Source: Pedobacter sp. Leaf216
Lineage (GTDB): Bacteria; Bacteroidota; Bacteroidia; Sphingobacteriales; Sphingobacteriaceae
Reading direction: 5' to 3'
NCBI RefSeq assembly: GCF_001421515.1
Contig: NZ_LMKM01000007.1
Span: 506,479-570,478 of the forward strand
DNA: 64,000 nucleotides
This document shows, piece after piece, positions 1 to 64,000 of this stretch (positions within the stretch are counted from its first letter, which is position 1; each line of letters starts with the position of its first letter). Position numbers and translations under genes: made by a program. The notes below the pieces were generated by a model. The model searched no databases. It had not been told where the DNA came from and was given only the letters and a program-made list of their open reading frames with translations.

Positions 1-713
1 CTGACGACCAAAAAGCTTTAACGAATTTATCCGACATCAGTTCCAAGCCTTGGACTTTTGTTACTTTTGGGCCAAGCCAAAAGTAAGAGCCCCCTCGGTG
101 GCGGTGAACCGAGGCAAGCCCGAGCGGAGCGAAAAACAGCAACCGCATTACGATTCCCGCATGCGCGGGAATGACGACCGGTTAGAAACTTACAACAAAG
201 ATTGCTTCAGCTCGCTCTCCCCAGCTTCGCAATGACGGACTTTATGCGTTCCCTCATAGTTTTAAACAACAGGAAAGGTGCTGAAATAAATTCAGCATGA
301 CGATCGCCTTAAGCAGGGTGGCTAACAGTATCTGCACATCGCTATATGCTCCATGCTATAGGGCATAGGAAATGATGGAAGGAGAAAACGTTAAAGCTTT
401 AGCATTACCTTTCCTTCCATCGTTGCATCGAGGCAGCACACACTTTCCGCCCCCTTCGGCGGAACTTGTGCTGGCGACCAAAAAGCTTTAACGAATTTAT
501 CCGACATCAGTTCCAAGCCTTTCAGTTATGCCTTATTGTTTGTTGTTTTTATAGGTAGTCATGCTTTCGCTGCGCTCAGGTTTGTTACTTTTGGGCCAAG
601 CCAAAAGTAAGAGCCCCCTCGGTGGCGGCTGATCTGTACCGATTTTATATCGGTAACCGAGGCAAGACTGCGAGAATGGCAAGCCCAAGCGGAGCGAAAA
701 CATTATGATTAAA
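1..713. repeat. Intergenic repeat mosaic with a duplicated two-part cassette
   Basis: No convincing gene. A segment at 1-50 (starting ctgacgaccaaaaagcttta) returns at 471-520 with a single early difference (ctgacg/ctggcg), and a second segment at 58-104 returns at 582-628; the order is the same in both places. A shared tail (gcaagccc.agcggagcg) is at 114-132 and 679-697. Between them are a perfect 10-bp inverted repeat (374-383 with 412-421, arm GATGGAAGGA) and a REP-like hairpin around 150-172 (ttcccgcatgcgcgggaa). The short open frame at 50-235 lies inside the repeated material and has no family signature. Confidence 0.8.
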
Positions 714-2972
714 CTACTCATAACCATTTTCAAAAACAATCACCTGTTGCTTTTTCAAACTCACTACAGCAACCCCATCATCCCCCATTTTAACTGTACC
801 CGCAGGGAAATCTTTTACTACAAAAGTTTTAAAAGGCAATTTAATCCTTAAAACACCTCCTTGTTCAGCAGAGATTTTGACCCACGTTGGAACACCATTT
901 TCTTTTTTTGCGCTTACAATAAAGGCGCCTTCGGTACGCAGATTATTAAATGAAACATCTTTCCAATTTTGGGGTACTGCCGGAAAAACCTGGATGTATC
1001 CATTTCTACTCTGCAACAACAATTCGTGTACACCCTGTGCAAAAGCAAAATTACCTTCCAATGTAAAAGGGCGATAGGTAAAACCCGAATACTGACCGCC
1101 TTTCTGATCGCCATTTAAATGAAAGCTGTTCGGCGAACAAAAATTAGCAGCAAAAATCTCCAATTGTTTTACCGCTTTATCGGCCTGGTATGCCCTTGCA
1201 TATAAAGAAGCCATCCAACTAAAAGAATATCCGCACCATGCCCTTGTTCCAATCTCTTCCAAACGTTTTAATGAGTTATCGATAATGGTTTTATCATCCG
1301 GATGGTTTGCATCCAATAAATCGAGGGGGTAAATGGCCATATATTGCGACATGTGCCTATGCGAACTTGTTAAATTTGAACCCGGTGCTATCGTAAAGCC
1401 CGTTTTATTTATCTCATAATCGGGCAGCTCATTTAATACAGCCAGCCAGTGTTTATTTTCTTCAGTTTTGCCATTTGCTTTACTTACTTCAGCCGCTGCT
1501 TTAAACAAAAATTTGGCCAGGGATAAATCGAAATTGCTCCAGTTTAAAAACCAGGCTTTAATGCTGTTATCATTATATTCAGGACTAGAGCTTAGCGGTA
1601 ATGTTCGTTTGCCGTTTTTTAAGCGGGTTATATTTTCCAGGTAGGTTGCCGCATCATGGATATAAGGATAAGCCCTTGCTTTGAGGAAACCATCATCCAT
1701 ACTGTATTTCCATTGCCAATAAAAATGCTGCGAAGTCCATGCGCTAACAGTAGGTGAAAGTGAATACTGGATCCATCCCCCCATCGGATCGCCATTTAAA
1801 GTAATTACCCCCGGTACGTTTAAACCCTCAACACCAAAATACTGTTTGGTATAACTCAGGTTCTTGTTCCTGATTTTCCACAACCAATCTGTAAAAGTAG
1901 CACCTTCGGCCAGGTGGTTTGCAGTATAGGTAGGCCAATAGCTTAGCTGGGTATTTAAATCATTGTGGAAATCACCTTTCCAGGGTGGCAAACTGCCGTT
2001 ATCAGCTGTCCACACCGCTTGCAGGGTAATGGCTGGTGCACCCTTTCTGGCTACGCAGCCCAGCTTATACATTTCTAAAAAATATTGTTTTTGAATGGTA
2101 GTATCCGGAACGGAAATGTTCGATTTTGCCCAAAACGTTTTCCACCATTTGGTATGTGTATTCCAGCCTGTTGGCTGTTTCGCATTAGCTGTAATGCTTG
2201 GTAAGCTTGCTACTTTATCGTTGCTGATTGTCCATGAACCGATTAACTTGCCCTTTGCTAACTTTTTCCACTGCACCAAAACTTCGTAATAATGGCCTTG
2301 ATAAGTAGGTTGATGGTACCGGATACTATTGGCCGTGTTGGTTACTGTACCTTTGGCATAACCCAGTTTTTGCAAGCCTTCACCAGCATGGCTGTTGTCG
2401 CCTTTTTCAGTTTGGGTGTTGTTGTAATTGTGAACAATCAGTGCTGGTAATATCGCGGTAGATTTAAGTTTTTCTAAACTGAAATAACCCTGTTGCTGGG
2501 CAGCATGAATATAGCAGTTAAAAACAGTTCCGTTTTCGAACTTCACGGTATTTAAGGCCGTTTCAATATCCAGCACATTAGATACCACTTTACCGAATTT
2601 TGAAATGTCGAACTCCATTGCCGCAGCAGGTAACTTGGTGGGGTAAGGACTGGTATCATAAGGCTCATCGCCTATTTTTTGAACAGCAGCATAATTATTT
2701 TTATGCACCTGTTCTTCTACCCATTTAAAGGTAAGTTTCGACATATCGAGTGCCTTGCGTTCATCCCATAAATCTGCCCGATCTAAAGAAAGGCGGAGTT
2801 TATTGTTTTTCTCCCAGATTAAGGCCCCCAACATCCCATTGCCCAAAGGCATGGCTTCATCCCATTTATCGGCAAGTTTAGTAAAAGAAAGATTATAAGG
2901 CGTTAATGATTGTGTGTAGCCCGCCAGCGAAAGGCAGAGCAGCAACAGGATGATTGTAATTTTAGTTTTCAT
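714..2972 (-). CDS. Secreted glycoside hydrolase, GH95-like
   Basis: The 752-residue product starts with a Sec signal peptide (about residues 1-20). Features seen: PLGNGMLGA near residue 42, as in the N-terminal domain of GH95 (alpha-L-fucosidase/galactosidase) enzymes; LQAVWTADN then H-N-D-L-N-T-Q followed by YWP at 336-346; SPE at 463-465, where the family general acid is expected; HRHMSQYMAIYP; and LEGNF followed by LLLQS and a C-terminal beta domain. In characterised GH95 enzymes two Asn lie in an N-x-N motif before YWP; here the first appears to be Asp338 and the second is Asn340, so specificity may differ. It stands alone, with no SusC/SusD pair beside it. The family call is good; the substrate is unknown. 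A CAAACGTTTG palindrome lies about 87 bp upstream (3059-3068). Confidence 0.75.
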   Translation of the reverse strand: MKTKITIILLLLCLSLAGYTQSLTPYNLSFTKLADKWDEAMPLGNGMLGALIWEKNNKLRLSLDRADLWDERKALDMSKLTFKWVEEQVHKNNYAAVQKIGDEPYDTSPYPTKLPAAAMEFDISKFGKVVSNVLDIETALNTVKFENGTVFNCYIHAAQQQGYFSLEKLKSTAILPALIVHNYNNTQTEKGDNSHAGEGLQKLGYAKGTVTNTANSIRYHQPTYQGHYYEVLVQWKKLAKGKLIGSWTISNDKVASLPSITANAKQPTGWNTHTKWWKTFWAKSNISVPDTTIQKQYFLEMYKLGCVARKGAPAITLQAVWTADNGSLPPWKGDFHNDLNTQLSYWPTYTANHLAEGATFTDWLWKIRNKNLSYTKQYFGVEGLNVPGVITLNGDPMGGWIQYSLSPTVSAWTSQHFYWQWKYSMDDGFLKARAYPYIHDAATYLENITRLKNGKRTLPLSSSPEYNDNSIKAWFLNWSNFDLSLAKFLFKAAAEVSKANGKTEENKHWLAVLNELPDYEINKTGFTIAPGSNLTSSHRHMSQYMAIYPLDLLDANHPDDKTIIDNSLKRLEEIGTRAWCGYSFSWMASLYARAYQADKAVKQLEIFAANFCSPNSFHLNGDQKGGQYSGFTYRPFTLEGNFAFAQGVHELLLQSRNGYIQVFPAVPQNWKDVSFNNLRTEGAFIVSAKKENGVPTWVKISAEQGGVLRIKLPFKTFVVKDFPAGTVKMGDDGVAVVSLKKQQVIVFENGYE

Positions 2973-3104
2973 TTGGTTTCAGAAAAACGAGTGCTCATAA
3001 TAGCTATCGAATTCTAAAATAATGATATTAACTTACAATAAAACACTTAAAAATTACGCAAACGTTTGATGGTGAATATTGCGGAGGTTTTTGTTTAAGA
3101 AAGA

Positions 3105-4127
3105 TTAGTGAACAATTTTAAAAACAAGTTCTTTCAGGAGTTCCCCATCTTCAACATTGCCCGTACTATCCAAACCTTTACTTTTTAAATCGTACTCGCG
3201 CAGCAAACTGATTACCTGGAAAACTTTACCCGTATTATAGTTTCTGGCAGCAACTTCATAATCTTTAATAAAAAAGGGTGGCACCCCCAGGGCAGATGCA
3301 GCATCGGCCTTGTTCGGAATATAGTGGTATTTTAAAAGCTTGGTAAAATACCCCCCTAAATTGGCCAGTACCATAACCGTTGGATTGGCTTTCGGATTGC
3401 TTGCGAAGTAATTGATTATTTTATTGCATTTCAATACATCGCGGATGGCAAGGGCTTTCTGCAACTCAAAAACATTATACTCTTTACTAATGCCAATATT
3501 TTTCTGAACAAGATCGGTAGTAATGGTTACCTCTTTCGGAACATTGAGCATCAACTTTTCAATTTCGTTGGCTATTTTGGAAAGATCTGTTCCTAAATAT
3601 TCGGCCATTAATGCCGATGCCTGCTGATCAACCTTATAGCCTTTTTCTTTAATAAAATCTTCAATCCAGGGCACGAGTTTATAATCGCGCACCGGATCAG
3701 ACTGAAAAATCAATCCGCTTTTATTAATGGCTTTGTAGATTTTTTTACGCTTATCGAAATTGGCATATTTATAAGCCAATACCAAAATGGTACTCGGCAA
3801 AGGTTTCTCGAAATAGTTGAGTACAAACTCGCCCTCTTTACTCCCCGAATCTTCTTTGCCCCACTTTAAATCCTGTGCCTCTTTAACAATTACCACCTGG
3901 TATTCAGCCATCATCGGGTAACGTTTTGCAGCACCCAGCACTGTAGCCATATCGGTATCTTTCCCATATAATACCGTTTGGTTGAAACCTTTTTCGGCAT
4001 CATTTAACAGTTTATCTTCTATATAATCGGTTACCTGATCGATATAGAAAGATTCTTCACCATGTAAAAGGTACACAGGTTTAAACTTTCGGGCTTTAAG
4101 ATCTTTAATAATTTCGGCAGCAGTCAT
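3105..4127 (-). CDS. holA: DNA polymerase III subunit delta
   Basis: The 340-residue product matches the HolA family over its length: an N-terminal region opening with YLLHGEESFYIDQV (the degenerate AAA+ fold that binds the sliding clamp and opens it), the MMAEYQVVIVKEAQ segment, and a C-terminal helical collar domain. HolA is part of the clamp loader with the tau/gamma and delta-prime subunits. The ATG at 4127 gives the usual N-terminus. A box resembling the Bacteroidota -7 element (TAATTTTA on the minus strand, 4134-4141) sits only six bases before this ATG, so any leader would be very short. The gene is divergent from an HsdR-N-like gene, an arrangement I recall as common in this phylum. 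Confidence 0.93.
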   Translation of the reverse strand: MTAAEIIKDLKARKFKPVYLLHGEESFYIDQVTDYIEDKLLNDAEKGFNQTVLYGKDTDMATVLGAAKRYPMMAEYQVVIVKEAQDLKWGKEDSGSKEGEFVLNYFEKPLPSTILVLAYKYANFDKRKKIYKAINKSGLIFQSDPVRDYKLVPWIEDFIKEKGYKVDQQASALMAEYLGTDLSKIANEIEKLMLNVPKEVTITTDLVQKNIGISKEYNVFELQKALAIRDVLKCNKIINYFASNPKANPTVMVLANLGGYFTKLLKYHYIPNKADAASALGVPPFFIKDYEVAARNYNTGKVFQVISLLREYDLKSKGLDSTGNVEDGELLKELVFKIVH

Positions 4128-4230
4128 TGCCCGTAAAATTACGATTTAGGTTTAAGGATTTGGATAAATGTTTATAATTAAAGATGTGAGATTTTCGACG
4201 GGAGATATGAGATTTGAGACAGAAGATTTC

Positions 4231-4260
4231 CTTGCATATCTTAGAATTAATTTAACTTTG
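4231..4260 (+). promoter_or_regulatory. Candidate Bacteroidota promoter for the HsdR-N-like gene
   Basis: TTG at 4232-4234, an 18-bp spacer and TAACTTTG at 4253-4260 fit the TTTG / TAnnTTTG consensus of Bacteroidota sigma-ABfr promoters. The predicted leader to the ATG at 4345 is about 80 bases and contains an AACTG-rich direct repeat stretch (about 4307-4343). Confidence 0.55.
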
Positions 4261-4344
4261 GCACAATAATAATTGATAGATTGTTCCATTTTTAACGGAT
4301 AACTTCCAACTGTTAACTGAAAACTGACTACTGCCAACTGAAAA

Positions 4345-4803
4345 ATGTTTAACCCTACTCCGCTTAACCTCCCTCCGTATCCATTTAAAATTACCCAAAA
4401 GGATGAAGTGGTTTTTATTTTCGATGAGTTGAGAAAGAAACACCTGGTGCTTACCCCTGAGGAGTGGGTGCGACAACATTTTATACAGAACCTGATTTTA
4501 GAAAAGAAATTTCCGCGCACCCTGATCCAAATTGAAGGTGGTTTGGTGCTGAACCAATTGCAAAAACGGAGCGATATTTTAGTGTACAATACAGCTGGCG
4601 AAAAGCTGATGTTGATTGAATGTAAAGCCCCAAAGGTTAAGATTACGCAATCGGTTTTCGATCAGGCATCACGTTATAACTCTATTCATCAAGCCAAATG
4701 GATTGTACTAACCAACGGCTTACAGCATGTTTATGCAAAAATGGACTTGCAGAAAGGCAAGTTTAACTTCGTACAGGAAATGCCTGAATATCTGGGACTA
4801 TAA
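4345..4803 (+). CDS. HsdR N-terminal-like PD-(D/E)xK nuclease-fold protein
   Basis: The 152-residue protein resembles the stand-alone N-terminal domain of type I restriction R subunits (HSDR_N_2). The core nuclease signature is visible: Asp77 in RSDILV, then Glu92-Cys-Lys94 in LIECKAP, then a conserved WIVLTNG strand. No helicase, HsdM or HsdS gene is nearby, so it is not part of a restriction system in this window. A lone copy divergent from holA suggests a housekeeping role in DNA transactions, but the function is unknown. The ATG follows an AACTG-repeat leader. The family call is firm, the role open. Confidence 0.85.
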   Translation: MFNPTPLNLPPYPFKITQKDEVVFIFDELRKKHLVLTPEEWVRQHFIQNLILEKKFPRTLIQIEGGLVLNQLQKRSDILVYNTAGEKLMLIECKAPKVKITQSVFDQASRYNSIHQAKWIVLTNGLQHVYAKMDLQKGKFNFVQEMPEYLGL

Positions 4804-5278
4804 TAATAACGGTCTCTTTCCCGTGAAGGCGGGAATTTTAAAGCGTTCGCATTACGATTCCCAATCAAGTTGGGAATGACGACCGCATTATAATGCTGGT
4901 CGGTGAGACACCGACCAGTAGAACCAAAGTTTAAAGATTTCTCCATTGCGCTACCGATGAAAAATCGGTGAGCTCCAGTCGAAATGACGATTTATTGAAA
5001 GGTTTTCGATTACGCTACCATAGACAGCATCCATTAGCACGGTCGTCATTCCCGCGCAGGCGGGAATCTTAAAGCGTTTGCATTACGATTCCCAATCGAG
5101 TTAGGAATGACGATATCGCACAACAATGACGACCGCATTATAATAATTTTACCACAGATAAAAAGGATGAACACAGATATTAAAATCCGTGTTTATCTGT
5201 GTCCATCTGTGGTTAAAAACCCTCTCACCTACCAACTTGTGTTTCACCAACAGAAACATAACTTGGGGTAGCACTTAC
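4804..5278. repeat. Intergenic REP-like hairpin cluster
   Basis: No gene seen. Several short hairpins are strung together: arms ATTCCCAA/TTGGGAAT at 4857-4877; a perfect 10-bp stem with a 3-base loop at 4896-4918 (CTGGTCGGTG aga CACCGACCAG); ATTCCCGC/GCGGGAAT at 5048-5067; and a nested hairpin at 5151-5213 built from ACCACAGAT/ATCTGTGGT outside and ACACAGAT/ATCTGTGT inside. The text cattacgattccca recurs at about 4849 and 5080. The outer hairpin lies between convergent genes and might also act as a terminator, though it lacks a clear T-run. Confidence 0.75.
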
Positions 5279-6472
5279 CTAAACACTATACTCTTTCTTC
5301 CAAAGTTGCTTATTGCCGCTATAAATCGCTTCATTACACATGGCTACACATATGGCGGCCTGGGTGCCGGTATTGATATTCGATGCTGGTTCTTGCTTGG
5401 TAATTACCGACTTATAAAATTCATCAAGAGCATAATTGGTACCATCTAAGGTTGCTTTATCCAAAATCGGGATTCCTCCATCTTTATTCACTACAATTTT
5501 TGTTGCTCCAGTTACGCCATCAACTATACCTAATTCTTTTTTGGTGCGCTCTTCGGGGTAAAACAAACCGGTGTTGGTAAGCAAAGAAACCGATCCGTTG
5601 GTACCTTTTATTTTAAAGAGGTAACCATCATGGGCATTGCCACAAGTGGCACCAAAATTTCCGATCATCCCCTTTTCTTTGTATCGCAGAATGGCCTGTA
5701 TATTATCATAGGTTTCGCGCCCATCTTTAAAAACATCAATCCCGCCTGATCCCATAATTTCATCAGGCTGTGTTTCGAAAGCCCAGTTGATAAAATCGAT
5801 TTGATGGGAGAGCAGTTCGGCAGCCAACCCGCCAGAATATTCTTTATACATCCGCCAATTGATTTTACGCTCCAAAGCAGGTTCTGGCACGGCCCTGCGC
5901 CAGTTGCCATTACGGTCCCAACGGCAATCTATCTGACTAACCTTACCCAAATAACCACTCTGAATCATATCTTTCACCTTAAAATACAAAGGCGAATAAC
6001 GGTATTGATAGCCCACCTGAAAAACCTGATTTGGATATTGCTTTACCAGCTTTTTAAGTTCGAGTGCCTGGGCAATATTGTATGTCATGGTTTTTTCTAC
6101 ATACACATGTTTGCCTGCAAGCACTGCATCTTTAGCAATTTTAAAATGCTCGCTTAAAGGCGTGGCAATAAAAACCGCCTCAATGGTTTTATCATCCAAA
6201 ACTTTATGGTAATCTTTTACTGCTTTCGCATCTGCAGGTACATACTTTTCGGTTTCTTTTAATCTAAAATCGAGTACATCACAATAAGCCTTAATGTTAT
6301 ACTTAGCAGGCATGGATTTAATTACAGACAGCACCCCTTTGCCCCTATCGCCACAACCAATCATGGCCACATTAATAATTTCATCAGCCATTAAACTGGC
6401 AAAGCCCTGATTACCCAGAAGCAAACCAGAACCTAACAAAGTAGTATGTTTTACAAAAGATCGACGATGCAT
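5279..6472 (-). CDS. Tat-exported Gfo/Idh/MocA family oxidoreductase
   Basis: The 397-residue protein begins with a twin-arginine signal (HRRSFVKH, then a hydrophobic stretch). A Rossmann domain follows, with GCGDRG at 39-44 for NAD(P) binding, then the C-terminal alpha/beta domain with SHQIDFINWAFE, whose His is the usual catalytic one. The family motif EKP reads E126-K127-T128 here; the Lys is kept but the Pro is not. It is the last gene of a minus-strand cluster with a double DUF1080 protein and a second oxidoreductase. Members of this family oxidise or reduce sugars, and the neighbours suggest a 3-keto-glycoside route (inference). An export signal on an NAD(P)-type enzyme suggests tightly bound cofactor. 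Confidence 0.88.
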   Translation of the reverse strand: MHRRSFVKHTTLLGSGLLLGNQGFASLMADEIINVAMIGCGDRGKGVLSVIKSMPAKYNIKAYCDVLDFRLKETEKYVPADAKAVKDYHKVLDDKTIEAVFIATPLSEHFKIAKDAVLAGKHVYVEKTMTYNIAQALELKKLVKQYPNQVFQVGYQYRYSPLYFKVKDMIQSGYLGKVSQIDCRWDRNGNWRRAVPEPALERKINWRMYKEYSGGLAAELLSHQIDFINWAFETQPDEIMGSGGIDVFKDGRETYDNIQAILRYKEKGMIGNFGATCGNAHDGYLFKIKGTNGSVSLLTNTGLFYPEERTKKELGIVDGVTGATKIVVNKDGGIPILDKATLDGTNYALDEFYKSVITKQEPASNINTGTQAAICVAMCNEAIYSGNKQLWKKEYSV

Positions 6473-6549
6473 GTTTATATTAATATTATTTCTTTATTCG
6501 TAAATATATTTAACCATAGATTAATACAGAAAACCAAAATTAGTCACCC

Positions 6550-6571
6550 TGATCCGATAGCTATCGGATCA
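6550..6571. repeat. Perfect 22-bp palindrome
   Basis: TGATCCGATAG followed by its exact reverse complement. The core CCGATAGCTATCGG is also present at 63963-63976. It lies in the 167-bp gap between two minus-strand genes and is probably a REP-like hairpin. Confidence 0.7.
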
Positions 6572-6639
6572 GCATAACGATCGCGTTAAGAAATTAGGCT
6601 AAAACAAATCAAAACGCATAAATATTAATCGAACTCAGT

Positions 6640-8004
6640 TTATAAATTCTTGATTTTAATTGTTCTGAAATCTACCTTATTGCCATGATCTTGCAGCAGG
6701 ATATGTCCTTTTAGTGCTTCGCCAAAGTTTTTCCAATCTTTATATTTACTGATGGCAACCAATTTTTTAAATTCTTCTGATCCGCGTGTATATTCCAACA
6801 CTTTTACACCATTTAAATAATGCTCTACTTTGTTGTTGGGGTACACTACCAAGCGGCCGTTGTTCCAGCTACCAATTGGGCGCAGGTAACGTGCTTCTTT
6901 TTTAGCCGTCATTAAATCGTATAAAGAGGCCAGCGTGCGGTTTCCATCCCTGCCCAATTTGGCATCGGGGTGCAATACATCATCCAGAACCTGGTACTCG
7001 AGCCCAATGGCTGAACCTGTATTTTTTTCGCTCAGGGTAACAAAGTATTTAACCCCGCTATTTGCCCCAGGGGTAAGTTTAAACTCGAACGACATATCGA
7101 AAGCAGCATATTCATCTTTGGTTACAATATCGCCCCCATTGGTTGATTCGGCTCCGCCTGATGGCTCTACGCTGATTACTCCATCGGCTATTTTCCAGCC
7201 CTTTGCAGGGAAGGTACTTTTATAGGCACCAATCCAACCGGCATTGCTTTTACCATCGAACAACAGTTTATATCCTTCTGATTTTTCGTAGGCAGATAAT
7301 GTATTTGGTGTTAAATTAACTGTATAAATCCCTTTAGGAAAGGTTTTGGCTTTTAAGCCTTCGGTTTGGATATTGATGTTTTTGAAATAAACTTTCTTGC
7401 CATCGTTTTCTAAATTGCTACCAATGCCATGTACCTGTAAACCGATAAAACCAGTTTTATCAAGGGTATCAATCACATAAGCTACGGGAGTTCCGTTAAC
7501 CCAGGTTTTGGTTTCATTACCAATGCACTCAATTTTATAATGGTTAAATTCGTTCTTTTTGTACAAAGGTTTTGCTGATGGATTAAGCTCCAAAGGATAT
7601 AACCACAATCTTCTGGCTTCATCATAAATTCCGCCTGTCCATGCCCTAGGTGTGGGGTCTATTTCCACCTGCCTGCCAAAAACCAATCCTTTGCCATTAT
7701 TTCCTTCCGGTTTAATATGGCTACGGGTTTGAATGCCTGAGTTGGTGGTTTCACCTTCTAATTTCACATCCAGTTCCAATACAAAGTCGCCATATTCTTT
7801 TTCAGTAATCAAAAATGAATTTGGTGTGCCTTTGGTCATTGCACCCACTATCATTCCATCTTCAACTTTGTATGGGGCGGCACCTGCAACGGCTTTCCAT
7901 CCGGTTAGGGTTTTGCCATCAAATAATGGTTTTGCTTTTTGCGCTGCTGCTGATAAACTCATCAGGGAGAGGGCAAGGATACTATATTTTTTAATGTTTA
8001 ACAT
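6640..8004 (-). CDS. Double DUF1080 (3-keto-disaccharide hydrolase-like) protein
   Basis: The 454-residue secreted protein (signal peptide ending near AAAQ, residues 1-22) carries two copies of the DUF1080 lectin-like jelly-roll domain. The first starts at KPLFDGKTLTGWKAV and contains NSGIQTRS; the second starts at YKLLFDGKSNAGWIG and contains ANSGVKYFV, RYLRPIGSWNNGRL and the C-terminal HILLQDHGNKVDFRTIKI. DUF1080 members include enzymes that cleave 3-keto-glycosides made by Gfo/Idh/MocA oxidoreductases, and this gene sits between two such oxidoreductases on the same strand (gaps 167 and 94 bp). The tandem domain layout is seen directly; hydrolase activity is inferred from the family. One domain may bind and the other cleave. 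Confidence 0.87.
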   Translation of the reverse strand: MLNIKKYSILALSLMSLSAAAQKAKPLFDGKTLTGWKAVAGAAPYKVEDGMIVGAMTKGTPNSFLITEKEYGDFVLELDVKLEGETTNSGIQTRSHIKPEGNNGKGLVFGRQVEIDPTPRAWTGGIYDEARRLWLYPLELNPSAKPLYKKNEFNHYKIECIGNETKTWVNGTPVAYVIDTLDKTGFIGLQVHGIGSNLENDGKKVYFKNINIQTEGLKAKTFPKGIYTVNLTPNTLSAYEKSEGYKLLFDGKSNAGWIGAYKSTFPAKGWKIADGVISVEPSGGAESTNGGDIVTKDEYAAFDMSFEFKLTPGANSGVKYFVTLSEKNTGSAIGLEYQVLDDVLHPDAKLGRDGNRTLASLYDLMTAKKEARYLRPIGSWNNGRLVVYPNNKVEHYLNGVKVLEYTRGSEEFKKLVAISKYKDWKNFGEALKGHILLQDHGNKVDFRTIKIKNL

Positions 8005-8017
8005 GATTAGATTTTTC

Positions 8018-8090
8018 TTTCCGTCATTGCGAGGAAGAATGTCGAAGCAATCTTTCTTGCGGGATCGATTACTTTACCTCCTACCGACGA
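8018..8090. repeat. REP-like repeat (cattgcgaggaagaatg type)
   Basis: The stretch ccgtcattgcgaggaagaatgtcgaagcaatctttc resembles text at about 43163-43200 (cattgcgagaaggc...gacgaagcaatctt) and, in part, at about 35222-35256. It fills most of the gap between the DUF1080 gene and the upstream oxidoreductase gene. Confidence 0.6.
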
Positions 8091-8098
8091 TATATTGA

Positions 8099-9454
8099 TT
8101 AATATTTAAATACTTTTCCGTTTGCCATTACTTCTTGTTTGCCTTCATCAAAAACTGCTTTTGCTCCGGTTCTTACTGCGGCATTTGTCATGATATTGGC
8201 AATAGAATGCGAATAACCTGCTTCTACCGGTGCATTTGGTGTTTTACGGCTGCGTACACATTCCATCCAGTTGCGCATGTGGCCGGAGGTTAATGCATCG
8301 CCCCCCATATTTGCGCCTGTAGCGGCCTTAACTTCGGTTTTACTTAAATCAAATTCAGGTAAAAGGTTGGCTTTTAAACCCATCGCTGCTGCTTCTTGTT
8401 GCCTTAACCCACCTTTTGGTGATACTTTATTGGTAATTAAATTTAACTCACCACCGTTCGAATAATATACCTCACCTACATCGCCTACACTGTTTTGCAT
8501 CCGGGAGGTAAAGGTAACCTGAAAACCATCTGTGGTATCGGGCTGACCGTAATCAAACACGGCAACCATCGAATCCCAATTTCTGCGACCATCTTTCCAG
8601 GTGTAAATGCCTCCGTTTGCTACTACACTCCGTGGGTGTTTTAAATTGGTAAACCAATGAACAGTATCAATCTGGTGCGACATCCACTGGCCTGGCATGC
8701 CTGATGAATAAGGCCAGAACAACCTGTATTCTAAATATTTCCTTGGATCAAAAGCCTCATTGGGCCTATTGAGCAAAAAGCGTTTCCAATCAATATCTTC
8801 TTCTTTAAGTTTCGCTACCAAATCCGGTCTGCGCCACCGGCCGGGTTGGTTTACATTCCAAACTAAATCTACGGCGGTTATCGGTCCGAATTTACCATCC
8901 TGAATAAATTTTGCCGCATTGGTATAATTTTCTCCACTCCTTCTTTGCGAGCCAATTTGTACAATTTGTTTGCTTGCTTTAACTGCTTTAAATGCTGCTT
9001 TGGCATCGTCCATAGTTTCGGCAAAAGGTTTTTCCACATAAGCATCACAACTGGCTTTTACAGCTTCGATGGTATGTAAAGCATGCTGAAAATCGGCTGT
9101 ACTGATAATTACCGCATCAAGATCTTTGGTGGCATAAAGCTCGTCATTGTTGCGGCAGGCTTTAATATCGTGACCAAATTTTGCTTTTAAATGGGCAATT
9201 CCCAAATCTCTGCGGTAGTTCCACAAATCAGAAAGGCCAACAATATCAAAATTCAGCTCCTTGTTGTGGTTCAGGAAACAAGGTAAAAGCGTGTCTTTAA
9301 AACGATCAGAAAATCCAACAACACCTACACGAACCCTATCGTTTGCACCAATAATGCGCCCATAACTTTTGGCACTCATGCCCATTGTACCCGCATAGGT
9401 TGCCGCAGCAAATATTGCAGATTGTTTAATGAATTTTCTTCTGGAATTTTCCAT
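8099..9454 (-). CDS. Tat-exported Gfo/Idh/MocA family oxidoreductase
   Basis: The 451-residue protein has a twin-arginine leader (SRRKFIKQS, then an Ala-rich hydrophobic stretch), a Rossmann domain starting at RVRVGVVGFSDR, the canonical E141-K142-P143 motif and the conserved C-terminal His in GQWMSHQIDTVHWF. It is longer than the cytoplasmic members, as is usual for the exported Bacteroidota branch. It is the first gene of the three-gene minus-strand cluster, and a 19-bp palindrome lies 36 bp upstream of its ATG. The likely role is oxidation of a sugar or glycoside C3-OH, with the DUF1080 product acting on the keto-sugar. That role is inferred from family and context; the substrate is unknown. 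Confidence 0.88.
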   Translation of the reverse strand: MENSRRKFIKQSAIFAAATYAGTMGMSAKSYGRIIGANDRVRVGVVGFSDRFKDTLLPCFLNHNKELNFDIVGLSDLWNYRRDLGIAHLKAKFGHDIKACRNNDELYATKDLDAVIISTADFQHALHTIEAVKASCDAYVEKPFAETMDDAKAAFKAVKASKQIVQIGSQRRSGENYTNAAKFIQDGKFGPITAVDLVWNVNQPGRWRRPDLVAKLKEEDIDWKRFLLNRPNEAFDPRKYLEYRLFWPYSSGMPGQWMSHQIDTVHWFTNLKHPRSVVANGGIYTWKDGRRNWDSMVAVFDYGQPDTTDGFQVTFTSRMQNSVGDVGEVYYSNGGELNLITNKVSPKGGLRQQEAAAMGLKANLLPEFDLSKTEVKAATGANMGGDALTSGHMRNWMECVRSRKTPNAPVEAGYSHSIANIMTNAAVRTGAKAVFDEGKQEVMANGKVFKY

Positions 9455-9490
9455 TTGAGGATATTAGGTTAGATTATCACTTAAATAGTT

Positions 9491-9509
9491 AACGGTTTGG
9501 TAAACCGTT
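9491..9509. promoter_or_regulatory. Candidate operator before the oxidoreductase/DUF1080 cluster
   Basis: Perfect inverted repeat AACGGTTT-ggt-AAACCGTT, 36 bp upstream of the ATG at 9454. Size and position fit a repressor or activator site, for instance LacI-type, but no regulator is encoded beside it. It could also form a small hairpin in the leader. Confidence 0.5.
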
Positions 9510-9710
9510 TTAACAAAATCTAAAATATGGTTAATAAAAACAAACCTTAAGTTTTTGCAAGTAATATTTTTGAAACCTTAAATTAAAATAATGGCTAACT
9601 ATTGCAGTAACCTTAAATAAATGGCCAAGAAACCCTTTTTAAACGGATAATGCATTTCTATCGCGATAAGGAAAACGTTTGAAATAATTTATTCCTTTTC
9701 CTTAAAATAA

Positions 9711-9747
9711 CGAAAAAGCCCTTCAGAAAAATAATCTGAAAGGCTTT
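9711..9747 (-). terminator. Rho-independent terminator of valS
   Basis: Stem aaagcccttcaga (9715-9727) pairs with tctgaaaggcttt (9735-9747) with one mismatch and a 7-base loop. Read on the minus strand it follows valS and ends in a T-run (cttttt at 9715-9720). Confidence 0.8.
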
Positions 9748-9817
9748 ATAATAAGACTTGTTATCCTGACCCTAACACTCGGGACGGTATGACGGTTGCA
9801 TCGGCTGAAATTTACAA

Positions 9818-12484
9818 TTATCCTAAAACCGCCAGGCTTTCTTCAATAATTTTGATTTTCGCTTCAGCATCGGCTTTTTTATTGCGCTCATTGGCAATAA
9901 TTTCGGGTTTTGCATTTTGTACAAAACGTTCGTTGCTCAGTTTCGAATCAACCGACTTTAAAAAACCCTGTAGATAAATTAAATCAGCATTTAGGCGTTC
10001 GCGTTCTGCTTCTACATCTATACTCTCGGTTAAAGGAATAAAAAACTCATCTTTACCCGCCATAAAAGCAGTTGCGCCAACAATTTTATCATTAACAATT
10101 TCTGCTTCTGATACATTGGCCAATTTGAAAACAATGTTTAGCCATTTCTCATAATCAAGATCAGAGTTTACCTTAATATTTAAAGGCAATGCTTCTTTTG
10201 GAGAAATCTGTTTTTGATTTCTTACATTTCTAATTTCGGCAACAACAGTTTTAATTACCTCAGCATCTTTTAATAATTTCTCATCAAATGCTCCGCCTTT
10301 CGGAAATTCGGCTACAATACAGCAATCCATTTCTCCACGTTCGGCAAACAGATCATCATGCCATAATTCTTCCGTAAGGAAGGGCATATTTGGATGCAAT
10401 AATTTAATTATATTTTCGAAAAATCCTATCGTGGCTTTGTAACTCTCAGCATCTATTGGCTGTTGGTAAGCGGGTTTAACCATTTCTAAATACCAGGCAC
10501 AGAAATCATCCCAAACGAGTTTGTAAGTGATCATTAATGCTTCTGATAAGCGGTATTGTTTAAAGTTAGCCTCAATTTCTACCAATGCCTCATTAAAGCG
10601 GTTTTCGAACCACGATATGGCCTGGGTATTCGGGTTGGCTAAGTTTTCGTCAACTTCCCATCCTTTTACCAAACGGAAAGCATTCCATATTTTACTGGCG
10701 AAATTACGTCCTTGTTCACAGTAACTTTCATCAAACATTAAATCGTTACCAGCAGGCGATGACATTAGCATTCCTACACGTACTGCATCAGCACCATATT
10801 TCTCGATCAACCCAATAGGATCAGGTGAATTACCCAACGATTTAGACATTTTACGGCCTAATTTATCGCGCACAATACCTGTTAAATATACATTGGTAAA
10901 GGGCTTTTTGCCCATAAACTCATGTCCGGCCATAATCATACGTGCCACCCAGAAAAATAATATTTCGGGTGCAGTAACCAGATCGTTGGTTGGATAATAA
11001 TAATTGATGTCTTTATTTTCAGGGTTTTTAAAACCATCGAAAACAGAAATTGGCCACAACCACGACGAGAACCAGGTATCCATTACATCATCATCCTGCC
11101 TTAAAAAAGGCTCTAGCTGATGCTTAAATCCAGCTTTTTCAGTCTCTGAGCAGCTTTCATCCAAGTGTTTTTTCTTCCAGAATTCTTCTAATGCCTCATC
11201 TTTAGTTTTGGCAACCACCCAGTTTCCTTTGTCATCATACCAGGCCGGAATTCGCTGTCCCCACCACAACTGGCGACTGATGTTCCAATCCCGAACATTC
11301 TCCATCCAATGGCGGTAAGTATTCTCAAATTTATTCGGAATCAGGTTTACCTCACCATTCAGCACATCATCCAAAGCAGGCTGTGCCATTTCTTTCATCT
11401 TCACAAACCATTGCATCGAAAGTTTAGGTTCGATAGCGGCATCGGTACGTTCTGAGAAACCAACCTGAGATTTATAATCTTCTACTTTATATAAATGACC
11501 AGCTTCTTCGAGCATTTTGGCAATTTTTTTACGGGCAACAAACCTGTCTTCGCCAACTAAAATAACTGCCAGTTCATTTAAAGTTCCATCATCGTTTAAA
11601 ATATCCGTAACTGGCAAATTGTGTTTAACACCCAGTTCATAATCATTTAAATCGTGTGCTGGCGTTACTTTTAAACAGCCTGTTCCAAATTCAATATCCA
11701 CATATTCATCCTCAATAACCGGAATTTCGTGGTTAACCAGCGGAACAAAAACTTTTTTACCTTTTAAGTGCGTAAAACGTTCATCGTTCGGGTTGATACA
11801 GATTGCGGCATCTGCCATAATTGTTTCAGGACGCGTGGTGGCTATTGTTAAAAACTGATCTTCCGTTCCCGAAATCAGGTATTTAATGTAATAGAGTTTC
11901 TGGTTTACTTCCTTGCGGATTACTTCTTCATCAGAAACAGCTGTTTTACCAGCAGGATCCCAGTTAACCATACGGATACCGCGATAAATCCACCCTTTTT
12001 TATACAAATGGATAAATGAATCGATAACTGCTTCAGAAAGATCTTCTTCCATGGTGAAACGGGTACGGTCCCAATCGCAACTTGCACCCAGTTTCTTTAA
12101 CTGATCTAATATAATGCCGCCGTATTTCTCTTTCCACTCCCAGGCATACTTTAAAAATTCTTCGCGGGAAAGGTCTTTTTTATTGATCCCTTTTTCCTTT
12201 AACATTGCCACTACTTTTGCTTCGGTAGCAATAGAGGCATGATCGGTACCAGGTACCCAGCAAGCATTTTTACCTTGCATACGGGCCTTACGGATTAACA
12301 CATCCTGAATGGTATTGTTTAGCATGTGCCCCATGTGCAGTACTCCCGTAACATTGGGCGGCGGAATTACAATGGTGTAAGGCTCGCGCTCATCGGGTTC
12401 GGAGTGAAAAAATTTCTTTGATAGCCAATAGCTATACCATTTATCTTCTGTTTCTGCAGGATTGTACTTGGTGGATATGCTCAT
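9818..12484 (-). CDS. valS: Valine--tRNA ligase
   Basis: An 888-residue class I aminoacyl-tRNA synthetase of normal length. It charges tRNA-Val with valine and edits mischarged threonine. The HIGH motif is H50-M-G-H53 inside PPPNVTGVLHMGHML, the editing domain carries ATTRPETIMADAA (about 215-227), and KMSKS is at 545-549. The C-terminus (about 825-888) is the Val-specific coiled-coil arm. ATG at 12484 is supported by a good promoter at 12502-12532 and there is a terminator after the gene. It appears monocistronic. Confidence 0.97.
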   Translation of the reverse strand: MSISTKYNPAETEDKWYSYWLSKKFFHSEPDEREPYTIVIPPPNVTGVLHMGHMLNNTIQDVLIRKARMQGKNACWVPGTDHASIATEAKVVAMLKEKGINKKDLSREEFLKYAWEWKEKYGGIILDQLKKLGASCDWDRTRFTMEEDLSEAVIDSFIHLYKKGWIYRGIRMVNWDPAGKTAVSDEEVIRKEVNQKLYYIKYLISGTEDQFLTIATTRPETIMADAAICINPNDERFTHLKGKKVFVPLVNHEIPVIEDEYVDIEFGTGCLKVTPAHDLNDYELGVKHNLPVTDILNDDGTLNELAVILVGEDRFVARKKIAKMLEEAGHLYKVEDYKSQVGFSERTDAAIEPKLSMQWFVKMKEMAQPALDDVLNGEVNLIPNKFENTYRHWMENVRDWNISRQLWWGQRIPAWYDDKGNWVVAKTKDEALEEFWKKKHLDESCSETEKAGFKHQLEPFLRQDDDVMDTWFSSWLWPISVFDGFKNPENKDINYYYPTNDLVTAPEILFFWVARMIMAGHEFMGKKPFTNVYLTGIVRDKLGRKMSKSLGNSPDPIGLIEKYGADAVRVGMLMSSPAGNDLMFDESYCEQGRNFASKIWNAFRLVKGWEVDENLANPNTQAISWFENRFNEALVEIEANFKQYRLSEALMITYKLVWDDFCAWYLEMVKPAYQQPIDAESYKATIGFFENIIKLLHPNMPFLTEELWHDDLFAERGEMDCCIVAEFPKGGAFDEKLLKDAEVIKTVVAEIRNVRNQKQISPKEALPLNIKVNSDLDYEKWLNIVFKLANVSEAEIVNDKIVGATAFMAGKDEFFIPLTESIDVEAERERLNADLIYLQGFLKSVDSKLSNERFVQNAKPEIIANERNKKADAEAKIKIIEESLAVLG

Positions 12485-12501
12485 GAATGATATTAAAAGC
12501 T

Positions 12502-12532
12502 CAAAAATAGCTATTTAAGCTGAAAGACCAAA
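12502..12532 (-). promoter_or_regulatory. valS promoter
   Basis: On the minus strand: TTTG (12529-12532), 19-bp spacer, TATTTTTG (12502-12509). This is an exact match to the Bacteroidota TTTG-N19-TAnnTTTG form, and the -7 box lies 17 bases before the ATG. Confidence 0.7.
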
Positions 12533-12790
12533 GGAGCATAAGCCAAATGGCATACTTATGGGTTTAAATTTTCTTTTCTTTTAAAAAGGTGGTTGCACCA
12601 TGAAATAGGAAAGCATGAGATTTGAGTATAGCTTCAAATTGGTATTAATTACGATTAATTGTTACTGAATGGACAGGTTTTTAGCTTTGTTTATCTTCTT
12701 ATTTTTGGCATACCTCACTCACAATTAATAAATTAAGTTTTAAGTACATTCTTAATTACCTTAACTTCTTAATGGCAATAGTTTAAGGTA
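12533..12790. other. Intergenic region upstream of valS
   Basis: AT-rich, no firm gene. A 19-codon hydrophobic frame at 12669-12728 on the plus strand is too short to support as a gene. Confidence 0.4.
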
Positions 12791-14779
12791 TTAAAACTTC
12801 ATTTTCTGAATCCTAACTGCATTTAAAATGGCCAGAAGTGCAACACCAACATCGGCAAAAACGGCTTCCCACATGGTGGCAATACCGCCTGCACCTAAAA
12901 TTAACACCAATGCTTTTACTGCAAATGCCAATACAATATTCTGGATTACCACATTCTTAGTTGCCTTACCAATTTTAATCGCTGTTACAATTTTAGAAGG
13001 TTGATCCGTCTGAATAACAACATCTGCTGTTTCAATTGCGGCATCGCTGCCCATTGCACCCATCGCAATACCTATATCGCTAATGGCCAAAACCGGGGTA
13101 TCGTTTATCCCATCGCCAACAAAGGCAACTACTTTGGTTTTATCCTTTTTAATTTCTTCAAGTTTCGCCACCTTATCCTCTGGTAATAAATCACCATAGT
13201 AAGCATCAATACCTAAGCCGGTTGCAACTTTTTTAACAATCGATGTTTTATCTCCACTCAGCATTACCACCTGTTTTATTCCAATTTCATGGAGCTGTTT
13301 AACGGCTTCGCCAGCATCTTCTTTTATCTCATCGGCAATGAGCACATAACCTGCGTATTTCTGATCAACAGCTACAACCACAATACTTTCTTCAATTGCT
13401 GCAATGCGGGTATCAAATTCAATATTAAATTTTTCTAAAAGTTTTACATTACCAGCTAAAACCTCTTTACCATTTACCACTCCCTTTAAGCCCATCCCTG
13501 CAATTTCCGCTATATTTTCTGCCGGATGGATTTCCTGATTACCCACATAGGCTACAATCGATTTGGCTATGGGATGCGTTGATTTTGCTTCTACAGCGGT
13601 TAATAAGTTCAAAAGTTCCTTTTCATCGATTACACTTTCTACTTTCTGAACATTAAAAACGCCTTTTGTTAAAGTTCCGGTTTTGTCCATCACTACCGTA
13701 TTCAGTTTGGTAATCAGATCAAGAAAATTAGAACCTTTAAAAAGAATTCCGTTTGAGGATGCAGCACCAATTCCGCCAAAATAACCGAGTGGGATGGAAA
13801 TAACCAATGCACAAGGACAGGATATCACCAGGAAAACAAGCGAACGGTATAACCAGGTTTGAAAATGATAATCGCTCCCTAAAACCAACATCGGAATGGT
13901 AACGAGTGCTAAAGCCAAAAAGAAAACAATTGGCGTATATACTTTAGCAAACTTGCGTATAAAAAGCTCAGTTTTAGCTTTACGTGTAGTGGCATTTTGT
14001 ACCATTTCGAGTATCCGCGACAGTGCACTATCGGCAAAAGCCTTGCTTACCTGTACTTCTATTACTTTATCTAAATTAAGCATACCAGCTAAAATCGGCT
14101 CACCCTTATTAATTGTACGGGGTTTGCTTTCTCCGGTAAGTGCAGCGGTATTAAAACTGCTTTTATCACTCATCAATGCTCCATCCAACGGAATTTTCTC
14201 ACCGGCTTTAATTTGTATCGTTTCGCCAATGGCTACTTTTTCGGGGTTAACATCCTCATATTTTCCATTGCGTAAAACGTGCGCTACATCGGCACGTACA
14301 TCAAGCAAAGCTTTAATATTTCTTTTAGCCCTGTTTACCGCTGCCATTTGAAACAGTTCGCCAATGGTATAAAAAAGCATCACGGTTACACCTTCAGGAT
14401 ACTGACCAATGCCAAAGGCCCCTATTGTAGCAATTGACATCAGTGAAAATTCGGTAAAAAAATCTTTGGCTTTAAAAGTCTCCCAAACCTCGCGTAAAAC
14501 CGGAATACCAACAGGCAGATAAGCTACAATATACCAATAAGGCCTTATGGTTTGAAAGGCAGGAACTTTAAAAATATTATCGAAAGCAATTCCGATCAAT
14601 AACATAACCAGGGTTACAAGGGCCGGTAAGTAAGTTTTAAACGCCGATGGATCGCCTCCATGATCGTGGTCGTGCTCATCACCTTCTTCGTGATCGTGAA
14701 CATGTTGGTGGTTATCTTTTGGTGCCGGATGTACTTTGGTGCTGCAACAGCTATCTTCTTTATCGTGGGTATGGCTCAT
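12791..14779 (-). CDS. Heavy-metal P-type ATPase, Zn/Cd/Pb type
   Basis: The 662-residue P1B ATPase exports soft divalent metals across the inner membrane. Seen in order: a His/Asp-rich N-terminus (HDHEEGDEHDHDH, about 28-40) with Cys11-Cys12 instead of a ferredoxin-like HMA domain; the actuator motif TGES at 215-218; the ion-site CPC at 321-323; the phosphorylation site D365-KTGT; the hinge motif GDGIND; and the last helix with a Lys (VKALVLILG) and an Asp (FADVG). The Lys/Asp pair and CPC match the Zn/Cd class rather than the Cu class. The His-rich tail probably binds metal. No metal regulator is adjacent, so control is unknown. Confidence 0.92.
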   Translation of the reverse strand: MSHTHDKEDSCCSTKVHPAPKDNHQHVHDHEEGDEHDHDHGGDPSAFKTYLPALVTLVMLLIGIAFDNIFKVPAFQTIRPYWYIVAYLPVGIPVLREVWETFKAKDFFTEFSLMSIATIGAFGIGQYPEGVTVMLFYTIGELFQMAAVNRAKRNIKALLDVRADVAHVLRNGKYEDVNPEKVAIGETIQIKAGEKIPLDGALMSDKSSFNTAALTGESKPRTINKGEPILAGMLNLDKVIEVQVSKAFADSALSRILEMVQNATTRKAKTELFIRKFAKVYTPIVFFLALALVTIPMLVLGSDYHFQTWLYRSLVFLVISCPCALVISIPLGYFGGIGAASSNGILFKGSNFLDLITKLNTVVMDKTGTLTKGVFNVQKVESVIDEKELLNLLTAVEAKSTHPIAKSIVAYVGNQEIHPAENIAEIAGMGLKGVVNGKEVLAGNVKLLEKFNIEFDTRIAAIEESIVVVAVDQKYAGYVLIADEIKEDAGEAVKQLHEIGIKQVVMLSGDKTSIVKKVATGLGIDAYYGDLLPEDKVAKLEEIKKDKTKVVAFVGDGINDTPVLAISDIGIAMGAMGSDAAIETADVVIQTDQPSKIVTAIKIGKATKNVVIQNIVLAFAVKALVLILGAGGIATMWEAVFADVGVALLAILNAVRIQKMKF

Positions 14780-15140
14780 TATATATTGTATACAAATACA
14801 TTAGTTTTTATTTACCGCTAAACCTTGCGGGTTTCATAACCTGTGGGGTTTTGGATAAGTATTTCAAATTTATGGAAAATAAAATGCTTTATGCTGAATC
14901 ATTCTTGATAGCAATAATTTTTACAAGCACACAATAAATTTTGTTAAAAAATGTTAATAGTGTATAAAAGATTTAAAATTATGAAATCTATTAAAATCCA
15001 ATTTTCAGCATCCGAACTTATCAGACGTTTGGGTTTAGCAAAAATTTACTACTGGTTTAACAAGTAATATTATTAGTATATTGTTTCAGTATTAATTTGT
15101 ATTTCATAAATTTCGCTTCAAATACTAACTTATTAAGCGA
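14780..15140. other. AT-rich divergent intergenic region
   Basis: It separates the divergent P-ATPase and M13 peptidase genes. A near-consensus -7 box for the ATPase (TGTATTTG, minus strand, 14793-14800) and a weak one for the peptidase (TAAATTTC, about 15108) can be seen, as well as a 28-codon frame listed separately. Confidence 0.45.
14981..15067 (+). CDS. Possible 28-residue small protein
   Basis: ATG to TAA, 28 codons; the product starts MKSIKIQFSASELIRRLGLA and ends KIYYWFNK, a basic and aromatic-rich peptide. It lies between divergent genes on the same strand as the M13 peptidase, ending 73 bp before it, so it could be a leader peptide or chance. I do not recognise it. Confidence 0.2.
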   Translation: MKSIKIQFSASELIRRLGLAKIYYWFNK

Positions 15141-17174
15141 ATGAAATACCAAAATTTGAAAAGATATTTTGCGGCACTGGGTATTATTGCTGCTGGCTTT
15201 TCTGCAAATGCACAAACCAAAAAGTTTATCGACCCTGCCAACATGGATCTTTCCGTTAAACCAGGCGACGATTTTTATACCTACGCAAGTGGTTCTTGGG
15301 TAAAAAACAATCCTGTTCCCGCTAAAGAAACACGCTGGGGTTCATTTAACGAACTGCGTGATTTTAACATTAACGCAGTAAAATCTTTAGTAGAAGATGC
15401 AGCCACAGATAAAGCTGCTCCGGCAGGCTCGGTAAAACGCAGAGTAGGCGATTTTTATACCGCTGCAATGGACAGCGCAACAATTGAAAAGCTAGGTTAC
15501 ACACCCATAAAATCAGATTTAGAAAAAGTTAAGCAAATTAAAAATGTTCAGGGCGTTTTAGATCAGGTAGCGTATATGCGTACCAACGGCCTTGGTGGTG
15601 GCATGTTTGGTTTGGGTGTTGGCCAAGACCGCAAAAACGTAAATAAATATATGGTAAACATTGGGCAAGGTGGCACTACCCTGCCCGACCGTGATTATTA
15701 CCTGAAAGATGATGCCCGCAGCGTAAAAATACGCGAGGCGTACAATACTTACATGGTTACCTTATTTACGCTAACCGGAAGTACTGCCGAAGAAGCAAAA
15801 CAAAAAGCTGCAACTGTTTATAAGATTGAAAAGCAATTTGCAGAGGCGCAAATGAGCCGTTTAGAAATGCGCGATCCTTACGCTACTTACAACAAAATTA
15901 CTGTTGCCGAACTGAACAAAAAGACTCCTGATATTAACTGGACAACCTATCTGCCTAAATTCAAAATCAAAAATCAGGATACCGTTCTGGTTTCTTCGCC
16001 TAAGTTTATGGCAAGTTTGGATGGAATGCTAAAATCGGTTCCTGTAGAAGATTGGAAAACCTATTTAGAATGGAACATATTAAAAGGTTCTGCCTCAAGC
16101 TTAAGTTCTCCGTTTGTTAAGGCAAGTTTCGCTTTTACACAGGCACAAACCGGGCAAAAAGTACAAACACCACGCTGGCAGCGCATGTCATCCTTAACAG
16201 ATGGTACCATAGGCGAATTGCTTGGTCAGCTTTATGTAGCCAAGTATTTTAAGCCTGAAGCAAAAGAACGCATGAACCAGATGATTGTAAACTTACGCAA
16301 AGCGTTCGAAATCAGAATCAATGGTTTAGAATGGATGAGTGCTGAAACCAAACAAAAAGCACTGGCTAAACTACACGCATTTACACCAAAGGTTGGTTAT
16401 CCTGAAAAATGGAAAAACTATGATGGTTTAACAATTAATAAAGGTACTTATTTCCAGAATTTACGTAATGCAAGTGTTTGGGGATATAATGAAATGGTTG
16501 ATCAATTGGGTAAACCGGTTGACCGTAAGCGTTTTGGCATGACGCCACCAACAGTTAATGCTTATTACAGCCCAACTTTAAACGAAATTGTTTTCCCTGC
16601 CGGAATTTTACAATTCCCTTTCTTTGATCCAAATGCAGATGATGCCGTTAATTACGGCGGAATTGGTGCGGTAATCGGCCATGAAATGAGCCATGGTTTT
16701 GATGATAGCGGCAGTCAGTACGATGCTGCAGGAAATTTAAAAAACTGGTGGACAGCTGAGGATAAAGCTAAATTTGACGCTAAAACCAAGGCATTAGGTG
16801 AGCAATTTGATGGTTATACTGTACTAGATACTGTTCATGTAATTGGTAAATTAACCATGGGTGAAAACATTGGCGATTTAGGTGGTTTAAATGCAGCTTA
16901 TACTGCTTTTAAAATGACAAAACAAGGCCAGAGTAACGAAAAGATAGATGGTTTTACTCCAGATCAACGTTTCTTTTTAGCCTGGGCACAAGTTTGGAGA
17001 GGCAACATTTTACCAGAAAGCGCGGCACAGTTAATTAAAACCGATCCGCATTCTCCAGGTCCGTACCGTACCATTGGCGCGCCTGTAAATATGGATGCCT
17101 GGTACAATGCCTTTGATGTTAAACCTGGCGATAAATTGTACAAAAAACCTGAAGATAGGATTAGAATGTGGTAA
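15141..17174 (+). CDS. M13 family zinc metallopeptidase (neprilysin/PepO-like)
   Basis: The 677-residue exported protein (signal peptide 1-24, ending ANAQ) cleaves oligopeptides in the periplasm. The N-terminal M13 domain has DDFYTYASGSWVKNNPVP (about 43-60); the catalytic domain has NAYYSP (substrate binding), H514-E-M-S-H518 with Glu515 as general base, and E575-N-I-G-D579 providing the third zinc ligand. The C-terminus PEDRIRMW matches the CRVW-type family ending. Full length for the family. Monocistronic, with a terminator at 17257-17294. Confidence 0.95.
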   Translation: MKYQNLKRYFAALGIIAAGFSANAQTKKFIDPANMDLSVKPGDDFYTYASGSWVKNNPVPAKETRWGSFNELRDFNINAVKSLVEDAATDKAAPAGSVKRRVGDFYTAAMDSATIEKLGYTPIKSDLEKVKQIKNVQGVLDQVAYMRTNGLGGGMFGLGVGQDRKNVNKYMVNIGQGGTTLPDRDYYLKDDARSVKIREAYNTYMVTLFTLTGSTAEEAKQKAATVYKIEKQFAEAQMSRLEMRDPYATYNKITVAELNKKTPDINWTTYLPKFKIKNQDTVLVSSPKFMASLDGMLKSVPVEDWKTYLEWNILKGSASSLSSPFVKASFAFTQAQTGQKVQTPRWQRMSSLTDGTIGELLGQLYVAKYFKPEAKERMNQMIVNLRKAFEIRINGLEWMSAETKQKALAKLHAFTPKVGYPEKWKNYDGLTINKGTYFQNLRNASVWGYNEMVDQLGKPVDRKRFGMTPPTVNAYYSPTLNEIVFPAGILQFPFFDPNADDAVNYGGIGAVIGHEMSHGFDDSGSQYDAAGNLKNWWTAEDKAKFDAKTKALGEQFDGYTVLDTVHVIGKLTMGENIGDLGGLNAAYTAFKMTKQGQSNEKIDGFTPDQRFFLAWAQVWRGNILPESAAQLIKTDPHSPGPYRTIGAPVNMDAWYNAFDVKPGDKLYKKPEDRIRMW

Positions 17175-17256
17175 TTTAAGGCGAAAGCTTGGAAGGTTAA
17201 GGGCTAAAAGCTTTTTCATTTCACAGGCTAGCTTAAACTTAATAGTATCCCTATAT

Positions 17257-17294
17257 TACAAACGCTCCGGATTATTCGGGGCGTTTTGTTTTTC
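17257..17294 (+). terminator. Terminator after the M13 peptidase gene
   Basis: Hairpin caaacgctccg / cggggcgttttg (about 17259-17288) with the T-rich tail gtttttc; it lies 83 bp after the stop codon. Confidence 0.75.
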
Positions 17295-17527
17295 CTGGTG
17301 TAAAATAATACCCTTGTACATTTTGGCTGCAATGATTAATTCCTTTTAGCTGGTTAGTTAATTTCCGATTGGTATCTAACAAATTATACCATGACAACAT
17401 CTGACTGTAAGATTATTCATGCGACCTTGATTCATGTTTTCACGAATCAACAATTACCCCATGCTCAATATTCCTTCTGAACAATCAAAAATATTCAACT
17501 CCTTTCGGCAATTCTTAATTATCATCC

Positions 17528-17535
17528 TATCTTTG
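17528..17535 (+). promoter_or_regulatory. -7 box that fixes the start of the DUF2625 gene
   Basis: TATCTTTG fits TAnnTTTG and lies 21 bases before the ATG at 17557. Upstream in-frame ATGs at 17434 and 17461 would then not be transcribed from this promoter. Confidence 0.5.
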
Positions 17536-17556
17536 AAAAAACATAATCACCTTTTC

Positions 17557-18357
17557 ATGAAAAGTGCATCCAGAACTATCTTTATCCTCGCTTTAACCTT
17601 ATTTTCTGCAACAGTTTTTGCTCAAGACAATAAATTAATAAGCCTTGAGGCATTAGTAAATAAAACAGACCCTGCATGGCCTTTGGTAAAGAAATGGATT
17701 GATTCTGCCAAAAACAAGGTTGAGGTTTTACCTGTAGACTCTGCCAAAGCAAAAGAGGTTTTATACAATGCCCAAATGACAACCTATGCCACACTTGGCT
17801 CTGTAATTTACAATACCGGTGGTATTATGATTGATAACGGATGGATAAGAATTTTGGGCTCGGGAAGTGAGAGATTAACAAGAAATATAGCCGAATGGAA
17901 CAAGGGAAAAACAATTAAAGAGTATGGCGACAATATCCCTTACCTTTTAATTGCTGATGATGCCGTTGGTGGCTTTTTCGCTATTAACTATGGCGGTTTA
18001 GGGAAAGACATTAAAAATGTGTACTACCTCGAACCAAATACTTTAACCTGGCAGCCATTGGGTGCTGGTTATGGTGAGTTTCTTGTTTTTTGTTTCGACA
18101 GTGATCTCTCTAAATTTTACAAAGGCCTGCGTTGGAATAACTGGAACCAGTTTATTGGAAATTTAGATGGCACCAAAACCTATAGTTTCCGACCGTATTT
18201 ATGGCAAGAAGGTACAGATATTGAAAAATGTACCAGAAAACTTGTGGGCATTGAAGATATGTACCGTTTCAACATTATGAAATCGAAGGAGCTTAATGCT
18301 GATAAAGGCATTAAAAAAGACGAGAGTAAAAAACAAGAAACCAAAACTGAGCAGTAA
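17557..18357 (+). CDS. DUF2625 family secreted protein
   Basis: From the ATG at 17557 the 266-residue product begins with a clean Sec signal peptide (MKSASRTIFILALTLFSA, ending VFAQ). DUF2625 features: DPAWPLVKKWIDSAKNKVEV, then LGSVIYNTGGIMIDNGWIRI, LLIADDAVGGFFAINYGG and a C-terminal LRWNNWNQFI segment. The family has no known biochemical role. The open frame extends 41 codons upstream to 17434, but that extension is not hydrophobic at its start and crosses the probable promoter, so 17557 is preferred. The Lys/Glu-rich C-terminal tail looks disordered. Confidence 0.85.
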   Translation: MKSASRTIFILALTLFSATVFAQDNKLISLEALVNKTDPAWPLVKKWIDSAKNKVEVLPVDSAKAKEVLYNAQMTTYATLGSVIYNTGGIMIDNGWIRILGSGSERLTRNIAEWNKGKTIKEYGDNIPYLLIADDAVGGFFAINYGGLGKDIKNVYYLEPNTLTWQPLGAGYGEFLVFCFDSDLSKFYKGLRWNNWNQFIGNLDGTKTYSFRPYLWQEGTDIEKCTRKLVGIEDMYRFNIMKSKELNADKGIKKDESKKQETKTEQ

Positions 18358-18386
18358 TACCGATTATTGCCTGTAAAAACAATTAA

Positions 18387-18851
18387 ATGTTAAATACAAC
18401 CGCTACCATTACACAAATTAAAAATACCAGGCTTTTCATTCTTGAGTTGGTTAAAGATTTAAGTATTGAGGCATTGAACAAAATTCCGACAGGTTTTAAC
18501 AACAACATTATCTGGAATATAGCGCATTTAACCGCTGCACAACAAAATATGTGTTATGTAAGGTCGGGTTTGGAAATCACTGTTGAAGAAAATCATTTCG
18601 CCCCTTTTTTAAGTGGAACAAAGCCAGATACTTTTATTGATAAAGAAGCAATTGATGCTATTTTCAGCGCATTATTAAATAGTATAGATCGCTTAATGGA
18701 AGATTATACGCAAGGTATTTTTAAAAATTTCGATCCGTGGGACAAACGTTATGGCATGAAACTAAACTCGATAGAAGATGCCATAAATTTTATTCCCTTT
18801 CATGAAGGGATGCATATTGGTTACATTATGGCTTTAAAAAAGCTGATATAA
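18387..18851 (+). CDS. DinB-family protein
   Basis: A 154-residue four-helix-bundle protein of the DinB_2 type. The likely metal-binding triad is His47 (NIAHLT), His139 and His143 (HEGMHIGYI). DinB/YfiT-like proteins are metal-dependent, often thiol-linked transferases or hydrolases; some act with bacillithiol, whose synthesis gene bshB1 is elsewhere in this window. The substrate here is unknown. It follows the DUF2625 gene by 29 bp on the same strand and may be co-transcribed. Confidence 0.85.
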   Translation: MLNTTATITQIKNTRLFILELVKDLSIEALNKIPTGFNNNIIWNIAHLTAAQQNMCYVRSGLEITVEENHFAPFLSGTKPDTFIDKEAIDAIFSALLNSIDRLMEDYTQGIFKNFDPWDKRYGMKLNSIEDAINFIPFHEGMHIGYIMALKKLI

Positions 18852-18865
18852 AAACCTCGCAAAAT

Positions 18866-19204
18866 TTAAATGTATTTGGCTTGTATTTTCTTTGGTAATT
18901 TGGCCATAACCATCGCTCTAGATTCTGCTACCCTACTTTTAAGTTCTTTATCGTTTAAAACATCCAAGTTTTCAATCTGTATCCATTGCCTTTTCGCCAT
19001 GTGATACGCCTGCGCAATACCATCTCTTGCAGCAAGTTCATCAAACTCATCAGGATTGCATTTAATAGAAAAGCTATTACCCTCATCAATCGCAATGATA
19101 ATGTATATTTTCTCCTCAATCATAAAACAAAGATGTTCCCATTTCATGCCCTCGGTTGTGCCTGGCAAACTCAAACAATATTCTCTGAAAGATTCGATAT
19201 CCAT
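18866..19204 (-). CDS. MmcQ/YjbR family protein
   Basis: The 112-residue protein has the MmcQ/YjbR fold signatures: N-terminal ESFREYCLSLPGTTEGMKWE, central FSIKCNPDEFDELAA and C-terminal W-x-Q-I-E-N with LKSRVAESRAMV. The family has a double-wing fold and is often called DNA-binding, but no function is proven. It is convergent with the DinB gene (14-bp gap). Its ATG (19202-19204) is preceded after a single base by an 8-copy heptamer repeat, so the ribosome-binding region consists of CCCTAAA units, which is unusual. Confidence 0.88.
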   Translation of the reverse strand: MDIESFREYCLSLPGTTEGMKWEHLCFMIEEKIYIIIAIDEGNSFSIKCNPDEFDELAARDGIAQAYHMAKRQWIQIENLDVLNDKELKSRVAESRAMVMAKLPKKIQAKYI

Positions 19205-19205
19205 A

Positions 19206-19261
19206 TTTAGGGTTTAGGGTTTAGGGTTTAGGGTTTAGGGTTTAGGGTTTAGGGTTTAGGG
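19206..19261. repeat. Perfect (TTTAGGG)8 simple-sequence tract
   Basis: Eight uninterrupted heptamers, 56 bp. Read on the minus strand it is (CCCTAAA)8 ending one base before the yjbR-like ATG, so it forms the leader of that gene. Perfect repeats of this kind can change copy number by slippage. Confidence 0.95.
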
Positions 19262-19375
19262 TAAAACCAAAGCTAATAACAAAAGTTTAAAGCTGAAAGC
19301 GAAAATGTCCGGAGTTGGGAGCCAGTAGTCCAATGCCTCTTCGGCCAGGCAAAGCATGAAGCAGATTATCCTGAA

Positions 19376-19474
19376 ATCTTAAAATCTTTCTTATCCTATT
19401 CCTGTTAGATCCTATAATCCTATAATCCTTTTTATCCTGATCCTTTTTTATCCTGATCCTTTCTATCCTATTCC
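19376..19474. repeat. Degenerate ATCCT-rich repeat before mnmD
   Basis: Imperfect runs of tatcctgatccttttt, ttatcctattcctg and cctataat units repeat for about 100 bp and end at the mnmD -7 box. Low-complexity repeat, no gene. Confidence 0.65.
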
Positions 19475-19482
19475 TATATTTG
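19475..19482 (+). promoter_or_regulatory. mnmD -7 promoter box
   Basis: TATATTTG fits TAnnTTTG, 34 bases before the mnmD ATG. No clear TTTG is found at -33 because that position falls in the ATCCT-rich repeat. Confidence 0.5.
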
Positions 19483-19516
19483 CAATCTTAAAAATAATCA
19501 ATCCAAATCCTAGCGC

Positions 19517-20197
19517 ATGAATATTATAACCCCTACTGCTGATGGTTCGAATACACTTTACAATGAAACAATTGGCGAACATTACCATAGTAAGCATGGC
19601 GCATTGCAAGAAAGTAAACATGTTTTTATTGATGCAGGATTGAAATTTGCATCTTCCGACCAACCTCAGATTTCCATTTTAGAAGTTGGCTTTGGTACCG
19701 GACTTAATTTTATTTTAAGCTTCGAATATTGTGAAGCAAACAACATTAACCTTAATTACACCAGCATTGAAGCTTTTCCGCTTACCAGCGAAGTAATTGA
19801 GCAAACCGGTTATTCGGCTTATGTTCCGGATGAGATTTGGGCTCAATTTACCACCAATTATGCTAATGCGCTAAAATCTGAACAAAAACTCTCCTCACTT
19901 TGTACATTAGAAATTCCGCATACAACACTTGCCGAATACCATACTGATAAAAAGTTTGATGTAATATATTACGATGCTTTTTCGGTTCAGCATCAACCAG
20001 AAATGTGGAGCGACGAGATAATTGCCCATGCCTGCAGTTTCTTAAAACCTGGAGGTACTTTTGTAACCTATGCCATTACTGGGAAACTGAAAAGAGCAGT
20101 TAAAGCCTGTGGATTTACCATAGAGAAATTACCAGGAGCACCTGGAAAAAGAGAAATGCTGAGGGCGATAAAGTCTAGAGAGATTGAGACTGCTTAG
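19517..20197 (+). CDS. mnmD: tRNA U34 methyltransferase MnmD
   Basis: The 226-residue SAM-dependent enzyme performs the last methylation in forming 5-methylaminomethyl-2-thiouridine at the tRNA wobble position. Seen: the N-terminal DGSNTLYN and GEHYHSKHGALQES motifs, the SAM loop EVGFGTGLNF at 56-65, and YYDAFSVQHQPEMW near residue 150, all diagnostic of the MnmC methyltransferase domain. The FAD oxidase domain of bifunctional MnmC is absent, so this is the stand-alone form. ATG at 19517. Confidence 0.93.
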   Translation: MNIITPTADGSNTLYNETIGEHYHSKHGALQESKHVFIDAGLKFASSDQPQISILEVGFGTGLNFILSFEYCEANNINLNYTSIEAFPLTSEVIEQTGYSAYVPDEIWAQFTTNYANALKSEQKLSSLCTLEIPHTTLAEYHTDKKFDVIYYDAFSVQHQPEMWSDEIIAHACSFLKPGGTFVTYAITGKLKRAVKACGFTIEKLPGAPGKREMLRAIKSREIETA

Positions 20198-20271
20198 GTT
20201 TTTGGGCATTTTACCGGAAAACACAAATAGCAGCAAAGGATTATTTACCTAAACCTGGGTGCAGCGGCAGC

Positions 20272-20290
20272 CTCCGTTTTTTCTACGGAG
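20272..20290. repeat. Short hairpin downstream of mnmD
   Basis: Arms CTCCGT and ACGGAG with a 7-base T-rich loop, in a 238-bp gene-free stretch (20198-20435). It may be part of a REP-like element or a weak terminator. Confidence 0.4.
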
Positions 20291-20435
20291 CTATAGCGTA
20301 AAACAGGACTGACGATAATTGAAATAGCAGGTTGCTTTCCAGGTAAAACATGCCCATCTCATTTTAATGCAAATTTGATCTTCTGGAAAAACCACAACTT
20401 CCAAAAATTGTTAGCATTAGATTAATATTCATATT

Positions 20436-21311
20436 ATGGAAAAAAGAACTTTAGGAAAAACCGATTTAAATATTGCGCCCATTGTATTTGGAGGAAACGT
20501 TTTTGGCTGGACGATTGATGAGCAAAAATCATTTGAAATACTGGATCATTTTGTAGATAGCGGTTTCAATTTTATCGATACAGCCGATGTATACTCGCGT
20601 TGGGTACCAGGAAATAAAGGTGGAGAATCAGAAACAATTATTGGCAACTGGTTAAAACAACACAATAAACGCCACGATGTAATTATTGCAACCAAGGTAG
20701 GCTCAGATATGGGGCAGGGTAAATCACTTAAAAAAGATTACATCATCAACCAGGTAGAACATTCTTTAACGCGACTGCAAACCGATTATATCGATCTATA
20801 TTTTTCTCATTTTGATGATGAGACCACCCCCGTAGAGGAAACTCTAAGTGCTTACGAAACATTAATTAAAGCCGGAAAGGTACGTTGGATCGGTGCTTCA
20901 AACTTCTCTGCTGACCGGTTAAAAGAATCGCTGATTTATTCTACCGAACATAACCTGCCACGTTACGAAGTTTATCAGCCAGGATATAACCTTTATGATA
21001 GAGCTGATTTTGAACAGGAACATGAAAAAATCTGTTTAGATCATGGTCTTGGTGTGGTAACTTATTATTCGTTAGCTAGCGGATTTTTAACAGGAAAATA
21101 CCGCAGCGAAGATGACCTGAAGAAAAGCCAGCGCGGTGGAGGCGTAAAAAAATTCATGAATGAGCGGGGTTACAAAATCCTGGATGCATTGGATCAGGTT
21201 GCTGGTCAACATCAAGTAGAGCAGGCATCAGTAGCATTGGCCTGGTTAATTTACCATCCATCAATAACAGCCCCAATTGCCAGCGTTACCGATTTAAGCC
21301 AGCTAAAATAA
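20436..21311 (+). CDS. Aldo/keto reductase, truncated by an in-frame stop
   Basis: The 291-residue product is an NADPH-dependent aldo/keto reductase (YghZ/YajO-like branch): GKTDLNIAPIVFGGNVFGW, FIDTADVYSRW with catalytic Asp and Tyr, the Lys in IIATKVGSDMG, the His in DLYFSHFDDE, and WIGASNFSADRL. After SVTDLSQLK a TAA at 21309-21311 stops translation, but the same frame continues as FVEAANLKLTPEDISLLDKASIY to a stop at 21381-21383, the normal family C-terminus. A single C-to-T change (CAA to TAA) would explain this. About 24 C-terminal residues are lost, a region that often closes over cofactor or substrate; activity may be reduced. Confidence 0.88.
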   Translation: MEKRTLGKTDLNIAPIVFGGNVFGWTIDEQKSFEILDHFVDSGFNFIDTADVYSRWVPGNKGGESETIIGNWLKQHNKRHDVIIATKVGSDMGQGKSLKKDYIINQVEHSLTRLQTDYIDLYFSHFDDETTPVEETLSAYETLIKAGKVRWIGASNFSADRLKESLIYSTEHNLPRYEVYQPGYNLYDRADFEQEHEKICLDHGLGVVTYYSLASGFLTGKYRSEDDLKKSQRGGGVKKFMNERGYKILDALDQVAGQHQVEQASVALAWLIYHPSITAPIASVTDLSQLK

Positions 21312-21401
21312 TTTGTTGAAGCTGCAAACCTGAAACTCACACCCGAAGATATTTCTCTTTTAGATAAAGCAAGTATCTATTAAAAATAATCCCTTATATT
21401 T

Positions 21402-21440
21402 AAATGCCCGATTAATGAAACAATTAATCGGGCATTTTGT
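21402..21440 (+). terminator. Terminator after the aldo/keto reductase
   Basis: A perfect 15-bp stem (aaatgcccgattaat, 21402-21416, with attaatcgggcattt, 21423-21437), a 6-base loop, then ttgta. It follows the full-length stop at 21383 by 18 bp, fitting the longer original gene. Confidence 0.85.
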
Positions 21441-21461
21441 ATTAAACAGGATTTAAAATAT

Positions 21462-22571
21462 ATGAAAGACAAATTATCATTTCTACCAAAGCTTGCATTG
21501 GTTCTTTTCTGTTTAATAAGCCTAACCTACATAGCTATTTTAGGGCAATCGTTACTTGCTCCCTTACTTTTCTCCTTTTTAATGGCCATTTTATTATTAC
21601 CAGTGGGTAATTTTTTAGAGCGGCGTTTAAAATTTAAGAGAGGTCTGTCTACCTTGGTTTCAGTTATTCTGATGATTGCCATAATTGGGGGCATTATATA
21701 TTTCTTTGGTAACCAATTGAGTGATTTATGGGCCGATTGGCCTTTACTAAAAGAAAAAGCCAACGTTTCATACCATGAATTGCAAAAATGGATTTCGCAT
21801 ACCTTTGGCGTAAATTCTCAAAAACAGTTGGATTATTTGAATGATAGTACCGAAAAAGCATTGGCCACAAGTGCGGCCATTGTAGCCACAACTTTAGCTA
21901 CCTTATCTTCTACCTTGTTGTTTTTGGGCTTTACTCTATTGTTTACGTTCTTCATATTAAATTACAGACGGGTATTATTTACTTTTTTAACCTCCGTTTT
22001 CAGTAAAGAACATAAAGAAAAGGTTACCGAAATTGTTAGTCAGATTCAATACATCATAAAAAAATACATCATTGGTCTTTTCTTACAAATGCTGATTGTT
22101 ACTGTGTTAATGATCACCGTACTCAGTTTACTCGGCGTTAAATATGCTGTTTTACTAGGCTTGGTGGCTGGTATTTTTAATGTTGTACCTTATTTAGGAA
22201 TATTCTTTGCCTTGCTGGTTAGCTGTTTAATTACTTTTGCCACGGCCGGAGCGGGCAAAGTACTTTTGGTATTAATTGCCTTTGTTGGCGTACATGCAAT
22301 TGATGGAAATGTGCTGATGCCGCTTGTAGTAGGCTCAAAAGTTAAAATTAATGCATTGTTTGCCTTTATTGGCATTGTAGTTGGCGAAATGATCTGGGGC
22401 ATTTCGGGTATGTTTTTATGCATTCCATACCTAGCCATGCTTAAAATAATTTTCGACCGCGTTGATAACCTGAAACCCTGGGGCATTTTAATGGGCGAAG
22501 AACATAAACCCGACAAAAAGAAACGCATTTACCGCATTACAAAAAAGATTAAATTAGAGGAAAAAGATTAA
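21462..22571 (+). CDS. AI-2E family transporter (PerM/YdiK-like permease)
   Basis: The 369-residue inner-membrane protein has about eight hydrophobic segments: two near the N-terminus (about 12-50), one at 62-80, then a soluble stretch with DSTEKALATSAAIVATTLAT, and the conserved C-terminal core with VPYLGIFFALLVSCLI, DGNVLMPLVVGSKVKINALFAF and GMFLCIPYLAMLKIIFD. This is the AI-2E exporter superfamily (PF01594). Substrates vary (signal molecules, ions). First gene of a compact same-strand run, with 2 bp to the next gene. The Lys-rich C-terminus is cytoplasmic. Confidence 0.9.
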   Translation: MKDKLSFLPKLALVLFCLISLTYIAILGQSLLAPLLFSFLMAILLLPVGNFLERRLKFKRGLSTLVSVILMIAIIGGIIYFFGNQLSDLWADWPLLKEKANVSYHELQKWISHTFGVNSQKQLDYLNDSTEKALATSAAIVATTLATLSSTLLFLGFTLLFTFFILNYRRVLFTFLTSVFSKEHKEKVTEIVSQIQYIIKKYIIGLFLQMLIVTVLMITVLSLLGVKYAVLLGLVAGIFNVVPYLGIFFALLVSCLITFATAGAGKVLLVLIAFVGVHAIDGNVLMPLVVGSKVKINALFAFIGIVVGEMIWGISGMFLCIPYLAMLKIIFDRVDNLKPWGILMGEEHKPDKKKRIYRITKKIKLEEKD

Positions 22572-22573
22572 AA

Positions 22574-22870
22574 ATGGCCGAAAATAGATCGCCACATATT
22601 TTAAGCACTTCTGCCAACCTGTTAGGCATCTGTTTTATTGTGCTTACCTCCTTAAAAAAACTTGCCCTTACCGATGGCTCTTTAATTGATGAATTTGCTG
22701 TGGCTGCAGTAATGTTTTTTATGACGAGCTGTATTTTATCTTTTGTTTCAATGAGAAGAGTAAAAACAGCAAGTCAAAGGTTAGAAAAAGTTGCCGATTT
22801 TGTTTTTCTTTCCGGTTTGGTAATCTTATTTGTAGCCACAATATTAATTGCTTTTAACCTGATAAAATAG
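22574..22870 (+). CDS. Small three-helix membrane protein of unknown function
   Basis: 98 residues with three predicted transmembrane segments: about 12-27 (SANLLGICFIVLTSL), 41-60 (AVAAVMFFMTSCILSFVSM) and 75-95. A basic loop (RRVKTASQR) follows the second. I do not recognise the family. It starts 2 bp after the AI-2E-type gene and lies 11 bp before the DoxX-like gene, so it is almost certainly co-transcribed with both. Confidence 0.75.
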   Translation: MAENRSPHILSTSANLLGICFIVLTSLKKLALTDGSLIDEFAVAAVMFFMTSCILSFVSMRRVKTASQRLEKVADFVFLSGLVILFVATILIAFNLIK

Positions 22871-22881
22871 GATATTCAGTC

Positions 22882-23331
22882 ATGAAACCTTTATTTGTAT
22901 TAGTTATAGTATATGTTGCCTTATTAGCTTTTGGCGGTCATACTACATTTGATAAGGGAAATATTTTTGCAGGCAATATTGCCATGGGCGTAATGTTGCT
23001 TTTTACGGCAATTGGCCATTTTAAGTTTAAAACCAGCATGGCCGCCATGATACCTTTATTCATTCCTAAAAAGGTAGAAATTGTACTTTTTACAGGTGTG
23101 CTTGAAATTTTATTTGCAATTGGTTTAGCCATCGATAATACCCGTTATTATACCGGAATAGCCTTGATTGTTTTCTTCATCGCCATTTTACCTACCAATA
23201 TTTACGCAGCCAAACACAGCATCAACTATGAAGATTTGTACAAACCCGGGCCCGGGCCAAAATATTTATGGTTCAGAATTCCTTTTCAGCTTTTCTTAAT
23301 CGCCTGGGTTTGGTACTTTAGCATCAGATAA
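22882..23331 (+). CDS. DoxX-like membrane protein
   Basis: 149 residues, four hydrophobic segments (about 3-17, 28-46, 72-87, 91-106) plus a C-terminal one (130-147), consistent with the DoxX/SURF4-like family. Seen: FTAIGHFKF and IPLFIPKKVEIVLFTGVLEILFAIGL, with the conserved Gly/Glu of the family. Roles in this family are mostly unproven (quinone-linked or redox). It sits in the AI-2E/mazG run. A Gly-Pro repeat (KPGPGPKY) in the last loop is notable. Confidence 0.8.
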   Translation: MKPLFVLVIVYVALLAFGGHTTFDKGNIFAGNIAMGVMLLFTAIGHFKFKTSMAAMIPLFIPKKVEIVLFTGVLEILFAIGLAIDNTRYYTGIALIVFFIAILPTNIYAAKHSINYEDLYKPGPGPKYLWFRIPFQLFLIAWVWYFSIR

Positions 23332-23351
23332 ATTTAGCTTAAACCCACAAC

Positions 23352-24158
23352 ATGCCCAACAACCCGATTCCTGCCAGTGCCAACAACCCAGCCGATGCTT
23401 TTACACGTTTACTTACTGTATTGGATACCTTACGTACGCAATGCCCCTGGGATAAAAAACAAACAATGGAAACCCTTCGGCACCTTACTATCGAAGAAAC
23501 CTACGAGCTAAGTGATGCGATTTTGGAAGGTGATTTAGATGAAATTAAAAAGGAACTTGGTGATGTTATGATGCATTTGGTTTTCTATTCGCGGATTGCT
23601 TCAGAAACGAATCACTTTAATATTACAGATGTTTTAAACGGGGTTTGTGACAAACTGGTAAACCGGCATCCGCACATTTATGGAGATGTTGAGGTACAGA
23701 ATGAGGAAGATGTAAAACGCAATTGGGAGCAGATTAAATTAAAAGAAGGCAATAAATCAGTATTGGCAGGAGTGCCTTCTTCTTTGCCGGCATTGGTTAA
23801 GGCCGCCCGTATACAAGAGAAAGCCCGTGGAGTGGGTTTCGATTGGGAAGATAAAAACCAGGTTTGGGAAAAAGTTGAAGAAGAACTGCAAGAATTTAAA
23901 GCTGAATTTAATGTAGCCGACAATACCGCTATTGATATAGAAAAAGCAGAATCAGAATTTGGAGATGTTTTATTCTCTCTGATCAATTATGCACGCTTCA
24001 TTAATATTAACCCTGAAAATGCCCTTGAAAAAACCAATAAAAAATTCATTAAACGTTTTCAATACCTCGAAACCAAAGCCAAAGAAAACGGAAAAGCACT
24101 GGCCGATATGACGCTTGCAGAAATGGACATATATTGGAATGAAGCCAAGAAATTATAG
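23352..24158 (+). CDS. mazG: Nucleoside triphosphate pyrophosphohydrolase MazG
   Basis: The 268-residue protein carries two MazG domains: N-terminal with CPWDKKQTMETLRHLTIEE and EETYELSDAI plus ELGDVMMHLVFY, and C-terminal with EEELQEFKAEF and SEFGDVLFSLINYAR. The EExxE...ExxD metal motifs are intact in both. It hydrolyses (d)NTPs to monophosphates and PPi, cleaning the nucleotide pool and possibly affecting ppGpp. Last gene of the compact run (20-bp gap from the DoxX-like gene). Family length and motifs are normal. Confidence 0.94.
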   Translation: MPNNPIPASANNPADAFTRLLTVLDTLRTQCPWDKKQTMETLRHLTIEETYELSDAILEGDLDEIKKELGDVMMHLVFYSRIASETNHFNITDVLNGVCDKLVNRHPHIYGDVEVQNEEDVKRNWEQIKLKEGNKSVLAGVPSSLPALVKAARIQEKARGVGFDWEDKNQVWEKVEEELQEFKAEFNVADNTAIDIEKAESEFGDVLFSLINYARFININPENALEKTNKKFIKRFQYLETKAKENGKALADMTLAEMDIYWNEAKKL

Positions 24159-24171
24159 CTAAAAGGCGTAA

Positions 24172-24233
24172 ATTCGCAAAATTCATATGAATTTTGCGAA
24201 TGGAATCGCAAAATTTATATTAAATTTGCGATT
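24172..24233. promoter_or_regulatory. Two tandem palindromes before the DUF4143 ATPase
   Basis: The first (24172-24201) is a perfect 30-bp palindrome with half-site ATTCGCAAAATTCAT. The second (24204-24233) has arms AATCGCAAAATTTA and TAAATTTGCGATT, perfect except for one extra base. The centres are about 32 bp apart, roughly three helical turns, and the second ends directly at the ATG (24234). This fits a cooperative repressor operator or a cruciform/hairpin that hides the start. Confidence 0.75.
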
Positions 24234-25358
24234 ATGATTTCAAGAGTAATTTCGGATTCTATCGAAAAACACCTTAAAGATGAAAAAGCGATCATCCTTT
24301 TAGGCCCCAGGCAAGTTGGAAAAAGCACGTTGCTTCATCAATTGTCGCCAAAATTTGCTAAACAGATTATGTGGTGGAATGGAGATGATGCAGATGTTAG
24401 AACAATACTAACCAATACCACGTCTACTTCATTACGTGCGCTTTTAGGGAAATCAAAAACACTGGTAATAGATGAGGCACAAAGGATTGATAATATTGGT
24501 ATATCGATTAAATTAATTATCGACCAGCTTAAAGATATAAAAGTAATCGCCACAGGTTCATCAGCATTTGAACTTGCCAACCATATTAATGAACCGCTTA
24601 CTGGAAGAAAATGGGAATACCATATGTTTCCCTTTTCATTTGGAGAAATGGTAGAAGAACATGGCTTACTTACTGAAAAAAGACTATTAAATCACCGCCT
24701 TGTTTATGGCTACTATCCTGAAATTGTAAATAATCCGGGTGGAGAAGAAATCAGGTTGAAGCAATTATCAGACAGTTACCTTTATAAGGATATTTTAATC
24801 TGGGAAAAAATACAAAAACCGGATAAAATGGAAAGATTAATTCAGGCACTGGCTTTTCAGGTTGGGAATGAGGTATCGTATAACGAGTTAGGCCAATTGG
24901 CAGGATTGGATAACCAAACAACTGAAAAATATATCGACCTGCTTGAAAAAGCATTTATTGTATTCAGATTGGGATCTTTAAGCCGTAATTTAAGGAATGA
25001 GTTAAAGAAAAGCAGAAAAATATACTTTTACGATAATGGAATCAGAAATGCAGTAATTAATCAATTCAGTCCTGCAGTATTACGACAGGACATTGGTGCA
25101 CTTTGGGAAAACTTTGTAATTAGCGAAAGGGTTAAGTTTCTTGCATACAAACAGATTAACTGCAACCAATATTTTTGGCGCACTCATGCACAACAGGAAA
25201 TAGATTATATTGAAGAAAGAAACGGGCTAATGAATGCTTATGAAATTAAGTGGAATCCAAAATCTACTGTAAAGTTTCCGAAAACATTTTTAGGTGCTTA
25301 TGAAAATGTAAATACCAAAGTAATTACGCCAGATAATATTAGCGAGTTCTTGTTATGA
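24234..25358 (+). CDS. AAA-type ATPase with DUF4143 domain
   Basis: The 374-residue protein has an N-terminal ATPase domain with Walker A GPRQVGKST (24-32), Walker B TLVIDEAQRID and a sensor-like IATGSSAFEL, followed by a C-terminal DUF4143 domain with a winged-helix-like part (VSYNELGQLAGLDNQTTEKYIDLLE) and a restriction-fold-like end (FWRTHAQQEIDYIEERNG, YEIKWNP). The family is widespread, scattered and of unknown function; the C-terminal E-x-D/E-x-K pattern suggests a nuclease relative. ATG directly follows two palindromes, so autoregulation by its winged-helix part is plausible (inference). The 3' end overlaps the ychJ-like gene by 6 bp, tail to tail. Confidence 0.9.
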   Translation: MISRVISDSIEKHLKDEKAIILLGPRQVGKSTLLHQLSPKFAKQIMWWNGDDADVRTILTNTTSTSLRALLGKSKTLVIDEAQRIDNIGISIKLIIDQLKDIKVIATGSSAFELANHINEPLTGRKWEYHMFPFSFGEMVEEHGLLTEKRLLNHRLVYGYYPEIVNNPGGEEIRLKQLSDSYLYKDILIWEKIQKPDKMERLIQALAFQVGNEVSYNELGQLAGLDNQTTEKYIDLLEKAFIVFRLGSLSRNLRNELKKSRKIYFYDNGIRNAVINQFSPAVLRQDIGALWENFVISERVKFLAYKQINCNQYFWRTHAQQEIDYIEERNGLMNAYEIKWNPKSTVKFPKTFLGAYENVNTKVITPDNISEFLL

Positions 25359-25736
25359 GTAATATTCACCATCTACATAATACCATTTCCCATCTTCCAG
25401 TCTGAAATTCGATTTTTCGTGCAATACCTCAGTTTCAAACTTCTTATTCAGGTAAAAAGCTTTAAACTCAACCACATCAAAGTCCGAAAATACAATTTCG
25501 AGTTTAAGCCATCTGGTATTTTTTGCGCTGTTTAAATACGCGTTTTTCGAATGATTTTTTCTTTTACTTTCATGCGTAGTTTGGAAAAGATAATCCGCAT
25601 CGGCCACCACAAATGCCGAATACCTTGAGCGCATTAAAGCCTCTGCCGTGGGCGCTGGCTTCATTTTTAAATGATAAGGCTGGCAACATTGCTTAAAGGT
25701 TAATCCACTCCCACAGGGACAGGTTATTACATCCAT
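25353..25736 (-). CDS. YchJ family protein with SEC-C motif
   Basis: The 127-residue protein opens with the zinc-binding SEC-C motif CPCGSGLTFKQCC (6-18) and continues with the YchJ/UPF0225 core: PTAEALMRSRYSAFVVADADYLFQTTH and WLKLEIVFSDFDVVEFKAFY. The fold is NTF2-like. Biochemical function is unknown. Single gene convergent with the DUF4143 ATPase; the stop codons overlap by 6 bp. Confidence 0.92.
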   Translation of the reverse strand: MDVITCPCGSGLTFKQCCQPYHLKMKPAPTAEALMRSRYSAFVVADADYLFQTTHESKRKNHSKNAYLNSAKNTRWLKLEIVFSDFDVVEFKAFYLNKKFETEVLHEKSNFRLEDGKWYYVDGEYYS

Positions 25737-25810
25737 GATTAAAATTTAAAAGGCAAAAATAGGATTTAATATTCCTGCTGCTAAAATTTCCGTAAAATTG
25801 CAGCAGAAAA

Positions 25811-26608
25811 ATGAGGTATTTCTTTCACATCGCCTATCAGGGTCAGTATTTTAGTGGATGGCAAAAACAGCCAGGGGTTAAAAGCGTTCAGGAAGTTATT
25901 GAACAAACACTTTCAAAAATTTTAAAAACGCCGATTGCCATTAATGGTTGCGGGCGCACCGATGCGCATGTGCATGCCAGTCAGTTTTTCTTCCATGCTG
26001 ATATCGAAAAAGAAATCACTTTTGATCTGCTTTATATCCTCAACAAAGCATTGCCATATAACATTGCCGTGTTCGACATTATGAAAATGGAAGGTAAACC
26101 TCATGCCCGCTTCGATGCCGTTCAACGGAAATACGACTATTTTGTTCATACTTATAAAGATCCTTTCCTCAGCACACAAAGTTCATTTTATCAAGTTAAT
26201 AATCTCGATTTTGATAAAATGAAAGCTGTTGTAGCACTTTTACCTCAGTACAAAGATTACAGGGCTTTTTGCACCCATCCGGATAAATACGAACATACCA
26301 TTTGTAATGTAATGGAAGCTGCTTTATTTGTAAATCCAAAAGGTGATAGGTTCAGGTTCCATATTGCGAGCAACCGCTTTTTAGGTAAAATGATCCGCAT
26401 TATAATGGGCAAATTATTAATGGTTGGTAAAGGAGAACTAAGTTTTGATGAATTTGAGAGTGAGCTGATTACGTTAAAGGCTGCTAAACTATCATTACCC
26501 GCCCACCCTACAGGCTTATACCTTTCCAAGGTTACTTACCCTTACCTTAATTTAGCACCCCGTACAGAGTTTATCCATGGCGAGGCTACACAGTGGATTT
26601 TACTTTAA
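25811..26608 (+). CDS. truA: tRNA pseudouridine(38-40) synthase
   Basis: A 265-residue TruA enzyme that isomerises uridines 38-40 in the anticodon arm. The catalytic Asp51 lies in GCGRTDAHVHASQF; YFFHIAYQGQYFSGWQ at the start and the ARFDAVQRKYDYFVH and FRFHIASNRFLGKMIR segments are typical. The ATG at 25811 is the natural start. It may form an operon with two small lipoprotein genes that follow by 36 and 10 bp. Confidence 0.95.
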   Translation: MRYFFHIAYQGQYFSGWQKQPGVKSVQEVIEQTLSKILKTPIAINGCGRTDAHVHASQFFFHADIEKEITFDLLYILNKALPYNIAVFDIMKMEGKPHARFDAVQRKYDYFVHTYKDPFLSTQSSFYQVNNLDFDKMKAVVALLPQYKDYRAFCTHPDKYEHTICNVMEAALFVNPKGDRFRFHIASNRFLGKMIRIIMGKLLMVGKGELSFDEFESELITLKAAKLSLPAHPTGLYLSKVTYPYLNLAPRTEFIHGEATQWILL

Positions 26609-26644
26609 CTGTAGCGTTTTTACTTCGGCCCACGTTTAAAGGGT

Positions 26645-27094
26645 ATGAAAGTCCAAATCTGTATTCTTTTATTTGCTCTTGCACTGCTATCTTTTGGCTG
26701 TAAAAAAGCAACAACAGTCGATGTGCTATTGGATGGCCATTATACAGGTGTTTTAGTAATTACCAACAGCGTAAAATCTGTACCTGAAACCCGACCGATT
26801 TCAATTACCTTAAAAGATGGCAGGTTTAACATCATGCCTAACGCCAATTCGAATCTTAAACCCTACGGAGGCAAAGGAACTTATACTTTCGAAAATGGAA
26901 CGGGTTATTTTACTGATGAAGGCATTTGGACAGCAGATTTCGATTGGAACATGATTTTAAATGGCGAATACGATATCAGAAGCAGTGGCGTAGATTTAAC
27001 GCTCAGAAGAAAAAGTAAAACAAAAACAGATTTATCTCCGGCTACATCTTATGCTACGCTGGAATACGAATACATTTTAAAAAGAACAAATTAA
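26645..27094 (+). CDS. Small putative lipoprotein, unknown function
   Basis: 149 residues. The N-terminus is a lipoprotein signal: hydrophobic stretch ending in LLSFGC (Cys19), followed by KKATT. The mature part is rich in beta-prone segments with aromatic residues (GTYTFENGTGYFTDEG, DFDWNMILNGEYDI) and resembles small lipocalin-like or META-like Bacteroidota lipoproteins; that likeness is only by eye. It precedes another lipoprotein gene of similar start by 10 bp. Probably in the periplasm or outer membrane. Confidence 0.75.
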   Translation: MKVQICILLFALALLSFGCKKATTVDVLLDGHYTGVLVITNSVKSVPETRPISITLKDGRFNIMPNANSNLKPYGGKGTYTFENGTGYFTDEGIWTADFDWNMILNGEYDIRSSGVDLTLRRKSKTKTDLSPATSYATLEYEYILKRTN

Positions 27095-27104
27095 ACTCTT
27101 ATAT

Positions 27105-27494
27105 ATGAAAAATTTAATACTCTCCATCATTATCCTCTCGGCATTAGCTTTTGGTTGTAAAAAGAAAACGGAAGGAACCACCACTGGTTATTCTTTCGAA
27201 ATAAATACCTCAAAGCAGATTGATGAAGCCAATTTAATATTGACAAAAATAAACGATAGCCGTTGTACATCAAGTGCTTTTTGTATTGGTCCTAGTTCAA
27301 CGCAAACCTATTTCAAGCTGAAATCAGGTAATACTGAGCAGGAGATCATTTTATGTAAAGGAGATTGCGGTACCATAGGTGCTACAGCCAAATTGAAAAT
27401 TAACGGAGTGAATTACGTAATCAAATTAATAGAAGTTAGTTTTCGAGAAGAGAATACTGCACAGACGGTAAAGGTTGAGTTAACAAGATTTTAG
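27105..27494 (+). CDS. Small putative lipoprotein, unknown function
   Basis: 129 residues with a lipobox (LAFGC, Cys18, followed by KKKTEG). The mature domain contains four Cys (near RCTSSAFC and LCKGDC), an even number that suggests two disulfides in the periplasm. I do not recognise the family. The signal peptide resembles that of the preceding gene, but the mature domains are not obviously similar. Confidence 0.75.
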   Translation: MKNLILSIIILSALAFGCKKKTEGTTTGYSFEINTSKQIDEANLILTKINDSRCTSSAFCIGPSSTQTYFKLKSGNTEQEIILCKGDCGTIGATAKLKINGVNYVIKLIEVSFREENTAQTVKVELTRF

Positions 27495-27556
27495 GTTTAG
27501 GTTTGCTTGGGCATCGAAAATTGATCTGTTCGATGACCCAAGTTTTTTACTTCACG

Positions 27557-28777
27557 CTATTTAAACCTGATGGCCTTCAATGGAGAAACCTTACTTATTA
27601 ATAGTGAAGGGATGATCAAAACGGTTAAACATACCACCACTGTAACCACGTTAAGCAACAGCACATCAATAAAATGAAATTCTATTGGTGCGTAAGCCAG
27701 AAAATAAGAGGCCTGGTTAAGTTTAAAAATATGTGTTGATTGCTGTAAAAAACCAAGGCCTAAGCCTAATATATTACCAAGCAAAAGACCGATACCAATT
27801 AGATAAGCTGCATTGTAGAGAAAAATCTTCATGATGCTCCAGTTAGTAGCCCCAAAAGATTTTAACATACCAATCATATTTGTTTTCTCTAAAATCATGA
27901 TGAGTAATGCCGTTACCATGTTAATTACGCCAACAATAAGCATTAAAATTAACAGCACATTGGTATTTACATCCAGTAATCCTAACCAGGTAAAAATATT
28001 AGGGAAATTTTCTTCAATAGAATAAGAACGTAAATTACGTGGTAGCCCTTCGTAAATTTGATCAGCAATGGGTTTAAGTCTGTTAAAATCTTTAATCCTG
28101 ATCTCTATGCCGCCAATTTCGTTGGCATTCCAATTATTTAAGCGTTTAATTATATTCAGGTTGCCCAGTACAAAACCCTTGTCGATATCTTCTACACCAA
28201 TATCATAAATGCCTACAATTTTAAATTTACGCGGGCGTAACTGATTCTGAACAAAATACATGATAAAATCATCGCCAGTTTTGAGCTTTAGCCGGTTGGC
28301 TGTATAATTGGAGATTAAAAGTTCCTGCATGGCAGCGGTACTATCTGCAAAATCGATAATTGTGCCGCTGATGATGTGCTGTTTAATGTAATCCCACTTA
28401 TAATTTTTATCTACACCTTTAAAATTAATCCCTTCTATTTCATTATTGGCCGAAAGGATGGCTGGTTTGGTAGCAAATGGATAATAATATTCTATATCAC
28501 TATTGGTTTTAAGCATTTTCTGCGTTTCGGCATCAAGCACAAAAGGCGAATGTTCAAAAGAATTGTTCAAATCATAGCGGGTAATCTGCACATCGCCCAA
28601 ATAGCCCCTCACCTTATCCTGAATTTCTGTTTTAAAACCTTTAATAATGGCGATTGAAAGAATCATAACAGCCAAACTCAACATTACCCCTGCTATTGCA
28701 ATGCGAACAATCAGTTTTGAAAAAGTACGTTCAGATTTAATGGCTATCCGCCCTGCTATGAAATATTCGAAATTCAA
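27557..28777 (-). CDS. FtsX-like ABC transporter permease (LolC/E/MacB-type)
   Basis: The 406-residue protein has one N-terminal membrane helix (about 22-46, IRIAIAGVMLSLAVMILSIAII), a long periplasmic MacB-PCD-like domain (about 50-265), then three helices in the FtsX core (about 270-290, 316-338, 370-395). The pattern MNFEYFIAGRIA followed by IAIAGVMLSLAV is that of LolC/LolE-like lipoprotein releasing permeases. No ATPase partner lies next to it, as is usual in Bacteroidota. The start is TTG (28775-28777); no better in-frame start precedes the conserved N-terminus. Confidence 0.85.
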   Translation of the reverse strand: MNFEYFIAGRIAIKSERTFSKLIVRIAIAGVMLSLAVMILSIAIIKGFKTEIQDKVRGYLGDVQITRYDLNNSFEHSPFVLDAETQKMLKTNSDIEYYYPFATKPAILSANNEIEGINFKGVDKNYKWDYIKQHIISGTIIDFADSTAAMQELLISNYTANRLKLKTGDDFIMYFVQNQLRPRKFKIVGIYDIGVEDIDKGFVLGNLNIIKRLNNWNANEIGGIEIRIKDFNRLKPIADQIYEGLPRNLRSYSIEENFPNIFTWLGLLDVNTNVLLILMLIVGVINMVTALLIMILEKTNMIGMLKSFGATNWSIMKIFLYNAAYLIGIGLLLGNILGLGLGFLQQSTHIFKLNQASYFLAYAPIEFHFIDVLLLNVVTVVVCLTVLIIPSLLISKVSPLKAIRFK

Positions 28778-28956
28778 TTTAATCTATTTGTTAAGTAACA
28801 AAAATGCTCAATTCCTTTTAAAAAATGGCATTTTAAAAAATAAATAACCAACTTTAAAGATCCTTCATCAAGTTATAATGAGCCGGTACCATAGCATCAA
28901 TCAAAATATTGGGTAAATTGTTTTGTTATAATACCGAAAGATAAGAATTACTGAAT

Positions 28957-30225
28957 ATGAAAAACTACATCAGCTTTGCTTTAACCAGTTTAATTGCATT
29001 ATCGGCCTGCGGACAGCCAAAACCACTGGAGCAGGAAGTGCTTGGCAAAAAAAGCCCTGAAAACAGGAAATTGATGATCAGGAGTGTTAAGCTTCCATCA
29101 ACCTTAAAAACAGGTGCCGAACAAACCGAAAAATACCTCTCTATTTTAAAAGGAAAGCGGGTTGGCATGGTGGTAAATCCAACCTCGGTTATCGGCACAG
29201 AAACTTCGGTTGACAGCCTATTAAAACTTGGCGTAAAAATTCAGAAAATATTTGGCCCTGAACATGGGTTTAGGGGCAATGCAAGCGCAGGTGTTACCGT
29301 TAATGACGATGTAGATACCAAAACAGGCATAAAAGCCATTTCGCTTTATGGTAAGCACAGTACCCCTACTGCAGAGGATTTGGCGGATATTGATATAATG
29401 GTTTTTGATATTCAGGATGTGGGCGTACGCTTTTACACGTACATAAATACTTTGCAGCACGTAATGGAAGCCTGCGCGGTAAACAATAAAACCTTATTGA
29501 TATTAGATCGCCCTAATCCGAACGGCTATTTAATTGATGGCCCAATATTAGATCCTAAGTTTAAATCAGGTATCGGCGTACAACCCATTCCAATTGCACA
29601 CGGCTTAACTGTGGGCGAATATGCACAAATGTTGAATGGCGAAGGCTGGTTAAAAGATAAAGTGAAATGTAAAATCACGATCATCAAAAATGCCAATTAT
29701 AACCACGACATGGAATATACTTTGCCTGTTAAACCTTCTCCGAACTTAAACACACAGCAATCCATTTTACTTTATCCTTCTACCTGTTTATTTGAGGGCA
29801 CTTATTTAAACCATGGCCGCGGAACAATGTTTCCTTTTACTGTGGTTGGCGCACCTTATTTAAAAGGTAAATTCGATTTCAGTTTTACGCCAAAAAGTAT
29901 AAAAGGCATGTCGGAAACACCATTATTTCAGGATCAGGTATGTTATGGCCTGGATTTAAGAAATTACGACACCTCAATACTTGTAAAATCAAAGCAGGTA
30001 AACATCAGTTGGTTAATTGAATTGTATAATGCATCGCCAAGAAAAGAAGATTTCTTTAACAGCAAACTGAGTAAAGAGATGGGAACTATTGAGAGATTGG
30101 TTGGTGTGGCCGATTTTAGGCAACAGGTAATTGATGGAAAAAGCGAGGAAGAAATCAGGGCAAGCTGGGAACCTGGCTTAAGTGCTTACAAAACGATGCG
30201 TAAAAAATATTTACTTTATGATTAA
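28957..30225 (+). CDS. DUF1343/NamZ-like exo-beta-N-acetylmuramidase lipoprotein
   Basis: The 422-residue product has a lipobox (LSAC, Cys18), a short linker, then the DUF1343 domain: GKRVGMVVNPTSVIG, KIFGPEHGFRGNASAGV, DIMVFDIQDVGVRFYTYI, LDRPNPNG, and the C-terminal domain with PSPNLNTQQSILLYPSTCLFEGT and RGTMFPF. Characterised members (NamZ) remove terminal MurNAc from peptidoglycan fragments, so a role in cell-wall recycling is likely. Length is normal. It stands alone on its strand. Confidence 0.9.
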   Translation: MKNYISFALTSLIALSACGQPKPLEQEVLGKKSPENRKLMIRSVKLPSTLKTGAEQTEKYLSILKGKRVGMVVNPTSVIGTETSVDSLLKLGVKIQKIFGPEHGFRGNASAGVTVNDDVDTKTGIKAISLYGKHSTPTAEDLADIDIMVFDIQDVGVRFYTYINTLQHVMEACAVNNKTLLILDRPNPNGYLIDGPILDPKFKSGIGVQPIPIAHGLTVGEYAQMLNGEGWLKDKVKCKITIIKNANYNHDMEYTLPVKPSPNLNTQQSILLYPSTCLFEGTYLNHGRGTMFPFTVVGAPYLKGKFDFSFTPKSIKGMSETPLFQDQVCYGLDLRNYDTSILVKSKQVNISWLIELYNASPRKEDFFNSKLSKEMGTIERLVGVADFRQQVIDGKSEEEIRASWEPGLSAYKTMRKKYLLYD

Positions 30226-30244
30226 GAGTTGAATGTTTGAGAGC

Positions 30245-30350
30245 TTGAATGGCAGAAGAAGTAATCCTTAAATTGCGCTGGCAATTCTTTTCAAACTTAA
30301 CCGAAAGAGGTTTGTTGTTATAGATAATTGATAGGCACTGTGCCATTCAA
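30245..30350. repeat. Inverted repeat flanking a hairpin region
   Basis: Perfect 10-bp arms TTGAATGGCA (30245-30254) and TGCCATTCAA (30341-30350), 86 bp apart, in the leader of a small gene. It could fold as a long RNA structure or be a miniature repeat; nothing more can be said. Confidence 0.4.
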
Positions 30351-30374
30351 TCATTTAAACTCAATAATTTAGTT

Positions 30375-30581
30375 ATGAGCGGTCCGAAAGTTAAAAGTGA
30401 TAAACCTGGAAGCAATTACCAGGAAGAGGTGCCAAAAGGCAGAGAACCAGTTGACCATAAAACGGTTAGAAAAGAAAACGACAGTACGCCAAATAAGGCA
30501 CCTAAAACCAATGATCCTGCTAAGCAGCGAGAACTGGAAGAGCAACCTGTTCATCCGATTAAAAAAGCACCAAAAGAATAA
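30375..30581 (+). CDS. Small hydrophilic disordered protein
   Basis: 68 residues, almost all charged or polar, rich in Lys, Pro and Glu, no hydrophobic core; it reads as intrinsically disordered. No family recognised. ATG follows an AT-rich leader. Converges with the sensor kinase gene 13 bp downstream. Accepted as probable because the codon usage looks like real coding (Lys AAA, Pro CCA/CCT) and overlapping frames lack any signature. Confidence 0.55.
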   Translation: MSGPKVKSDKPGSNYQEEVPKGREPVDHKTVRKENDSTPNKAPKTNDPAKQRELEEQPVHPIKKAPKE

Positions 30582-30594
30582 TTTATGGTTCTAC

Positions 30595-32442
30595 TTAAAT
30601 TTTCAATGCAAAAGAAAAAGTAGAACCTTTACCTTCTTCGCTCTCCACCCAAATTCTGCCACCTTCATTTTTAATAATTTCTGAAGAAATATACAATCCA
30701 AGGCCTAAGCCTGGGTAGGTATGTTGTAGATTGCCGCCTACGCGATAAAACTGATCGAAAACCAGGTGTTGTAGTGCTTTGGAAATTCCGATACCATAAT
30801 CGCGCACACTTAAAATCACTTGATTATGCTGCGTATAGGTAATTACATCAATCTGGTTGGCATCTGTAGAATATTTAATGGCATTTGATAAAAAGTTGGT
30901 AATTACCTGCCCAATACGTTCGCGATCAAAGTAAACTATACCATTACTTTTTAAATCAACTGTAATACGGTGTTTGGAAGTAATGTGCTGCATTTCATCA
31001 ACAATCTCTGTCACCGCCTGATCGAAATCGAATTTTGTAGGATTAAAGGTCATTTTACCGGATTGAATTTTGGTTACATCAAGCAAATCACCAATTAAAC
31101 CAGTTAAGCGGTTTAACTGAAGGTCCATTTTGTGCACCATTGCGGCCTTTTTATCATCACCTTCATTCCTGATCATTTTTTCCAACACCTGGGTATAGGC
31201 CTTAATACTGGTAACGGGTGTTTTCAACTCATGGCTTGCAATGCCTAAAAACTCATCTTTCTGTTGCTGAAGCTGCACCTGTTTGGTTACGTCCATTGCG
31301 GCATGTAAAATGGCGTAAACTTCACCATCCGCATTTCGTAAAGGTTTATAAGTAAAATTAAACCATAGTTTTTGCAGCTTACCATCTACAGGCAATATAG
31401 CTTCCTGTTGGTCGGCATGATATGGAACTCCGGTTCTATATACTTCTTTGAGGATATCAACAAAGGGTTGCCCTTTTAACTCCGGTATGGCATCTTCCAT
31501 CGGTTTTCCAAGTACACTTTTATCTTTACCCCAAAACTGTAGCATTTCATCATTGGCTAAAGAAATAATAATATCTTCGGTTTCGTAATAACCTGTGGCC
31601 ATTGGTGTATCGAGCAATAAATTTCTAAAACGCGCTTCACTTTTAGCCATCTCCATCCGCGAAGTTACCAGGGAGGTAATCTCATTGGCCACCACCATAA
31701 TTCCGGTAACTGTGTTGTGCTGATCGCGGATTGGATCATAAACAAAATTGAAATAACAATCTTGTAAGGTGCCCTCACGCTCTATCCTCGCCATGGTTTC
31801 GTAACCATAGTGGGCAACCCCGGTAGTGTAAACATTGGTAAGCAAATCATGAAAAGGCTGCCCTTTAAGTTCGGGCAAACCATCTATTAAATCTTTACTG
31901 ATTACATCTTCCGTTTTGCCCCACAATTTTAGTAGGTCTGCATTTGCCTGCTCAATAACAAAGTTTTCGCCCTTTAAAATTCCAATGGCTACGGGCGCAT
32001 CCAAAATCATTTTGCGAAACAGTTCTTCACTTGCTTTTACTTTTAACCTGGCATTTACCAATTCGGTAACATCTGTAGCATTATTAAGAATCCCCCAAAC
32101 ATTGCCTTCTTCATCTTTTAAAGGTTTGTAAATAAAATCGAAGTAAAAAGTTTGGAGTATGCCGTTAATGATCAGCATTACGCGGTCTTCTTTTGTTTCG
32201 TAAGCAATGCCGGTTTGGCGAACATTTTGTAAAATCTCTAAAAAAGGCTGACCTTCCAGCTCTGGCAAAGCAATGGCAAGTTCTTGCCCTATAACATCAC
32301 GCTCTCGCCCCCACGCTTTAAGAATTGCCTTGTTGGCTACTTTTATAACCATCTTTTCTCCGATATAAAGGCCAATTGGCATCGGAGATTCTTCAATTAA
32401 GGTGTAAAAAATAGTAGCGTTATCGTCAAGGTTAATTTGCAT
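30595..32442 (-). CDS. Triple-PAS sensor histidine kinase
   Basis: The 615-residue kinase has no membrane segment, so it is cytoplasmic. Three PAS domains lie at about 10-130, 140-260 and 270-390; each repeats the text PEL(E/K)GQPF and a following V-x-x-TG at about 60, 190 and 320, so the domains arose by internal duplication with a period near 130. HisKA follows with the phospho-acceptor His404 (GIASHELKTPVTS); the HATPase has NFLSNAIKYS (N box), DYGIGIS (G1) and GLGLGLYIS (G2). No response regulator is adjacent. A -7 box TATATTTG is at 32459-32466. Its signal is unknown; three similar PAS copies suggest one ligand type. Confidence 0.92.
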   Translation of the reverse strand: MQINLDDNATIFYTLIEESPMPIGLYIGEKMVIKVANKAILKAWGRERDVIGQELAIALPELEGQPFLEILQNVRQTGIAYETKEDRVMLIINGILQTFYFDFIYKPLKDEEGNVWGILNNATDVTELVNARLKVKASEELFRKMILDAPVAIGILKGENFVIEQANADLLKLWGKTEDVISKDLIDGLPELKGQPFHDLLTNVYTTGVAHYGYETMARIEREGTLQDCYFNFVYDPIRDQHNTVTGIMVVANEITSLVTSRMEMAKSEARFRNLLLDTPMATGYYETEDIIISLANDEMLQFWGKDKSVLGKPMEDAIPELKGQPFVDILKEVYRTGVPYHADQQEAILPVDGKLQKLWFNFTYKPLRNADGEVYAILHAAMDVTKQVQLQQQKDEFLGIASHELKTPVTSIKAYTQVLEKMIRNEGDDKKAAMVHKMDLQLNRLTGLIGDLLDVTKIQSGKMTFNPTKFDFDQAVTEIVDEMQHITSKHRITVDLKSNGIVYFDRERIGQVITNFLSNAIKYSTDANQIDVITYTQHNQVILSVRDYGIGISKALQHLVFDQFYRVGGNLQHTYPGLGLGLYISSEIIKNEGGRIWVESEEGKGSTFSFALKI

Positions 32443-32458
32443 ATGGGGGATAAAAAAA

Positions 32459-32466
32459 CAAATATA
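32459..32466 (-). promoter_or_regulatory. -7 box of the triple-PAS kinase
   Basis: TATATTTG on the minus strand, 16 bases before the ATG. It lies in the 33-bp gap after the topoisomerase gene, so the kinase can be transcribed on its own. Confidence 0.5.
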
Positions 32467-32475
32467 ATGGGTTTT

Positions 32476-33519
32476 CTATTTAGTATTTGATTTTAAAAAC
32501 GACAATAAAACTTTTTCATCATGTGCTAAACCCAATTTACCCAGTTCTTTATTGTTATTCATTTTTTTCATGTATTTACCAAGCTCATTATTTTCGTAAG
32601 CGGTAAGCAGTAAAGGATATACGTACGAACTTTTACATACGGCTCTTGTATTTCCCAGTTTTTTGGCCACACAATCCAAAACAGAAACAATAGCTTTTTT
32701 CGAATTCAAACTTAAATGCTCGTCTATACTGCATTTGGAAAATTGGCGCAAAGCCTCAAGGGTACCTCCCCAGGTTCTAAAATCTTTAGCGGTAAAATCA
32801 TCTCCGGTAATTTCTTTAATGTAGGCGTTTATTTTGCCAGAATCAATGCTTTTATGTTCTTTACCGTTTGAGTAAAACTGGAAAAGTTCCTGACCAGGAA
32901 TATCCCTGCATTTTTTCACCATTTTGGCAAGCGATCTATCATTCAGTTCAACCTTTTGCTGTACCCCTTTTTTACCCACAAAATCCATGGTTATTTTACT
33001 GCCTTCTATTTTAACGTGCTTATCGCGAAGGGTTGTAAGTCCGAATGAGCCATAAAGCTGCTTATAACTCTCGTTACCTACACGGATTAACGTTTTTTGA
33101 AGTACATCTACTGAGATCGCTAAAACTTTGCGTTCGTCGAAATCTTTTCTGCGGAGGTCTTTTTCCAGGTTTTTACGTGCATTGGGCAATGCTTTTCCAA
33201 ATTCAAGCAAGCGAAAATACTTATCTTCCGATCTGCGGCTGGTCCATTTTGCATGGTACCTATACTGCTTCCTGCCCGCAGCATCAATCCCCGTAACCTG
33301 TAAGTAGGCATTGGGTTTATTGGCTATCCATACATTTTGCCATGCAGGCGGAATAACGAGTGCTTTAATTCTGTCGAGGTGCTTTTCATCAGTGATTTTA
33401 TCGCCATTCTTATCTTCGTAATGGAATTTTCCCGGTTTCCCTTTCCGGTAAATCCCAGGCATAGTATCAGTTACATATACCAATCCACTTGCTTTAACAA
33501 CATCTTTGCCTTGTACCAT
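32476..33519 (-). CDS. DNA topoisomerase IB
   Basis: The 347-residue bacterial type IB topoisomerase relaxes supercoils through a 3'-phosphotyrosyl link. Visible catalytic set: Arg146 (LIRVGN), Lys in VGKKG (183-184), Arg248 (DFRTWGGT), and Tyr299 (SSYVYP); the position often held by His in eukaryotic and viral enzymes is Asn here (LGNTRA), as in bacterial members. The N-terminal region with PAWQNVWI and GRKQYRYHAKW is typical. It lies upstream of and close to the sensor kinase (33 bp), on the same strand. Full length. Confidence 0.93.
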   Translation of the reverse strand: MVQGKDVVKASGLVYVTDTMPGIYRKGKPGKFHYEDKNGDKITDEKHLDRIKALVIPPAWQNVWIANKPNAYLQVTGIDAAGRKQYRYHAKWTSRRSEDKYFRLLEFGKALPNARKNLEKDLRRKDFDERKVLAISVDVLQKTLIRVGNESYKQLYGSFGLTTLRDKHVKIEGSKITMDFVGKKGVQQKVELNDRSLAKMVKKCRDIPGQELFQFYSNGKEHKSIDSGKINAYIKEITGDDFTAKDFRTWGGTLEALRQFSKCSIDEHLSLNSKKAIVSVLDCVAKKLGNTRAVCKSSYVYPLLLTAYENNELGKYMKKMNNNKELGKLGLAHDEKVLLSFLKSNTK

Positions 33520-33610
33520 TTTTGCCTGTAAGTATGGGTTTATTTTTAGTTATTTTGCAAAACTTTAACGCGGGTAGTCACGTTATTTTTTAGAAACACA
33601 ACACTTTCAT

Positions 33611-34519
33611 ATGAAAATAGTTTTTATGGGTACGCCCGATTTCGCTGTAGCTTCTTTAGATGCTTTAGTTCAAGCCAATTTCGATGTAGTTGCAGTGGTT
33701 ACTGCTCCAGATAAACCTGCCGGCCGCGGACAGAAAATGAATGAAAGTGCTGTAAAAAAATATGCTGTAGAAAAAGGGATTCCTGTTCTGCAACCAGAAA
33801 AACTTAAAAACCCTGAGTTTATTGAAGAATTAAGGTCGTACCAGGCTGATTTACAAGTAGTGGTTGCCTTTAGAATGTTGCCTGTAGTGGTATGGAGCAT
33901 GCCTGCTAAAGGCACCATAAATTTACATGGTTCATTGTTACCTCAATATAGAGGGGCTGCACCAATTAACCATGCCATTATAAATGGTGAAAAAGAAAGT
34001 GGTGTAACTACCTTTTTTCTTAAGGAGGAAATTGATACCGGTGATATTATCCTTAGCGATAGTGTTGCCATTGCAGATAACGATACCGCTGGCGATTTAC
34101 ACGATAAACTGATGGTTATTGGAGCTAAACTTTTAGTAAAAACCCTACATGCAATTGAAGCAGGAGATGTAAACGAACAGCCGCAACCACAAAGCGGCGA
34201 ACTAAAACATGCACCTAAAATTTTTAAAGAAGACTGCAAAATTGATTGGAACAATACTGCACAGCGCATCCATAATTTAATTCGTGGTTTAAGTCCTTAC
34301 CCTACGGCTTTTACTCTACTAAACGATAAAAATTTAAAGGTATTTAAAGCAGAAATAGAAGATAAAGAACCTGGAATTGCCGCCGGTGGCTTTTTAACAG
34401 ATGGTAAAACTTACCTTAAGTTTGCTGCAAAAGATGGTTTTATAAATCTTCTGGATATTCAGTACGAAGGTAAGAAACGGATGTTGATTGAGGATTTTTT
34501 AAGGGGAATGCGGTTGTAA
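33611..34519 (+). CDS. fmt: Methionyl-tRNA formyltransferase
   Basis: The 302-residue enzyme formylates initiator Met-tRNA using 10-formyl-THF. Core catalytic residues Asn104 and His106 lie in GTINLHGSLLP, and Asp145 in EIDTGDIIL; the HGSLLPQYRGAAPI motif is diagnostic of Fmt. A C-terminal OB domain for tRNA binding completes it. No def gene is beside it. The start is supported by the usual MKIVFMGTPDFAV N-terminus. Confidence 0.96.
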   Translation: MKIVFMGTPDFAVASLDALVQANFDVVAVVTAPDKPAGRGQKMNESAVKKYAVEKGIPVLQPEKLKNPEFIEELRSYQADLQVVVAFRMLPVVVWSMPAKGTINLHGSLLPQYRGAAPINHAIINGEKESGVTTFFLKEEIDTGDIILSDSVAIADNDTAGDLHDKLMVIGAKLLVKTLHAIEAGDVNEQPQPQSGELKHAPKIFKEDCKIDWNNTAQRIHNLIRGLSPYPTAFTLLNDKNLKVFKAEIEDKEPGIAAGGFLTDGKTYLKFAAKDGFINLLDIQYEGKKRMLIEDFLRGMRL

Positions 34520-34545
34520 AGGTATTTGGCATTCGAAGGATTTTA

Positions 34546-34597
34546 ACCACAGATTTACAGCTCAGTTTGCCACGGAAACACAGAAAGCACGGAGGTA
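34546..34597. repeat. ACCACAGAT / CACAGAAAGCACGGAG repeat module
   Basis: The module reads taaccacagattta...cacggaaacacagaaagcacgg. Its reverse complement returns at about 53857-53911 and in part at 54059-54085, next to the other hairpin array. Related ACCACAGAT text is at 5151 and about 53500. Confidence 0.65.
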
Positions 34598-35190
34598 ACA
34601 TGATTTTAAGGAAATGAATATCCTTTGGGTATCGTCATTGCTGAGAAGGCTATTTTAGGCTATATCGTCCTCGTTTATAACGAGGATGTACGAGTAAAGC
34701 GATTCTATCGCTCCTAAAGGAATTATTTTCGCATTGCAAATGCGTACCTCTAAAATCCTCGTTACAAACGAGGACTATTTAAGTAAAAATCAATATAAGT
34801 GACATGATTTTAAGGAAATGAATATCCCTTGGGTATCGTCATTGCTGAGAAGGCTTTTTTAGGCTATATCGTCCTCGTTTGTAACGAGGATGTACGAGTA
34901 AAGCGATTCTATCGCTCCTAAAGGAATTATTTCGCATTGCAAATGCGTACCTCTAAAATCCTCGTTACAAACGAGGACTATTTGGGTAAAAATCAATATA
35001 AGTGACATGATTTTAAGGAAATGAATATCCTTTGGGTATCGTCATTGCTGAGAAGGCTTTTTCAGGCTATAACGTCCTCGTTTGTAACGAGGATGTACGA
35101 GTAAAGCGATTCTATTGCTCCTAAAGGAATATTTTCGCATTGCAAATGCGTACCTCTAAAATCCTCGTTTCAAACGAGGACTATTTAAGT
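34598..35190. repeat. Three tandem ~203-bp units rich in hairpins
   Basis: Units begin at 34598, 34802 and 35005 (period 204 and 203 bp) and share an acatgattttaaggaaatga start. Each has a left hairpin CCTCGTT-nnn-AACGAGG (first at 34669-34685), a second AGCGAT/ATCGCT hairpin, a third CGCATT/AATGCG hairpin and a right hairpin CCTCGTT-nnn-AACGAGG. The stems are invariant while the 3-base loops differ (tat, tgt, aca, tca). No open frame fits. It resembles a BIME-type array of REP elements; no RAYT transposase is in the window. Confidence 0.9.
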
Positions 35191-35313
35191 CAAGCAATTT
35201 ATCCTTAAGGTAATTAGCAGGAAAGATTGCTTCATCCCACGCAATAACGACCGCATTACTAAAGCCTGCTAATGGTAGCGGAGTAGAAGAGCAACCACTA
35301 ATGAACCAAAGAA

Positions 35314-36153
35314 CTAAATACCATTCAGCTTTTCGATCAAGAACTTCGAAACCTCATTGAAATAACGTTTCCTGCCGTAACCCATCACCCATTGAATGCC
35401 TTGTGTAGCATTGGTAATAAAAACTTCTTCTGCTTCTTTTAAAATTTCTGGATTAATCTGTGCTTCAACCAAAGGCATATCGTTCATTTTACACAATTGC
35501 ATAATCGCGGTACGCATCACTCCACTTACGCAACCTTCAGCCAATGATGGGGTATAAATCTGTTTATTATACACCACAAAAACATTGGCACTGATGCTTT
35601 CGCAAAGAAAACCATATTGGTTTAAAATCATTGCTTCATCCAAACGGTTTTGACTTTTAAAAATTCCGGCCATTACATAAAGCAGCGCATTGGATGTTTT
35701 AAAATTGGAGAGCTTGTTTACGGGTTTGGTTATCTCGTCGAACACATCAATGATCAAACCTTTGCTGTTTAACTCATATGTGGATGCTTTTAAGGGAATT
35801 CCCTCCAAAACATAACCTGCTTTATTAATTTCGGGGGTATAAACCCCTGCTCCGCCCCTGTAAACCGAAAGGCGAAAGCGTACATTGCCGTTCCATTTAT
35901 TTCTTTTGGTAAGATCGGCCGTTTTCTGGCGCAAAAAATAATCGTCCATAAGGGCATGACCGTCAATTTTCAACACTTTCATACCTGCAGTAAGCCTATC
36001 GGCGTGCAAATCGGCAAATTGCAGTTTATTATTGATCATGCGCATACTTTCGAACAGCCCGTCTCCAAATTTGAAACTTCTGTTCGAAGCTGTCAGAACA
36101 GGAGCATCTGCAGCATGAAATTCATCATTAAATATAAGGTACTCGTTAAGCAT
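35314..36153 (-). CDS. Class IV aminotransferase, probable aminodeoxychorismate lyase
   Basis: The 279-residue fold-type IV PLP enzyme has the start SFKFGDGLFESMR, the PLP Lys in LSNFKTSNALLYVMA and the phosphate-binding CESISANVFVV, then LAEGCVSGVMR. PabC (4-amino-4-deoxychorismate lyase), branched-chain aminotransferase and D-amino acid transaminase share this fold. Folate synthesis is favoured because a pabB-type gene is in the same window (62615), but it is not adjacent. It starts 3 bp after the rluD-like gene and is probably translated from the same message. Confidence 0.75.
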   Translation of the reverse strand: MLNEYLIFNDEFHAADAPVLTASNRSFKFGDGLFESMRMINNKLQFADLHADRLTAGMKVLKIDGHALMDDYFLRQKTADLTKRNKWNGNVRFRLSVYRGGAGVYTPEINKAGYVLEGIPLKASTYELNSKGLIIDVFDEITKPVNKLSNFKTSNALLYVMAGIFKSQNRLDEAMILNQYGFLCESISANVFVVYNKQIYTPSLAEGCVSGVMRTAIMQLCKMNDMPLVEAQINPEILKEAEEVFITNATQGIQWVMGYGRKRYFNEVSKFLIEKLNGI

Positions 36154-36156
36154 ATG

Positions 36157-37185
36157 TTATGATGTAACGATATAATTTTCCCATTTGGTTAAACCAGCTT
36201 TAAAATCGGGTGGCAAAGGGGATTCGAAGTACATGTATTCTTTTGTGGTTGGGTGGATAAAACCTAAACTTTGTGCATGTAATGCCTGGCGGGGCAATAA
36301 TTCAAAACAATTATCTACAAACTGCTTGTATTTATTAAACGTAGTTCCCTTTAAAATCTTATCGCCACCATACATGGCATCGTTAAATAAAGGATGGCCG
36401 ATGTGTTGCATGTGCGCCCTGATCTGGTGTGTGCGACCAGTTTCCAGCTCGCAACTAACCAAGGTTACGTAACCCAGGCGTTTTAACACTTTATAATGCG
36501 TTACAGACCATTTTCCTTTCTCTTCATCATCGTAAATATCCATCACACGGCGATCTTTCACACTTCGTCCGATGTAGCCCGTTACCGTGCCATCATTTTC
36601 GATATCGCCCCAAACCAGCGCAATATATTTACGGGTAATGCTGTGATCAAAAAACTGCCTGGCCAAATGCGTAATCGACTTTTCATTTTTACTGATGAGT
36701 AATAAACCTGAGGTATCTTTATCAATCCGGTGTACCAAACCTGGCCGGCCATCATTACCCGGTAGCTGGGGAAGTTGTTCAAAATGGAAGGCCAAAGCAT
36801 TAACCAGGGTTCCTGTATAATTGTTAAAGCCGGGGTGCACCACCATTCCGGCGGCTTTATTTACCACTAGGAGATCGCTATCTTCATAAATAATATCAAG
36901 CGGCAAATCTTCCGGGTAAACCTCCGTATCGCGTGGTGGATGAGGCAAAACAATAGAGATTTCATCAAAAGGTTTAACCTTATAGCTTGATTTTATCTGT
37001 TTTTGATTAACCAATACATTGCCTGCATCAATTGCATTCTGAATACGGTTACGCGAGGCATTTTCTACACGCACCATCAAAAATTTATCGATCCGAAGCA
37101 AAGATTGCCCCTTATCTACAATTATTTTGAGGTGTTCATATAATTCCTGCTCCTCTGATTCCTGCAATTCGACCACATTTTCCAT
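36157..37185 (-). CDS. RluA/RluD family 23S rRNA pseudouridine synthase
   Basis: The 342-residue protein has an N-terminal S4 RNA-binding domain (LRIDKFLMVRVENASRNRIQ) and the catalytic domain with Asp in GLVHRIDKDTSGLLLI, plus ELETGRTHQIRAHM. RluD-type enzymes modify helix 69 of 23S rRNA; this is the RluD-like branch by length and S4 domain. The open frame extends to 37269, but the ATG at 37185 is preferred because it is followed directly by the usual acidic N-terminus and because a -7 box lies at 37190-37197, inside the longer version. The next gene, an aminotransferase, starts 3 bp after its stop. Confidence 0.92.
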   Translation of the reverse strand: MENVVELQESEEQELYEHLKIIVDKGQSLLRIDKFLMVRVENASRNRIQNAIDAGNVLVNQKQIKSSYKVKPFDEISIVLPHPPRDTEVYPEDLPLDIIYEDSDLLVVNKAAGMVVHPGFNNYTGTLVNALAFHFEQLPQLPGNDGRPGLVHRIDKDTSGLLLISKNEKSITHLARQFFDHSITRKYIALVWGDIENDGTVTGYIGRSVKDRRVMDIYDDEEKGKWSVTHYKVLKRLGYVTLVSCELETGRTHQIRAHMQHIGHPLFNDAMYGGDKILKGTTFNKYKQFVDNCFELLPRQALHAQSLGFIHPTTKEYMYFESPLPPDFKAGLTKWENYIVTS

Positions 37186-37189
37186 GGCG

Positions 37190-37197
37190 CAAAAATA
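37190..37197 (-). promoter_or_regulatory. -7 box directly before the rluD-like ATG
   Basis: TATTTTTG on the minus strand, four bases before the ATG at 37185. A transcript from it would be leaderless or nearly so. No TTTG was found at the expected upstream distance. Confidence 0.4.
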
Positions 37198-37288
37198 AAC
37201 TTTTAACTTCAAGAATTTTTTAATGATTACAGTTTTCGATAAAACAGCATTATCTTTACCCTTAATCAAAACATTCTAAATTATTTAT

Positions 37289-38317
37289 ATGAAAAAATGC
37301 TACTCTTTAAAGGCTTTAGGGGCCTTATTTTTATTGGTAATATCGCAAAAAGCAAATGCTCAAAAAGATGTTGGAGGTTTATTTGTTGGTGGACCAGCAG
37401 ATGCAACCAAATTGGTTAACGCCTATTTCGATCCTTTATACAAAGGTTTGGGCCTTGGTTTAACAGATGGGTGGACCAATACCGCAAAATCGAAAGGATT
37501 TTTAAAATTTGATGTAAGGGTATCTGTATCGGCAGCATTTGTACCACAATCGGCCAGAAGTTATGATGTAAATACTTTGGGCTTAAGTACCATTAAACCA
37601 GCTCCCGGTGCTTCTTCTATAGGGCCAACTGCCTTTGGCGATGACCATGAAGGTGGTAAAATGCAGGTATACACCAGCGGTGGAATTCCTACAGGAAAAT
37701 TCTTCAACCTGCCTCAGGGCGTGGGTTTCCATGTGGTACCTTCAGCGCAGATTCAGGCTACTTTGGGTTTACCTAAAAATATTGAAGTTACCTTAAGGGC
37801 AATGCCTAAAGTTGGGATAGGCAGCGATCTTGGTGATTTATCAATGATCGGTTTTGGCGCAAAGGTTGAACTTTTGCCACTATTTATGGGTTCTACAACA
37901 GAAAAACTGATCCCGGTAGATATTGCCGTTGCCGGAGGATTTACGCAGTATAAATACAACCTGCCCTTAAATGTGAATAATACACAAAATTCAGATCAGC
38001 GTATTGATGCGAAATTTAATGGTGTTAATTTTGATGCAATCGTTTCTAAAAGCATCCTGTTTTTTACGCCATTCGCCAGCATAGGTTACCAAACTTCTAA
38101 AACCAATTTAAAAGCTTTAGGAACATATAAATTTGAAGATGGTATTAATAGTGCAACCTATGTTGATCCGATTTCGGTTAAACAGACAGATATTGATGGC
38201 GTGAGGGGTAGTTTAGGGTTTCAGCTGAAATTCGGTTTCTTTAAATTTTATGGTTCTTATACCGCAGCTAAATACAGTATGGTTAATGCAGGTATAGGCT
38301 TAGGTATTGGTAAATAG
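37289..38317 (+). CDS. Predicted outer-membrane beta-barrel protein (DUF6588-like)
   Basis: 342 residues with a Sec signal peptide (1-24, ending KANAQ) and no lipobox. The mature chain alternates polar and hydrophobic or aromatic residues in stretches such as FFKFYGSYTAAKYSMVNAG and ends in a Gly-rich strand (GIGLGIGK), as in outer-membrane barrels of this phylum. The layout recalls the DUF6588 family, by eye only. Divergent from the rluD-like gene; TATCTTTA at 37251-37258 may be its -7 box. Function unknown. Confidence 0.7.
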   Translation: MKKCYSLKALGALFLLVISQKANAQKDVGGLFVGGPADATKLVNAYFDPLYKGLGLGLTDGWTNTAKSKGFLKFDVRVSVSAAFVPQSARSYDVNTLGLSTIKPAPGASSIGPTAFGDDHEGGKMQVYTSGGIPTGKFFNLPQGVGFHVVPSAQIQATLGLPKNIEVTLRAMPKVGIGSDLGDLSMIGFGAKVELLPLFMGSTTEKLIPVDIAVAGGFTQYKYNLPLNVNNTQNSDQRIDAKFNGVNFDAIVSKSILFFTPFASIGYQTSKTNLKALGTYKFEDGINSATYVDPISVKQTDIDGVRGSLGFQLKFGFFKFYGSYTAAKYSMVNAGIGLGIGK

Positions 38318-38453
38318 TAAATTACATCATTTAGAGCATAGCGCAACCGGGAAATCTGCCTTGCAATTTTGTTTTAACTCACAGATCGCTCGTTTTGCTG
38401 CACATCAGGAGATGCCAACCGCATCATCATAAAAAAACCTGTAAAGTATTTCT

Positions 38454-38485
38454 ATGCTCCTTTCCTATAAATTGGAAAGGAGCAT
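38454..38485. terminator. Perfect 12-bp hairpin after the outer-membrane protein gene
   Basis: ATGCTCCTTTCC, an 8-base loop, then GGAAAGGAGCAT. It may end the upstream transcript, though it is not followed by a T-run and lies 137 bp after the stop codon. Confidence 0.45.
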
Positions 38486-38542
38486 CATTACAAATTCTTA
38501 AAGAAATCAATTTTATCAACCATTCTTTATTTATTTTTACGC

Positions 38543-39412
38543 GTGTTCAAAGAAATATATAGCCCGATACAACACATAAAATTTGCCTCCCTTAACCAGC
38601 TTTTCGTTAAAAGGGACGACCTGATTGATCCTTATATTTCTGGAAACAAATGGCGGAAACTTAAATACATTTTAGCAAAGGCCAAAGCAGGAAACAAAAC
38701 GCACCTGGTTACCTTTGGAGGTGCTTATTCTAACCACCTGGTGGCCACAGCCGCAGCTGCATCAAGATCGGGTTTAAAAGCAACAGCCTTTGTGCGCGGT
38801 GAAGAAGTAAAAAATGAAATGTTGTTACTGTGCAGTTTATTTGGCATGAAGCTCATGTTTACCGACCGCGAAAGCTATCGGAACAAGCCTGAGTTGTTTA
38901 AACAACATTTTGCTGATGATCCTGAAGCCTATTTTATTGATGAAGGTGGTGCATCCTTAGAGGCCACCATCGGTTGTGCAGAAATCATTAATGAACTTAC
39001 AGAAACATACGACCACATTTTTTGTGCGGCAGGCACAGGAACTACTGCAGCGGGACTGTTAGGGGGCATTCAACAAAATGTATTGCATACCAAACTCCAT
39101 ATTATCCCGGTGTTAAAAGGTGGCTCGTTCATTAGCGATGAGATAGCAAAATATACACCCCTTTCCAATCACATCGAACTCCATCTTGATTATCATTTCG
39201 GTGGATATGCGAAAACCACACCTGAATTAATTGATTTTATTAAGGCTTTTACAAGTCGAACCGGCTTACTTTTAGATCCTGTTTATACCGCAAAAATGTT
39301 TTTCGCCATTGATGATTTACAACAAAAGCAAGTTATCGGTAGTAATGAACGCATCCTGGCTATTCATACCGGAGGATTGATGGGGCTTTTTGGCATGAAG
39401 GATAAGTTTTAA
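38543..39412 (+). CDS. D-cysteine desulfhydrase / ACC deaminase family PLP enzyme
   Basis: The 289-residue fold-type II PLP protein has the PLP Lys in YISGNKWRKLKY, the phosphate/substrate loop THLVTFGGAYSNHLVATAAA, and the Gly-rich CAAGTGTTAAGLLGG. The family holds 1-aminocyclopropane-1-carboxylate deaminases and D-cysteine desulfhydrases; bacteria without ethylene links mostly have the latter. The start is a GTG (38543-38545), as no ATG precedes the conserved KEIYSPIQHI region. A TATTTTTA box sits three bases before it. Confidence 0.85.
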   Translation: MFKEIYSPIQHIKFASLNQLFVKRDDLIDPYISGNKWRKLKYILAKAKAGNKTHLVTFGGAYSNHLVATAAAASRSGLKATAFVRGEEVKNEMLLLCSLFGMKLMFTDRESYRNKPELFKQHFADDPEAYFIDEGGASLEATIGCAEIINELTETYDHIFCAAGTGTTAAGLLGGIQQNVLHTKLHIIPVLKGGSFISDEIAKYTPLSNHIELHLDYHFGGYAKTTPELIDFIKAFTSRTGLLLDPVYTAKMFFAIDDLQQKQVIGSNERILAIHTGGLMGLFGMKDKF

Positions 39413-39672
39413 ACATAAACCAGATGCCTAAGGGAATCAATATTTATTATTTCCCCAATTCAAGTGCCTTAAACCAACTATTATCAGCTTCAAACTAATG
39501 AAATAATAGAATTTAGTACCAAAAAAGATATCTCCAGATCAACATTAGCTTAAAACTATATCCTTTAGTTATCTCACCTTAATAAAAACCGCCAAAACAA
39601 AGCTTTTTTACTACCTGGGGAGCTAAATAACCTCAAACTTACACTCTAAAAATCCATTTTCGGACCTAATAA
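39413..39672. other. Gene-free stretch before the 42-bp repeat
   Basis: AT-rich, no gene, hairpin or promoter that can be supported. Confidence 0.4.
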
Positions 39673-39905
39673 GGTCGGCACCGGGCCTATTAAGTACCAA
39701 TGAGGGTGTAAAAGGGTCGGCACCGGGCCTATTAAGTACCAATGAGGGTGTAAAAGGGTCGGCACCGGGCCTATTAAGTACCAACAAGGGTGTAAAAGGG
39801 TCGGCACCGGGCCTATTAAGTACCAATGACGGTGTAAAAGGGTCGGCACCGGGCCTATTAAGTACCAACGAGGGTGAAAAAGGGTCGGCACCGGGTCTAA
39901 TAAGT
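39673..39905. repeat. 42-bp tandem repeat, five full copies and one partial
   Basis: Units start at 39673, 39715, 39757, 39799, 39841 and 39883, exactly 42 bp apart, with core ggtcggcaccgggcctatta. They are GC-rich against AT-rich flanks. Small differences between units are confined to the caatgagggtgt segment. The period is a multiple of three, so both minus-strand frames stay open by default, but no gene is supported. Confidence 0.92.
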
Positions 39906-39982
39906 AGCTTAGGGAATGTAATTGCAATTGGAATACTGTTAGAGAATTGTCAGTTAAAGTTAATACTTTCGAAAAACATCAT

Positions 39983-40002
39983 AAGTAAACAAACGTTTAC
40001 TT
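39983..40002. promoter_or_regulatory. Candidate TetR operator
   Basis: Perfect inverted repeat AAGTAAAC-aaac-GTTTACTT. It abuts the -7 box TACTTTTG (40002-40009), so a bound repressor would block the promoter of the tetR-monooxygenase pair. Confidence 0.75.
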
Positions 40003-40009
40003 ACTTTTG
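40002..40009 (+). promoter_or_regulatory. -7 box of the tetR-monooxygenase operon
   Basis: TACTTTTG fits TAnnTTTG; its first base is the last base of the operator palindrome. The ATG of the regulator follows 22 bases later. Confidence 0.6.
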
Positions 40010-40031
40010 ATCCATATTGAAACATTAATAT

Positions 40032-40634
40032 ATGCGGCCAAAAAATTTAATCAAGGAAGATGCTATCCGATCGATTGCATTACAAATTATTTCTGAGGAA
40101 GGACTGGAGAATTTGAGTATGCAGAAACTGGCTAAAGCGGCCAATATTTCTCCCCGAACCATCTACATCAAATATGAAAACAAAGAAGATCTTTTAATTA
40201 AGCTCTTTATAGAGGAAGTACTTGGTGGATATGAAAAAGCCATCCTTGAAAATTTTGATCCAAAAATGGATTTCAGGGAAGGGATGAAAAGGTTATGGTT
40301 AAATACTTTCCATTACCTTAAAAACCACAAACCTTCTTTTTCCCTGCTCCAACACGGCAAATCATCCCCCCTTTTAAATAAAGCTTATCAGGAAAAAAAC
40401 ATCAGGCAAGGTGAATTTTTTGCGCCCATTCCTATCTTTTTAAAAACAAATATTGAGGCAGGCTTGATACCTGATTTACCACTCGATGTATACAAGGCTT
40501 TACTTTTTTCGCCTGTGAATGATCTGGTGGCAGAATATTTTGACCATGCAGACCGGCCAATTCAGATTATTACTGAAGAAATGATTTTAACCTGCTGTGA
40601 AACCGTGATTAAAGGAATAACTACATTAAAATGA
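40032..40634 (+). CDS. TetR/AcrR family transcriptional repressor
   Basis: A 200-residue one-component regulator. The N-terminal HTH is LSMQKLAKAANISPRTIYIKYENKEDLL (about 34-61); the C-terminal helical domain would bind a small ligand. It overlaps the downstream monooxygenase gene by 4 bp (ATGA), so the two are co-translated. A perfect palindrome on its own promoter suggests that it represses itself and the monooxygenase until its ligand appears. The ligand is unknown; it may be a substrate of the monooxygenase. Confidence 0.92.
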   Translation: MRPKNLIKEDAIRSIALQIISEEGLENLSMQKLAKAANISPRTIYIKYENKEDLLIKLFIEEVLGGYEKAILENFDPKMDFREGMKRLWLNTFHYLKNHKPSFSLLQHGKSSPLLNKAYQEKNIRQGEFFAPIPIFLKTNIEAGLIPDLPLDVYKALLFSPVNDLVAEYFDHADRPIQIITEEMILTCCETVIKGITTLK

Positions 40635-41779
40635 AACAGATTAAAGATAAAAAAATTGCCATTATTGGGGCCGGCCCCGGAGGTTTAACACTTGCACGAC
40701 TGTTACAAATGAATGGTTTTGAGGTGAATGTTTATGAACGCGATGTTGACGAAAATGCCAGGCCAAAAGGTGCAACTTTAGATTTACATGATGAATCGGG
40801 TTTAGCCGCACTTCGCGAAGCTGGTTTAATGGATGCTTTTAAAGCGAACTATCGCCCCGGAGCAGATCGGACCCGCATCATTGATCAACATGGCGAAATT
40901 ATATTTGAAGACAACGATAATCAAAACAGAGAAGATTTCCGTCCTGAAATTGACCGTGGCCCACTACAAAAAATCCTTTTGGATTCTTTAAAACCAGAAA
41001 CTGTAATCTGGAACAGCCATTTTGAAGGGCTTAAAAGAAACGGAGATTCGTGGCTGATTGAATTTAAAAACGGCAAATTGCTAGCGGCTGATATTGTAAT
41101 CGCAGCAGATGGCGCAAACTCAAAAATCCGCCCGTACATTACCCCAATTAAACCATTTTACGCTGGCGTAACCATTGTGGAAGGTGCTGTTTATGCATCA
41201 GCAACTTCAAGTCCGGAAATGCATAAATTGCTAAACGGCGGCAAAATATTTGCACTAGGCGGTGAAAAATCGCTAATTGTGAGCTCAAAAGGTGATGGTA
41301 GCCTGGTATTTTACACAGGATGCAATACCACAGAAAATTGGGTTAAAGAATCGGGCATAAACTTTTCTGATAAACTGCAGGTAATTAACTGGTTTAAAAA
41401 TGAGTTTTCAGATTGGGATCCGATCTGGCTGGAGTTGTTCGAAAATGCTTCAACTGGTTTTGTTCCACGCCCTCAGTATTGTATGCCGCTGGATCAAAAC
41501 TGGTCGTCGCTACCAAATTTAACCATGCTGGGTGATGTAGCCCATTTAATGCCCCCTTATGCAGGCGAAGGTGTTAATATGGCCATGCTGGATGCATTGG
41601 AGCTTAGCAATTGCTTTAAAGATCCGCGTTACAATAATAGCGGGGAAGCCATTTTCGCCTATGAAAAACAGATGTTAAAAAGGGCTTCAGAAACGGCAGA
41701 TATCACTATGCAATCTACCGCAGCACTTCATAGTACAGATGCAATCAATTTTATGATGAACATTATGGGAATGGAATAA
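40631..41779 (+). CDS. FAD-dependent monooxygenase, TetX-like
   Basis: The 382-residue class A flavin monooxygenase has the dinucleotide-binding IAIIGAGPGGLTLARLL (residues 9-25, GxGxxG), the ATLDLHDESGLAAL segment, an IAADGANSKIR (DG motif), and GDVAHLMPPYAGEGVN (GD motif) near residue 296. Layout and text match the TetX branch of tetracycline-hydroxylating enzymes more than other monooxygenases. A by-eye alignment to recalled TetX suggests that substrate contacts Gln192, Arg213 and His234 are Glu, Lys and Val here, so tetracycline may not be the substrate. Co-translated with a TetR-type repressor. Confidence 0.85.
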   Translation: MKQIKDKKIAIIGAGPGGLTLARLLQMNGFEVNVYERDVDENARPKGATLDLHDESGLAALREAGLMDAFKANYRPGADRTRIIDQHGEIIFEDNDNQNREDFRPEIDRGPLQKILLDSLKPETVIWNSHFEGLKRNGDSWLIEFKNGKLLAADIVIAADGANSKIRPYITPIKPFYAGVTIVEGAVYASATSSPEMHKLLNGGKIFALGGEKSLIVSSKGDGSLVFYTGCNTTENWVKESGINFSDKLQVINWFKNEFSDWDPIWLELFENASTGFVPRPQYCMPLDQNWSSLPNLTMLGDVAHLMPPYAGEGVNMAMLDALELSNCFKDPRYNNSGEAIFAYEKQMLKRASETADITMQSTAALHSTDAINFMMNIMGME

Positions 41780-42067
41780 AAAAAGGGCCCTCATTGCTGA
41801 GGAACCCCAATAAGATTTCTAAACCGTCCCGATGATTTGATTCTTAATGTAAATGTATTGCGCAAGGTTTCATAAAGAAATTAAAATAGAGCAATGGCAT
41901 TAAATAATAGATGTAAGGTAGCTTTAGATACACATCTGTTTTACCAATAAAGAAATATTGCTAAAAACTAATGGAAATCTCCTTAAATTCATTGCCGATC
42001 GTTTACTTTTAGCCGAATTGCTGATAGTTGGTTGATCGCAAAGGAAATGAATTTAACATACTATTTT
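41780..42067. other. Intergenic region before the SGNH hydrolase
   Basis: A weak hairpin (CCTCA ttgc TGAGG) lies about 41790-41803 and could end the monooxygenase transcript. A TACTTTTA box at about 42004 may serve the next gene. Otherwise nothing seen. Confidence 0.4.
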
Positions 42068-42925
42068 ATGAACAAACGATCCTTTACACGCTTCAGCATA
42101 TTATTACTTGCTATTACAATTATCAATTTCTCATTTATACCCGTTAAAGAAGTGAAATGGACAGCCATTGGTGACTCTATAACTTATCTGAATAATCATT
42201 TGGATGAAACTGGCAACCGGACAAAAAAAGGATATTTGGATATGGTTAAAGAACGGTTGCCAAACATTAACTACATTAACCAGGGGCATAATGGCTGGAC
42301 AACCGTTGGCATAGCCAAAGCGATTGATAAATTAGGCATTGAGGAATCGGAACTTTATTCTATTTTTCTAGGCACGAATGATTGGTGGGCGGGTATTCCT
42401 GTAGGATCTATTAACGATTACATTAATGATACCGGCACAGCAACCAGCTGTGGTGCTTACCGTAAAATAGTTAATAAAATAAGGAGTATTAACCCAAAAG
42501 CTAAAATAGTGCTGATTACACCCATGCAGCGAAACGATTTTGTATATATAGCCAATGCAAACAACAATGCGTATGGATCTTACAAAGAAAAAAACGGTCA
42601 AACTTTAGAAAGCTTCGCGAATGCAATAACCGCAATCGGTAAGTATGAAAACTTTGTTGTGGTTGATCTATACCACAACAAAAAGCTTAAACTCGAAAAA
42701 TTGGTTAAGTTTAAACGGCTAAAAAATCCTTCATCAGGTAATTACCAAAATTATAGCTATCCTGAATCCTCAACAATTCCATTCGATCCTAAACGTGATG
42801 ATTACCCCTACCCGATTGATGCCATGAGGATGACCTATGATGGTTTGCACCCATCTGATAAAGGAAACAAAGTAATTGCAGAAAGTTTGGTGAGGGTTTT
42901 TAAGAAAATATTGGATGGGAAGTAA
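42068..42925 (+). CDS. Secreted SGNH/GDSL hydrolase
   Basis: From the ATG at 42068 the product (285 residues) begins with a typical signal sequence (MNKRSFTRFSILLLAITII). The SGNH blocks are present: Ser in AIGDSIT, Gly in INQGHNGWT, Asn in LGTNDWW, and the Asp/His pair in DGLHPSDKG. Such enzymes are esterases or lipases, often removing acyl groups from polysaccharides; the substrate is unknown. The frame also opens at TTG 42032 and ATG 42047; these would add a non-signal N-terminus, so 42068 is preferred, with moderate certainty. Confidence 0.85.
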   Translation: MNKRSFTRFSILLLAITIINFSFIPVKEVKWTAIGDSITYLNNHLDETGNRTKKGYLDMVKERLPNINYINQGHNGWTTVGIAKAIDKLGIEESELYSIFLGTNDWWAGIPVGSINDYINDTGTATSCGAYRKIVNKIRSINPKAKIVLITPMQRNDFVYIANANNNAYGSYKEKNGQTLESFANAITAIGKYENFVVVDLYHNKKLKLEKLVKFKRLKNPSSGNYQNYSYPESSTIPFDPKRDDYPYPIDAMRMTYDGLHPSDKGNKVIAESLVRVFKKILDGK

Positions 42926-43356
42926 AGGAAGCAATCTTAATGGCTTATGGCCCACGCTTTTTCCTTAAACCAGTCACCCTGAGCGTAGTCGAAGAACCTT
43001 AAATCATTTAAGTCCCGTTCTTACGTCTTCCTGAACTTGTTTCAGGATCTTTCTTTTAAAGCATCTCAAATAGGTAACTACAAAACAAATTTCTCGACGG
43101 CATTGTACTCTGCTCGAAATGAGATCATTTCTATAAAACCTGTTACCTCTGGTACCGCATTCGTCATTGCGAGAAGGCTTTTTCAGCCGACGAAGCAATC
43201 TTAATGGCTCATGGCCCAAGCCTTTTCAATAAACCAGTCATTCTGAGCGTAGTCGAAGGGCCTTTTACATCACAAATGGTCTTCGACTCCGCTCAGACTG
43301 ACAAATCAAGAACTAGCCTCATTGTAAATGGTTATAATCAACCATCTGCAATCACC
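42926..43356. repeat. REP-like intergenic repeats
   Basis: No gene. The segment gaagcaatcttaatggct.atggccca occurs at about 42928 and again at 43193, followed in both cases by an aaccagtca..ctgagcgtagtcgaag stretch. Arms at 43235-43260 (cagtcattctgagcgtagtc) and 43278-43301 are inverted copies and can fold as a hairpin. A cattgcgagaaggc unit is at about 43165. The ttctcgacggcattgtactc type is at about 43090. Confidence 0.75.
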
Positions 43357-44439
43357 TTAATTTACAGTAAGTTTTTTGCCAGCAATATCTTCCCATCTGT
43401 AATAATGAAAAGTTTTATCATCACTCATGGCTACGAGCAAACCATGTTTAAAATCAGCATTTAACGGTACAGATACCACATCAATTCCATCCGTTTGGTT
43501 TGCCGAATACTTAATTGTGGTTAATAATGGATGTGTAAAAACACCATCCTTCTGATCGGCCACTCTATTGTACACTTTAAGTTGTTTTGCACCTTGATCG
43601 GAAACGAGAATATAACCTTTATCTGCTGAGGTTTTGTATATCGCAATCCCTTCATTATCTACAGCAAAATCTCCCTGACCGAAAAATGAAAGTTCCTGGT
43701 TTCCTTTCTCCGGATCTACATAATATTTGCGTACGCCTACCTGTTCATCACAGTAATACACATAACCTAGCTCATTATCAACAGCAATGGCTTCAATTTC
43801 TTTTTTGCCACTGTATTTACCGAATTTCCGTACCAATTCTGCTTTAACGTTTCCCTTTCCATCATCAGTTAACAGGTATTGCCAAAGATAAGAACCCTCT
43901 TTTGGTCCGCTTTTACGACCAACTATGGCATAAATCTGTCCTGCTTTATTCTTATACATCGAAATGCCCATCAAATCGCGAAACTCAGCACCGGTTTCTC
44001 CCACAAAAACCTCAATTCCGCCATTGTCTACTGGCTTCATATCAGGCATGGAGAAGATTCTGAGCTTATGCGTCAACCGTTCTGTAGTAACTGCAATATC
44101 GGTCGGTTTTCCGGCTAAGGTTAGGCCATAAGCAATATCTACATTATCAGGTCTTTTTAAGCCTTTAACGGTTTTAGTTTTAATAATCTTCCCCTTAAGG
44201 TCAAATACATACAAACCACCATTTTCATCTTTATCGGTTCCAACCACAAGCGATTGTGCTGCATCGGCAGGGTTTACCCATATTGCCGGATCATCGGTAT
44301 CAAAATCTACAGGGTCTGAAATGTACAATGGTTTTACTTCAGCTGTATTAATATTGTTTTTTGTTGTATTGTTATTGCAAGCTACGGTTATGCCTAAAAC
44401 AGCAAGTATAGCGAGGTTTAAAATATTATTTTTCTTCAT
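43357..44439 (-). CDS. Beta-propeller phytase lipoprotein
   Basis: The 360-residue product is a lipoprotein (hydrophobic leader ending ITVAC, then NNNTT) with a six-bladed beta-propeller phytase domain. Diagnostic text: DTDDPAIWVNP, GTDKDENGGLYVFDLKGK, KRPDNVDIAYG, YCDEQVGVRKYYVDP and DNEGIAIY; the Asp/Glu residues bind calcium and phytate. It releases phosphate from inositol hexakisphosphate outside the cell or in the periplasm. The start at 44439 lies one base after the stop of the upstream lipoprotein gene, which fits translational coupling; the longer frame to 44469 would overlap that gene. Last gene of the TonB operon. Confidence 0.93.
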   Translation of the reverse strand: MKKNNILNLAILAVLGITVACNNNTTKNNINTAEVKPLYISDPVDFDTDDPAIWVNPADAAQSLVVGTDKDENGGLYVFDLKGKIIKTKTVKGLKRPDNVDIAYGLTLAGKPTDIAVTTERLTHKLRIFSMPDMKPVDNGGIEVFVGETGAEFRDLMGISMYKNKAGQIYAIVGRKSGPKEGSYLWQYLLTDDGKGNVKAELVRKFGKYSGKKEIEAIAVDNELGYVYYCDEQVGVRKYYVDPEKGNQELSFFGQGDFAVDNEGIAIYKTSADKGYILVSDQGAKQLKVYNRVADQKDGVFTHPLLTTIKYSANQTDGIDVVSVPLNADFKHGLLVAMSDDKTFHYYRWEDIAGKKLTVN

Positions 44440-44440
44440 T

Positions 44441-45700
44441 TTACAATTTAGTTCCATAAGCGCCAACAAAGGTAGATGGCTGTGGTGAGGTATAGGTAAT
44501 TCCGTTTTTCATTATGATACCTGCCTGATGGTGGCGGGTAAAGTTTGTTGTTCCTTTGCCTAATGCAGGAGAGTTTCCTTGCAGGTGAAAATCCCAGGCT
44601 GTATTAAAATCGGCAGTATTTACGGCAGTATTTACCGGATAATTTACAAATTTAGGGTCGTTGGCACCTGCTACATTGCTGATCACATCATTTTTACCGC
44701 CTACAATATCGCCTGTTGGCTGAAACTGGTTTACAGTGGCTTGATCGAAACCATAATACCAGTTATTGCTATAAGCAGAGCGGCTGTCTTCGGGCTTTTT
44801 AGGGTCTCTTTTCACCCCAAAGCGGGTATTGGCAAAAAGGTTATTGTAAAGATCGGCACGTACGTTACTTTCTAACCAAATCGATCCACCTTTGGCTGTA
44901 GGCCTTCTCCAGCCGGTATTTACCATGGTATTGTTATAGGCAATGATATAAGTTTGCGGTGTTTTATCGCCGGTATTGGATAATTTTAAGGCATTGGTAT
45001 TGGTGCTATACACTAAATTATAGGCTATATCTGCCAGGCAACCTGATTTAAAATTCATGGCTTCTCCCCCAGTAACACCTGTGGTATAAAAAACATTGTT
45101 TGCAAAAATAATTTTTCCGCCCTCAATATAAGTGCAATCCTCCTGAAGGTTTCTAAAAATAGTGTTTTGAACAACAAGTTTGCCTTTTGCATTAGCGAAC
45201 CAAAGTGCCGGCAAACTTTCGCCGGCAACAGCCTTGTAAAGTCCCATTTTGACAGATGTTGAGGCATCGGAAGTTTTAGCACCTCCATATTCAATAATCA
45301 CATGATCTAACACCAATTCCTCGCAGGTTGGTCCGGCCAAAATACCGCCCCAAAGCTTGCCGAACTTAGTTGTTGGCGTTTTATAAAACTCATTCACGGT
45401 AAATTTAATTGGATTTTCTGTTGTTCCAAGGGCGTACAGATTGCCTTTTACAATAAACTCGGGTTTAGCAACTGTATCCATTAAAATCGTAACCCCTTCT
45501 TCAATGGTTAAGGTTTTACCTTCAGGGATAATTACATCACCTTTAATTACCTGTGTGCTGCCTTTTGCCCACACACCAGAAATTTCTCCGATTGCCGAGC
45601 CATTCACAGCAGTGGTATCTACATCGATATTGGCTTTTTCACATCCTGCAAGGGCCACTACAAGAAGGATTAATAATTTAAAAATCTGATTCGATTTCAT
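44441..45700 (-). CDS. Right-handed beta-helix lipoprotein
   Basis: The 419-residue lipoprotein (lipobox LAGC, Cys20) has repeated short beta segments typical of a right-handed parallel beta-helix (KLVVQNTIFRNL, KIIFANNVFYTT, IIAYNNTMVNTG, ADLYNNLFANTR) and a last part with DFHLQGNSPALGKGT, as in many Bacteroidota outer-surface proteins. It sits between a TonB receptor (23-bp gap) and the phytase. Likely binds a substrate at the cell surface, possibly phytate or a polymer carrying it; this is inferred from context. No catalytic residues are recognised. Confidence 0.8.
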   Translation of the reverse strand: MKSNQIFKLLILLVVALAGCEKANIDVDTTAVNGSAIGEISGVWAKGSTQVIKGDVIIPEGKTLTIEEGVTILMDTVAKPEFIVKGNLYALGTTENPIKFTVNEFYKTPTTKFGKLWGGILAGPTCEELVLDHVIIEYGGAKTSDASTSVKMGLYKAVAGESLPALWFANAKGKLVVQNTIFRNLQEDCTYIEGGKIIFANNVFYTTGVTGGEAMNFKSGCLADIAYNLVYSTNTNALKLSNTGDKTPQTYIIAYNNTMVNTGWRRPTAKGGSIWLESNVRADLYNNLFANTRFGVKRDPKKPEDSRSAYSNNWYYGFDQATVNQFQPTGDIVGGKNDVISNVAGANDPKFVNYPVNTAVNTADFNTAWDFHLQGNSPALGKGTTNFTRHHQAGIIMKNGITYTSPQPSTFVGAYGTKL

Positions 45701-45723
45701 GTCTTTGTATCTTTAAATTCTAT

Positions 45724-48501
45724 TTAATTAAATTTATATCTGAAGCCAACAAGGTAGTTTTGGCCATAGTAATCACTTCTGATTAATGTATTTCCGTTTT
45801 TAACCAGGTCTTCATTAATCTTATCGTTTTCCGGATTGGTACCTTTAATAAATAATTTGGTTGGCGTATTTAAAATGTTATTTGCTTTTATAAATACGCT
45901 CATCCCCCCTTTAAAACGTTTCTCGGCTGATGCATCCATCTGGATAACTCCTTTCTGCCATAAGTCGTTATTTAAAAACTGGGAAACCGTGTTGATACGT
46001 TGACCTGTATATGCCCCTGCAACTTGCGCATCCCAACCTTTTTTAGTATCCTTAAATAATAAAGAGAGGTTGGCAATATGTGCTGACTGACCATAAAGCG
46101 GGCGTTCCTGATCAACAGATAGTGCCTGGATGTCTCCGGTGGTAGCGTTAATGGTTCTTGTTGTTTTAGTGGTAACAATGCGCGAATGTGTATAGGTATA
46201 ATTGGCTTTTAAACCGATTTTGCTAAAATACTTGATATAATCTACCTCTGCACCATAGTTATTGGCTGTTCCAAAGTTTCTTGGGGTATAATAAATGTCC
46301 TGTCCGCGGGTGGCATCAGCCTGGAAAGTATATTCAATCGGATTTTTGATTTTCTTGTAAAAAGCACCGATCAACAACTGTTCTGATGCGCCTGGAAAAA
46401 GCTCATACCGTAAATCATAATTATCTGCCAGGGCACGTTGCAAATTCGGGTTACCACGTTCCTGAAACTCTTCATTTACTACTTTTCCGGGTGCAATTTC
46501 ATAAAAACCAGGGCGGTTTAACGCTTTGTAATAAGAAGCGTGCAACTGGGCCTTTTCTGTTAGAAAATATTTGGCCGTTAAACTTGGCAACACATCTGTA
46601 TAAACCTGATTTCCTTTCGGGAAAGATTCTCCTGCAGCGAAAAGCAGGTTATAGCCCTGGTTGGTGTGTTCTACCCTTGCCCCTCCCACTATTTCCAACT
46701 TAGCTGATGCGTATTTAAACATCCCATAACCTGCACCAATTTTTTCAGTTGCATCATAGGTAAGCGAATTGGCTACTGCACCGGTTGGGTTACTCACAAC
46801 CAAGTTCAAATCAGTATAATTCTGGAAATTTATGCCATAAACATCAAATGCATTCGCCGCACTTGGAGCCATGTTGTAGTTGTTAAAAAAACTGCTTCTT
46901 TGCTTATCACGGTACAATCCTCCTGCCATAATATCCAGTTTATCAGTTCCGGTTAAAAGGTGGTAGGTTAAGTCGAGATATCCTGCTAAATCTTCGTCGG
47001 TATTGCGCTCCCACCTGCGTGTAACCGGATTGGTATTGACCAAAGTGGTGCGTTTGCGCTGGAAATTCTGTTCTACACCATTCAGAATGATACTTGTGTT
47101 TTCGGGTACATCATTTTTAGCTGAAGAATATACCGCCGACCATTGTACCTTAAATTTATTATCCAAAAAATGATGATCGCCATGCAATGTACTGTTGTAA
47201 ATCTGCTGTTCGGTTAAACGGCTACGGGTATCGTAAACCAACTCTGCATTTCCTGCGGTAGGATTATACACACCGTTATAAGTAGTGAATACTGCATCTC
47301 TAACCTGTTGGTTTTTAAGGTTAACATACACATTGTAAAAGCTGATTTGGTGATCTTTGTTAAATACGTAATCAATTTTACCATGTAAACCGGTACGTTG
47401 CTGTTGTTCAGAAAACTCGCGGTAACTTTTACTGGTAATTGAAGCAAATGCATTGGTGCCAACTACAGCATTGTTGTAAAAAGTACTGTTGCTGCCGCGG
47501 TAAGTGTTTTGATAGCTTCCGGCCAAAATTACGCCCAGCTTTTCATCGAAGAAACGCTTACCTATAGATAAGCTTCCGATTAAATTTGGTGCCGGATTTT
47601 TATATTTATAATCAAGTGTGCCTTTTGTAAAATCGTTCTGTGTTGCAGTATAGTTTTTACCGTTTAACTCGTAAGGCGATTTATATTGAATGCCTGAAGC
47701 ATTGTAACTGGTAAACTTACGATCGAAAAACAACTGGCTGTAACCGGTAGATACATTTGCATTTACCTGTAACTGACGGGGCGCATTTTTCATCACCATA
47801 TTTATGGCTCCTCCAATGGCATCACCCTCTAAATTTGGTGTAAGTGTTTTATATACCTCTAAGCGGTCGAGAATGTCAGCAGGAAAAAGATCAAGCGGAA
47901 CGTAACGGTATTTATTATCCGGACTAGGAATTTTAACCCCGTTTACCAATGTATAATTGTAACGTTTATCCATCCCCCTCAATATGGCATACTGTCCGTC
48001 GCCATTGCTGTTACGCTCTATAGATACCCCCGAAACGCGTTGCATTACATTTGCAACAGTTAAATCTGGTGAAATCTCTATGGATTTGCCTGATACGATA
48101 TTCATCAGTTGGGTGGCATTTTTTTCCAATCGCCTTGCCCCCTGATCGGTAGAACTTACTGCATTGGTTTTAATGGTGATGTCATCAAGGCTTTGGGAAT
48201 CACTTTCCATATAAAACTTTAAATGATCGTTATCCTCTTTCACCACAGTTACAGTTTTTACAATCGTTTTGTAGGTAATGTAACTTACACTAATTGTAGT
48301 AGCCCCAACTTTTACATCCTTAAATTCAAAGGTTCCATCCAGGCCTGTGTTGGTAATACGCCGTGGGTTATCTAAAACAACTGTAGCACCTACTATAGCC
48401 TCTCCAGTTTGCTTATCATAAACGTGCCCCTTCAGTTTTGTGGCATTGGCTGTGCCTGCACAAAAAAGAAGTAAAAACAGAATTTGTAATGATTTATTCA
48501 T
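45724..48501 (-). CDS. TonB-dependent outer-membrane receptor
   Basis: The 925-residue receptor has a signal peptide (1-20), a carboxypeptidase-like regulatory domain (about 22-112: KLKGHVYDKQTGEAIVGATV), a plug domain (about 120-235: VANVMQRVSGVSIERN, GDAIGGAINMVMKN), and a large 22-strand barrel ending in an aromatic residue pattern (LVGFRYKFN). It lacks the paired SusD of glycan systems. First structural gene of an operon with a beta-helix lipoprotein and a phytase, so a phytate- or phosphate-related ligand is likely (inference). The adjacent TPR-HTH regulator may control it. Confidence 0.93.
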   Translation of the reverse strand: MNKSLQILFLLLFCAGTANATKLKGHVYDKQTGEAIVGATVVLDNPRRITNTGLDGTFEFKDVKVGATTISVSYITYKTIVKTVTVVKEDNDHLKFYMESDSQSLDDITIKTNAVSSTDQGARRLEKNATQLMNIVSGKSIEISPDLTVANVMQRVSGVSIERNSNGDGQYAILRGMDKRYNYTLVNGVKIPSPDNKYRYVPLDLFPADILDRLEVYKTLTPNLEGDAIGGAINMVMKNAPRQLQVNANVSTGYSQLFFDRKFTSYNASGIQYKSPYELNGKNYTATQNDFTKGTLDYKYKNPAPNLIGSLSIGKRFFDEKLGVILAGSYQNTYRGSNSTFYNNAVVGTNAFASITSKSYREFSEQQQRTGLHGKIDYVFNKDHQISFYNVYVNLKNQQVRDAVFTTYNGVYNPTAGNAELVYDTRSRLTEQQIYNSTLHGDHHFLDNKFKVQWSAVYSSAKNDVPENTSIILNGVEQNFQRKRTTLVNTNPVTRRWERNTDEDLAGYLDLTYHLLTGTDKLDIMAGGLYRDKQRSSFFNNYNMAPSAANAFDVYGINFQNYTDLNLVVSNPTGAVANSLTYDATEKIGAGYGMFKYASAKLEIVGGARVEHTNQGYNLLFAAGESFPKGNQVYTDVLPSLTAKYFLTEKAQLHASYYKALNRPGFYEIAPGKVVNEEFQERGNPNLQRALADNYDLRYELFPGASEQLLIGAFYKKIKNPIEYTFQADATRGQDIYYTPRNFGTANNYGAEVDYIKYFSKIGLKANYTYTHSRIVTTKTTRTINATTGDIQALSVDQERPLYGQSAHIANLSLLFKDTKKGWDAQVAGAYTGQRINTVSQFLNNDLWQKGVIQMDASAEKRFKGGMSVFIKANNILNTPTKLFIKGTNPENDKINEDLVKNGNTLIRSDYYGQNYLVGFRYKFN

Positions 48502-48763
48502 TGTGTTTGGTAATGTCTTTTTTATTTATCGACGGGCAAAGGTGTATACACCATTTTACACAAAGAAATTATGAGGGTTACATAAAGGCAACAGCGTTAC
48601 ATGAGGCATATATCAAAAGGCAACACCAATAATTAAAAAACTAATTATCAAATACTTAAGCACCTTAAAAAACGCCGTTATGCTTTTATTACCGTTACAT
48701 TAACAAATTGTTAAGCCCTAAAAACCACTTAAAAAAGGTGATATTTTGATATAAATGTAACGC
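48502..48763. other. Leader and promoter region of the phytase operon
   Basis: 262 bp, AT-rich, between the regulator stop and the receptor start. No exact TAnnTTTG box and no palindrome of note was found here. Confidence 0.4.
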
Positions 48764-50368
48764 TTACAATGCCTGTATAAATGCAGATAAATTGTCGCCT
48801 TGCGCCAGGTTGAGCTTTTTACGGAGCCGGTATCTCGAAACCCTTAAGCTATCGGTAGAGATGCCAAGTAAGGTTGAAATATCTCCTGAATCAAGATTCA
48901 TTTTGAGCAATGCAATTAAGCGCATATCAGCAGAAGTAAGTTCATTGCTATATTTCTTTAACCCTTCGAGAAACTGGTGATGCACCTGTTCAAAAGCAAC
49001 AGTAAATTCTTTCCAGTTGCGTTCGTGGTTAAAACTCTGGTTAATCTCGGCCAAAATTTGGTTCATCTGCTTTTTCTGATCGCGTTTATCATCTTTTACC
49101 ATTGCCTGTAAAGTTGTGCGAAGGTTTTCCAAAAACTGGTTCTGCTTAATCAGGTTTAAAGTATGGGTAGAAAGTTCTCTACTTTTAACCTCGAGCAATT
49201 GCTTTAAGTTATGCTCTTTCAGCTGTAGATTTTTTAACGCCAAACTCGTCATATCGTGTTCAATATCCTTTTGCCTGGCCAAAGTTTGCTGATCTTTGAG
49301 TTTAAACCTTTGCCTGCTGAAAACGACCAAACCCAATACCACCAATAATATAATGACTATGGTTGAAGCAAAAGCAATTATTTTATTAACTTTTCTATCA
49401 TTTTCCAGCTTATTTATTTCGGTGGTTTTTTTATTGATATCGTATAATACCTGTAAAAAAGCCACTTGTTTGGCCCCATCCTGTGAGTAGAGATCGATTG
49501 TATATTTATAGCCAAGTTTAACATAATAATAGGCACTGTCCATTTGGTTTAACAGCTCATAAGCTTTACCCAGATCGCGGCAACAAGAGGCCAGTTGGTA
49601 GATATTGCCCAAATCGCCAGCCAGCTTCATCGCCGCAGCAGTTTGTTTAATGCTTTCTCGATAACGGCCGGTTTTACGCAAAATATCACCTAAATTGTTA
49701 ATGACTTCGATGCTTCCCAAATTGTTATGATCGAGCCTGTAAAGATTTAGCGACTGTTTGAAATTCACATAAGCGAGGTCGTATTTTTCCTGATCTTCAT
49801 AGATGCTTCCCAGGTTTTCGTAAATTTTAGCAGCACCACTTTTATCATTGATCTGTTCGTTTATTTTTAAGGCCAAATTCTGGTAATAAAAGGCACTATC
49901 GTAATTTTGCCGCTTTTCGTAAAGCTGCCCAATATTACCAAAAACAGCAGCCTCCCCTTTTAAATCGTCGTGCTGCTTGTAAATATTCAATGCTTTCCGA
50001 TAGGCATTCGTGGCTTTATCGTGCTGTTTCATGTAATAGTACAAAATACCCACATCGGCTAAATTAGCTGCTATTAATAATGGCTTTTCTGCATTGTTGA
50101 AGATATGATCGGCTTTTAAAAAAAACTCCAGCGATTGGCTAAAATGCCCTTGTGTATAGCATACCTTACCCATTTGCTGTAAACACTTTCCTTCTAAAAG
50201 TTCATCATTTCCATCAATCGCCTGTGCATAAATTTTCTTCAGCTCAACCAATGCCTGTGTTGGGTTTCTTTGATTAACAGAAATTATAGACTCAAACTTT
50301 TCGTCTTGCGCTTTGGTAAATGAAATAAAACTTAAAGAGATGAGGAGGAGGATAACGTATTTTAACAT
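48764..50368 (-). CDS. TPR-containing membrane regulator with C-terminal HTH
   Basis: The 534-residue protein has a signal sequence (1-20), tetratricopeptide repeats in the periplasm (about 60-300; e.g. AAVFGNIGQLYEKRQNYDSA, KIYENLGSIYEDQEKYDLA), one transmembrane helix (about 328-350), a cytoplasmic coiled coil (about 360-420), and a LuxR/GerE-like HTH at the end (LTSADMRLIALLKMNLDSGD, then ISTLLGISTDSLRVSRYRLRKKL). This is a common Bacteroidota design: a sensor and DNA-binding part in one protein. It lies directly upstream of the TonB receptor-phytase operon on the same strand and is the obvious candidate regulator of it. Confidence 0.9.
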   Translation of the reverse strand: MLKYVILLLISLSFISFTKAQDEKFESIISVNQRNPTQALVELKKIYAQAIDGNDELLEGKCLQQMGKVCYTQGHFSQSLEFFLKADHIFNNAEKPLLIAANLADVGILYYYMKQHDKATNAYRKALNIYKQHDDLKGEAAVFGNIGQLYEKRQNYDSAFYYQNLALKINEQINDKSGAAKIYENLGSIYEDQEKYDLAYVNFKQSLNLYRLDHNNLGSIEVINNLGDILRKTGRYRESIKQTAAAMKLAGDLGNIYQLASCCRDLGKAYELLNQMDSAYYYVKLGYKYTIDLYSQDGAKQVAFLQVLYDINKKTTEINKLENDRKVNKIIAFASTIVIILLVVLGLVVFSRQRFKLKDQQTLARQKDIEHDMTSLALKNLQLKEHNLKQLLEVKSRELSTHTLNLIKQNQFLENLRTTLQAMVKDDKRDQKKQMNQILAEINQSFNHERNWKEFTVAFEQVHHQFLEGLKKYSNELTSADMRLIALLKMNLDSGDISTLLGISTDSLRVSRYRLRKKLNLAQGDNLSAFIQAL

Positions 50369-50748
50369 GTCATTATGATCACCATTGCAATCTTTAACAA
50401 AAGAACATGATTCGTATTAAGTTAATGTTAACTCAAATAAAAGGGTTATTGTGATCCTTTTAGGTGTTCACTTTAGGATGATTAAAGTGTTGACTTAAAA
50501 TATTGCGATGCAATGAAATATTAGCGGCTCAAATATCCATACGCAAGCAAATAGTTAGAAAAACGGCCCGTTATTTGGCAAATTATCATCAAAAAGTTTT
50601 CCACACCTGTGAAGTCCAAAACCTGAATTTGTCTATAATCTAACTTTAAACTGTTTAAACCTATTTTTTAACTAAAATGCACAAAAAGTGCTTAAATTTT
50701 GATTTCAGGCACATTTAACTAAATTTGAAATATACCAAAATCAAGTTT
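50369..50748. other. Divergent intergenic region between the regulator and lysine 6-transaminase genes
   Basis: AT-rich, no gene. It holds the promoter of the transaminase operon (50698-50727). The region upstream of the regulator shows no clear -7 box. Confidence 0.4.
50698..50727 (+). promoter_or_regulatory. Promoter of the lysine 6-transaminase operon
   Basis: TTTG (50698-50701), 18-bp spacer, TAAATTTG (50720-50727). It contains the TTG that could be taken as an upstream start codon (50725), which shows that the true start is the ATG at 50749. Confidence 0.65.
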
Positions 50749-52080
50749 ATGTATCAATTAACAGTACCTGCAAATCGCGTTAGCGAATCGTTAAGTAAGC
50801 ACATTTTGGCTGATGGTTTCGACCTGACTTACGACATGGAAAAAAGTAATGGAGCGTACATTTACGATTCTAAATACAATAGAACTTTACTCGATTTTTT
50901 TACCTGTTTTGCTTCCGTTCCATTGGGTTATAACCATCCCAAAATGATCAATGATGAAGAGTTTAAGAAAAATCTTTTTCAAGCGGCTTTAGCAAACCCT
51001 TCCAATTCGGATGTATATACCCAGCAATATGCACAGTTTGTAGAAACATTTTCTAAAGTTGGTATTCCAGCTTACCTTCCTCATGCTTTTTTTATTGCCG
51101 GCGGTGGCTTAGCCGTTGAAAATGCAATTAAGGTGGCCATGGACTGGAAAGTACAGAAGAATTTTGCAAAAGGGTATACCGAAGAAAAAGGCTTTAAAGT
51201 ATTGCACTTCGAAAGGGCTTTTCATGGCAGAACAGGCTATACTTTAAGTTTAACCAATACACTACCTGATAAAACCAAATGGTTTGCCAAATTCGACTGG
51301 CCCAGAGTTTCTGTTCCTGAGGTTAAGTTTCCACTTGTAAATGATAATTTAAATAACGCCATTCAAACTGAAGAAACATCTTTGGCACAAATTAAAAAAG
51401 CTTTTGCCGACAATAAAGATGATATCTGTGCAATAATTGTAGAGCCAATCCAATCTGAAGGGGGCGACAACCATTTAAGGGAAGAGTTTCTGATCCAGCT
51501 TAAAACTTTGGCTGATGAAAATGAAGCCTTTTTAATTTATGATGAAGTACAAACCGGCGTTGGTTTAACAGGTAAATTCTGGTGTCATCAGCACTTTAGT
51601 GAAAAGGCACAACCAGATATTATCGCTTTTGGTAAAAAAATGCAGGTTTGCGGCATTCTTGTTGGCAACAAGGTAGATGAAATTGAAACAAATGTGTTTA
51701 AGGTTCCAAGCCGGATTAATTCTACCTGGGGAGGAAACCTTGTAGATATGGTACGTTCTACCCAGATTTTACAAATTGTAGAAGAAGATCAACTTTGCGA
51801 AAATGCAGCTAAAGTTGGTGGATATTTAAAAGATCAGCTGACCCAATTTTCGCACAAATTTGATCAAATGAGCAATGTACGCGGCAGAGGCCTACTCTGC
51901 TCTTTCGATTTCCCTAACAAAGAAATACGGAACAATTTTATTAGTAAAGGACTGGAAAACAACGTAATGTTTTTAGGATGCGGAGAAAAAACAATCCGTT
52001 TCAGGCCCGCGCTATGTATCGAACAAAAGCATATTGACGAAGGGCTGACGGTTATGGAAAAAATATTGCCTTTATTGTAA
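50749..52080 (+). CDS. lat: L-lysine 6-transaminase
   Basis: The 443-residue class III aminotransferase moves the epsilon-amino group of lysine to 2-oxoglutarate, giving 2-aminoadipate semialdehyde, which cyclises. Seen: the family text AFHGRTGYTLSLTNT, EPIQSEGGDNH, YDEVQTGVGLTGKFW, the PLP Lys in IIAFGKKMQVCGI, and INSTWGGNLVDMVR. The last two match lysine-epsilon aminotransferases rather than ornithine or GABA types. ATG at 50749 is decided by the promoter. Two genes follow closely (2 and 28 bp) and probably form an operon. No saccharopine or lysine-racemase genes are near. Confidence 0.9.
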   Translation: MYQLTVPANRVSESLSKHILADGFDLTYDMEKSNGAYIYDSKYNRTLLDFFTCFASVPLGYNHPKMINDEEFKKNLFQAALANPSNSDVYTQQYAQFVETFSKVGIPAYLPHAFFIAGGGLAVENAIKVAMDWKVQKNFAKGYTEEKGFKVLHFERAFHGRTGYTLSLTNTLPDKTKWFAKFDWPRVSVPEVKFPLVNDNLNNAIQTEETSLAQIKKAFADNKDDICAIIVEPIQSEGGDNHLREEFLIQLKTLADENEAFLIYDEVQTGVGLTGKFWCHQHFSEKAQPDIIAFGKKMQVCGILVGNKVDEIETNVFKVPSRINSTWGGNLVDMVRSTQILQIVEEDQLCENAAKVGGYLKDQLTQFSHKFDQMSNVRGRGLLCSFDFPNKEIRNNFISKGLENNVMFLGCGEKTIRFRPALCIEQKHIDEGLTVMEKILPLL

Positions 52081-52082
52081 GC

Positions 52083-52484
52083 ATGAAGAAAAATTCGCTT
52101 ACCTATATTATACTGGCTGCTGTTGTAATCCTAACTTTCTTCATTGTGAAGGATACGCTGAATCAAAAGGGAGTTGAAGATATGAAAGCTGGTTTTACAG
52201 AAATAGCTAAATACAGAAATGCCAATAATACTGGGCCTGTGCAACGCATTTATATTGTTACCGTTAAAGATTCGGTATGGAAAGAGATGGAAGATTATGG
52301 CAATTTAATGCCGCATACCAAATATGGAAATACAAAAGTTTACTTCTTTATGGAGCACACCAATGTGCCTAAAACATTAGAACCTGGAGAAGTGAACTTT
52401 GATCCTCAATACAATAAATCCTGCATGGCACTATTCGAAAAAAGTGCAATGAGCCAGGTGGCATTTAATAAACATCCGTTTTAA
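52083..52484 (+). CDS. Membrane-anchored protein of unknown function
   Basis: 133 residues: one N-terminal transmembrane helix (7-22, TYIILAAVVILTFFIV) and a soluble domain of about 105 residues with VQRIYIVTVKDSVWKEMEDY, TKVYFFM and PGEVNFDPQYNKSC. I do not recognise it. It starts 2 bp after the transaminase stop, so co-expression is very likely. It could be a small adaptor or an unrelated passenger. Confidence 0.75.
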   Translation: MKKNSLTYIILAAVVILTFFIVKDTLNQKGVEDMKAGFTEIAKYRNANNTGPVQRIYIVTVKDSVWKEMEDYGNLMPHTKYGNTKVYFFMEHTNVPKTLEPGEVNFDPQYNKSCMALFEKSAMSQVAFNKHPF

Positions 52485-52512
52485 ACGCAGATTTTTTTTG
52501 TTATAATTACAA

Positions 52513-53373
52513 ATGAATCGTGATTATAGTTCGATAAGTCCTTCAGCGAAATCTTTGCTACTTGCCAAAAGTTTAACCAATATCCCCTTTGTTGCTGATG
52601 CTGTTAAATTAATTTATGGTAACCACGACCTTGAAAATTTGTACACTAAAGATTTTGATGAGATATTTTTAAAACGGCTGGTGCATTTCGAAAGCAGGTA
52701 TTTATCGCTGGATAGTTTACTTTTTGCTTCAGGCTCCCTAAATATCCTTGAAATTTCTTCCGGTTACTCGTTTAGAGGGCTTGATCTTGTTTTAAGGCAC
52801 CCAACTATTTATTACCTGGATACCGATTTACCGGGTGTAATCGACATTAAGAAAGATTTGGTTAACAGATTAATAGTTGAAGAAAAGTTATCATTAAAAG
52901 GAAAACTCAAAATTGAGGCCTTAAATGCCTTGGACGAGGATGCTTTTTTAAATGCCATAAATCAAATGCCGCTTGGCCCTGTAAGTATCATTAACGAAGG
53001 TTTATTGGTGTATTTAAATACCGAAGAAAAGATATCTCTTTGTAAAACTATCCACAAATCACTAAAACTAAGAGGTGGTTATTGGATTACCGCTGATGTT
53101 TACATTAAACGGCCAGACCTTAAAAATGACAATGACGATCATTTTTCTCAGTTTTTAGCCGCACATCATGTAGATGATAACAAGTTTGAAAGTTTTGAGC
53201 AAGCAGAACAGTTCTTCTTGGCACAAGGTTTCAAGCTGATCACCAAAGCAACCTCTGTTTGGCATCAACTCTCATCGCTAAAATATATTGATGCAGCGTT
53301 AATCAAAAAAATAAAAGAGCAGTCAAATAAAGTTGGGAGAATCCGCGAAACCTGGGTGTTAAAAGCGATTTAA
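52513..53373 (+). CDS. LCM-type SAM-dependent methyltransferase
   Basis: The 286-residue protein fits the leucine carboxyl methyltransferase/TcmP superfamily: NILEISSGYSFRGLDLVLRHP followed by IYYLDTDLPGVIDIKKDLV (SAM-binding, E-x-SSG-x-S-x-RG and D-x-DLPG), and VSIINEGLLVYLNTEEKISL. These enzymes methylate carboxylates or small molecules in secondary metabolism. It follows the transaminase operon by 28 bp, which suggests linkage to a lysine-derived product, but that is only context. No polyketide or NRPS gene is around. Confidence 0.85.
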   Translation: MNRDYSSISPSAKSLLLAKSLTNIPFVADAVKLIYGNHDLENLYTKDFDEIFLKRLVHFESRYLSLDSLLFASGSLNILEISSGYSFRGLDLVLRHPTIYYLDTDLPGVIDIKKDLVNRLIVEEKLSLKGKLKIEALNALDEDAFLNAINQMPLGPVSIINEGLLVYLNTEEKISLCKTIHKSLKLRGGYWITADVYIKRPDLKNDNDDHFSQFLAAHHVDDNKFESFEQAEQFFLAQGFKLITKATSVWHQLSSLKYIDAALIKKIKEQSNKVGRIRETWVLKAI

Positions 53374-54161
53374 ATGATTAAGGCAGGGCTATAAACACTT
53401 CATTTTTAAAACATAAATTTTCTTAAGAAGCCCAAGACCTGTTCAAAAAATAAGTTTCTTCCCGTTTTACGCTTTCAATTTTATTAAGTTAAAAATTGTT
53501 AACCACAGATAGACACTGATAAACACAGATTTTTATACCTGTGTATATCCTTTTTACCTATGTTTAAAGTAGGATTGCCTTTTTATAGGGCTTAGCTTAA
53601 TGGCATTGGGTTAAAAGGCGCACTACCTTTGTTTATAAACCTGACAGCAGCGAGCATCCCGATTCTTCATCGGGATAAAGCAAATGGCAGGACTACAGCA
53701 CCTATGAAATGCTGACATTCGTTTCCTAAACCTAAAATCTTAAATAGTCCCACATTTGCAATGTAAAAATAATTCCTTTAAGAGCGATAAAATCGCTTTA
53801 CTCGTACATCCTCGTTACAAACGAGGACGATGTAGATGATCATCTATAAATTCTCCGTGCTTTCTGTGTTTCCGTAGCAAAAACCGACCTCTGTGTAAAT
53901 CTGTGGTTAAAGTTCTTAAGTAGTCCTCGTTTGTAACGAGGATTTTTGAGGTACGCATTTGCAATGCAAAAATAATTCCTTTAAGAGCGATAAAATCGCT
54001 TTACCCGTACATCCTCGTTACAAACGAGGACGATGTAGTATAATCATCTATAAATTCTCCGTGCTTTCTGTGTTTCCTTGGCAAAACCCATAAGTTCAGA
54101 TTGAAAAATATCTTTTATGATTTAGCACGTGTTCCGCTTAAACAAACGAAGTTTCCCCACC
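53374..54161. repeat. Large intergenic repeat region with second hairpin array
   Basis: No gene. Parts: ACCACAGAT/CACAGAT type text at about 53500-53560; a hairpin ATCCCGAT-tcttc-ATCGGGAT at 53656-53676; a partial array unit about 53750-53835 and a full unit about 53925-54035, both in the opposite orientation to those at 34598-35190, with CCTCGTT-nnn-AACGAGG hairpins at 53810-53826, 53925-53941 and 54013-54029; and the CACAGAAAGCACGG module (reverse complement) at about 53857-53911 and 54059-54085 between and after them. Confidence 0.88.
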
Positions 54162-55523
54162 TTAAACAAATGCTGAAAACCCGGTTATCGCCCGGCCAAC
54201 AATCAGCGTATTAATTTCCTTTGTGCCTTCGTACGAATAAATGGCTTCTGCATCGGCCACAAATCTTGCTACATTATATTCAAGCAGAATTCCATTTCCG
54301 CCCATTACTTCCCGTGCTTTACTCACCACATCGCGTGTTCTTAACGAACAGAATACCTTTGCCAGCGAGGCATGTTCATCTTTTAATAATCCTTGATCCT
54401 GCAATTGAGATAAACGGAAACAAAGCGTTTGCATAGCGGTTAAATTGGATAGCATTTCTACCAAGTGGTTCTGAATCAATTGGAAAGAAGCAATTGGTTT
54501 TCCAAACTGTTTCCTGGTGCGTGTATATGCTAAAGCATTTTCATAAGCACCACGTGCACAACCTACCGCTTGCCAGGCCACTCCTGCCCTCGTCATTTGC
54601 AATACTTTAGCGGTATCTTTAAAAGAATTCGCATTTTGTAAACGGTCTGCTTCATCTACCTCGCAGTTTGTTAAGGTGATAATTCCATTTTGCACAATTC
54701 TCAAGGCCATTTTATCCTGCATTTTTTCTACCGCAAAGCCAGGATTATCTTTTTTCACAATAAAACCCTTCACCTCGCCACTATCTTCATCACGCGCCCA
54801 AATAATTAAAATATCGGCGAAAGTTGCATTGCCAATCCATTTTTTCTGCCCATTCAATACCCATTTGCCGTCTACTTTTTTACACGTTGTTGTTAAACCA
54901 CCCGCAGCGGCAGAGCCAACTTCGGGTTCTGTTAATCCAAATGCACCTATAATTTTAAATTGCTGCATAAGCGGCAACCATTGTTGTTTTTGTTCTTCAG
55001 ATCCGCATAAATAAATTGATCCCATTGCCAAACCACTTTGAACACCAAAAAACGTAGAAATAGAGGTATCAATCCGGGCCATTTCCATTGCTAAAATCCC
55101 TTCCATTAAATTCGACTTGCCCGGACAGCCATAACCTTTATAAGTTAATCCACAAATATTTAGTTCAGCAAGTTTTGGAATAATCTCAAAAGGGAATTCT
55201 GCTTTGTTCCAATAATGGTTCACTATGGGTTTTACTTCTTTTTCTAAAAAAGCGCGTACTTTTAACTGAAGTTCACGGTCTTCCTCTTTTAAGGCTTCAT
55301 CACCCAAATGATAAAAATCACCTTCTATAGGAGGTAATTCTCTCTTTTTACCAGAGCCACCCATCATTTTCATCATGCCCTGTATCTGTTTATCATCTAA
55401 ACTGGATATGGTTTCGACCATTTTTGGCAGGTCTACTTTTTTCGACAAAGCTTCTAACTTATCAAAATCTACGTGTTTGAAAAGATTGTATGCGTTTTTA
55501 AGAGAAGAGAATATGTTCGCCAT
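54162..55523 (-). CDS. Acyl-CoA dehydrogenase family protein
   Basis: From the ATG at 55523 the enzyme has 453 residues. After an N-terminal helical tail (about 1-60) the three acyl-CoA dehydrogenase domains follow: FGLTEPEVGSAAAGG and KWIGNATFADILIIWARD (FAD-binding), ARGAYENALAYTRTRKQFGKPIASFQLIQNHL, and a C-terminal EVMGGNGILLEYNVARF with the catalytic Glu in YEGTKEINTLIVGRAITG. It resembles the glutaryl-CoA/isobutyryl-CoA dehydrogenase branch. It oxidises an acyl-CoA with electrons going to ETF. The frame extends to a TTG at 55547, but the ATG at 55523 is preferred. Confidence 0.9.
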   Translation of the reverse strand: MANIFSSLKNAYNLFKHVDFDKLEALSKKVDLPKMVETISSLDDKQIQGMMKMMGGSGKKRELPPIEGDFYHLGDEALKEEDRELQLKVRAFLEKEVKPIVNHYWNKAEFPFEIIPKLAELNICGLTYKGYGCPGKSNLMEGILAMEMARIDTSISTFFGVQSGLAMGSIYLCGSEEQKQQWLPLMQQFKIIGAFGLTEPEVGSAAAGGLTTTCKKVDGKWVLNGQKKWIGNATFADILIIWARDEDSGEVKGFIVKKDNPGFAVEKMQDKMALRIVQNGIITLTNCEVDEADRLQNANSFKDTAKVLQMTRAGVAWQAVGCARGAYENALAYTRTRKQFGKPIASFQLIQNHLVEMLSNLTAMQTLCFRLSQLQDQGLLKDEHASLAKVFCSLRTRDVVSKAREVMGGNGILLEYNVARFVADAEAIYSYEGTKEINTLIVGRAITGFSAFV

Positions 55524-55676
55524 TATTATTCGTTTTGAGAGTAACAAATGAAGGGTTGTTTTGTTGGGCGACGACCTAGATCGGTTACGTTATCTTGTAA
55601 CTTCACAACCAAAAAGTGTAACATAAAACATTATCAACAAAGCGCTGTTCTATCGTTCTAATTTAAATTTAATTGT

Positions 55677-56051
55677 ATGAGCACAGAAAATCAATTACCT
55701 GAAGAAGAACAAAGTTTCTTTGATAAGGCCAAGAGTAAATTAAGCGACTTAAAAGATAAAGCTGAGGATGCCTGGGACGATGCAAAAGATAAAGCTGAAG
55801 ATGTTTGGGAAGATGTAAAGGACAAAGCCGAAGATTTAAAAGATAAGGCTGAAGATAAATATGATGAACTGAAAACGAAAGGCGCATTTGCTGCCGGAGA
55901 AGCCAAAGGTGAAGCAGAAACAACAGGCGAAACTTTGAAAGACAAGGCTAGTGATTTGGCCGAAAAAGCTGCTGATAAAACCGATGACCTAAAAACACAA
56001 GCTGCCTTTAAAGCTGGTGAGATAAAGGGAAATTTTGAGGCAAACAAATAA
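55677..56051 (+). CDS. LEA-like amphipathic repeat protein
   Basis: 124 residues, highly charged, with repeats of about 11 residues (DKAEDAWDDAK, DKAEDVWEDVK, DKAEDLKDKAE) and a second set around TKGAFAAGEAKGE and TQAAFKAGEIKGN. The pattern is that of group 3 LEA or apolipoprotein-like amphipathic helices, known to protect membranes and proteins during desiccation or freezing. No signal peptide, so cytoplasmic. The start ATG follows an AT-rich leader. Converges with bshB1. The stress role is inferred from the repeat type. Confidence 0.85.
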   Translation: MSTENQLPEEEQSFFDKAKSKLSDLKDKAEDAWDDAKDKAEDVWEDVKDKAEDLKDKAEDKYDELKTKGAFAAGEAKGEAETTGETLKDKASDLAEKAADKTDDLKTQAAFKAGEIKGNFEANK

Positions 56052-56066
56052 TAGTTATTTATAACA

Positions 56067-56100
56067 AAAGCGCATGCCTGATAATGCAGGCATGCGCTTT
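56067..56100. terminator. Bidirectional terminator between LEA-like gene and bshB1
   Basis: Perfect 14-bp stem: AAAGCGCATGCCTG and CAGGCATGCGCTTT around a 6-base loop, between convergent genes. The tails are only moderately T-rich on either side. Confidence 0.7.
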
Positions 56101-56121
56101 CAATTTGTTAAAAAATTGTTT

Positions 56122-56838
56122 TTATTTTAAATCAAACAGATTATCAACCCCTAGCAATTTCCTTGAAGTAAAACCTTCGCCGAAAGTTGCACCAATGCTT
56201 TTGCCAAATTCTCTCGATCGGCCGATTACAGTTTCAAAAAATTCTGGTGAAGAAATATAGGTTTGTAAACCTTCAACATCAGGATTATAAAACTGCGTTT
56301 TAAAAGCCTTTATCGATTCAATTTTTTTATCCATATGATCAGATATATCAACAATAATATCAGGCTTTAAGTACCGATCCTGGATGTATTGCAACAATAA
56401 CCTTGGGCGGTGTGCTTCCTGACTGATACCATCTATAGCAGTTTCTATTTTTGGTAAACCGGATAAAAAAACTGAATCATATACCAAATCGCCAGCTCTT
56501 CCATGATCGGGGTGGCGATCTTCGAGCGCATTGCTCAATATAATTTCGGGCTGGTATTTTCGGATTGCCTTAATTACTTCCAGGCGGTGAAATTCATCAT
56601 TTTGAAAAAACCCATCCCTTAACCTCAAATTTTCGCGGGCATGTAAACCCAAAATTTTTGCAGAGTCGGCAGCTTCTTCATCTCTGGTTTCTGCTGTACC
56701 ACGTGTACCCAGCTCGCCACGGGTTAAATCTACAATTCCAACTTTTTTACCAAGCGCAATGTGTTTCAAAATAGTACCTGAACAGCAAAGCTCAGCATCA
56801 TCTGGATGCACGGCTATAACTAAAATATCTAATTTCAT
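56122..56838 (-). CDS. bshB1: Bacillithiol biosynthesis deacetylase BshB1
   Basis: From the ATG at 56838 the product has 238 residues, the usual BshB1 length. The PIG-L/LmbE metal motif HPDDAE is at 11-16, followed by GELGTRGTAETRDEEA, LRDGFF and HPDHGRAG (metal His). It deacetylates N-acetylglucosaminyl-malate to give GlcN-malate, the acceptor for cysteine in bacillithiol synthesis. An alternative ATG at 56856 overlaps the upstream gpx gene; the shorter start matches the family. Last gene of a DUF4294-gpx-bshB1 operon; the gap to gpx is 7 bp. Confidence 0.9.
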   Translation of the reverse strand: MKLDILVIAVHPDDAELCCSGTILKHIALGKKVGIVDLTRGELGTRGTAETRDEEAADSAKILGLHARENLRLRDGFFQNDEFHRLEVIKAIRKYQPEIILSNALEDRHPDHGRAGDLVYDSVFLSGLPKIETAIDGISQEAHRPRLLLQYIQDRYLKPDIIVDISDHMDKKIESIKAFKTQFYNPDVEGLQTYISSPEFFETVIGRSREFGKSIGATFGEGFTSRKLLGVDNLFDLK

Positions 56839-56845
56839 GATGTAA

Positions 56846-57358
56846 TTATTGGGCATTTTGATTCAGCAATTGCTGAATTTTCTTTTTAATTTTCGAACTC
56901 AATGGTTTGGTAAACGGTAGAAAATAATCTTCCAGTTCACCATTTTTGTTCACAATATATTTATGAAAGTTCCAGCGGGGTTTGGAACTTAATTTTGAGT
57001 TTTGTTTTTTATCGCTCAAAAACTGGTAAAGCGGATGGGCATGTTCGCCACGCACCATAATTTTATCAAACACGGGGAATTTTACGCCATGGTTAATTTC
57101 GCAAAAAGAAGCTATGTCAGTCCCGTTTAAAGGTTCCTGTTTACCAAAATCGTTGGTAGGAAAACCTAAAATTTCAAAATCAGGGTTATTAACCTCATCT
57201 TTAAGCTGTTGCAATTCTTTTAATTGTGGTGTAAAACCACATTCTGAAGCTGTATTTACAATTAAAACAACTTTATTTCGGTAGGCAGATAACGGCTGTT
57301 CTTCGCCATTAATTTTCTTTACCTTAAATGAATAAATATTCGGAATGCGTTCCTGCAT
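56846..57358 (-). CDS. Glutathione peroxidase family thiol peroxidase
   Basis: The 170-residue GPx-fold protein has the Cys type active site: Cys40 in NTASECGFT, Gln74 in FGKQEP, and Trp129-Asn130 in RWNFHKY, the classical catalytic tetrad with Cys replacing selenocysteine. It reduces peroxides, likely using thioredoxin or, in this bacillithiol-making organism, possibly a bacillithiol-linked route. It lies 4 bp after DUF4294 and 7 bp before bshB1. Functional name by family; the reductant is inferred. Confidence 0.92.
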   Translation of the reverse strand: MQERIPNIYSFKVKKINGEEQPLSAYRNKVVLIVNTASECGFTPQLKELQQLKDEVNNPDFEILGFPTNDFGKQEPLNGTDIASFCEINHGVKFPVFDKIMVRGEHAHPLYQFLSDKKQNSKLSSKPRWNFHKYIVNKNGELEDYFLPFTKPLSSKIKKKIQQLLNQNAQ

Positions 57359-57362
57359 TATG

Positions 57363-57977
57363 TTATTGATAAAATCCCGAGGTACGGATAATGGATTCTA
57401 TATCCTTATCCTCGTTCGGATCGTAAGTGCTTTTTAAATTATGGCCCACTACACGCGCAACAATCTGGTATGAAAATGCAGCAAAACCACCTTTGGTCTG
57501 CTTCACAATTTCATAAGTTGTTCTGCCCACTTCACGGTCGATCAGTTTCGTTAAAATCTGACCTTGGGTAATCGTTAAATCTTTTATTTCGCGGTTAAAC
57601 ATGTCTTTAATTTCCTTATCACATTGTTTAACCAACTGTTTTTGTTCCTTTTTTTCTGGTGTTTTTGCAATATCCTGCTCCAGTTGCTCATATCTCCGCT
57701 TTGCAAACAATGCATAAGGCATTACCTTTAATACATTGTACCGTAAACGGTTGTAAGCCGCTTGCTCTGCCGGCGATTTCCAGATTCGTGCAGCATAGAT
57801 ACTTACATCCTGCAACTGCATCCATGGAATCATTACACCATTATCATTTGTAGAGGCTACTCTTATTGTATCACTTTTCCCCATTTTAGGAAACATAGGG
57901 GCATTTGAATCCTGAGCCCGTAGCGAAAAGCTACAAATCATTACAATACAAAGAAAAAAGAGCCCTTTAAATTTCAT
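57363..57977 (-). CDS. DUF4294 domain-containing secreted protein
   Basis: 204 residues, with a Sec signal peptide (1-21, ending LRAQ) and the Bacteroidota DUF4294 domain: MIPWMQLQDVSIYAARIW, AAYNRLRYNVLKVMPYALFAKRRYEQLEQ and LTITQGQILTKLIDREVGRTTYEIVKQTKGGF. Function unknown. First gene of the operon leading to a peroxidase and bacillithiol synthesis, so a link to envelope stress is possible. Divergent from the RelA/SpoT gene. Confidence 0.88.
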   Translation of the reverse strand: MKFKGLFFLCIVMICSFSLRAQDSNAPMFPKMGKSDTIRVASTNDNGVMIPWMQLQDVSIYAARIWKSPAEQAAYNRLRYNVLKVMPYALFAKRRYEQLEQDIAKTPEKKEQKQLVKQCDKEIKDMFNREIKDLTITQGQILTKLIDREVGRTTYEIVKQTKGGFAAFSYQIVARVVGHNLKSTYDPNEDKDIESIIRTSGFYQ

Positions 57978-58086
57978 AAATTTATACTTTTACAAAGTTA
58001 GGTGTTATTTCATATATTAGGTGTTTCACAAAACTAATATAAGTTTTATTCATAAATAAGACGCAATTTTTACGCAAAAAATACAA

Positions 58087-60294
58087 ATGAAAACAGAGTT
58101 AGTGATTGATTTAGAGGCGGAAAAGCAAGAAATTCTAAAAAGATATAGGGCATTATTACGGGCAAGCAAATCTACTTTACAAAAGGGCGATAAAAAAGAA
58201 ATCAGGAAAGCTTTTGATATGGCGCTGGAAAGCCATAAAGATATGCGCCGAAAATCTGGCGAACCTTATATTTATCACCCCATAGCAGTAGCGCAAATTG
58301 CGGCCGAAGAAATTGGGCTTGGAACAACCTCTATTGTTTGTGCGTTACTGCATGATGTTGTAGAAGATACCGATATAACTTTAGAAGATATTGAACGCGA
58401 ATTCGGCAAAAAAACTGCTAAAATTATCGATGGATTAACCAAAATATCTGGGGTTTTCGATACCAACAGCTCTTTACAGGCCGAAAATTTCCGTAAAATG
58501 CTGCTTACCCTGGCCGATGATGTTCGTGTAATCCTGATCAAACTTGCCGATCGTTTGCACAATATGCGTACAATGGATTTTATGCCGCGCCACAAGCAAC
58601 TTAAAATCGCATCAGAAACCATTTACTTATACGCTCCATTAGCCCATAGATTGGGTTTATATGCCATAAAATCAGAGTTGGAAGATCTTTCAATGAAATA
58701 TCTTGACCCTGACACCTATAAATTTATCGCAAAGAAATTAAACGAGAAAAAAGCCGAGCGTGCGCTTTTTATTAAAAAATTCGTGGAGCCTATTGATGAA
58801 ATCGTTCATGAACAGGGTTTAGTGGCCGACGTATATGGCAGGCCGAAATCAATACACTCCATCTGGAATAAAATGAAAAAGAAAAATATTCCTTTTGAAG
58901 AGGTTTATGATCTTTTTGCCATCCGGATTATTTTGGATTCTGCCCCCGAAAATGAGAAAGCCGATTGTTGGAAAGCCTACTCTATCGTTACCGATTTATA
59001 CCGCCCTAATCCCGATCGATTACGCGATTGGGTATCTTCGCCAAAAGGAAATGGCTATGAAAGTTTGCACACCACAGTGATGGGGCCTCGCGGCCAATGG
59101 GTTGAGGTACAGATTCGTACACAACGCATGAATGAGATTGCAGAAAAAGGTTTTGCTGCGCACTGGAAGTATAAGGAATCGAGCAATGATAACGGTTTGG
59201 ATCAATGGATTCAGAAAGTGCGCGAAATGCTGAGTAACCCCGAAGCCAATGCTTTGGATTTTCTTGATGATTTTAAAATGAACCTTTTCTCTGATGAGAT
59301 TTTCATTTTTACCCCAAAAGGCGCATTAATCCAATTGCCATTAGGTGCTACCGCCCTTGATTTTGCTTTCGAAATTCATACAGATGTGGGTGCAACCTGT
59401 ATTGGTGCTAAAGTAAACCACAAACTTGTTCCAATTTCGTATAAACTGCAAAATGGCGATCAGGTAGAGATTATCACTTCAAGCAAACAAACGCCTAAAG
59501 AAGATTGGCTTAATGTAGTGGTTACGGCGAAAGCCAAATCAAAAATTAAATCATCTTTAAAAGAAGAAAAGCGGAAAATTGCCGAAAATGGCAAGGAAAT
59601 TCTGGAAAGAAAGCTTAAATCGTTAAAAATCACTTACAATACCGATAATTTACAAAAACTCAGTTATTTCTTTAAACTCCCTTCTACGCAGGAGCTTTTT
59701 GTTAATGTAGCCCTTGGAAAAATCGAACTGAAAGATATCAAAGAATACCTTTCGAGCGAAAAAGAAGTTGAAAACCGCGGACCAGAACGCCCTGAAAATC
59801 TCTCAGTTGATGGCATAAAAAGTAAAATTAAAGGCGGAGAATCTGACATTTTACTGATCGGAGAAGATATGCAGCGCATTGATTATACTCTTGCAGCCTG
59901 TTGTAACCCAATTCCTGGAGATGATGTTTTTGGTTTTATTACCGTGAGCGAAGGCATTAAAATACACCGTACCAATTGCCCTAACGCTGCCCAGCTGATG
60001 GCAAATTATGGTTATCGCGTGGTGAAAGCCAAATGGAACAAACAACAGGAACTCACTTTCTTAACCGGCTTACGCATTGTAGGCATTGATGATGTAGGTT
60101 TGATTAATAACATTACCAGGGTTATTTCTACCGACTTTAAAGTAAACATGCGGTCGATTACAGTAGATACCAATGAAGGCATTTTTGATGGTTCGATTAT
60201 GATTTTTGTAAACGATACCGAGCACCTGGAAAACCTGATTAAAAATTTATTGAAAGTAAGAGGTGTTACCGGGGTAACGAGGTTTGATGCTTAG
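58087..60294 (+). CDS. Bifunctional (p)ppGpp synthetase/hydrolase (RelA/SpoT family)
   Basis: The 735-residue Rel protein has an N-terminal HD hydrolase with intact metal motif (ALLHDVVEDT, His89-Asp90; hydrolase likely active), a synthetase domain with YGRPKSIHSIWNKMK and DLFAIRIIL, then TGS (IFTPKGALIQLPLGATALDFAFEIHT), the Zn-finger-like CC (LAACCNPIPGDDVFGFI) and a C-terminal ACT domain. Both activities are expected because HD and synthetase residues are kept. Central controller of the stringent response. Single gene with divergent neighbour DUF4294. Confidence 0.95.
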   Translation: MKTELVIDLEAEKQEILKRYRALLRASKSTLQKGDKKEIRKAFDMALESHKDMRRKSGEPYIYHPIAVAQIAAEEIGLGTTSIVCALLHDVVEDTDITLEDIEREFGKKTAKIIDGLTKISGVFDTNSSLQAENFRKMLLTLADDVRVILIKLADRLHNMRTMDFMPRHKQLKIASETIYLYAPLAHRLGLYAIKSELEDLSMKYLDPDTYKFIAKKLNEKKAERALFIKKFVEPIDEIVHEQGLVADVYGRPKSIHSIWNKMKKKNIPFEEVYDLFAIRIILDSAPENEKADCWKAYSIVTDLYRPNPDRLRDWVSSPKGNGYESLHTTVMGPRGQWVEVQIRTQRMNEIAEKGFAAHWKYKESSNDNGLDQWIQKVREMLSNPEANALDFLDDFKMNLFSDEIFIFTPKGALIQLPLGATALDFAFEIHTDVGATCIGAKVNHKLVPISYKLQNGDQVEIITSSKQTPKEDWLNVVVTAKAKSKIKSSLKEEKRKIAENGKEILERKLKSLKITYNTDNLQKLSYFFKLPSTQELFVNVALGKIELKDIKEYLSSEKEVENRGPERPENLSVDGIKSKIKGGESDILLIGEDMQRIDYTLAACCNPIPGDDVFGFITVSEGIKIHRTNCPNAAQLMANYGYRVVKAKWNKQQELTFLTGLRIVGIDDVGLINNITRVISTDFKVNMRSITVDTNEGIFDGSIMIFVNDTEHLENLIKNLLKVRGVTGVTRFDA

Positions 60295-60422
60295 TTAGTT
60301 TGAAATTAGATGCCGGATGTTATTTGCAATTTAAACTTCTAACTTCCGGCCACGGCCCACTAACTAATTACAAATCTGTGTAATCATTTCATCGGTGTAA
60401 TCATTTTTCAAAACAATTTACC

Positions 60423-60430
60423 TACCTTTG
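60423..60430 (+). promoter_or_regulatory. -7 box of the Fur-family gene
   Basis: TACCTTTG fits TAnnTTTG, 17 bases before the ATG at 60448. Confidence 0.55.
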
Positions 60431-60447
60431 AATGGAGTTTAAAAACT

Positions 60448-60951
60448 ATGTCTGAACAAAAAACAAATGAGCTCGTTCGCAAGATTTTTGAGGCTTATTT
60501 AGAAAACAAAAATCTACGTAAAACACCAGAGCGTTTCGCTATATTGGAAGAAATATATTCTAGAAACGACCACTTTGACGTAGAAACCCTTTATATCCAT
60601 ATGAAAAACCAAAAGTACCGCGTAAGTCGTGCTACGGTTTACAATACATTGGAGTTATTGGTTTCGTGCGATTTGGTTACCAAACACCAGTTTGGTAAAA
60701 ACATGGCGCAATTCGAAAAATCTTATGGTTACCGCCAGCACGATCATGTAATCTGTATAGAATGTGGTAAAGTAGTAGAATTCTGCGATCCACGAATTCA
60801 CCAGATCCAAACCATGGTTGGAGATCTTTTAAAATTTGATGTAAAACACCATTCGTTAAACCTTTATGGTTTCTGCTCTGATTGCAGTATGGCCAGAAAA
60901 GTTAGCGAAAGTGCAGCATCAGCTGAAAAAATCGAAGAAATTAAATCATAA
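60448..60951 (+). CDS. Fur family transcriptional regulator
   Basis: A 167-residue regulator with an N-terminal winged helix (KNLRKTPERFAILEEIYSRNDHFD, VSRATVYNTLELLVSCDLV) and a C-terminal dimer/metal domain: RQHDHVICIECGKVVEFCDP with CxxC and FCSDCS near the end giving a structural zinc site. Which metal or signal it reads (iron, zinc, peroxide) cannot be told from sequence. purA starts 31 bp downstream, on the same strand, so they may be co-transcribed. Confidence 0.93.
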   Translation: MSEQKTNELVRKIFEAYLENKNLRKTPERFAILEEIYSRNDHFDVETLYIHMKNQKYRVSRATVYNTLELLVSCDLVTKHQFGKNMAQFEKSYGYRQHDHVICIECGKVVEFCDPRIHQIQTMVGDLLKFDVKHHSLNLYGFCSDCSMARKVSESAASAEKIEEIKS

Positions 60952-60979
60952 TACAAATAAAACCAGCTTAATTTATTAA

Positions 60980-62263
<1,284 letters not shown>

Positions 62264-62316
62264 AACATAAGATTCCGTCGTCTAGAAATAAATTCAGGTT
62301 GACGGTTCATAAAAGA

Positions 62317-62350
62317 AAAGGCAACCCACAACCGGGTTGCTTTTTTGTTT
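62317..62350 (+). terminator. Rho-independent terminator of purA
   Basis: Stem aaaggcaaccc / gggttgcttt with a 6-base loop, followed by a run of T (ttttttg). Confidence 0.85.
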
Positions 62351-62599
62351 TTTAGTTAATTATTATAAAAAAATCGTCATTCTCGCGCAGGCGGGAATCT
62401 TAATGCAATAGACTCCAGGGCTCTCTATCTACCCGAAATTTCATCTCGACCAAAGCGGAGAGATCTATCTAAACAGATTTCTCGACTGCGTTGCACTCCG
62501 CTCGAAATGACGATCTATCTGAATGAAATTGGCATGAGAAAATCAATAAGCCGTTCCAAAAGATAAAAATTAATTTCTTACAATTATCAACGCTATTTT

Positions 62600-62607
62600 T
62601 ACCTTTG
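62600..62607 (+). promoter_or_regulatory. -7 box directly before pabB
   Basis: TACCTTTG fits TAnnTTTG and lies seven bases before the TTG start codon, so the transcript would have almost no leader. Confidence 0.5.
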
Positions 62608-62614
62608 CCGAAGC

Positions 62615-63871
62615 TTGAAAACCACACAAAACATATCTAATTTTAAACAAAAAGCATTGCATTGGGCCAACCAATTTGAAGTGTGTTGCATTTTAGATTC
62701 AAATGATTACAAAGACGCCTATTCTGCCTATGATTTTATTTTAGCTGCCGATGCACATCATGAACTTAAATATACATCAGGCAATGCCTTTCAGCAGTTG
62801 AAAAGCTTTTATGCTGAACATAAACAATGGGTTTTCGGTTTCTTTAGCTATGATTTAAAAAATGAGATTGAAGCAGTCCATTCTAATAATCCAGACCACT
62901 TAAATTTTCCTGATCTTTACTTTTTTGTGCCAAAACATTTAATTGCATTTAAAAACGGCAAAGCAGAGGTTTTGCTTGGAGATCAATCCATACTAACAGA
63001 AATAGAGACTTTTAACTTACCAGGAAAAAAACTCGCGAAGGCCATAACAATTGCACAAAGATTATCGAAAGATCAATATATTAATAAGGTAGAAGCTTTA
63101 AGAGATCATATTATTAGGGGCGATATTTACGAGGTTAATTTTTGTCAGGAATTTTTTGCTAAAAATGCAGAAATACACTCAGTTGAAACTTTTGAGGCAC
63201 TAAATCAATTATCCCCCACCCCTTTTGCTGGCTATTTTAAAGTTTACGATAAATATATTCTATCCGCAACACCAGAGAGGTTTCTTTGCAAACGAGGATC
63301 AAAATTGACCTCTCAGCCCATTAAAGGTACCGCAAAAAGAAGCTTAGATCCAATTGAAGACGAGCATATAAAAATGCAGCTCAGGAACAGTATTAAAGAA
63401 CAAGCAGAAAACGTTATGATTGTTGATTTGGTACGTCATGACCTTACGAAATCGGCTGTTAAGGGTTCTGTTATGGTGGATGAGTTATTTGGTATTTACA
63501 GCTTTCCGCAGGTACACCAGATGATTTCTACCGTCAGCTGTGAATTAGATCCCGGGGTTAATGCTATAGATGCCATTAAAAACGCATTTCCAATGGGCTC
63601 CATGACAGGCGCGCCTAAAGTTAAAGCCATGAAACTGATTGAAGAATATGAAGTAACCAAAAGAGGCATTTATTCAGGCTCATTCGGCTGCATCAGTCCG
63701 GATGGAGATTTCGATTTTAATGTTGTGATCAGAAGTATTTTATACAACGCAACTTGCAAATACCTATCTTTTCAGGTTGGTGGTGCAATTACATATCAAA
63801 GCGATGCCGTTTCAGAATATGAAGAATGTTTATTAAAAGCCAGTGCAATTTTGAAGGTTTTGGCTAGTTAG
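62615..63871 (+). CDS. pabB: Aminodeoxychorismate synthase component I
   Basis: The 418-residue chorismate-binding enzyme has the C-terminal domain shared with TrpE: SATPERFL, QPIKGTAKR, MIVDLVRHDL, FPMGSMTGAPKVKAM and FQVGGAITYQSD. The key Lys237 in PIKGT is typical of PabB (TrpE has Ala there), so 4-amino-4-deoxychorismate for folate is the likely product. No pabA or trpE is beside it, but a PabC-like gene is at 35314. The start is a TTG (62615-62617): no ATG precedes the conserved region, and a -7 box lies just before it. Confidence 0.9.
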   Translation: MKTTQNISNFKQKALHWANQFEVCCILDSNDYKDAYSAYDFILAADAHHELKYTSGNAFQQLKSFYAEHKQWVFGFFSYDLKNEIEAVHSNNPDHLNFPDLYFFVPKHLIAFKNGKAEVLLGDQSILTEIETFNLPGKKLAKAITIAQRLSKDQYINKVEALRDHIIRGDIYEVNFCQEFFAKNAEIHSVETFEALNQLSPTPFAGYFKVYDKYILSATPERFLCKRGSKLTSQPIKGTAKRSLDPIEDEHIKMQLRNSIKEQAENVMIVDLVRHDLTKSAVKGSVMVDELFGIYSFPQVHQMISTVSCELDPGVNAIDAIKNAFPMGSMTGAPKVKAMKLIEEYEVTKRGIYSGSFGCISPDGDFDFNVVIRSILYNATCKYLSFQVGGAITYQSDAVSEYEECLLKASAILKVLAS

Positions 63872-63959
63872 TTCATTTCAGGATTGGTTTATTAAGTAAT
63901 TGATTATAATCTGATCGTAACGCCTGGCTCCAACTTAACGAATAGAAATCCGTCATCGT

Positions 63960-63979
63960 AATCCGATAGCTATCGGATT
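63960..63979. repeat. Perfect 20-bp palindrome at window end
   Basis: AATCCGATAG followed by its exact reverse complement; the core repeats the palindrome at 6550-6571. REP-like. The rest of 63872-64000 shows no gene. Confidence 0.7.
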
Positions 63980-64000
63980 TATTTCAGGATCTTATAGCAA

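Follow-up and report, generated by a model that had tools for sequence, protein, structure and literature searches.

The three tandem units of ~203 bp at positions 34598-35190 of the window, by which we mean the whole 64,000-nucleotide stretch of Pedobacter sp. Leaf216 DNA that was analysed, are very probably REPINs of the REPIN-RAYT kind, with a RAYT partner in relatives that would account for their mobility. Open to direct observation are the structure of the element, its copy number, its position to either side of a RAYT gene in several relatives, the absence of that gene and the presence of a solo REPIN in the window's genome, and the tandem array itself. Rather than being an RNA particular to the neighbouring gene, the repeat belongs to a kind already known and forms a new family within it; it is a new example rather than a new kind because atypical flanks of subclass 2.6 genes in Bacteroidetes have already been described (PMC6006769). 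No earlier description of this Pedobacter repeat was found in the open-access literature, and a repeat previously undescribed there is now linked to a matching transposase in relatives.

Tandem Repeats Finder places the array at 34598-35190 with a period of 203, 2.9 copies and 96% matches, bearing out the three ~203-bp units of the preliminary description, and its score of 1100 is the highest among the 11 rows obtained with that program for the window. The array lies between two convergent genes, fmt (+ strand, ending at 34519; the gene name is taken from the preliminary description) and a gene at 35314-36153 (- strand) that we take, from its sequence, to be aminotransferase-like, and it is non-coding as had been stated, in that none of the listed open reading frames of at least 80 aa overlaps it. 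Analysis of the spacer and of the repeat that hosts the REPIN shows each unit to be composite, with ~125 bp of REPIN joined to ~78 bp that belong to another dispersed repeat. The REPINs, delimited by an iterated nhmmer search and by the alignment described below (A1), are on the + strand at 34664-34778 (unit 1, including the tags ATCG and CTAT), 34868-34981 (unit 2) and 35071-35184 (unit 3). Another full REPIN, identified in the same way, is present in the window at 53920-54034 on the - strand, and a partial one adjoins it at 53746-53837 (- strand, iterated nhmmer).

Each REPIN consists of two inverted copies of a REP around a core of ~70 nt that holds two small hairpins, and the REP itself is an oriented hairpin of ~20 nt with the tag AT[C/A]G, the stem TCCTCGTT/AACGAGGA and the loop TGT. 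The left hairpins of the three units are on the + strand at 34669-34685 (loop TAT), 34873-34889 (TGT) and 35076-35092 (TGT), and the right ones, inverted and read on the - strand, at 34757-34773 (TGT), 34960-34976 (TGT) and 35163-35179 (TGA), so that the paired hairpins of one unit start 87-88 bp apart. All six CCTCGTT-nnn-AACGAGG stems are identical, as the preliminary description had it, and each exact 7-bp stem extends to 8 bp; the tags, in REP orientation, are ATCG and ATAG. The loops had been said to change (tat, tgt, aca, tca), but this is mostly an effect of strand: the two hairpins of a pair have opposite orientations, so that ACA in the second is the same loop as TGT, and in element orientation four of the six loops in the window are TGT. 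The same loop is found in 81 of the 89 exact-stem hairpins of the genome (37 + 44, element orientation), and in 49/59 left and 47/59 right hairpins of the aligned units, so that the loop of the main hairpin is itself conserved to a large extent. A caution of wider use is that an identical loop on the opposite strand looks changed when raw sequence is inspected.

Conservation was assessed in alignment A1, which holds 59 of 64 full REPIN units collected from 10 genomes with an iterated profile on fetched loci; the paired, inverted REPs with a variable spacer between them are thus documented in 64 full units. A1 leaves out the units of loci L154 and L148 (long linker), that of L031 (the same place as L129), one unit of L044 that contains an N and a decayed unit of L080 upstream of a RAYT. 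Among the 35 rows from the window's own genome, the mean departure from the majority base is 0.021 for the tag, 0.032 for the stem and 0.029 for the loop of REP1, and 0.029, 0.025 and 0.057, respectively, for those of REP2, with linkers at 0.086-0.139. Among the 24 other rows, which comprise other species and the solo copy of the window's genome, the corresponding values are 0.044 for the stem versus 0.097 for the loop in REP1, 0.023 versus 0.097 in REP2, and 0.258-0.491 in the linkers, so across species the loops vary two to four times as much as the stems and far less than the linkers. The picture of invariant stems with changing loops therefore holds for the main hairpin in these 24 rows but is weak in the window's own genome, where the stem of REP1 decays as fast as its loop—a pattern that the preliminary description had named as evidence against its proposal, and one that is seen neither in REP2 nor in the internal hairpins nor across species. 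Since stem, loop and tag all vary less than the linkers, all three are conserved, as would be expected of the recognition site of a protein, although conservation of loop and tag could instead reflect a recent common origin of the copies.

Two further hairpins in each unit had been reported and are indeed present, namely hairpin B, AGCGAT-TCT-ATCGCT, at 34698-34712 (unit 1), 34902-34916 and 35105-35119, and hairpin A, CGCATT-GCA-AATGCG, at 34730-34744 (unit 1), 34933-34947 and 35136-35150. Their stems depart from the majority base less than their loops in the 35 own-genome rows (0.055 and 0.114 for stem and loop of hairpin B; 0.019 and 0.133 for those of hairpin A). Covariation over the copies, which the preliminary description had proposed as a check, is found in these hairpins: in A1, 96.9% of 1651 cells are paired, and 40 cells are changed on both sides compared with 11.0 +/- 2.4 in shuffles, none of 500 of which reached as many. 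An A-U/G-C swap in hairpin B (columns 36-50) occurs in 15/59 aligned copies and a G-C/A-U swap in hairpin A (columns 85-98) in 17/59, and most of the paired changes (17 cells for pair 85-98 and 15 for pair 36-50) may go back to a few events inherited by many copies. The U-for-C change said to keep pairing by G-U is one C-to-T substitution, seen in unit 3 (AGCGAT..ATTGCT), and does so on the + strand only, giving an A-C mismatch on the other strand. Selection on the folded form, which had been proposed from these observations, is supported, as constraint on a folded form, by the paired changes of the internal hairpins and by stems that vary less than linkers; the contrast between stem and loop of the main hairpin is weak in the window's genome.

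Folding of unit 2 gives z-scores of -9.7 (+ strand) and -9.8 as DNA and of -8.8/-9.7 as RNA for the two strands, with none of 200 shuffles as good; the unit folds as one long stem of both REPs, 21 bp, with two hairpins inside, and the RNAalifold consensus agrees in that the two REPs pair (15 of 25 consensus pairs). In the alignment, local folding into two hairpins and formation of a single long stem are nearly equal alternatives, with 96.9% versus 96.4% of cells paired; paired changes inside the REPs are spread over 3 pairs under the first fold and 2 under the second. That the element flanks a RAYT gene in relatives suggests that the folded form which matters is single-stranded DNA.

It is very improbable that the element is instead a structured RNA of the fmt 3' region that affects RNA stability or decay, a role that the preliminary description had suggested. 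The strength of the RNA fold, the compensatory changes in the internal hairpins and the fact that 26 of the 27 REPIN places of the genome adjoin the 3' end of one gene or more speak for such a role, and so may the slightly higher number of G-T than of A-C pairs on the + strand (31 versus 16 over all helices, binomial 0.04, and 21 versus 8 in the REPs, binomial 0.02, in rows that are not independent). However, none of the loci of the neighbouring aminotransferase gene in 18 relatives carries a REPIN (no match with E <0.1), and in the eight of these in which the whole gap between fmt and the aminotransferase gene is readable it is short or holds other sequences, and no REPIN. Because of this absence from all 18, nothing points to a conserved role at fmt, which argues against the proposed effect on RNA decay, as does the occurrence of the element at 27 places in one genome. 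A role as a terminator was likewise rejected, with no terminator-like site on either strand, and a search of 33600-36200 against Rfam at a lax threshold gave eight matches, the best with E 0.08 and all below gathering scores.

The distribution of the element is that of a dispersed, mainly intergenic repeat. The window's genome contains 89 exact-stem hairpins (CCTCGTTNNNAACGAGG sites), compared with none for a reversed control, and 82 of them fall within 27 REPIN places, which include the solo REPIN and exclude 13 fetched places with the spacer repeat alone. None of the 27 is inside a called open reading frame (by a rough rule for calling them), and 16 are between convergent, 10 between co-directional and 1 between divergent genes, which resembles the placement of REPs. 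BLAST of the whole 593-bp stretch gave 109 matches in its own genome, some of them to the spacer repeat alone. The full units from this genome number 38 rows, or 37 once one place that was read twice is removed, and nine of the 18 places with full units hold at least two of them.

This clustering bears on how the family has grown. Units are more alike within arrays (identity 0.933, 33 pairs) than between arrays (0.855, 633 pairs), with the identity within an array exceeding its best match in another array in just five of nine arrays. Spacers are repeated along with the unit in most arrays and mostly differ between arrays, as expected from local tandem duplication; two arrays have a spacer in common, which is itself a repeat. 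According to the published REPIN model, tandem REPINs are frequent, and local amplification or deletion of REPINs is probably the work of the host's replication machinery (PMC8049555). The high number of hairpins in the window's genome comes partly from local tandem duplication.

The duplicated segment in the window is a REPIN nested in the second dispersed repeat. This repeat is ~190 bp long, contains CGTCATTGCGAG...GACGAAGCAATC and is represented in the window by 34598-34659 plus 35188-35290; we take it to resemble CGTC-type REPs. Its left part (ACATGATTTTAAGG..TATCGTCATTGC..GGC, + strand, 34598-34659) recurs in units 2 and 3 and is the 78-bp spacer, and its right part (..AAGCAAT..GATTGCTTC..CGCAATAACGACCGC.., + strand, 35188-35290 with approximate ends) was matched by eye to other copies. 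REPIN-free copies are present at 13 other fetched places (L013-L016, L018, L019, L021, L022, L034, L037, L039, L041 and L042). The REPIN of the window lies between ..TTTCAGGC and GTCAAGCAAT.., where REPIN-free copies read ..TTTCAGCCGACGAAGCAAT.. (by eye), and no target duplication was seen around it in this comparison by eye. Neither an empty and filled pair with a clean junction nor a target duplication was found among the loci compared, a point against the REPIN-RAYT reading. A stretch just upstream of the array, 34540-34597 (AACCACAGATTTACA..CCACGGAAACACAGAAAGCACGGAG), recurs in the spacers of the REPIN arrays L003 and L005.

Evidence for the REPIN-RAYT kind comes from relatives, in which a whole or partial REPIN flanks a RAYT gene of ~181 aa on both sides at a single locus in all eight genomes examined. 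The Y1_Tnp genes of 60 genomes of the genus, including the window's own (G000), were compared with hairpin positions among the matches listed, and a weak Y1_Tnp match lay, among those matches, amid the hairpins of G031 and G011; the other four of six loci read were chosen by a similar RAYT match together with hairpin number. The gene is broken at one of the six (G041) and at a seventh, in G020, and the REPINs flanking it at the six loci include the internal hairpins. Four further regions were picked from hairpin positions alone, and in one of these (G132) a RAYT 88% identical was found at the same locus with hairpins ~800 bp apart. The other three, in other genera (G148, G083 and G072), hold REPIN-like matches and no such RAYT in those regions, which counts against the proposed partnership. 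Against NCBIfam NF047646, "REP-associated tyrosine transposase", the RAYT protein reaches 98.4 bits (cut-off 80), and against Pfam Y1_Tnp 23.1 (cut-off 23). A PDB sequence search gave two matches that are not meaningful (E 0.44 and 0.71), and the predicted fold, with a mean pLDDT of 50.5, was too weak for a fold search and offers no structural confirmation.

The clade of this RAYT (at least 79% identity) is present in 7 of the 60 genomes, intact in 5 and broken in 2, so that a matching RAYT accompanies the repeat in these seven and in G132. Records of the clade, at seven loci, belong to P. ginsenosidimutans, P. borealis, P. terrae, P. alluvionis, Pedobacter sp. Bi126 and two MAGs, one labelled Pedobacter sp. 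and one Sphingobacteriaceae; the last two of the named species were left out of the hairpin examination. At least 12 hairpins are found in 7/7 genomes with the clade versus 2/53 without it (Fisher 9.3e-8; Mann-Whitney on the counts, 2.3e-7, 60 genomes) and, among the 19 closest genomes, in 7/7 versus 2/12 (7e-4), with a cut of 12 that was set after the counts were seen and statistics that ignore shared descent. The two exceptions are the window's genome and G049, which has 18 hairpins and lacks both a RAYT of the clade and a REPIN at the locus. RAYTs less closely related (31-54% identity) were scanned at 23 loci outside the clade and have other hairpins or none detected, such as TGCGCTCGTT..AACGAGCGCA in G052, G048 and G027 (with near variants too in G027 and G052) and GGTCGGGATT..AATCCCGACC in G042, while six of the 23 have no hairpin on either side by the scan rule. 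Distant RAYTs with other hairpins fit co-evolution of RAYT and REP.

This association also bears on whether the element might be a MITE of the classical type, mobilised by a DDE transposase and bounded by terminal inverted repeats of ~20 bp that are palindromic by chance. Its short, non-coding form with inverted ends is compatible with a MITE, and so is the occurrence in another genus (L196) of a longer variant whose hairpins start ~260 bp apart. The reading is nevertheless highly improbable, since the flanked RAYT at one locus in eight genomes, the tags outside the hairpin and the lack of a target duplication by eye all fit a tyrosine (HUH) enzyme better. The longer element at L196 (G148, another genus of the family) has the same end hairpins, and several such repeats occur within 4.3 kb between small open reading frames.

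The REPIN-RAYT reading has to accommodate the fact, which counts against it, that the genome with the most hairpins has no RAYT of the clade. There are 89 hairpins in the window's genome versus 12-34 in the seven RAYT-bearing genomes of the genus, and its matches to the RAYT are 40% (the closest) and 33% identical. E. coli genomes with a RAYT carry more REPINs (PMC8049555), which makes the window's genome unusual; however, some E. coli genomes have REPINs and no RAYT (PMC8049555), and the absence of the gene here is therefore compatible with membership of the REPIN class. Four Y1_Tnp genes of the window's genome (G000:C12:520143, C33:170170, C33:139262 and C12:456949; L046-L049) were considered as partners and rejected, since each has other hairpins alongside by eye. 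Those beside the 40%-identical match are different ones by eye, and the strict scan rule lists none there. The repeats beside the four genes are, by eye, of the CACACGCGG type, GTCAGATG-TTAC-CATCTGAC, ACCTCGCAGGT..ACCTGCGAGGT and GTTCCGTAGGAAC, so that one genome appears to hold several RAYT/REP-like pairs.

At the orthologous locus, the window's genome has a single decayed REPIN with 5/32 stem positions changed, a decay level with that of the most decayed rows of A1, including the unit beside the broken RAYT of G020. Thirty loci were read among the 58 genomes that matched, the acyltransferase neighbour not being found in 4/30. Of the 23 RAYT-less loci, four have a whole or partial REPIN, namely those of the window's genome, G052, G027 (half) and G005 (partial), and that of G043 has a weak REPIN match only. 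The solo copy would be most simply explained by loss of the RAYT through recombination between the REPINs on its two sides. The REPIN of G005 could mean that a REPIN preceded the RAYT there; G005 looks more distant, with locus neighbours 90% and 74% identical. Genomes with an intact RAYT, with a broken one, with a solo REPIN at its locus and with a large population of REPINs but no RAYT together form a natural series for asking what keeps REPINs in a genome.

A plausible course of events is that REPs fold when their strand becomes single-stranded, for example on the lagging strand, and that the RAYT would cut at the foot of the REP and copy the element to a new intergenic site. Ancestors of the window's genome probably carried the matching RAYT between the acyltransferase-like and phosphoribosyltransferase-like genes, and would then have lost it by recombination between the flanking REPINs, leaving the one decayed copy. 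Downstream of fmt, a REPIN would have entered the second dispersed repeat and the pair of REPIN and host repeat would then have multiplied in tandem, probably by ordinary recombination or slippage, the order of these events being our reconstruction. Stems, loops and tags of the REPINs are nearly intact in the RAYT-free genome of the window. One might speculate that an orphan REPIN population has outlived its transposase and still grows, whether by tandem amplification of composites of REPIN and host repeat, through a benefit to the host or by a non-matching RAYT acting in trans, but we regard this as unlikely.

Among known systems, the REPIN-RAYT systems described in PMC8049555 share with the Pedobacter element the inverted pair of oriented REPs, the non-coding nature, intergenic dispersal, tandem clusters and a matching RAYT at a stable locus, here in relatives. 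They differ in that the Pedobacter element has no GTAG foot, has two extra internal hairpins and reaches its highest number, among the genomes sampled, in one without a RAYT. The GTAG or GTGG that marks the stem foot of GTAG REPs is replaced here by the tags ATCG and ATAG. E. coli BIMEs, as presented in PMC8266576, similarly consist of a REP and an inverted REP with a linker and are often in tandem; their REPs have GTAG and a bulge, in contrast to the perfect 8-bp stem and TGT loop found here.

Two of three motifs make the partner itself look like TnpA_REP subclass 2.6 (Bertels group 5). Atypical structures that lack GT[AG]G flank the genes of that subclass in Bacteroidetes and have copies elsewhere in the genome (PMC6006769). 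The Pedobacter RAYT agrees with the description given there in host phylum, in its length of ~180 aa, in flanks of this type and in motifs of the NHIH, WQ and YIH-NP form. NHIH and WQ are present, whereas the third motif, in a comparison made by motifs, is YIHDNP/YIHENP where subclass 2.6 has YIH[QN]NP, so that its fourth residue is D or E instead of Q or N. The main text of PMC6006769 gave no match for Pedobacter.

That the repeats are CGTC-tagged REPs without a dedicated transposase is extremely improbable: such repeats are listed in Bacteroidetes and have CGTC before one of two palindromes (Di Nocera et al., 2013; PMC3733652), as does the left REP here, but the right REP, in its own orientation, has AGTC, the tag's T and C are paired with the opposite side of the stem, the loops are of 3 nt against the 4 or 5 nt described there, the stems lack the AT start of that class, and relatives possess a dedicated RAYT.

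Two other tandem repeats of the window may be recorded, one at 39673-39906 with a 42-bp period (5.6 copies, 94% matches) and one at 19206-19262 composed of 8.1 error-free copies of TTTAGGG, after which other short repeats follow at 19366-19475.
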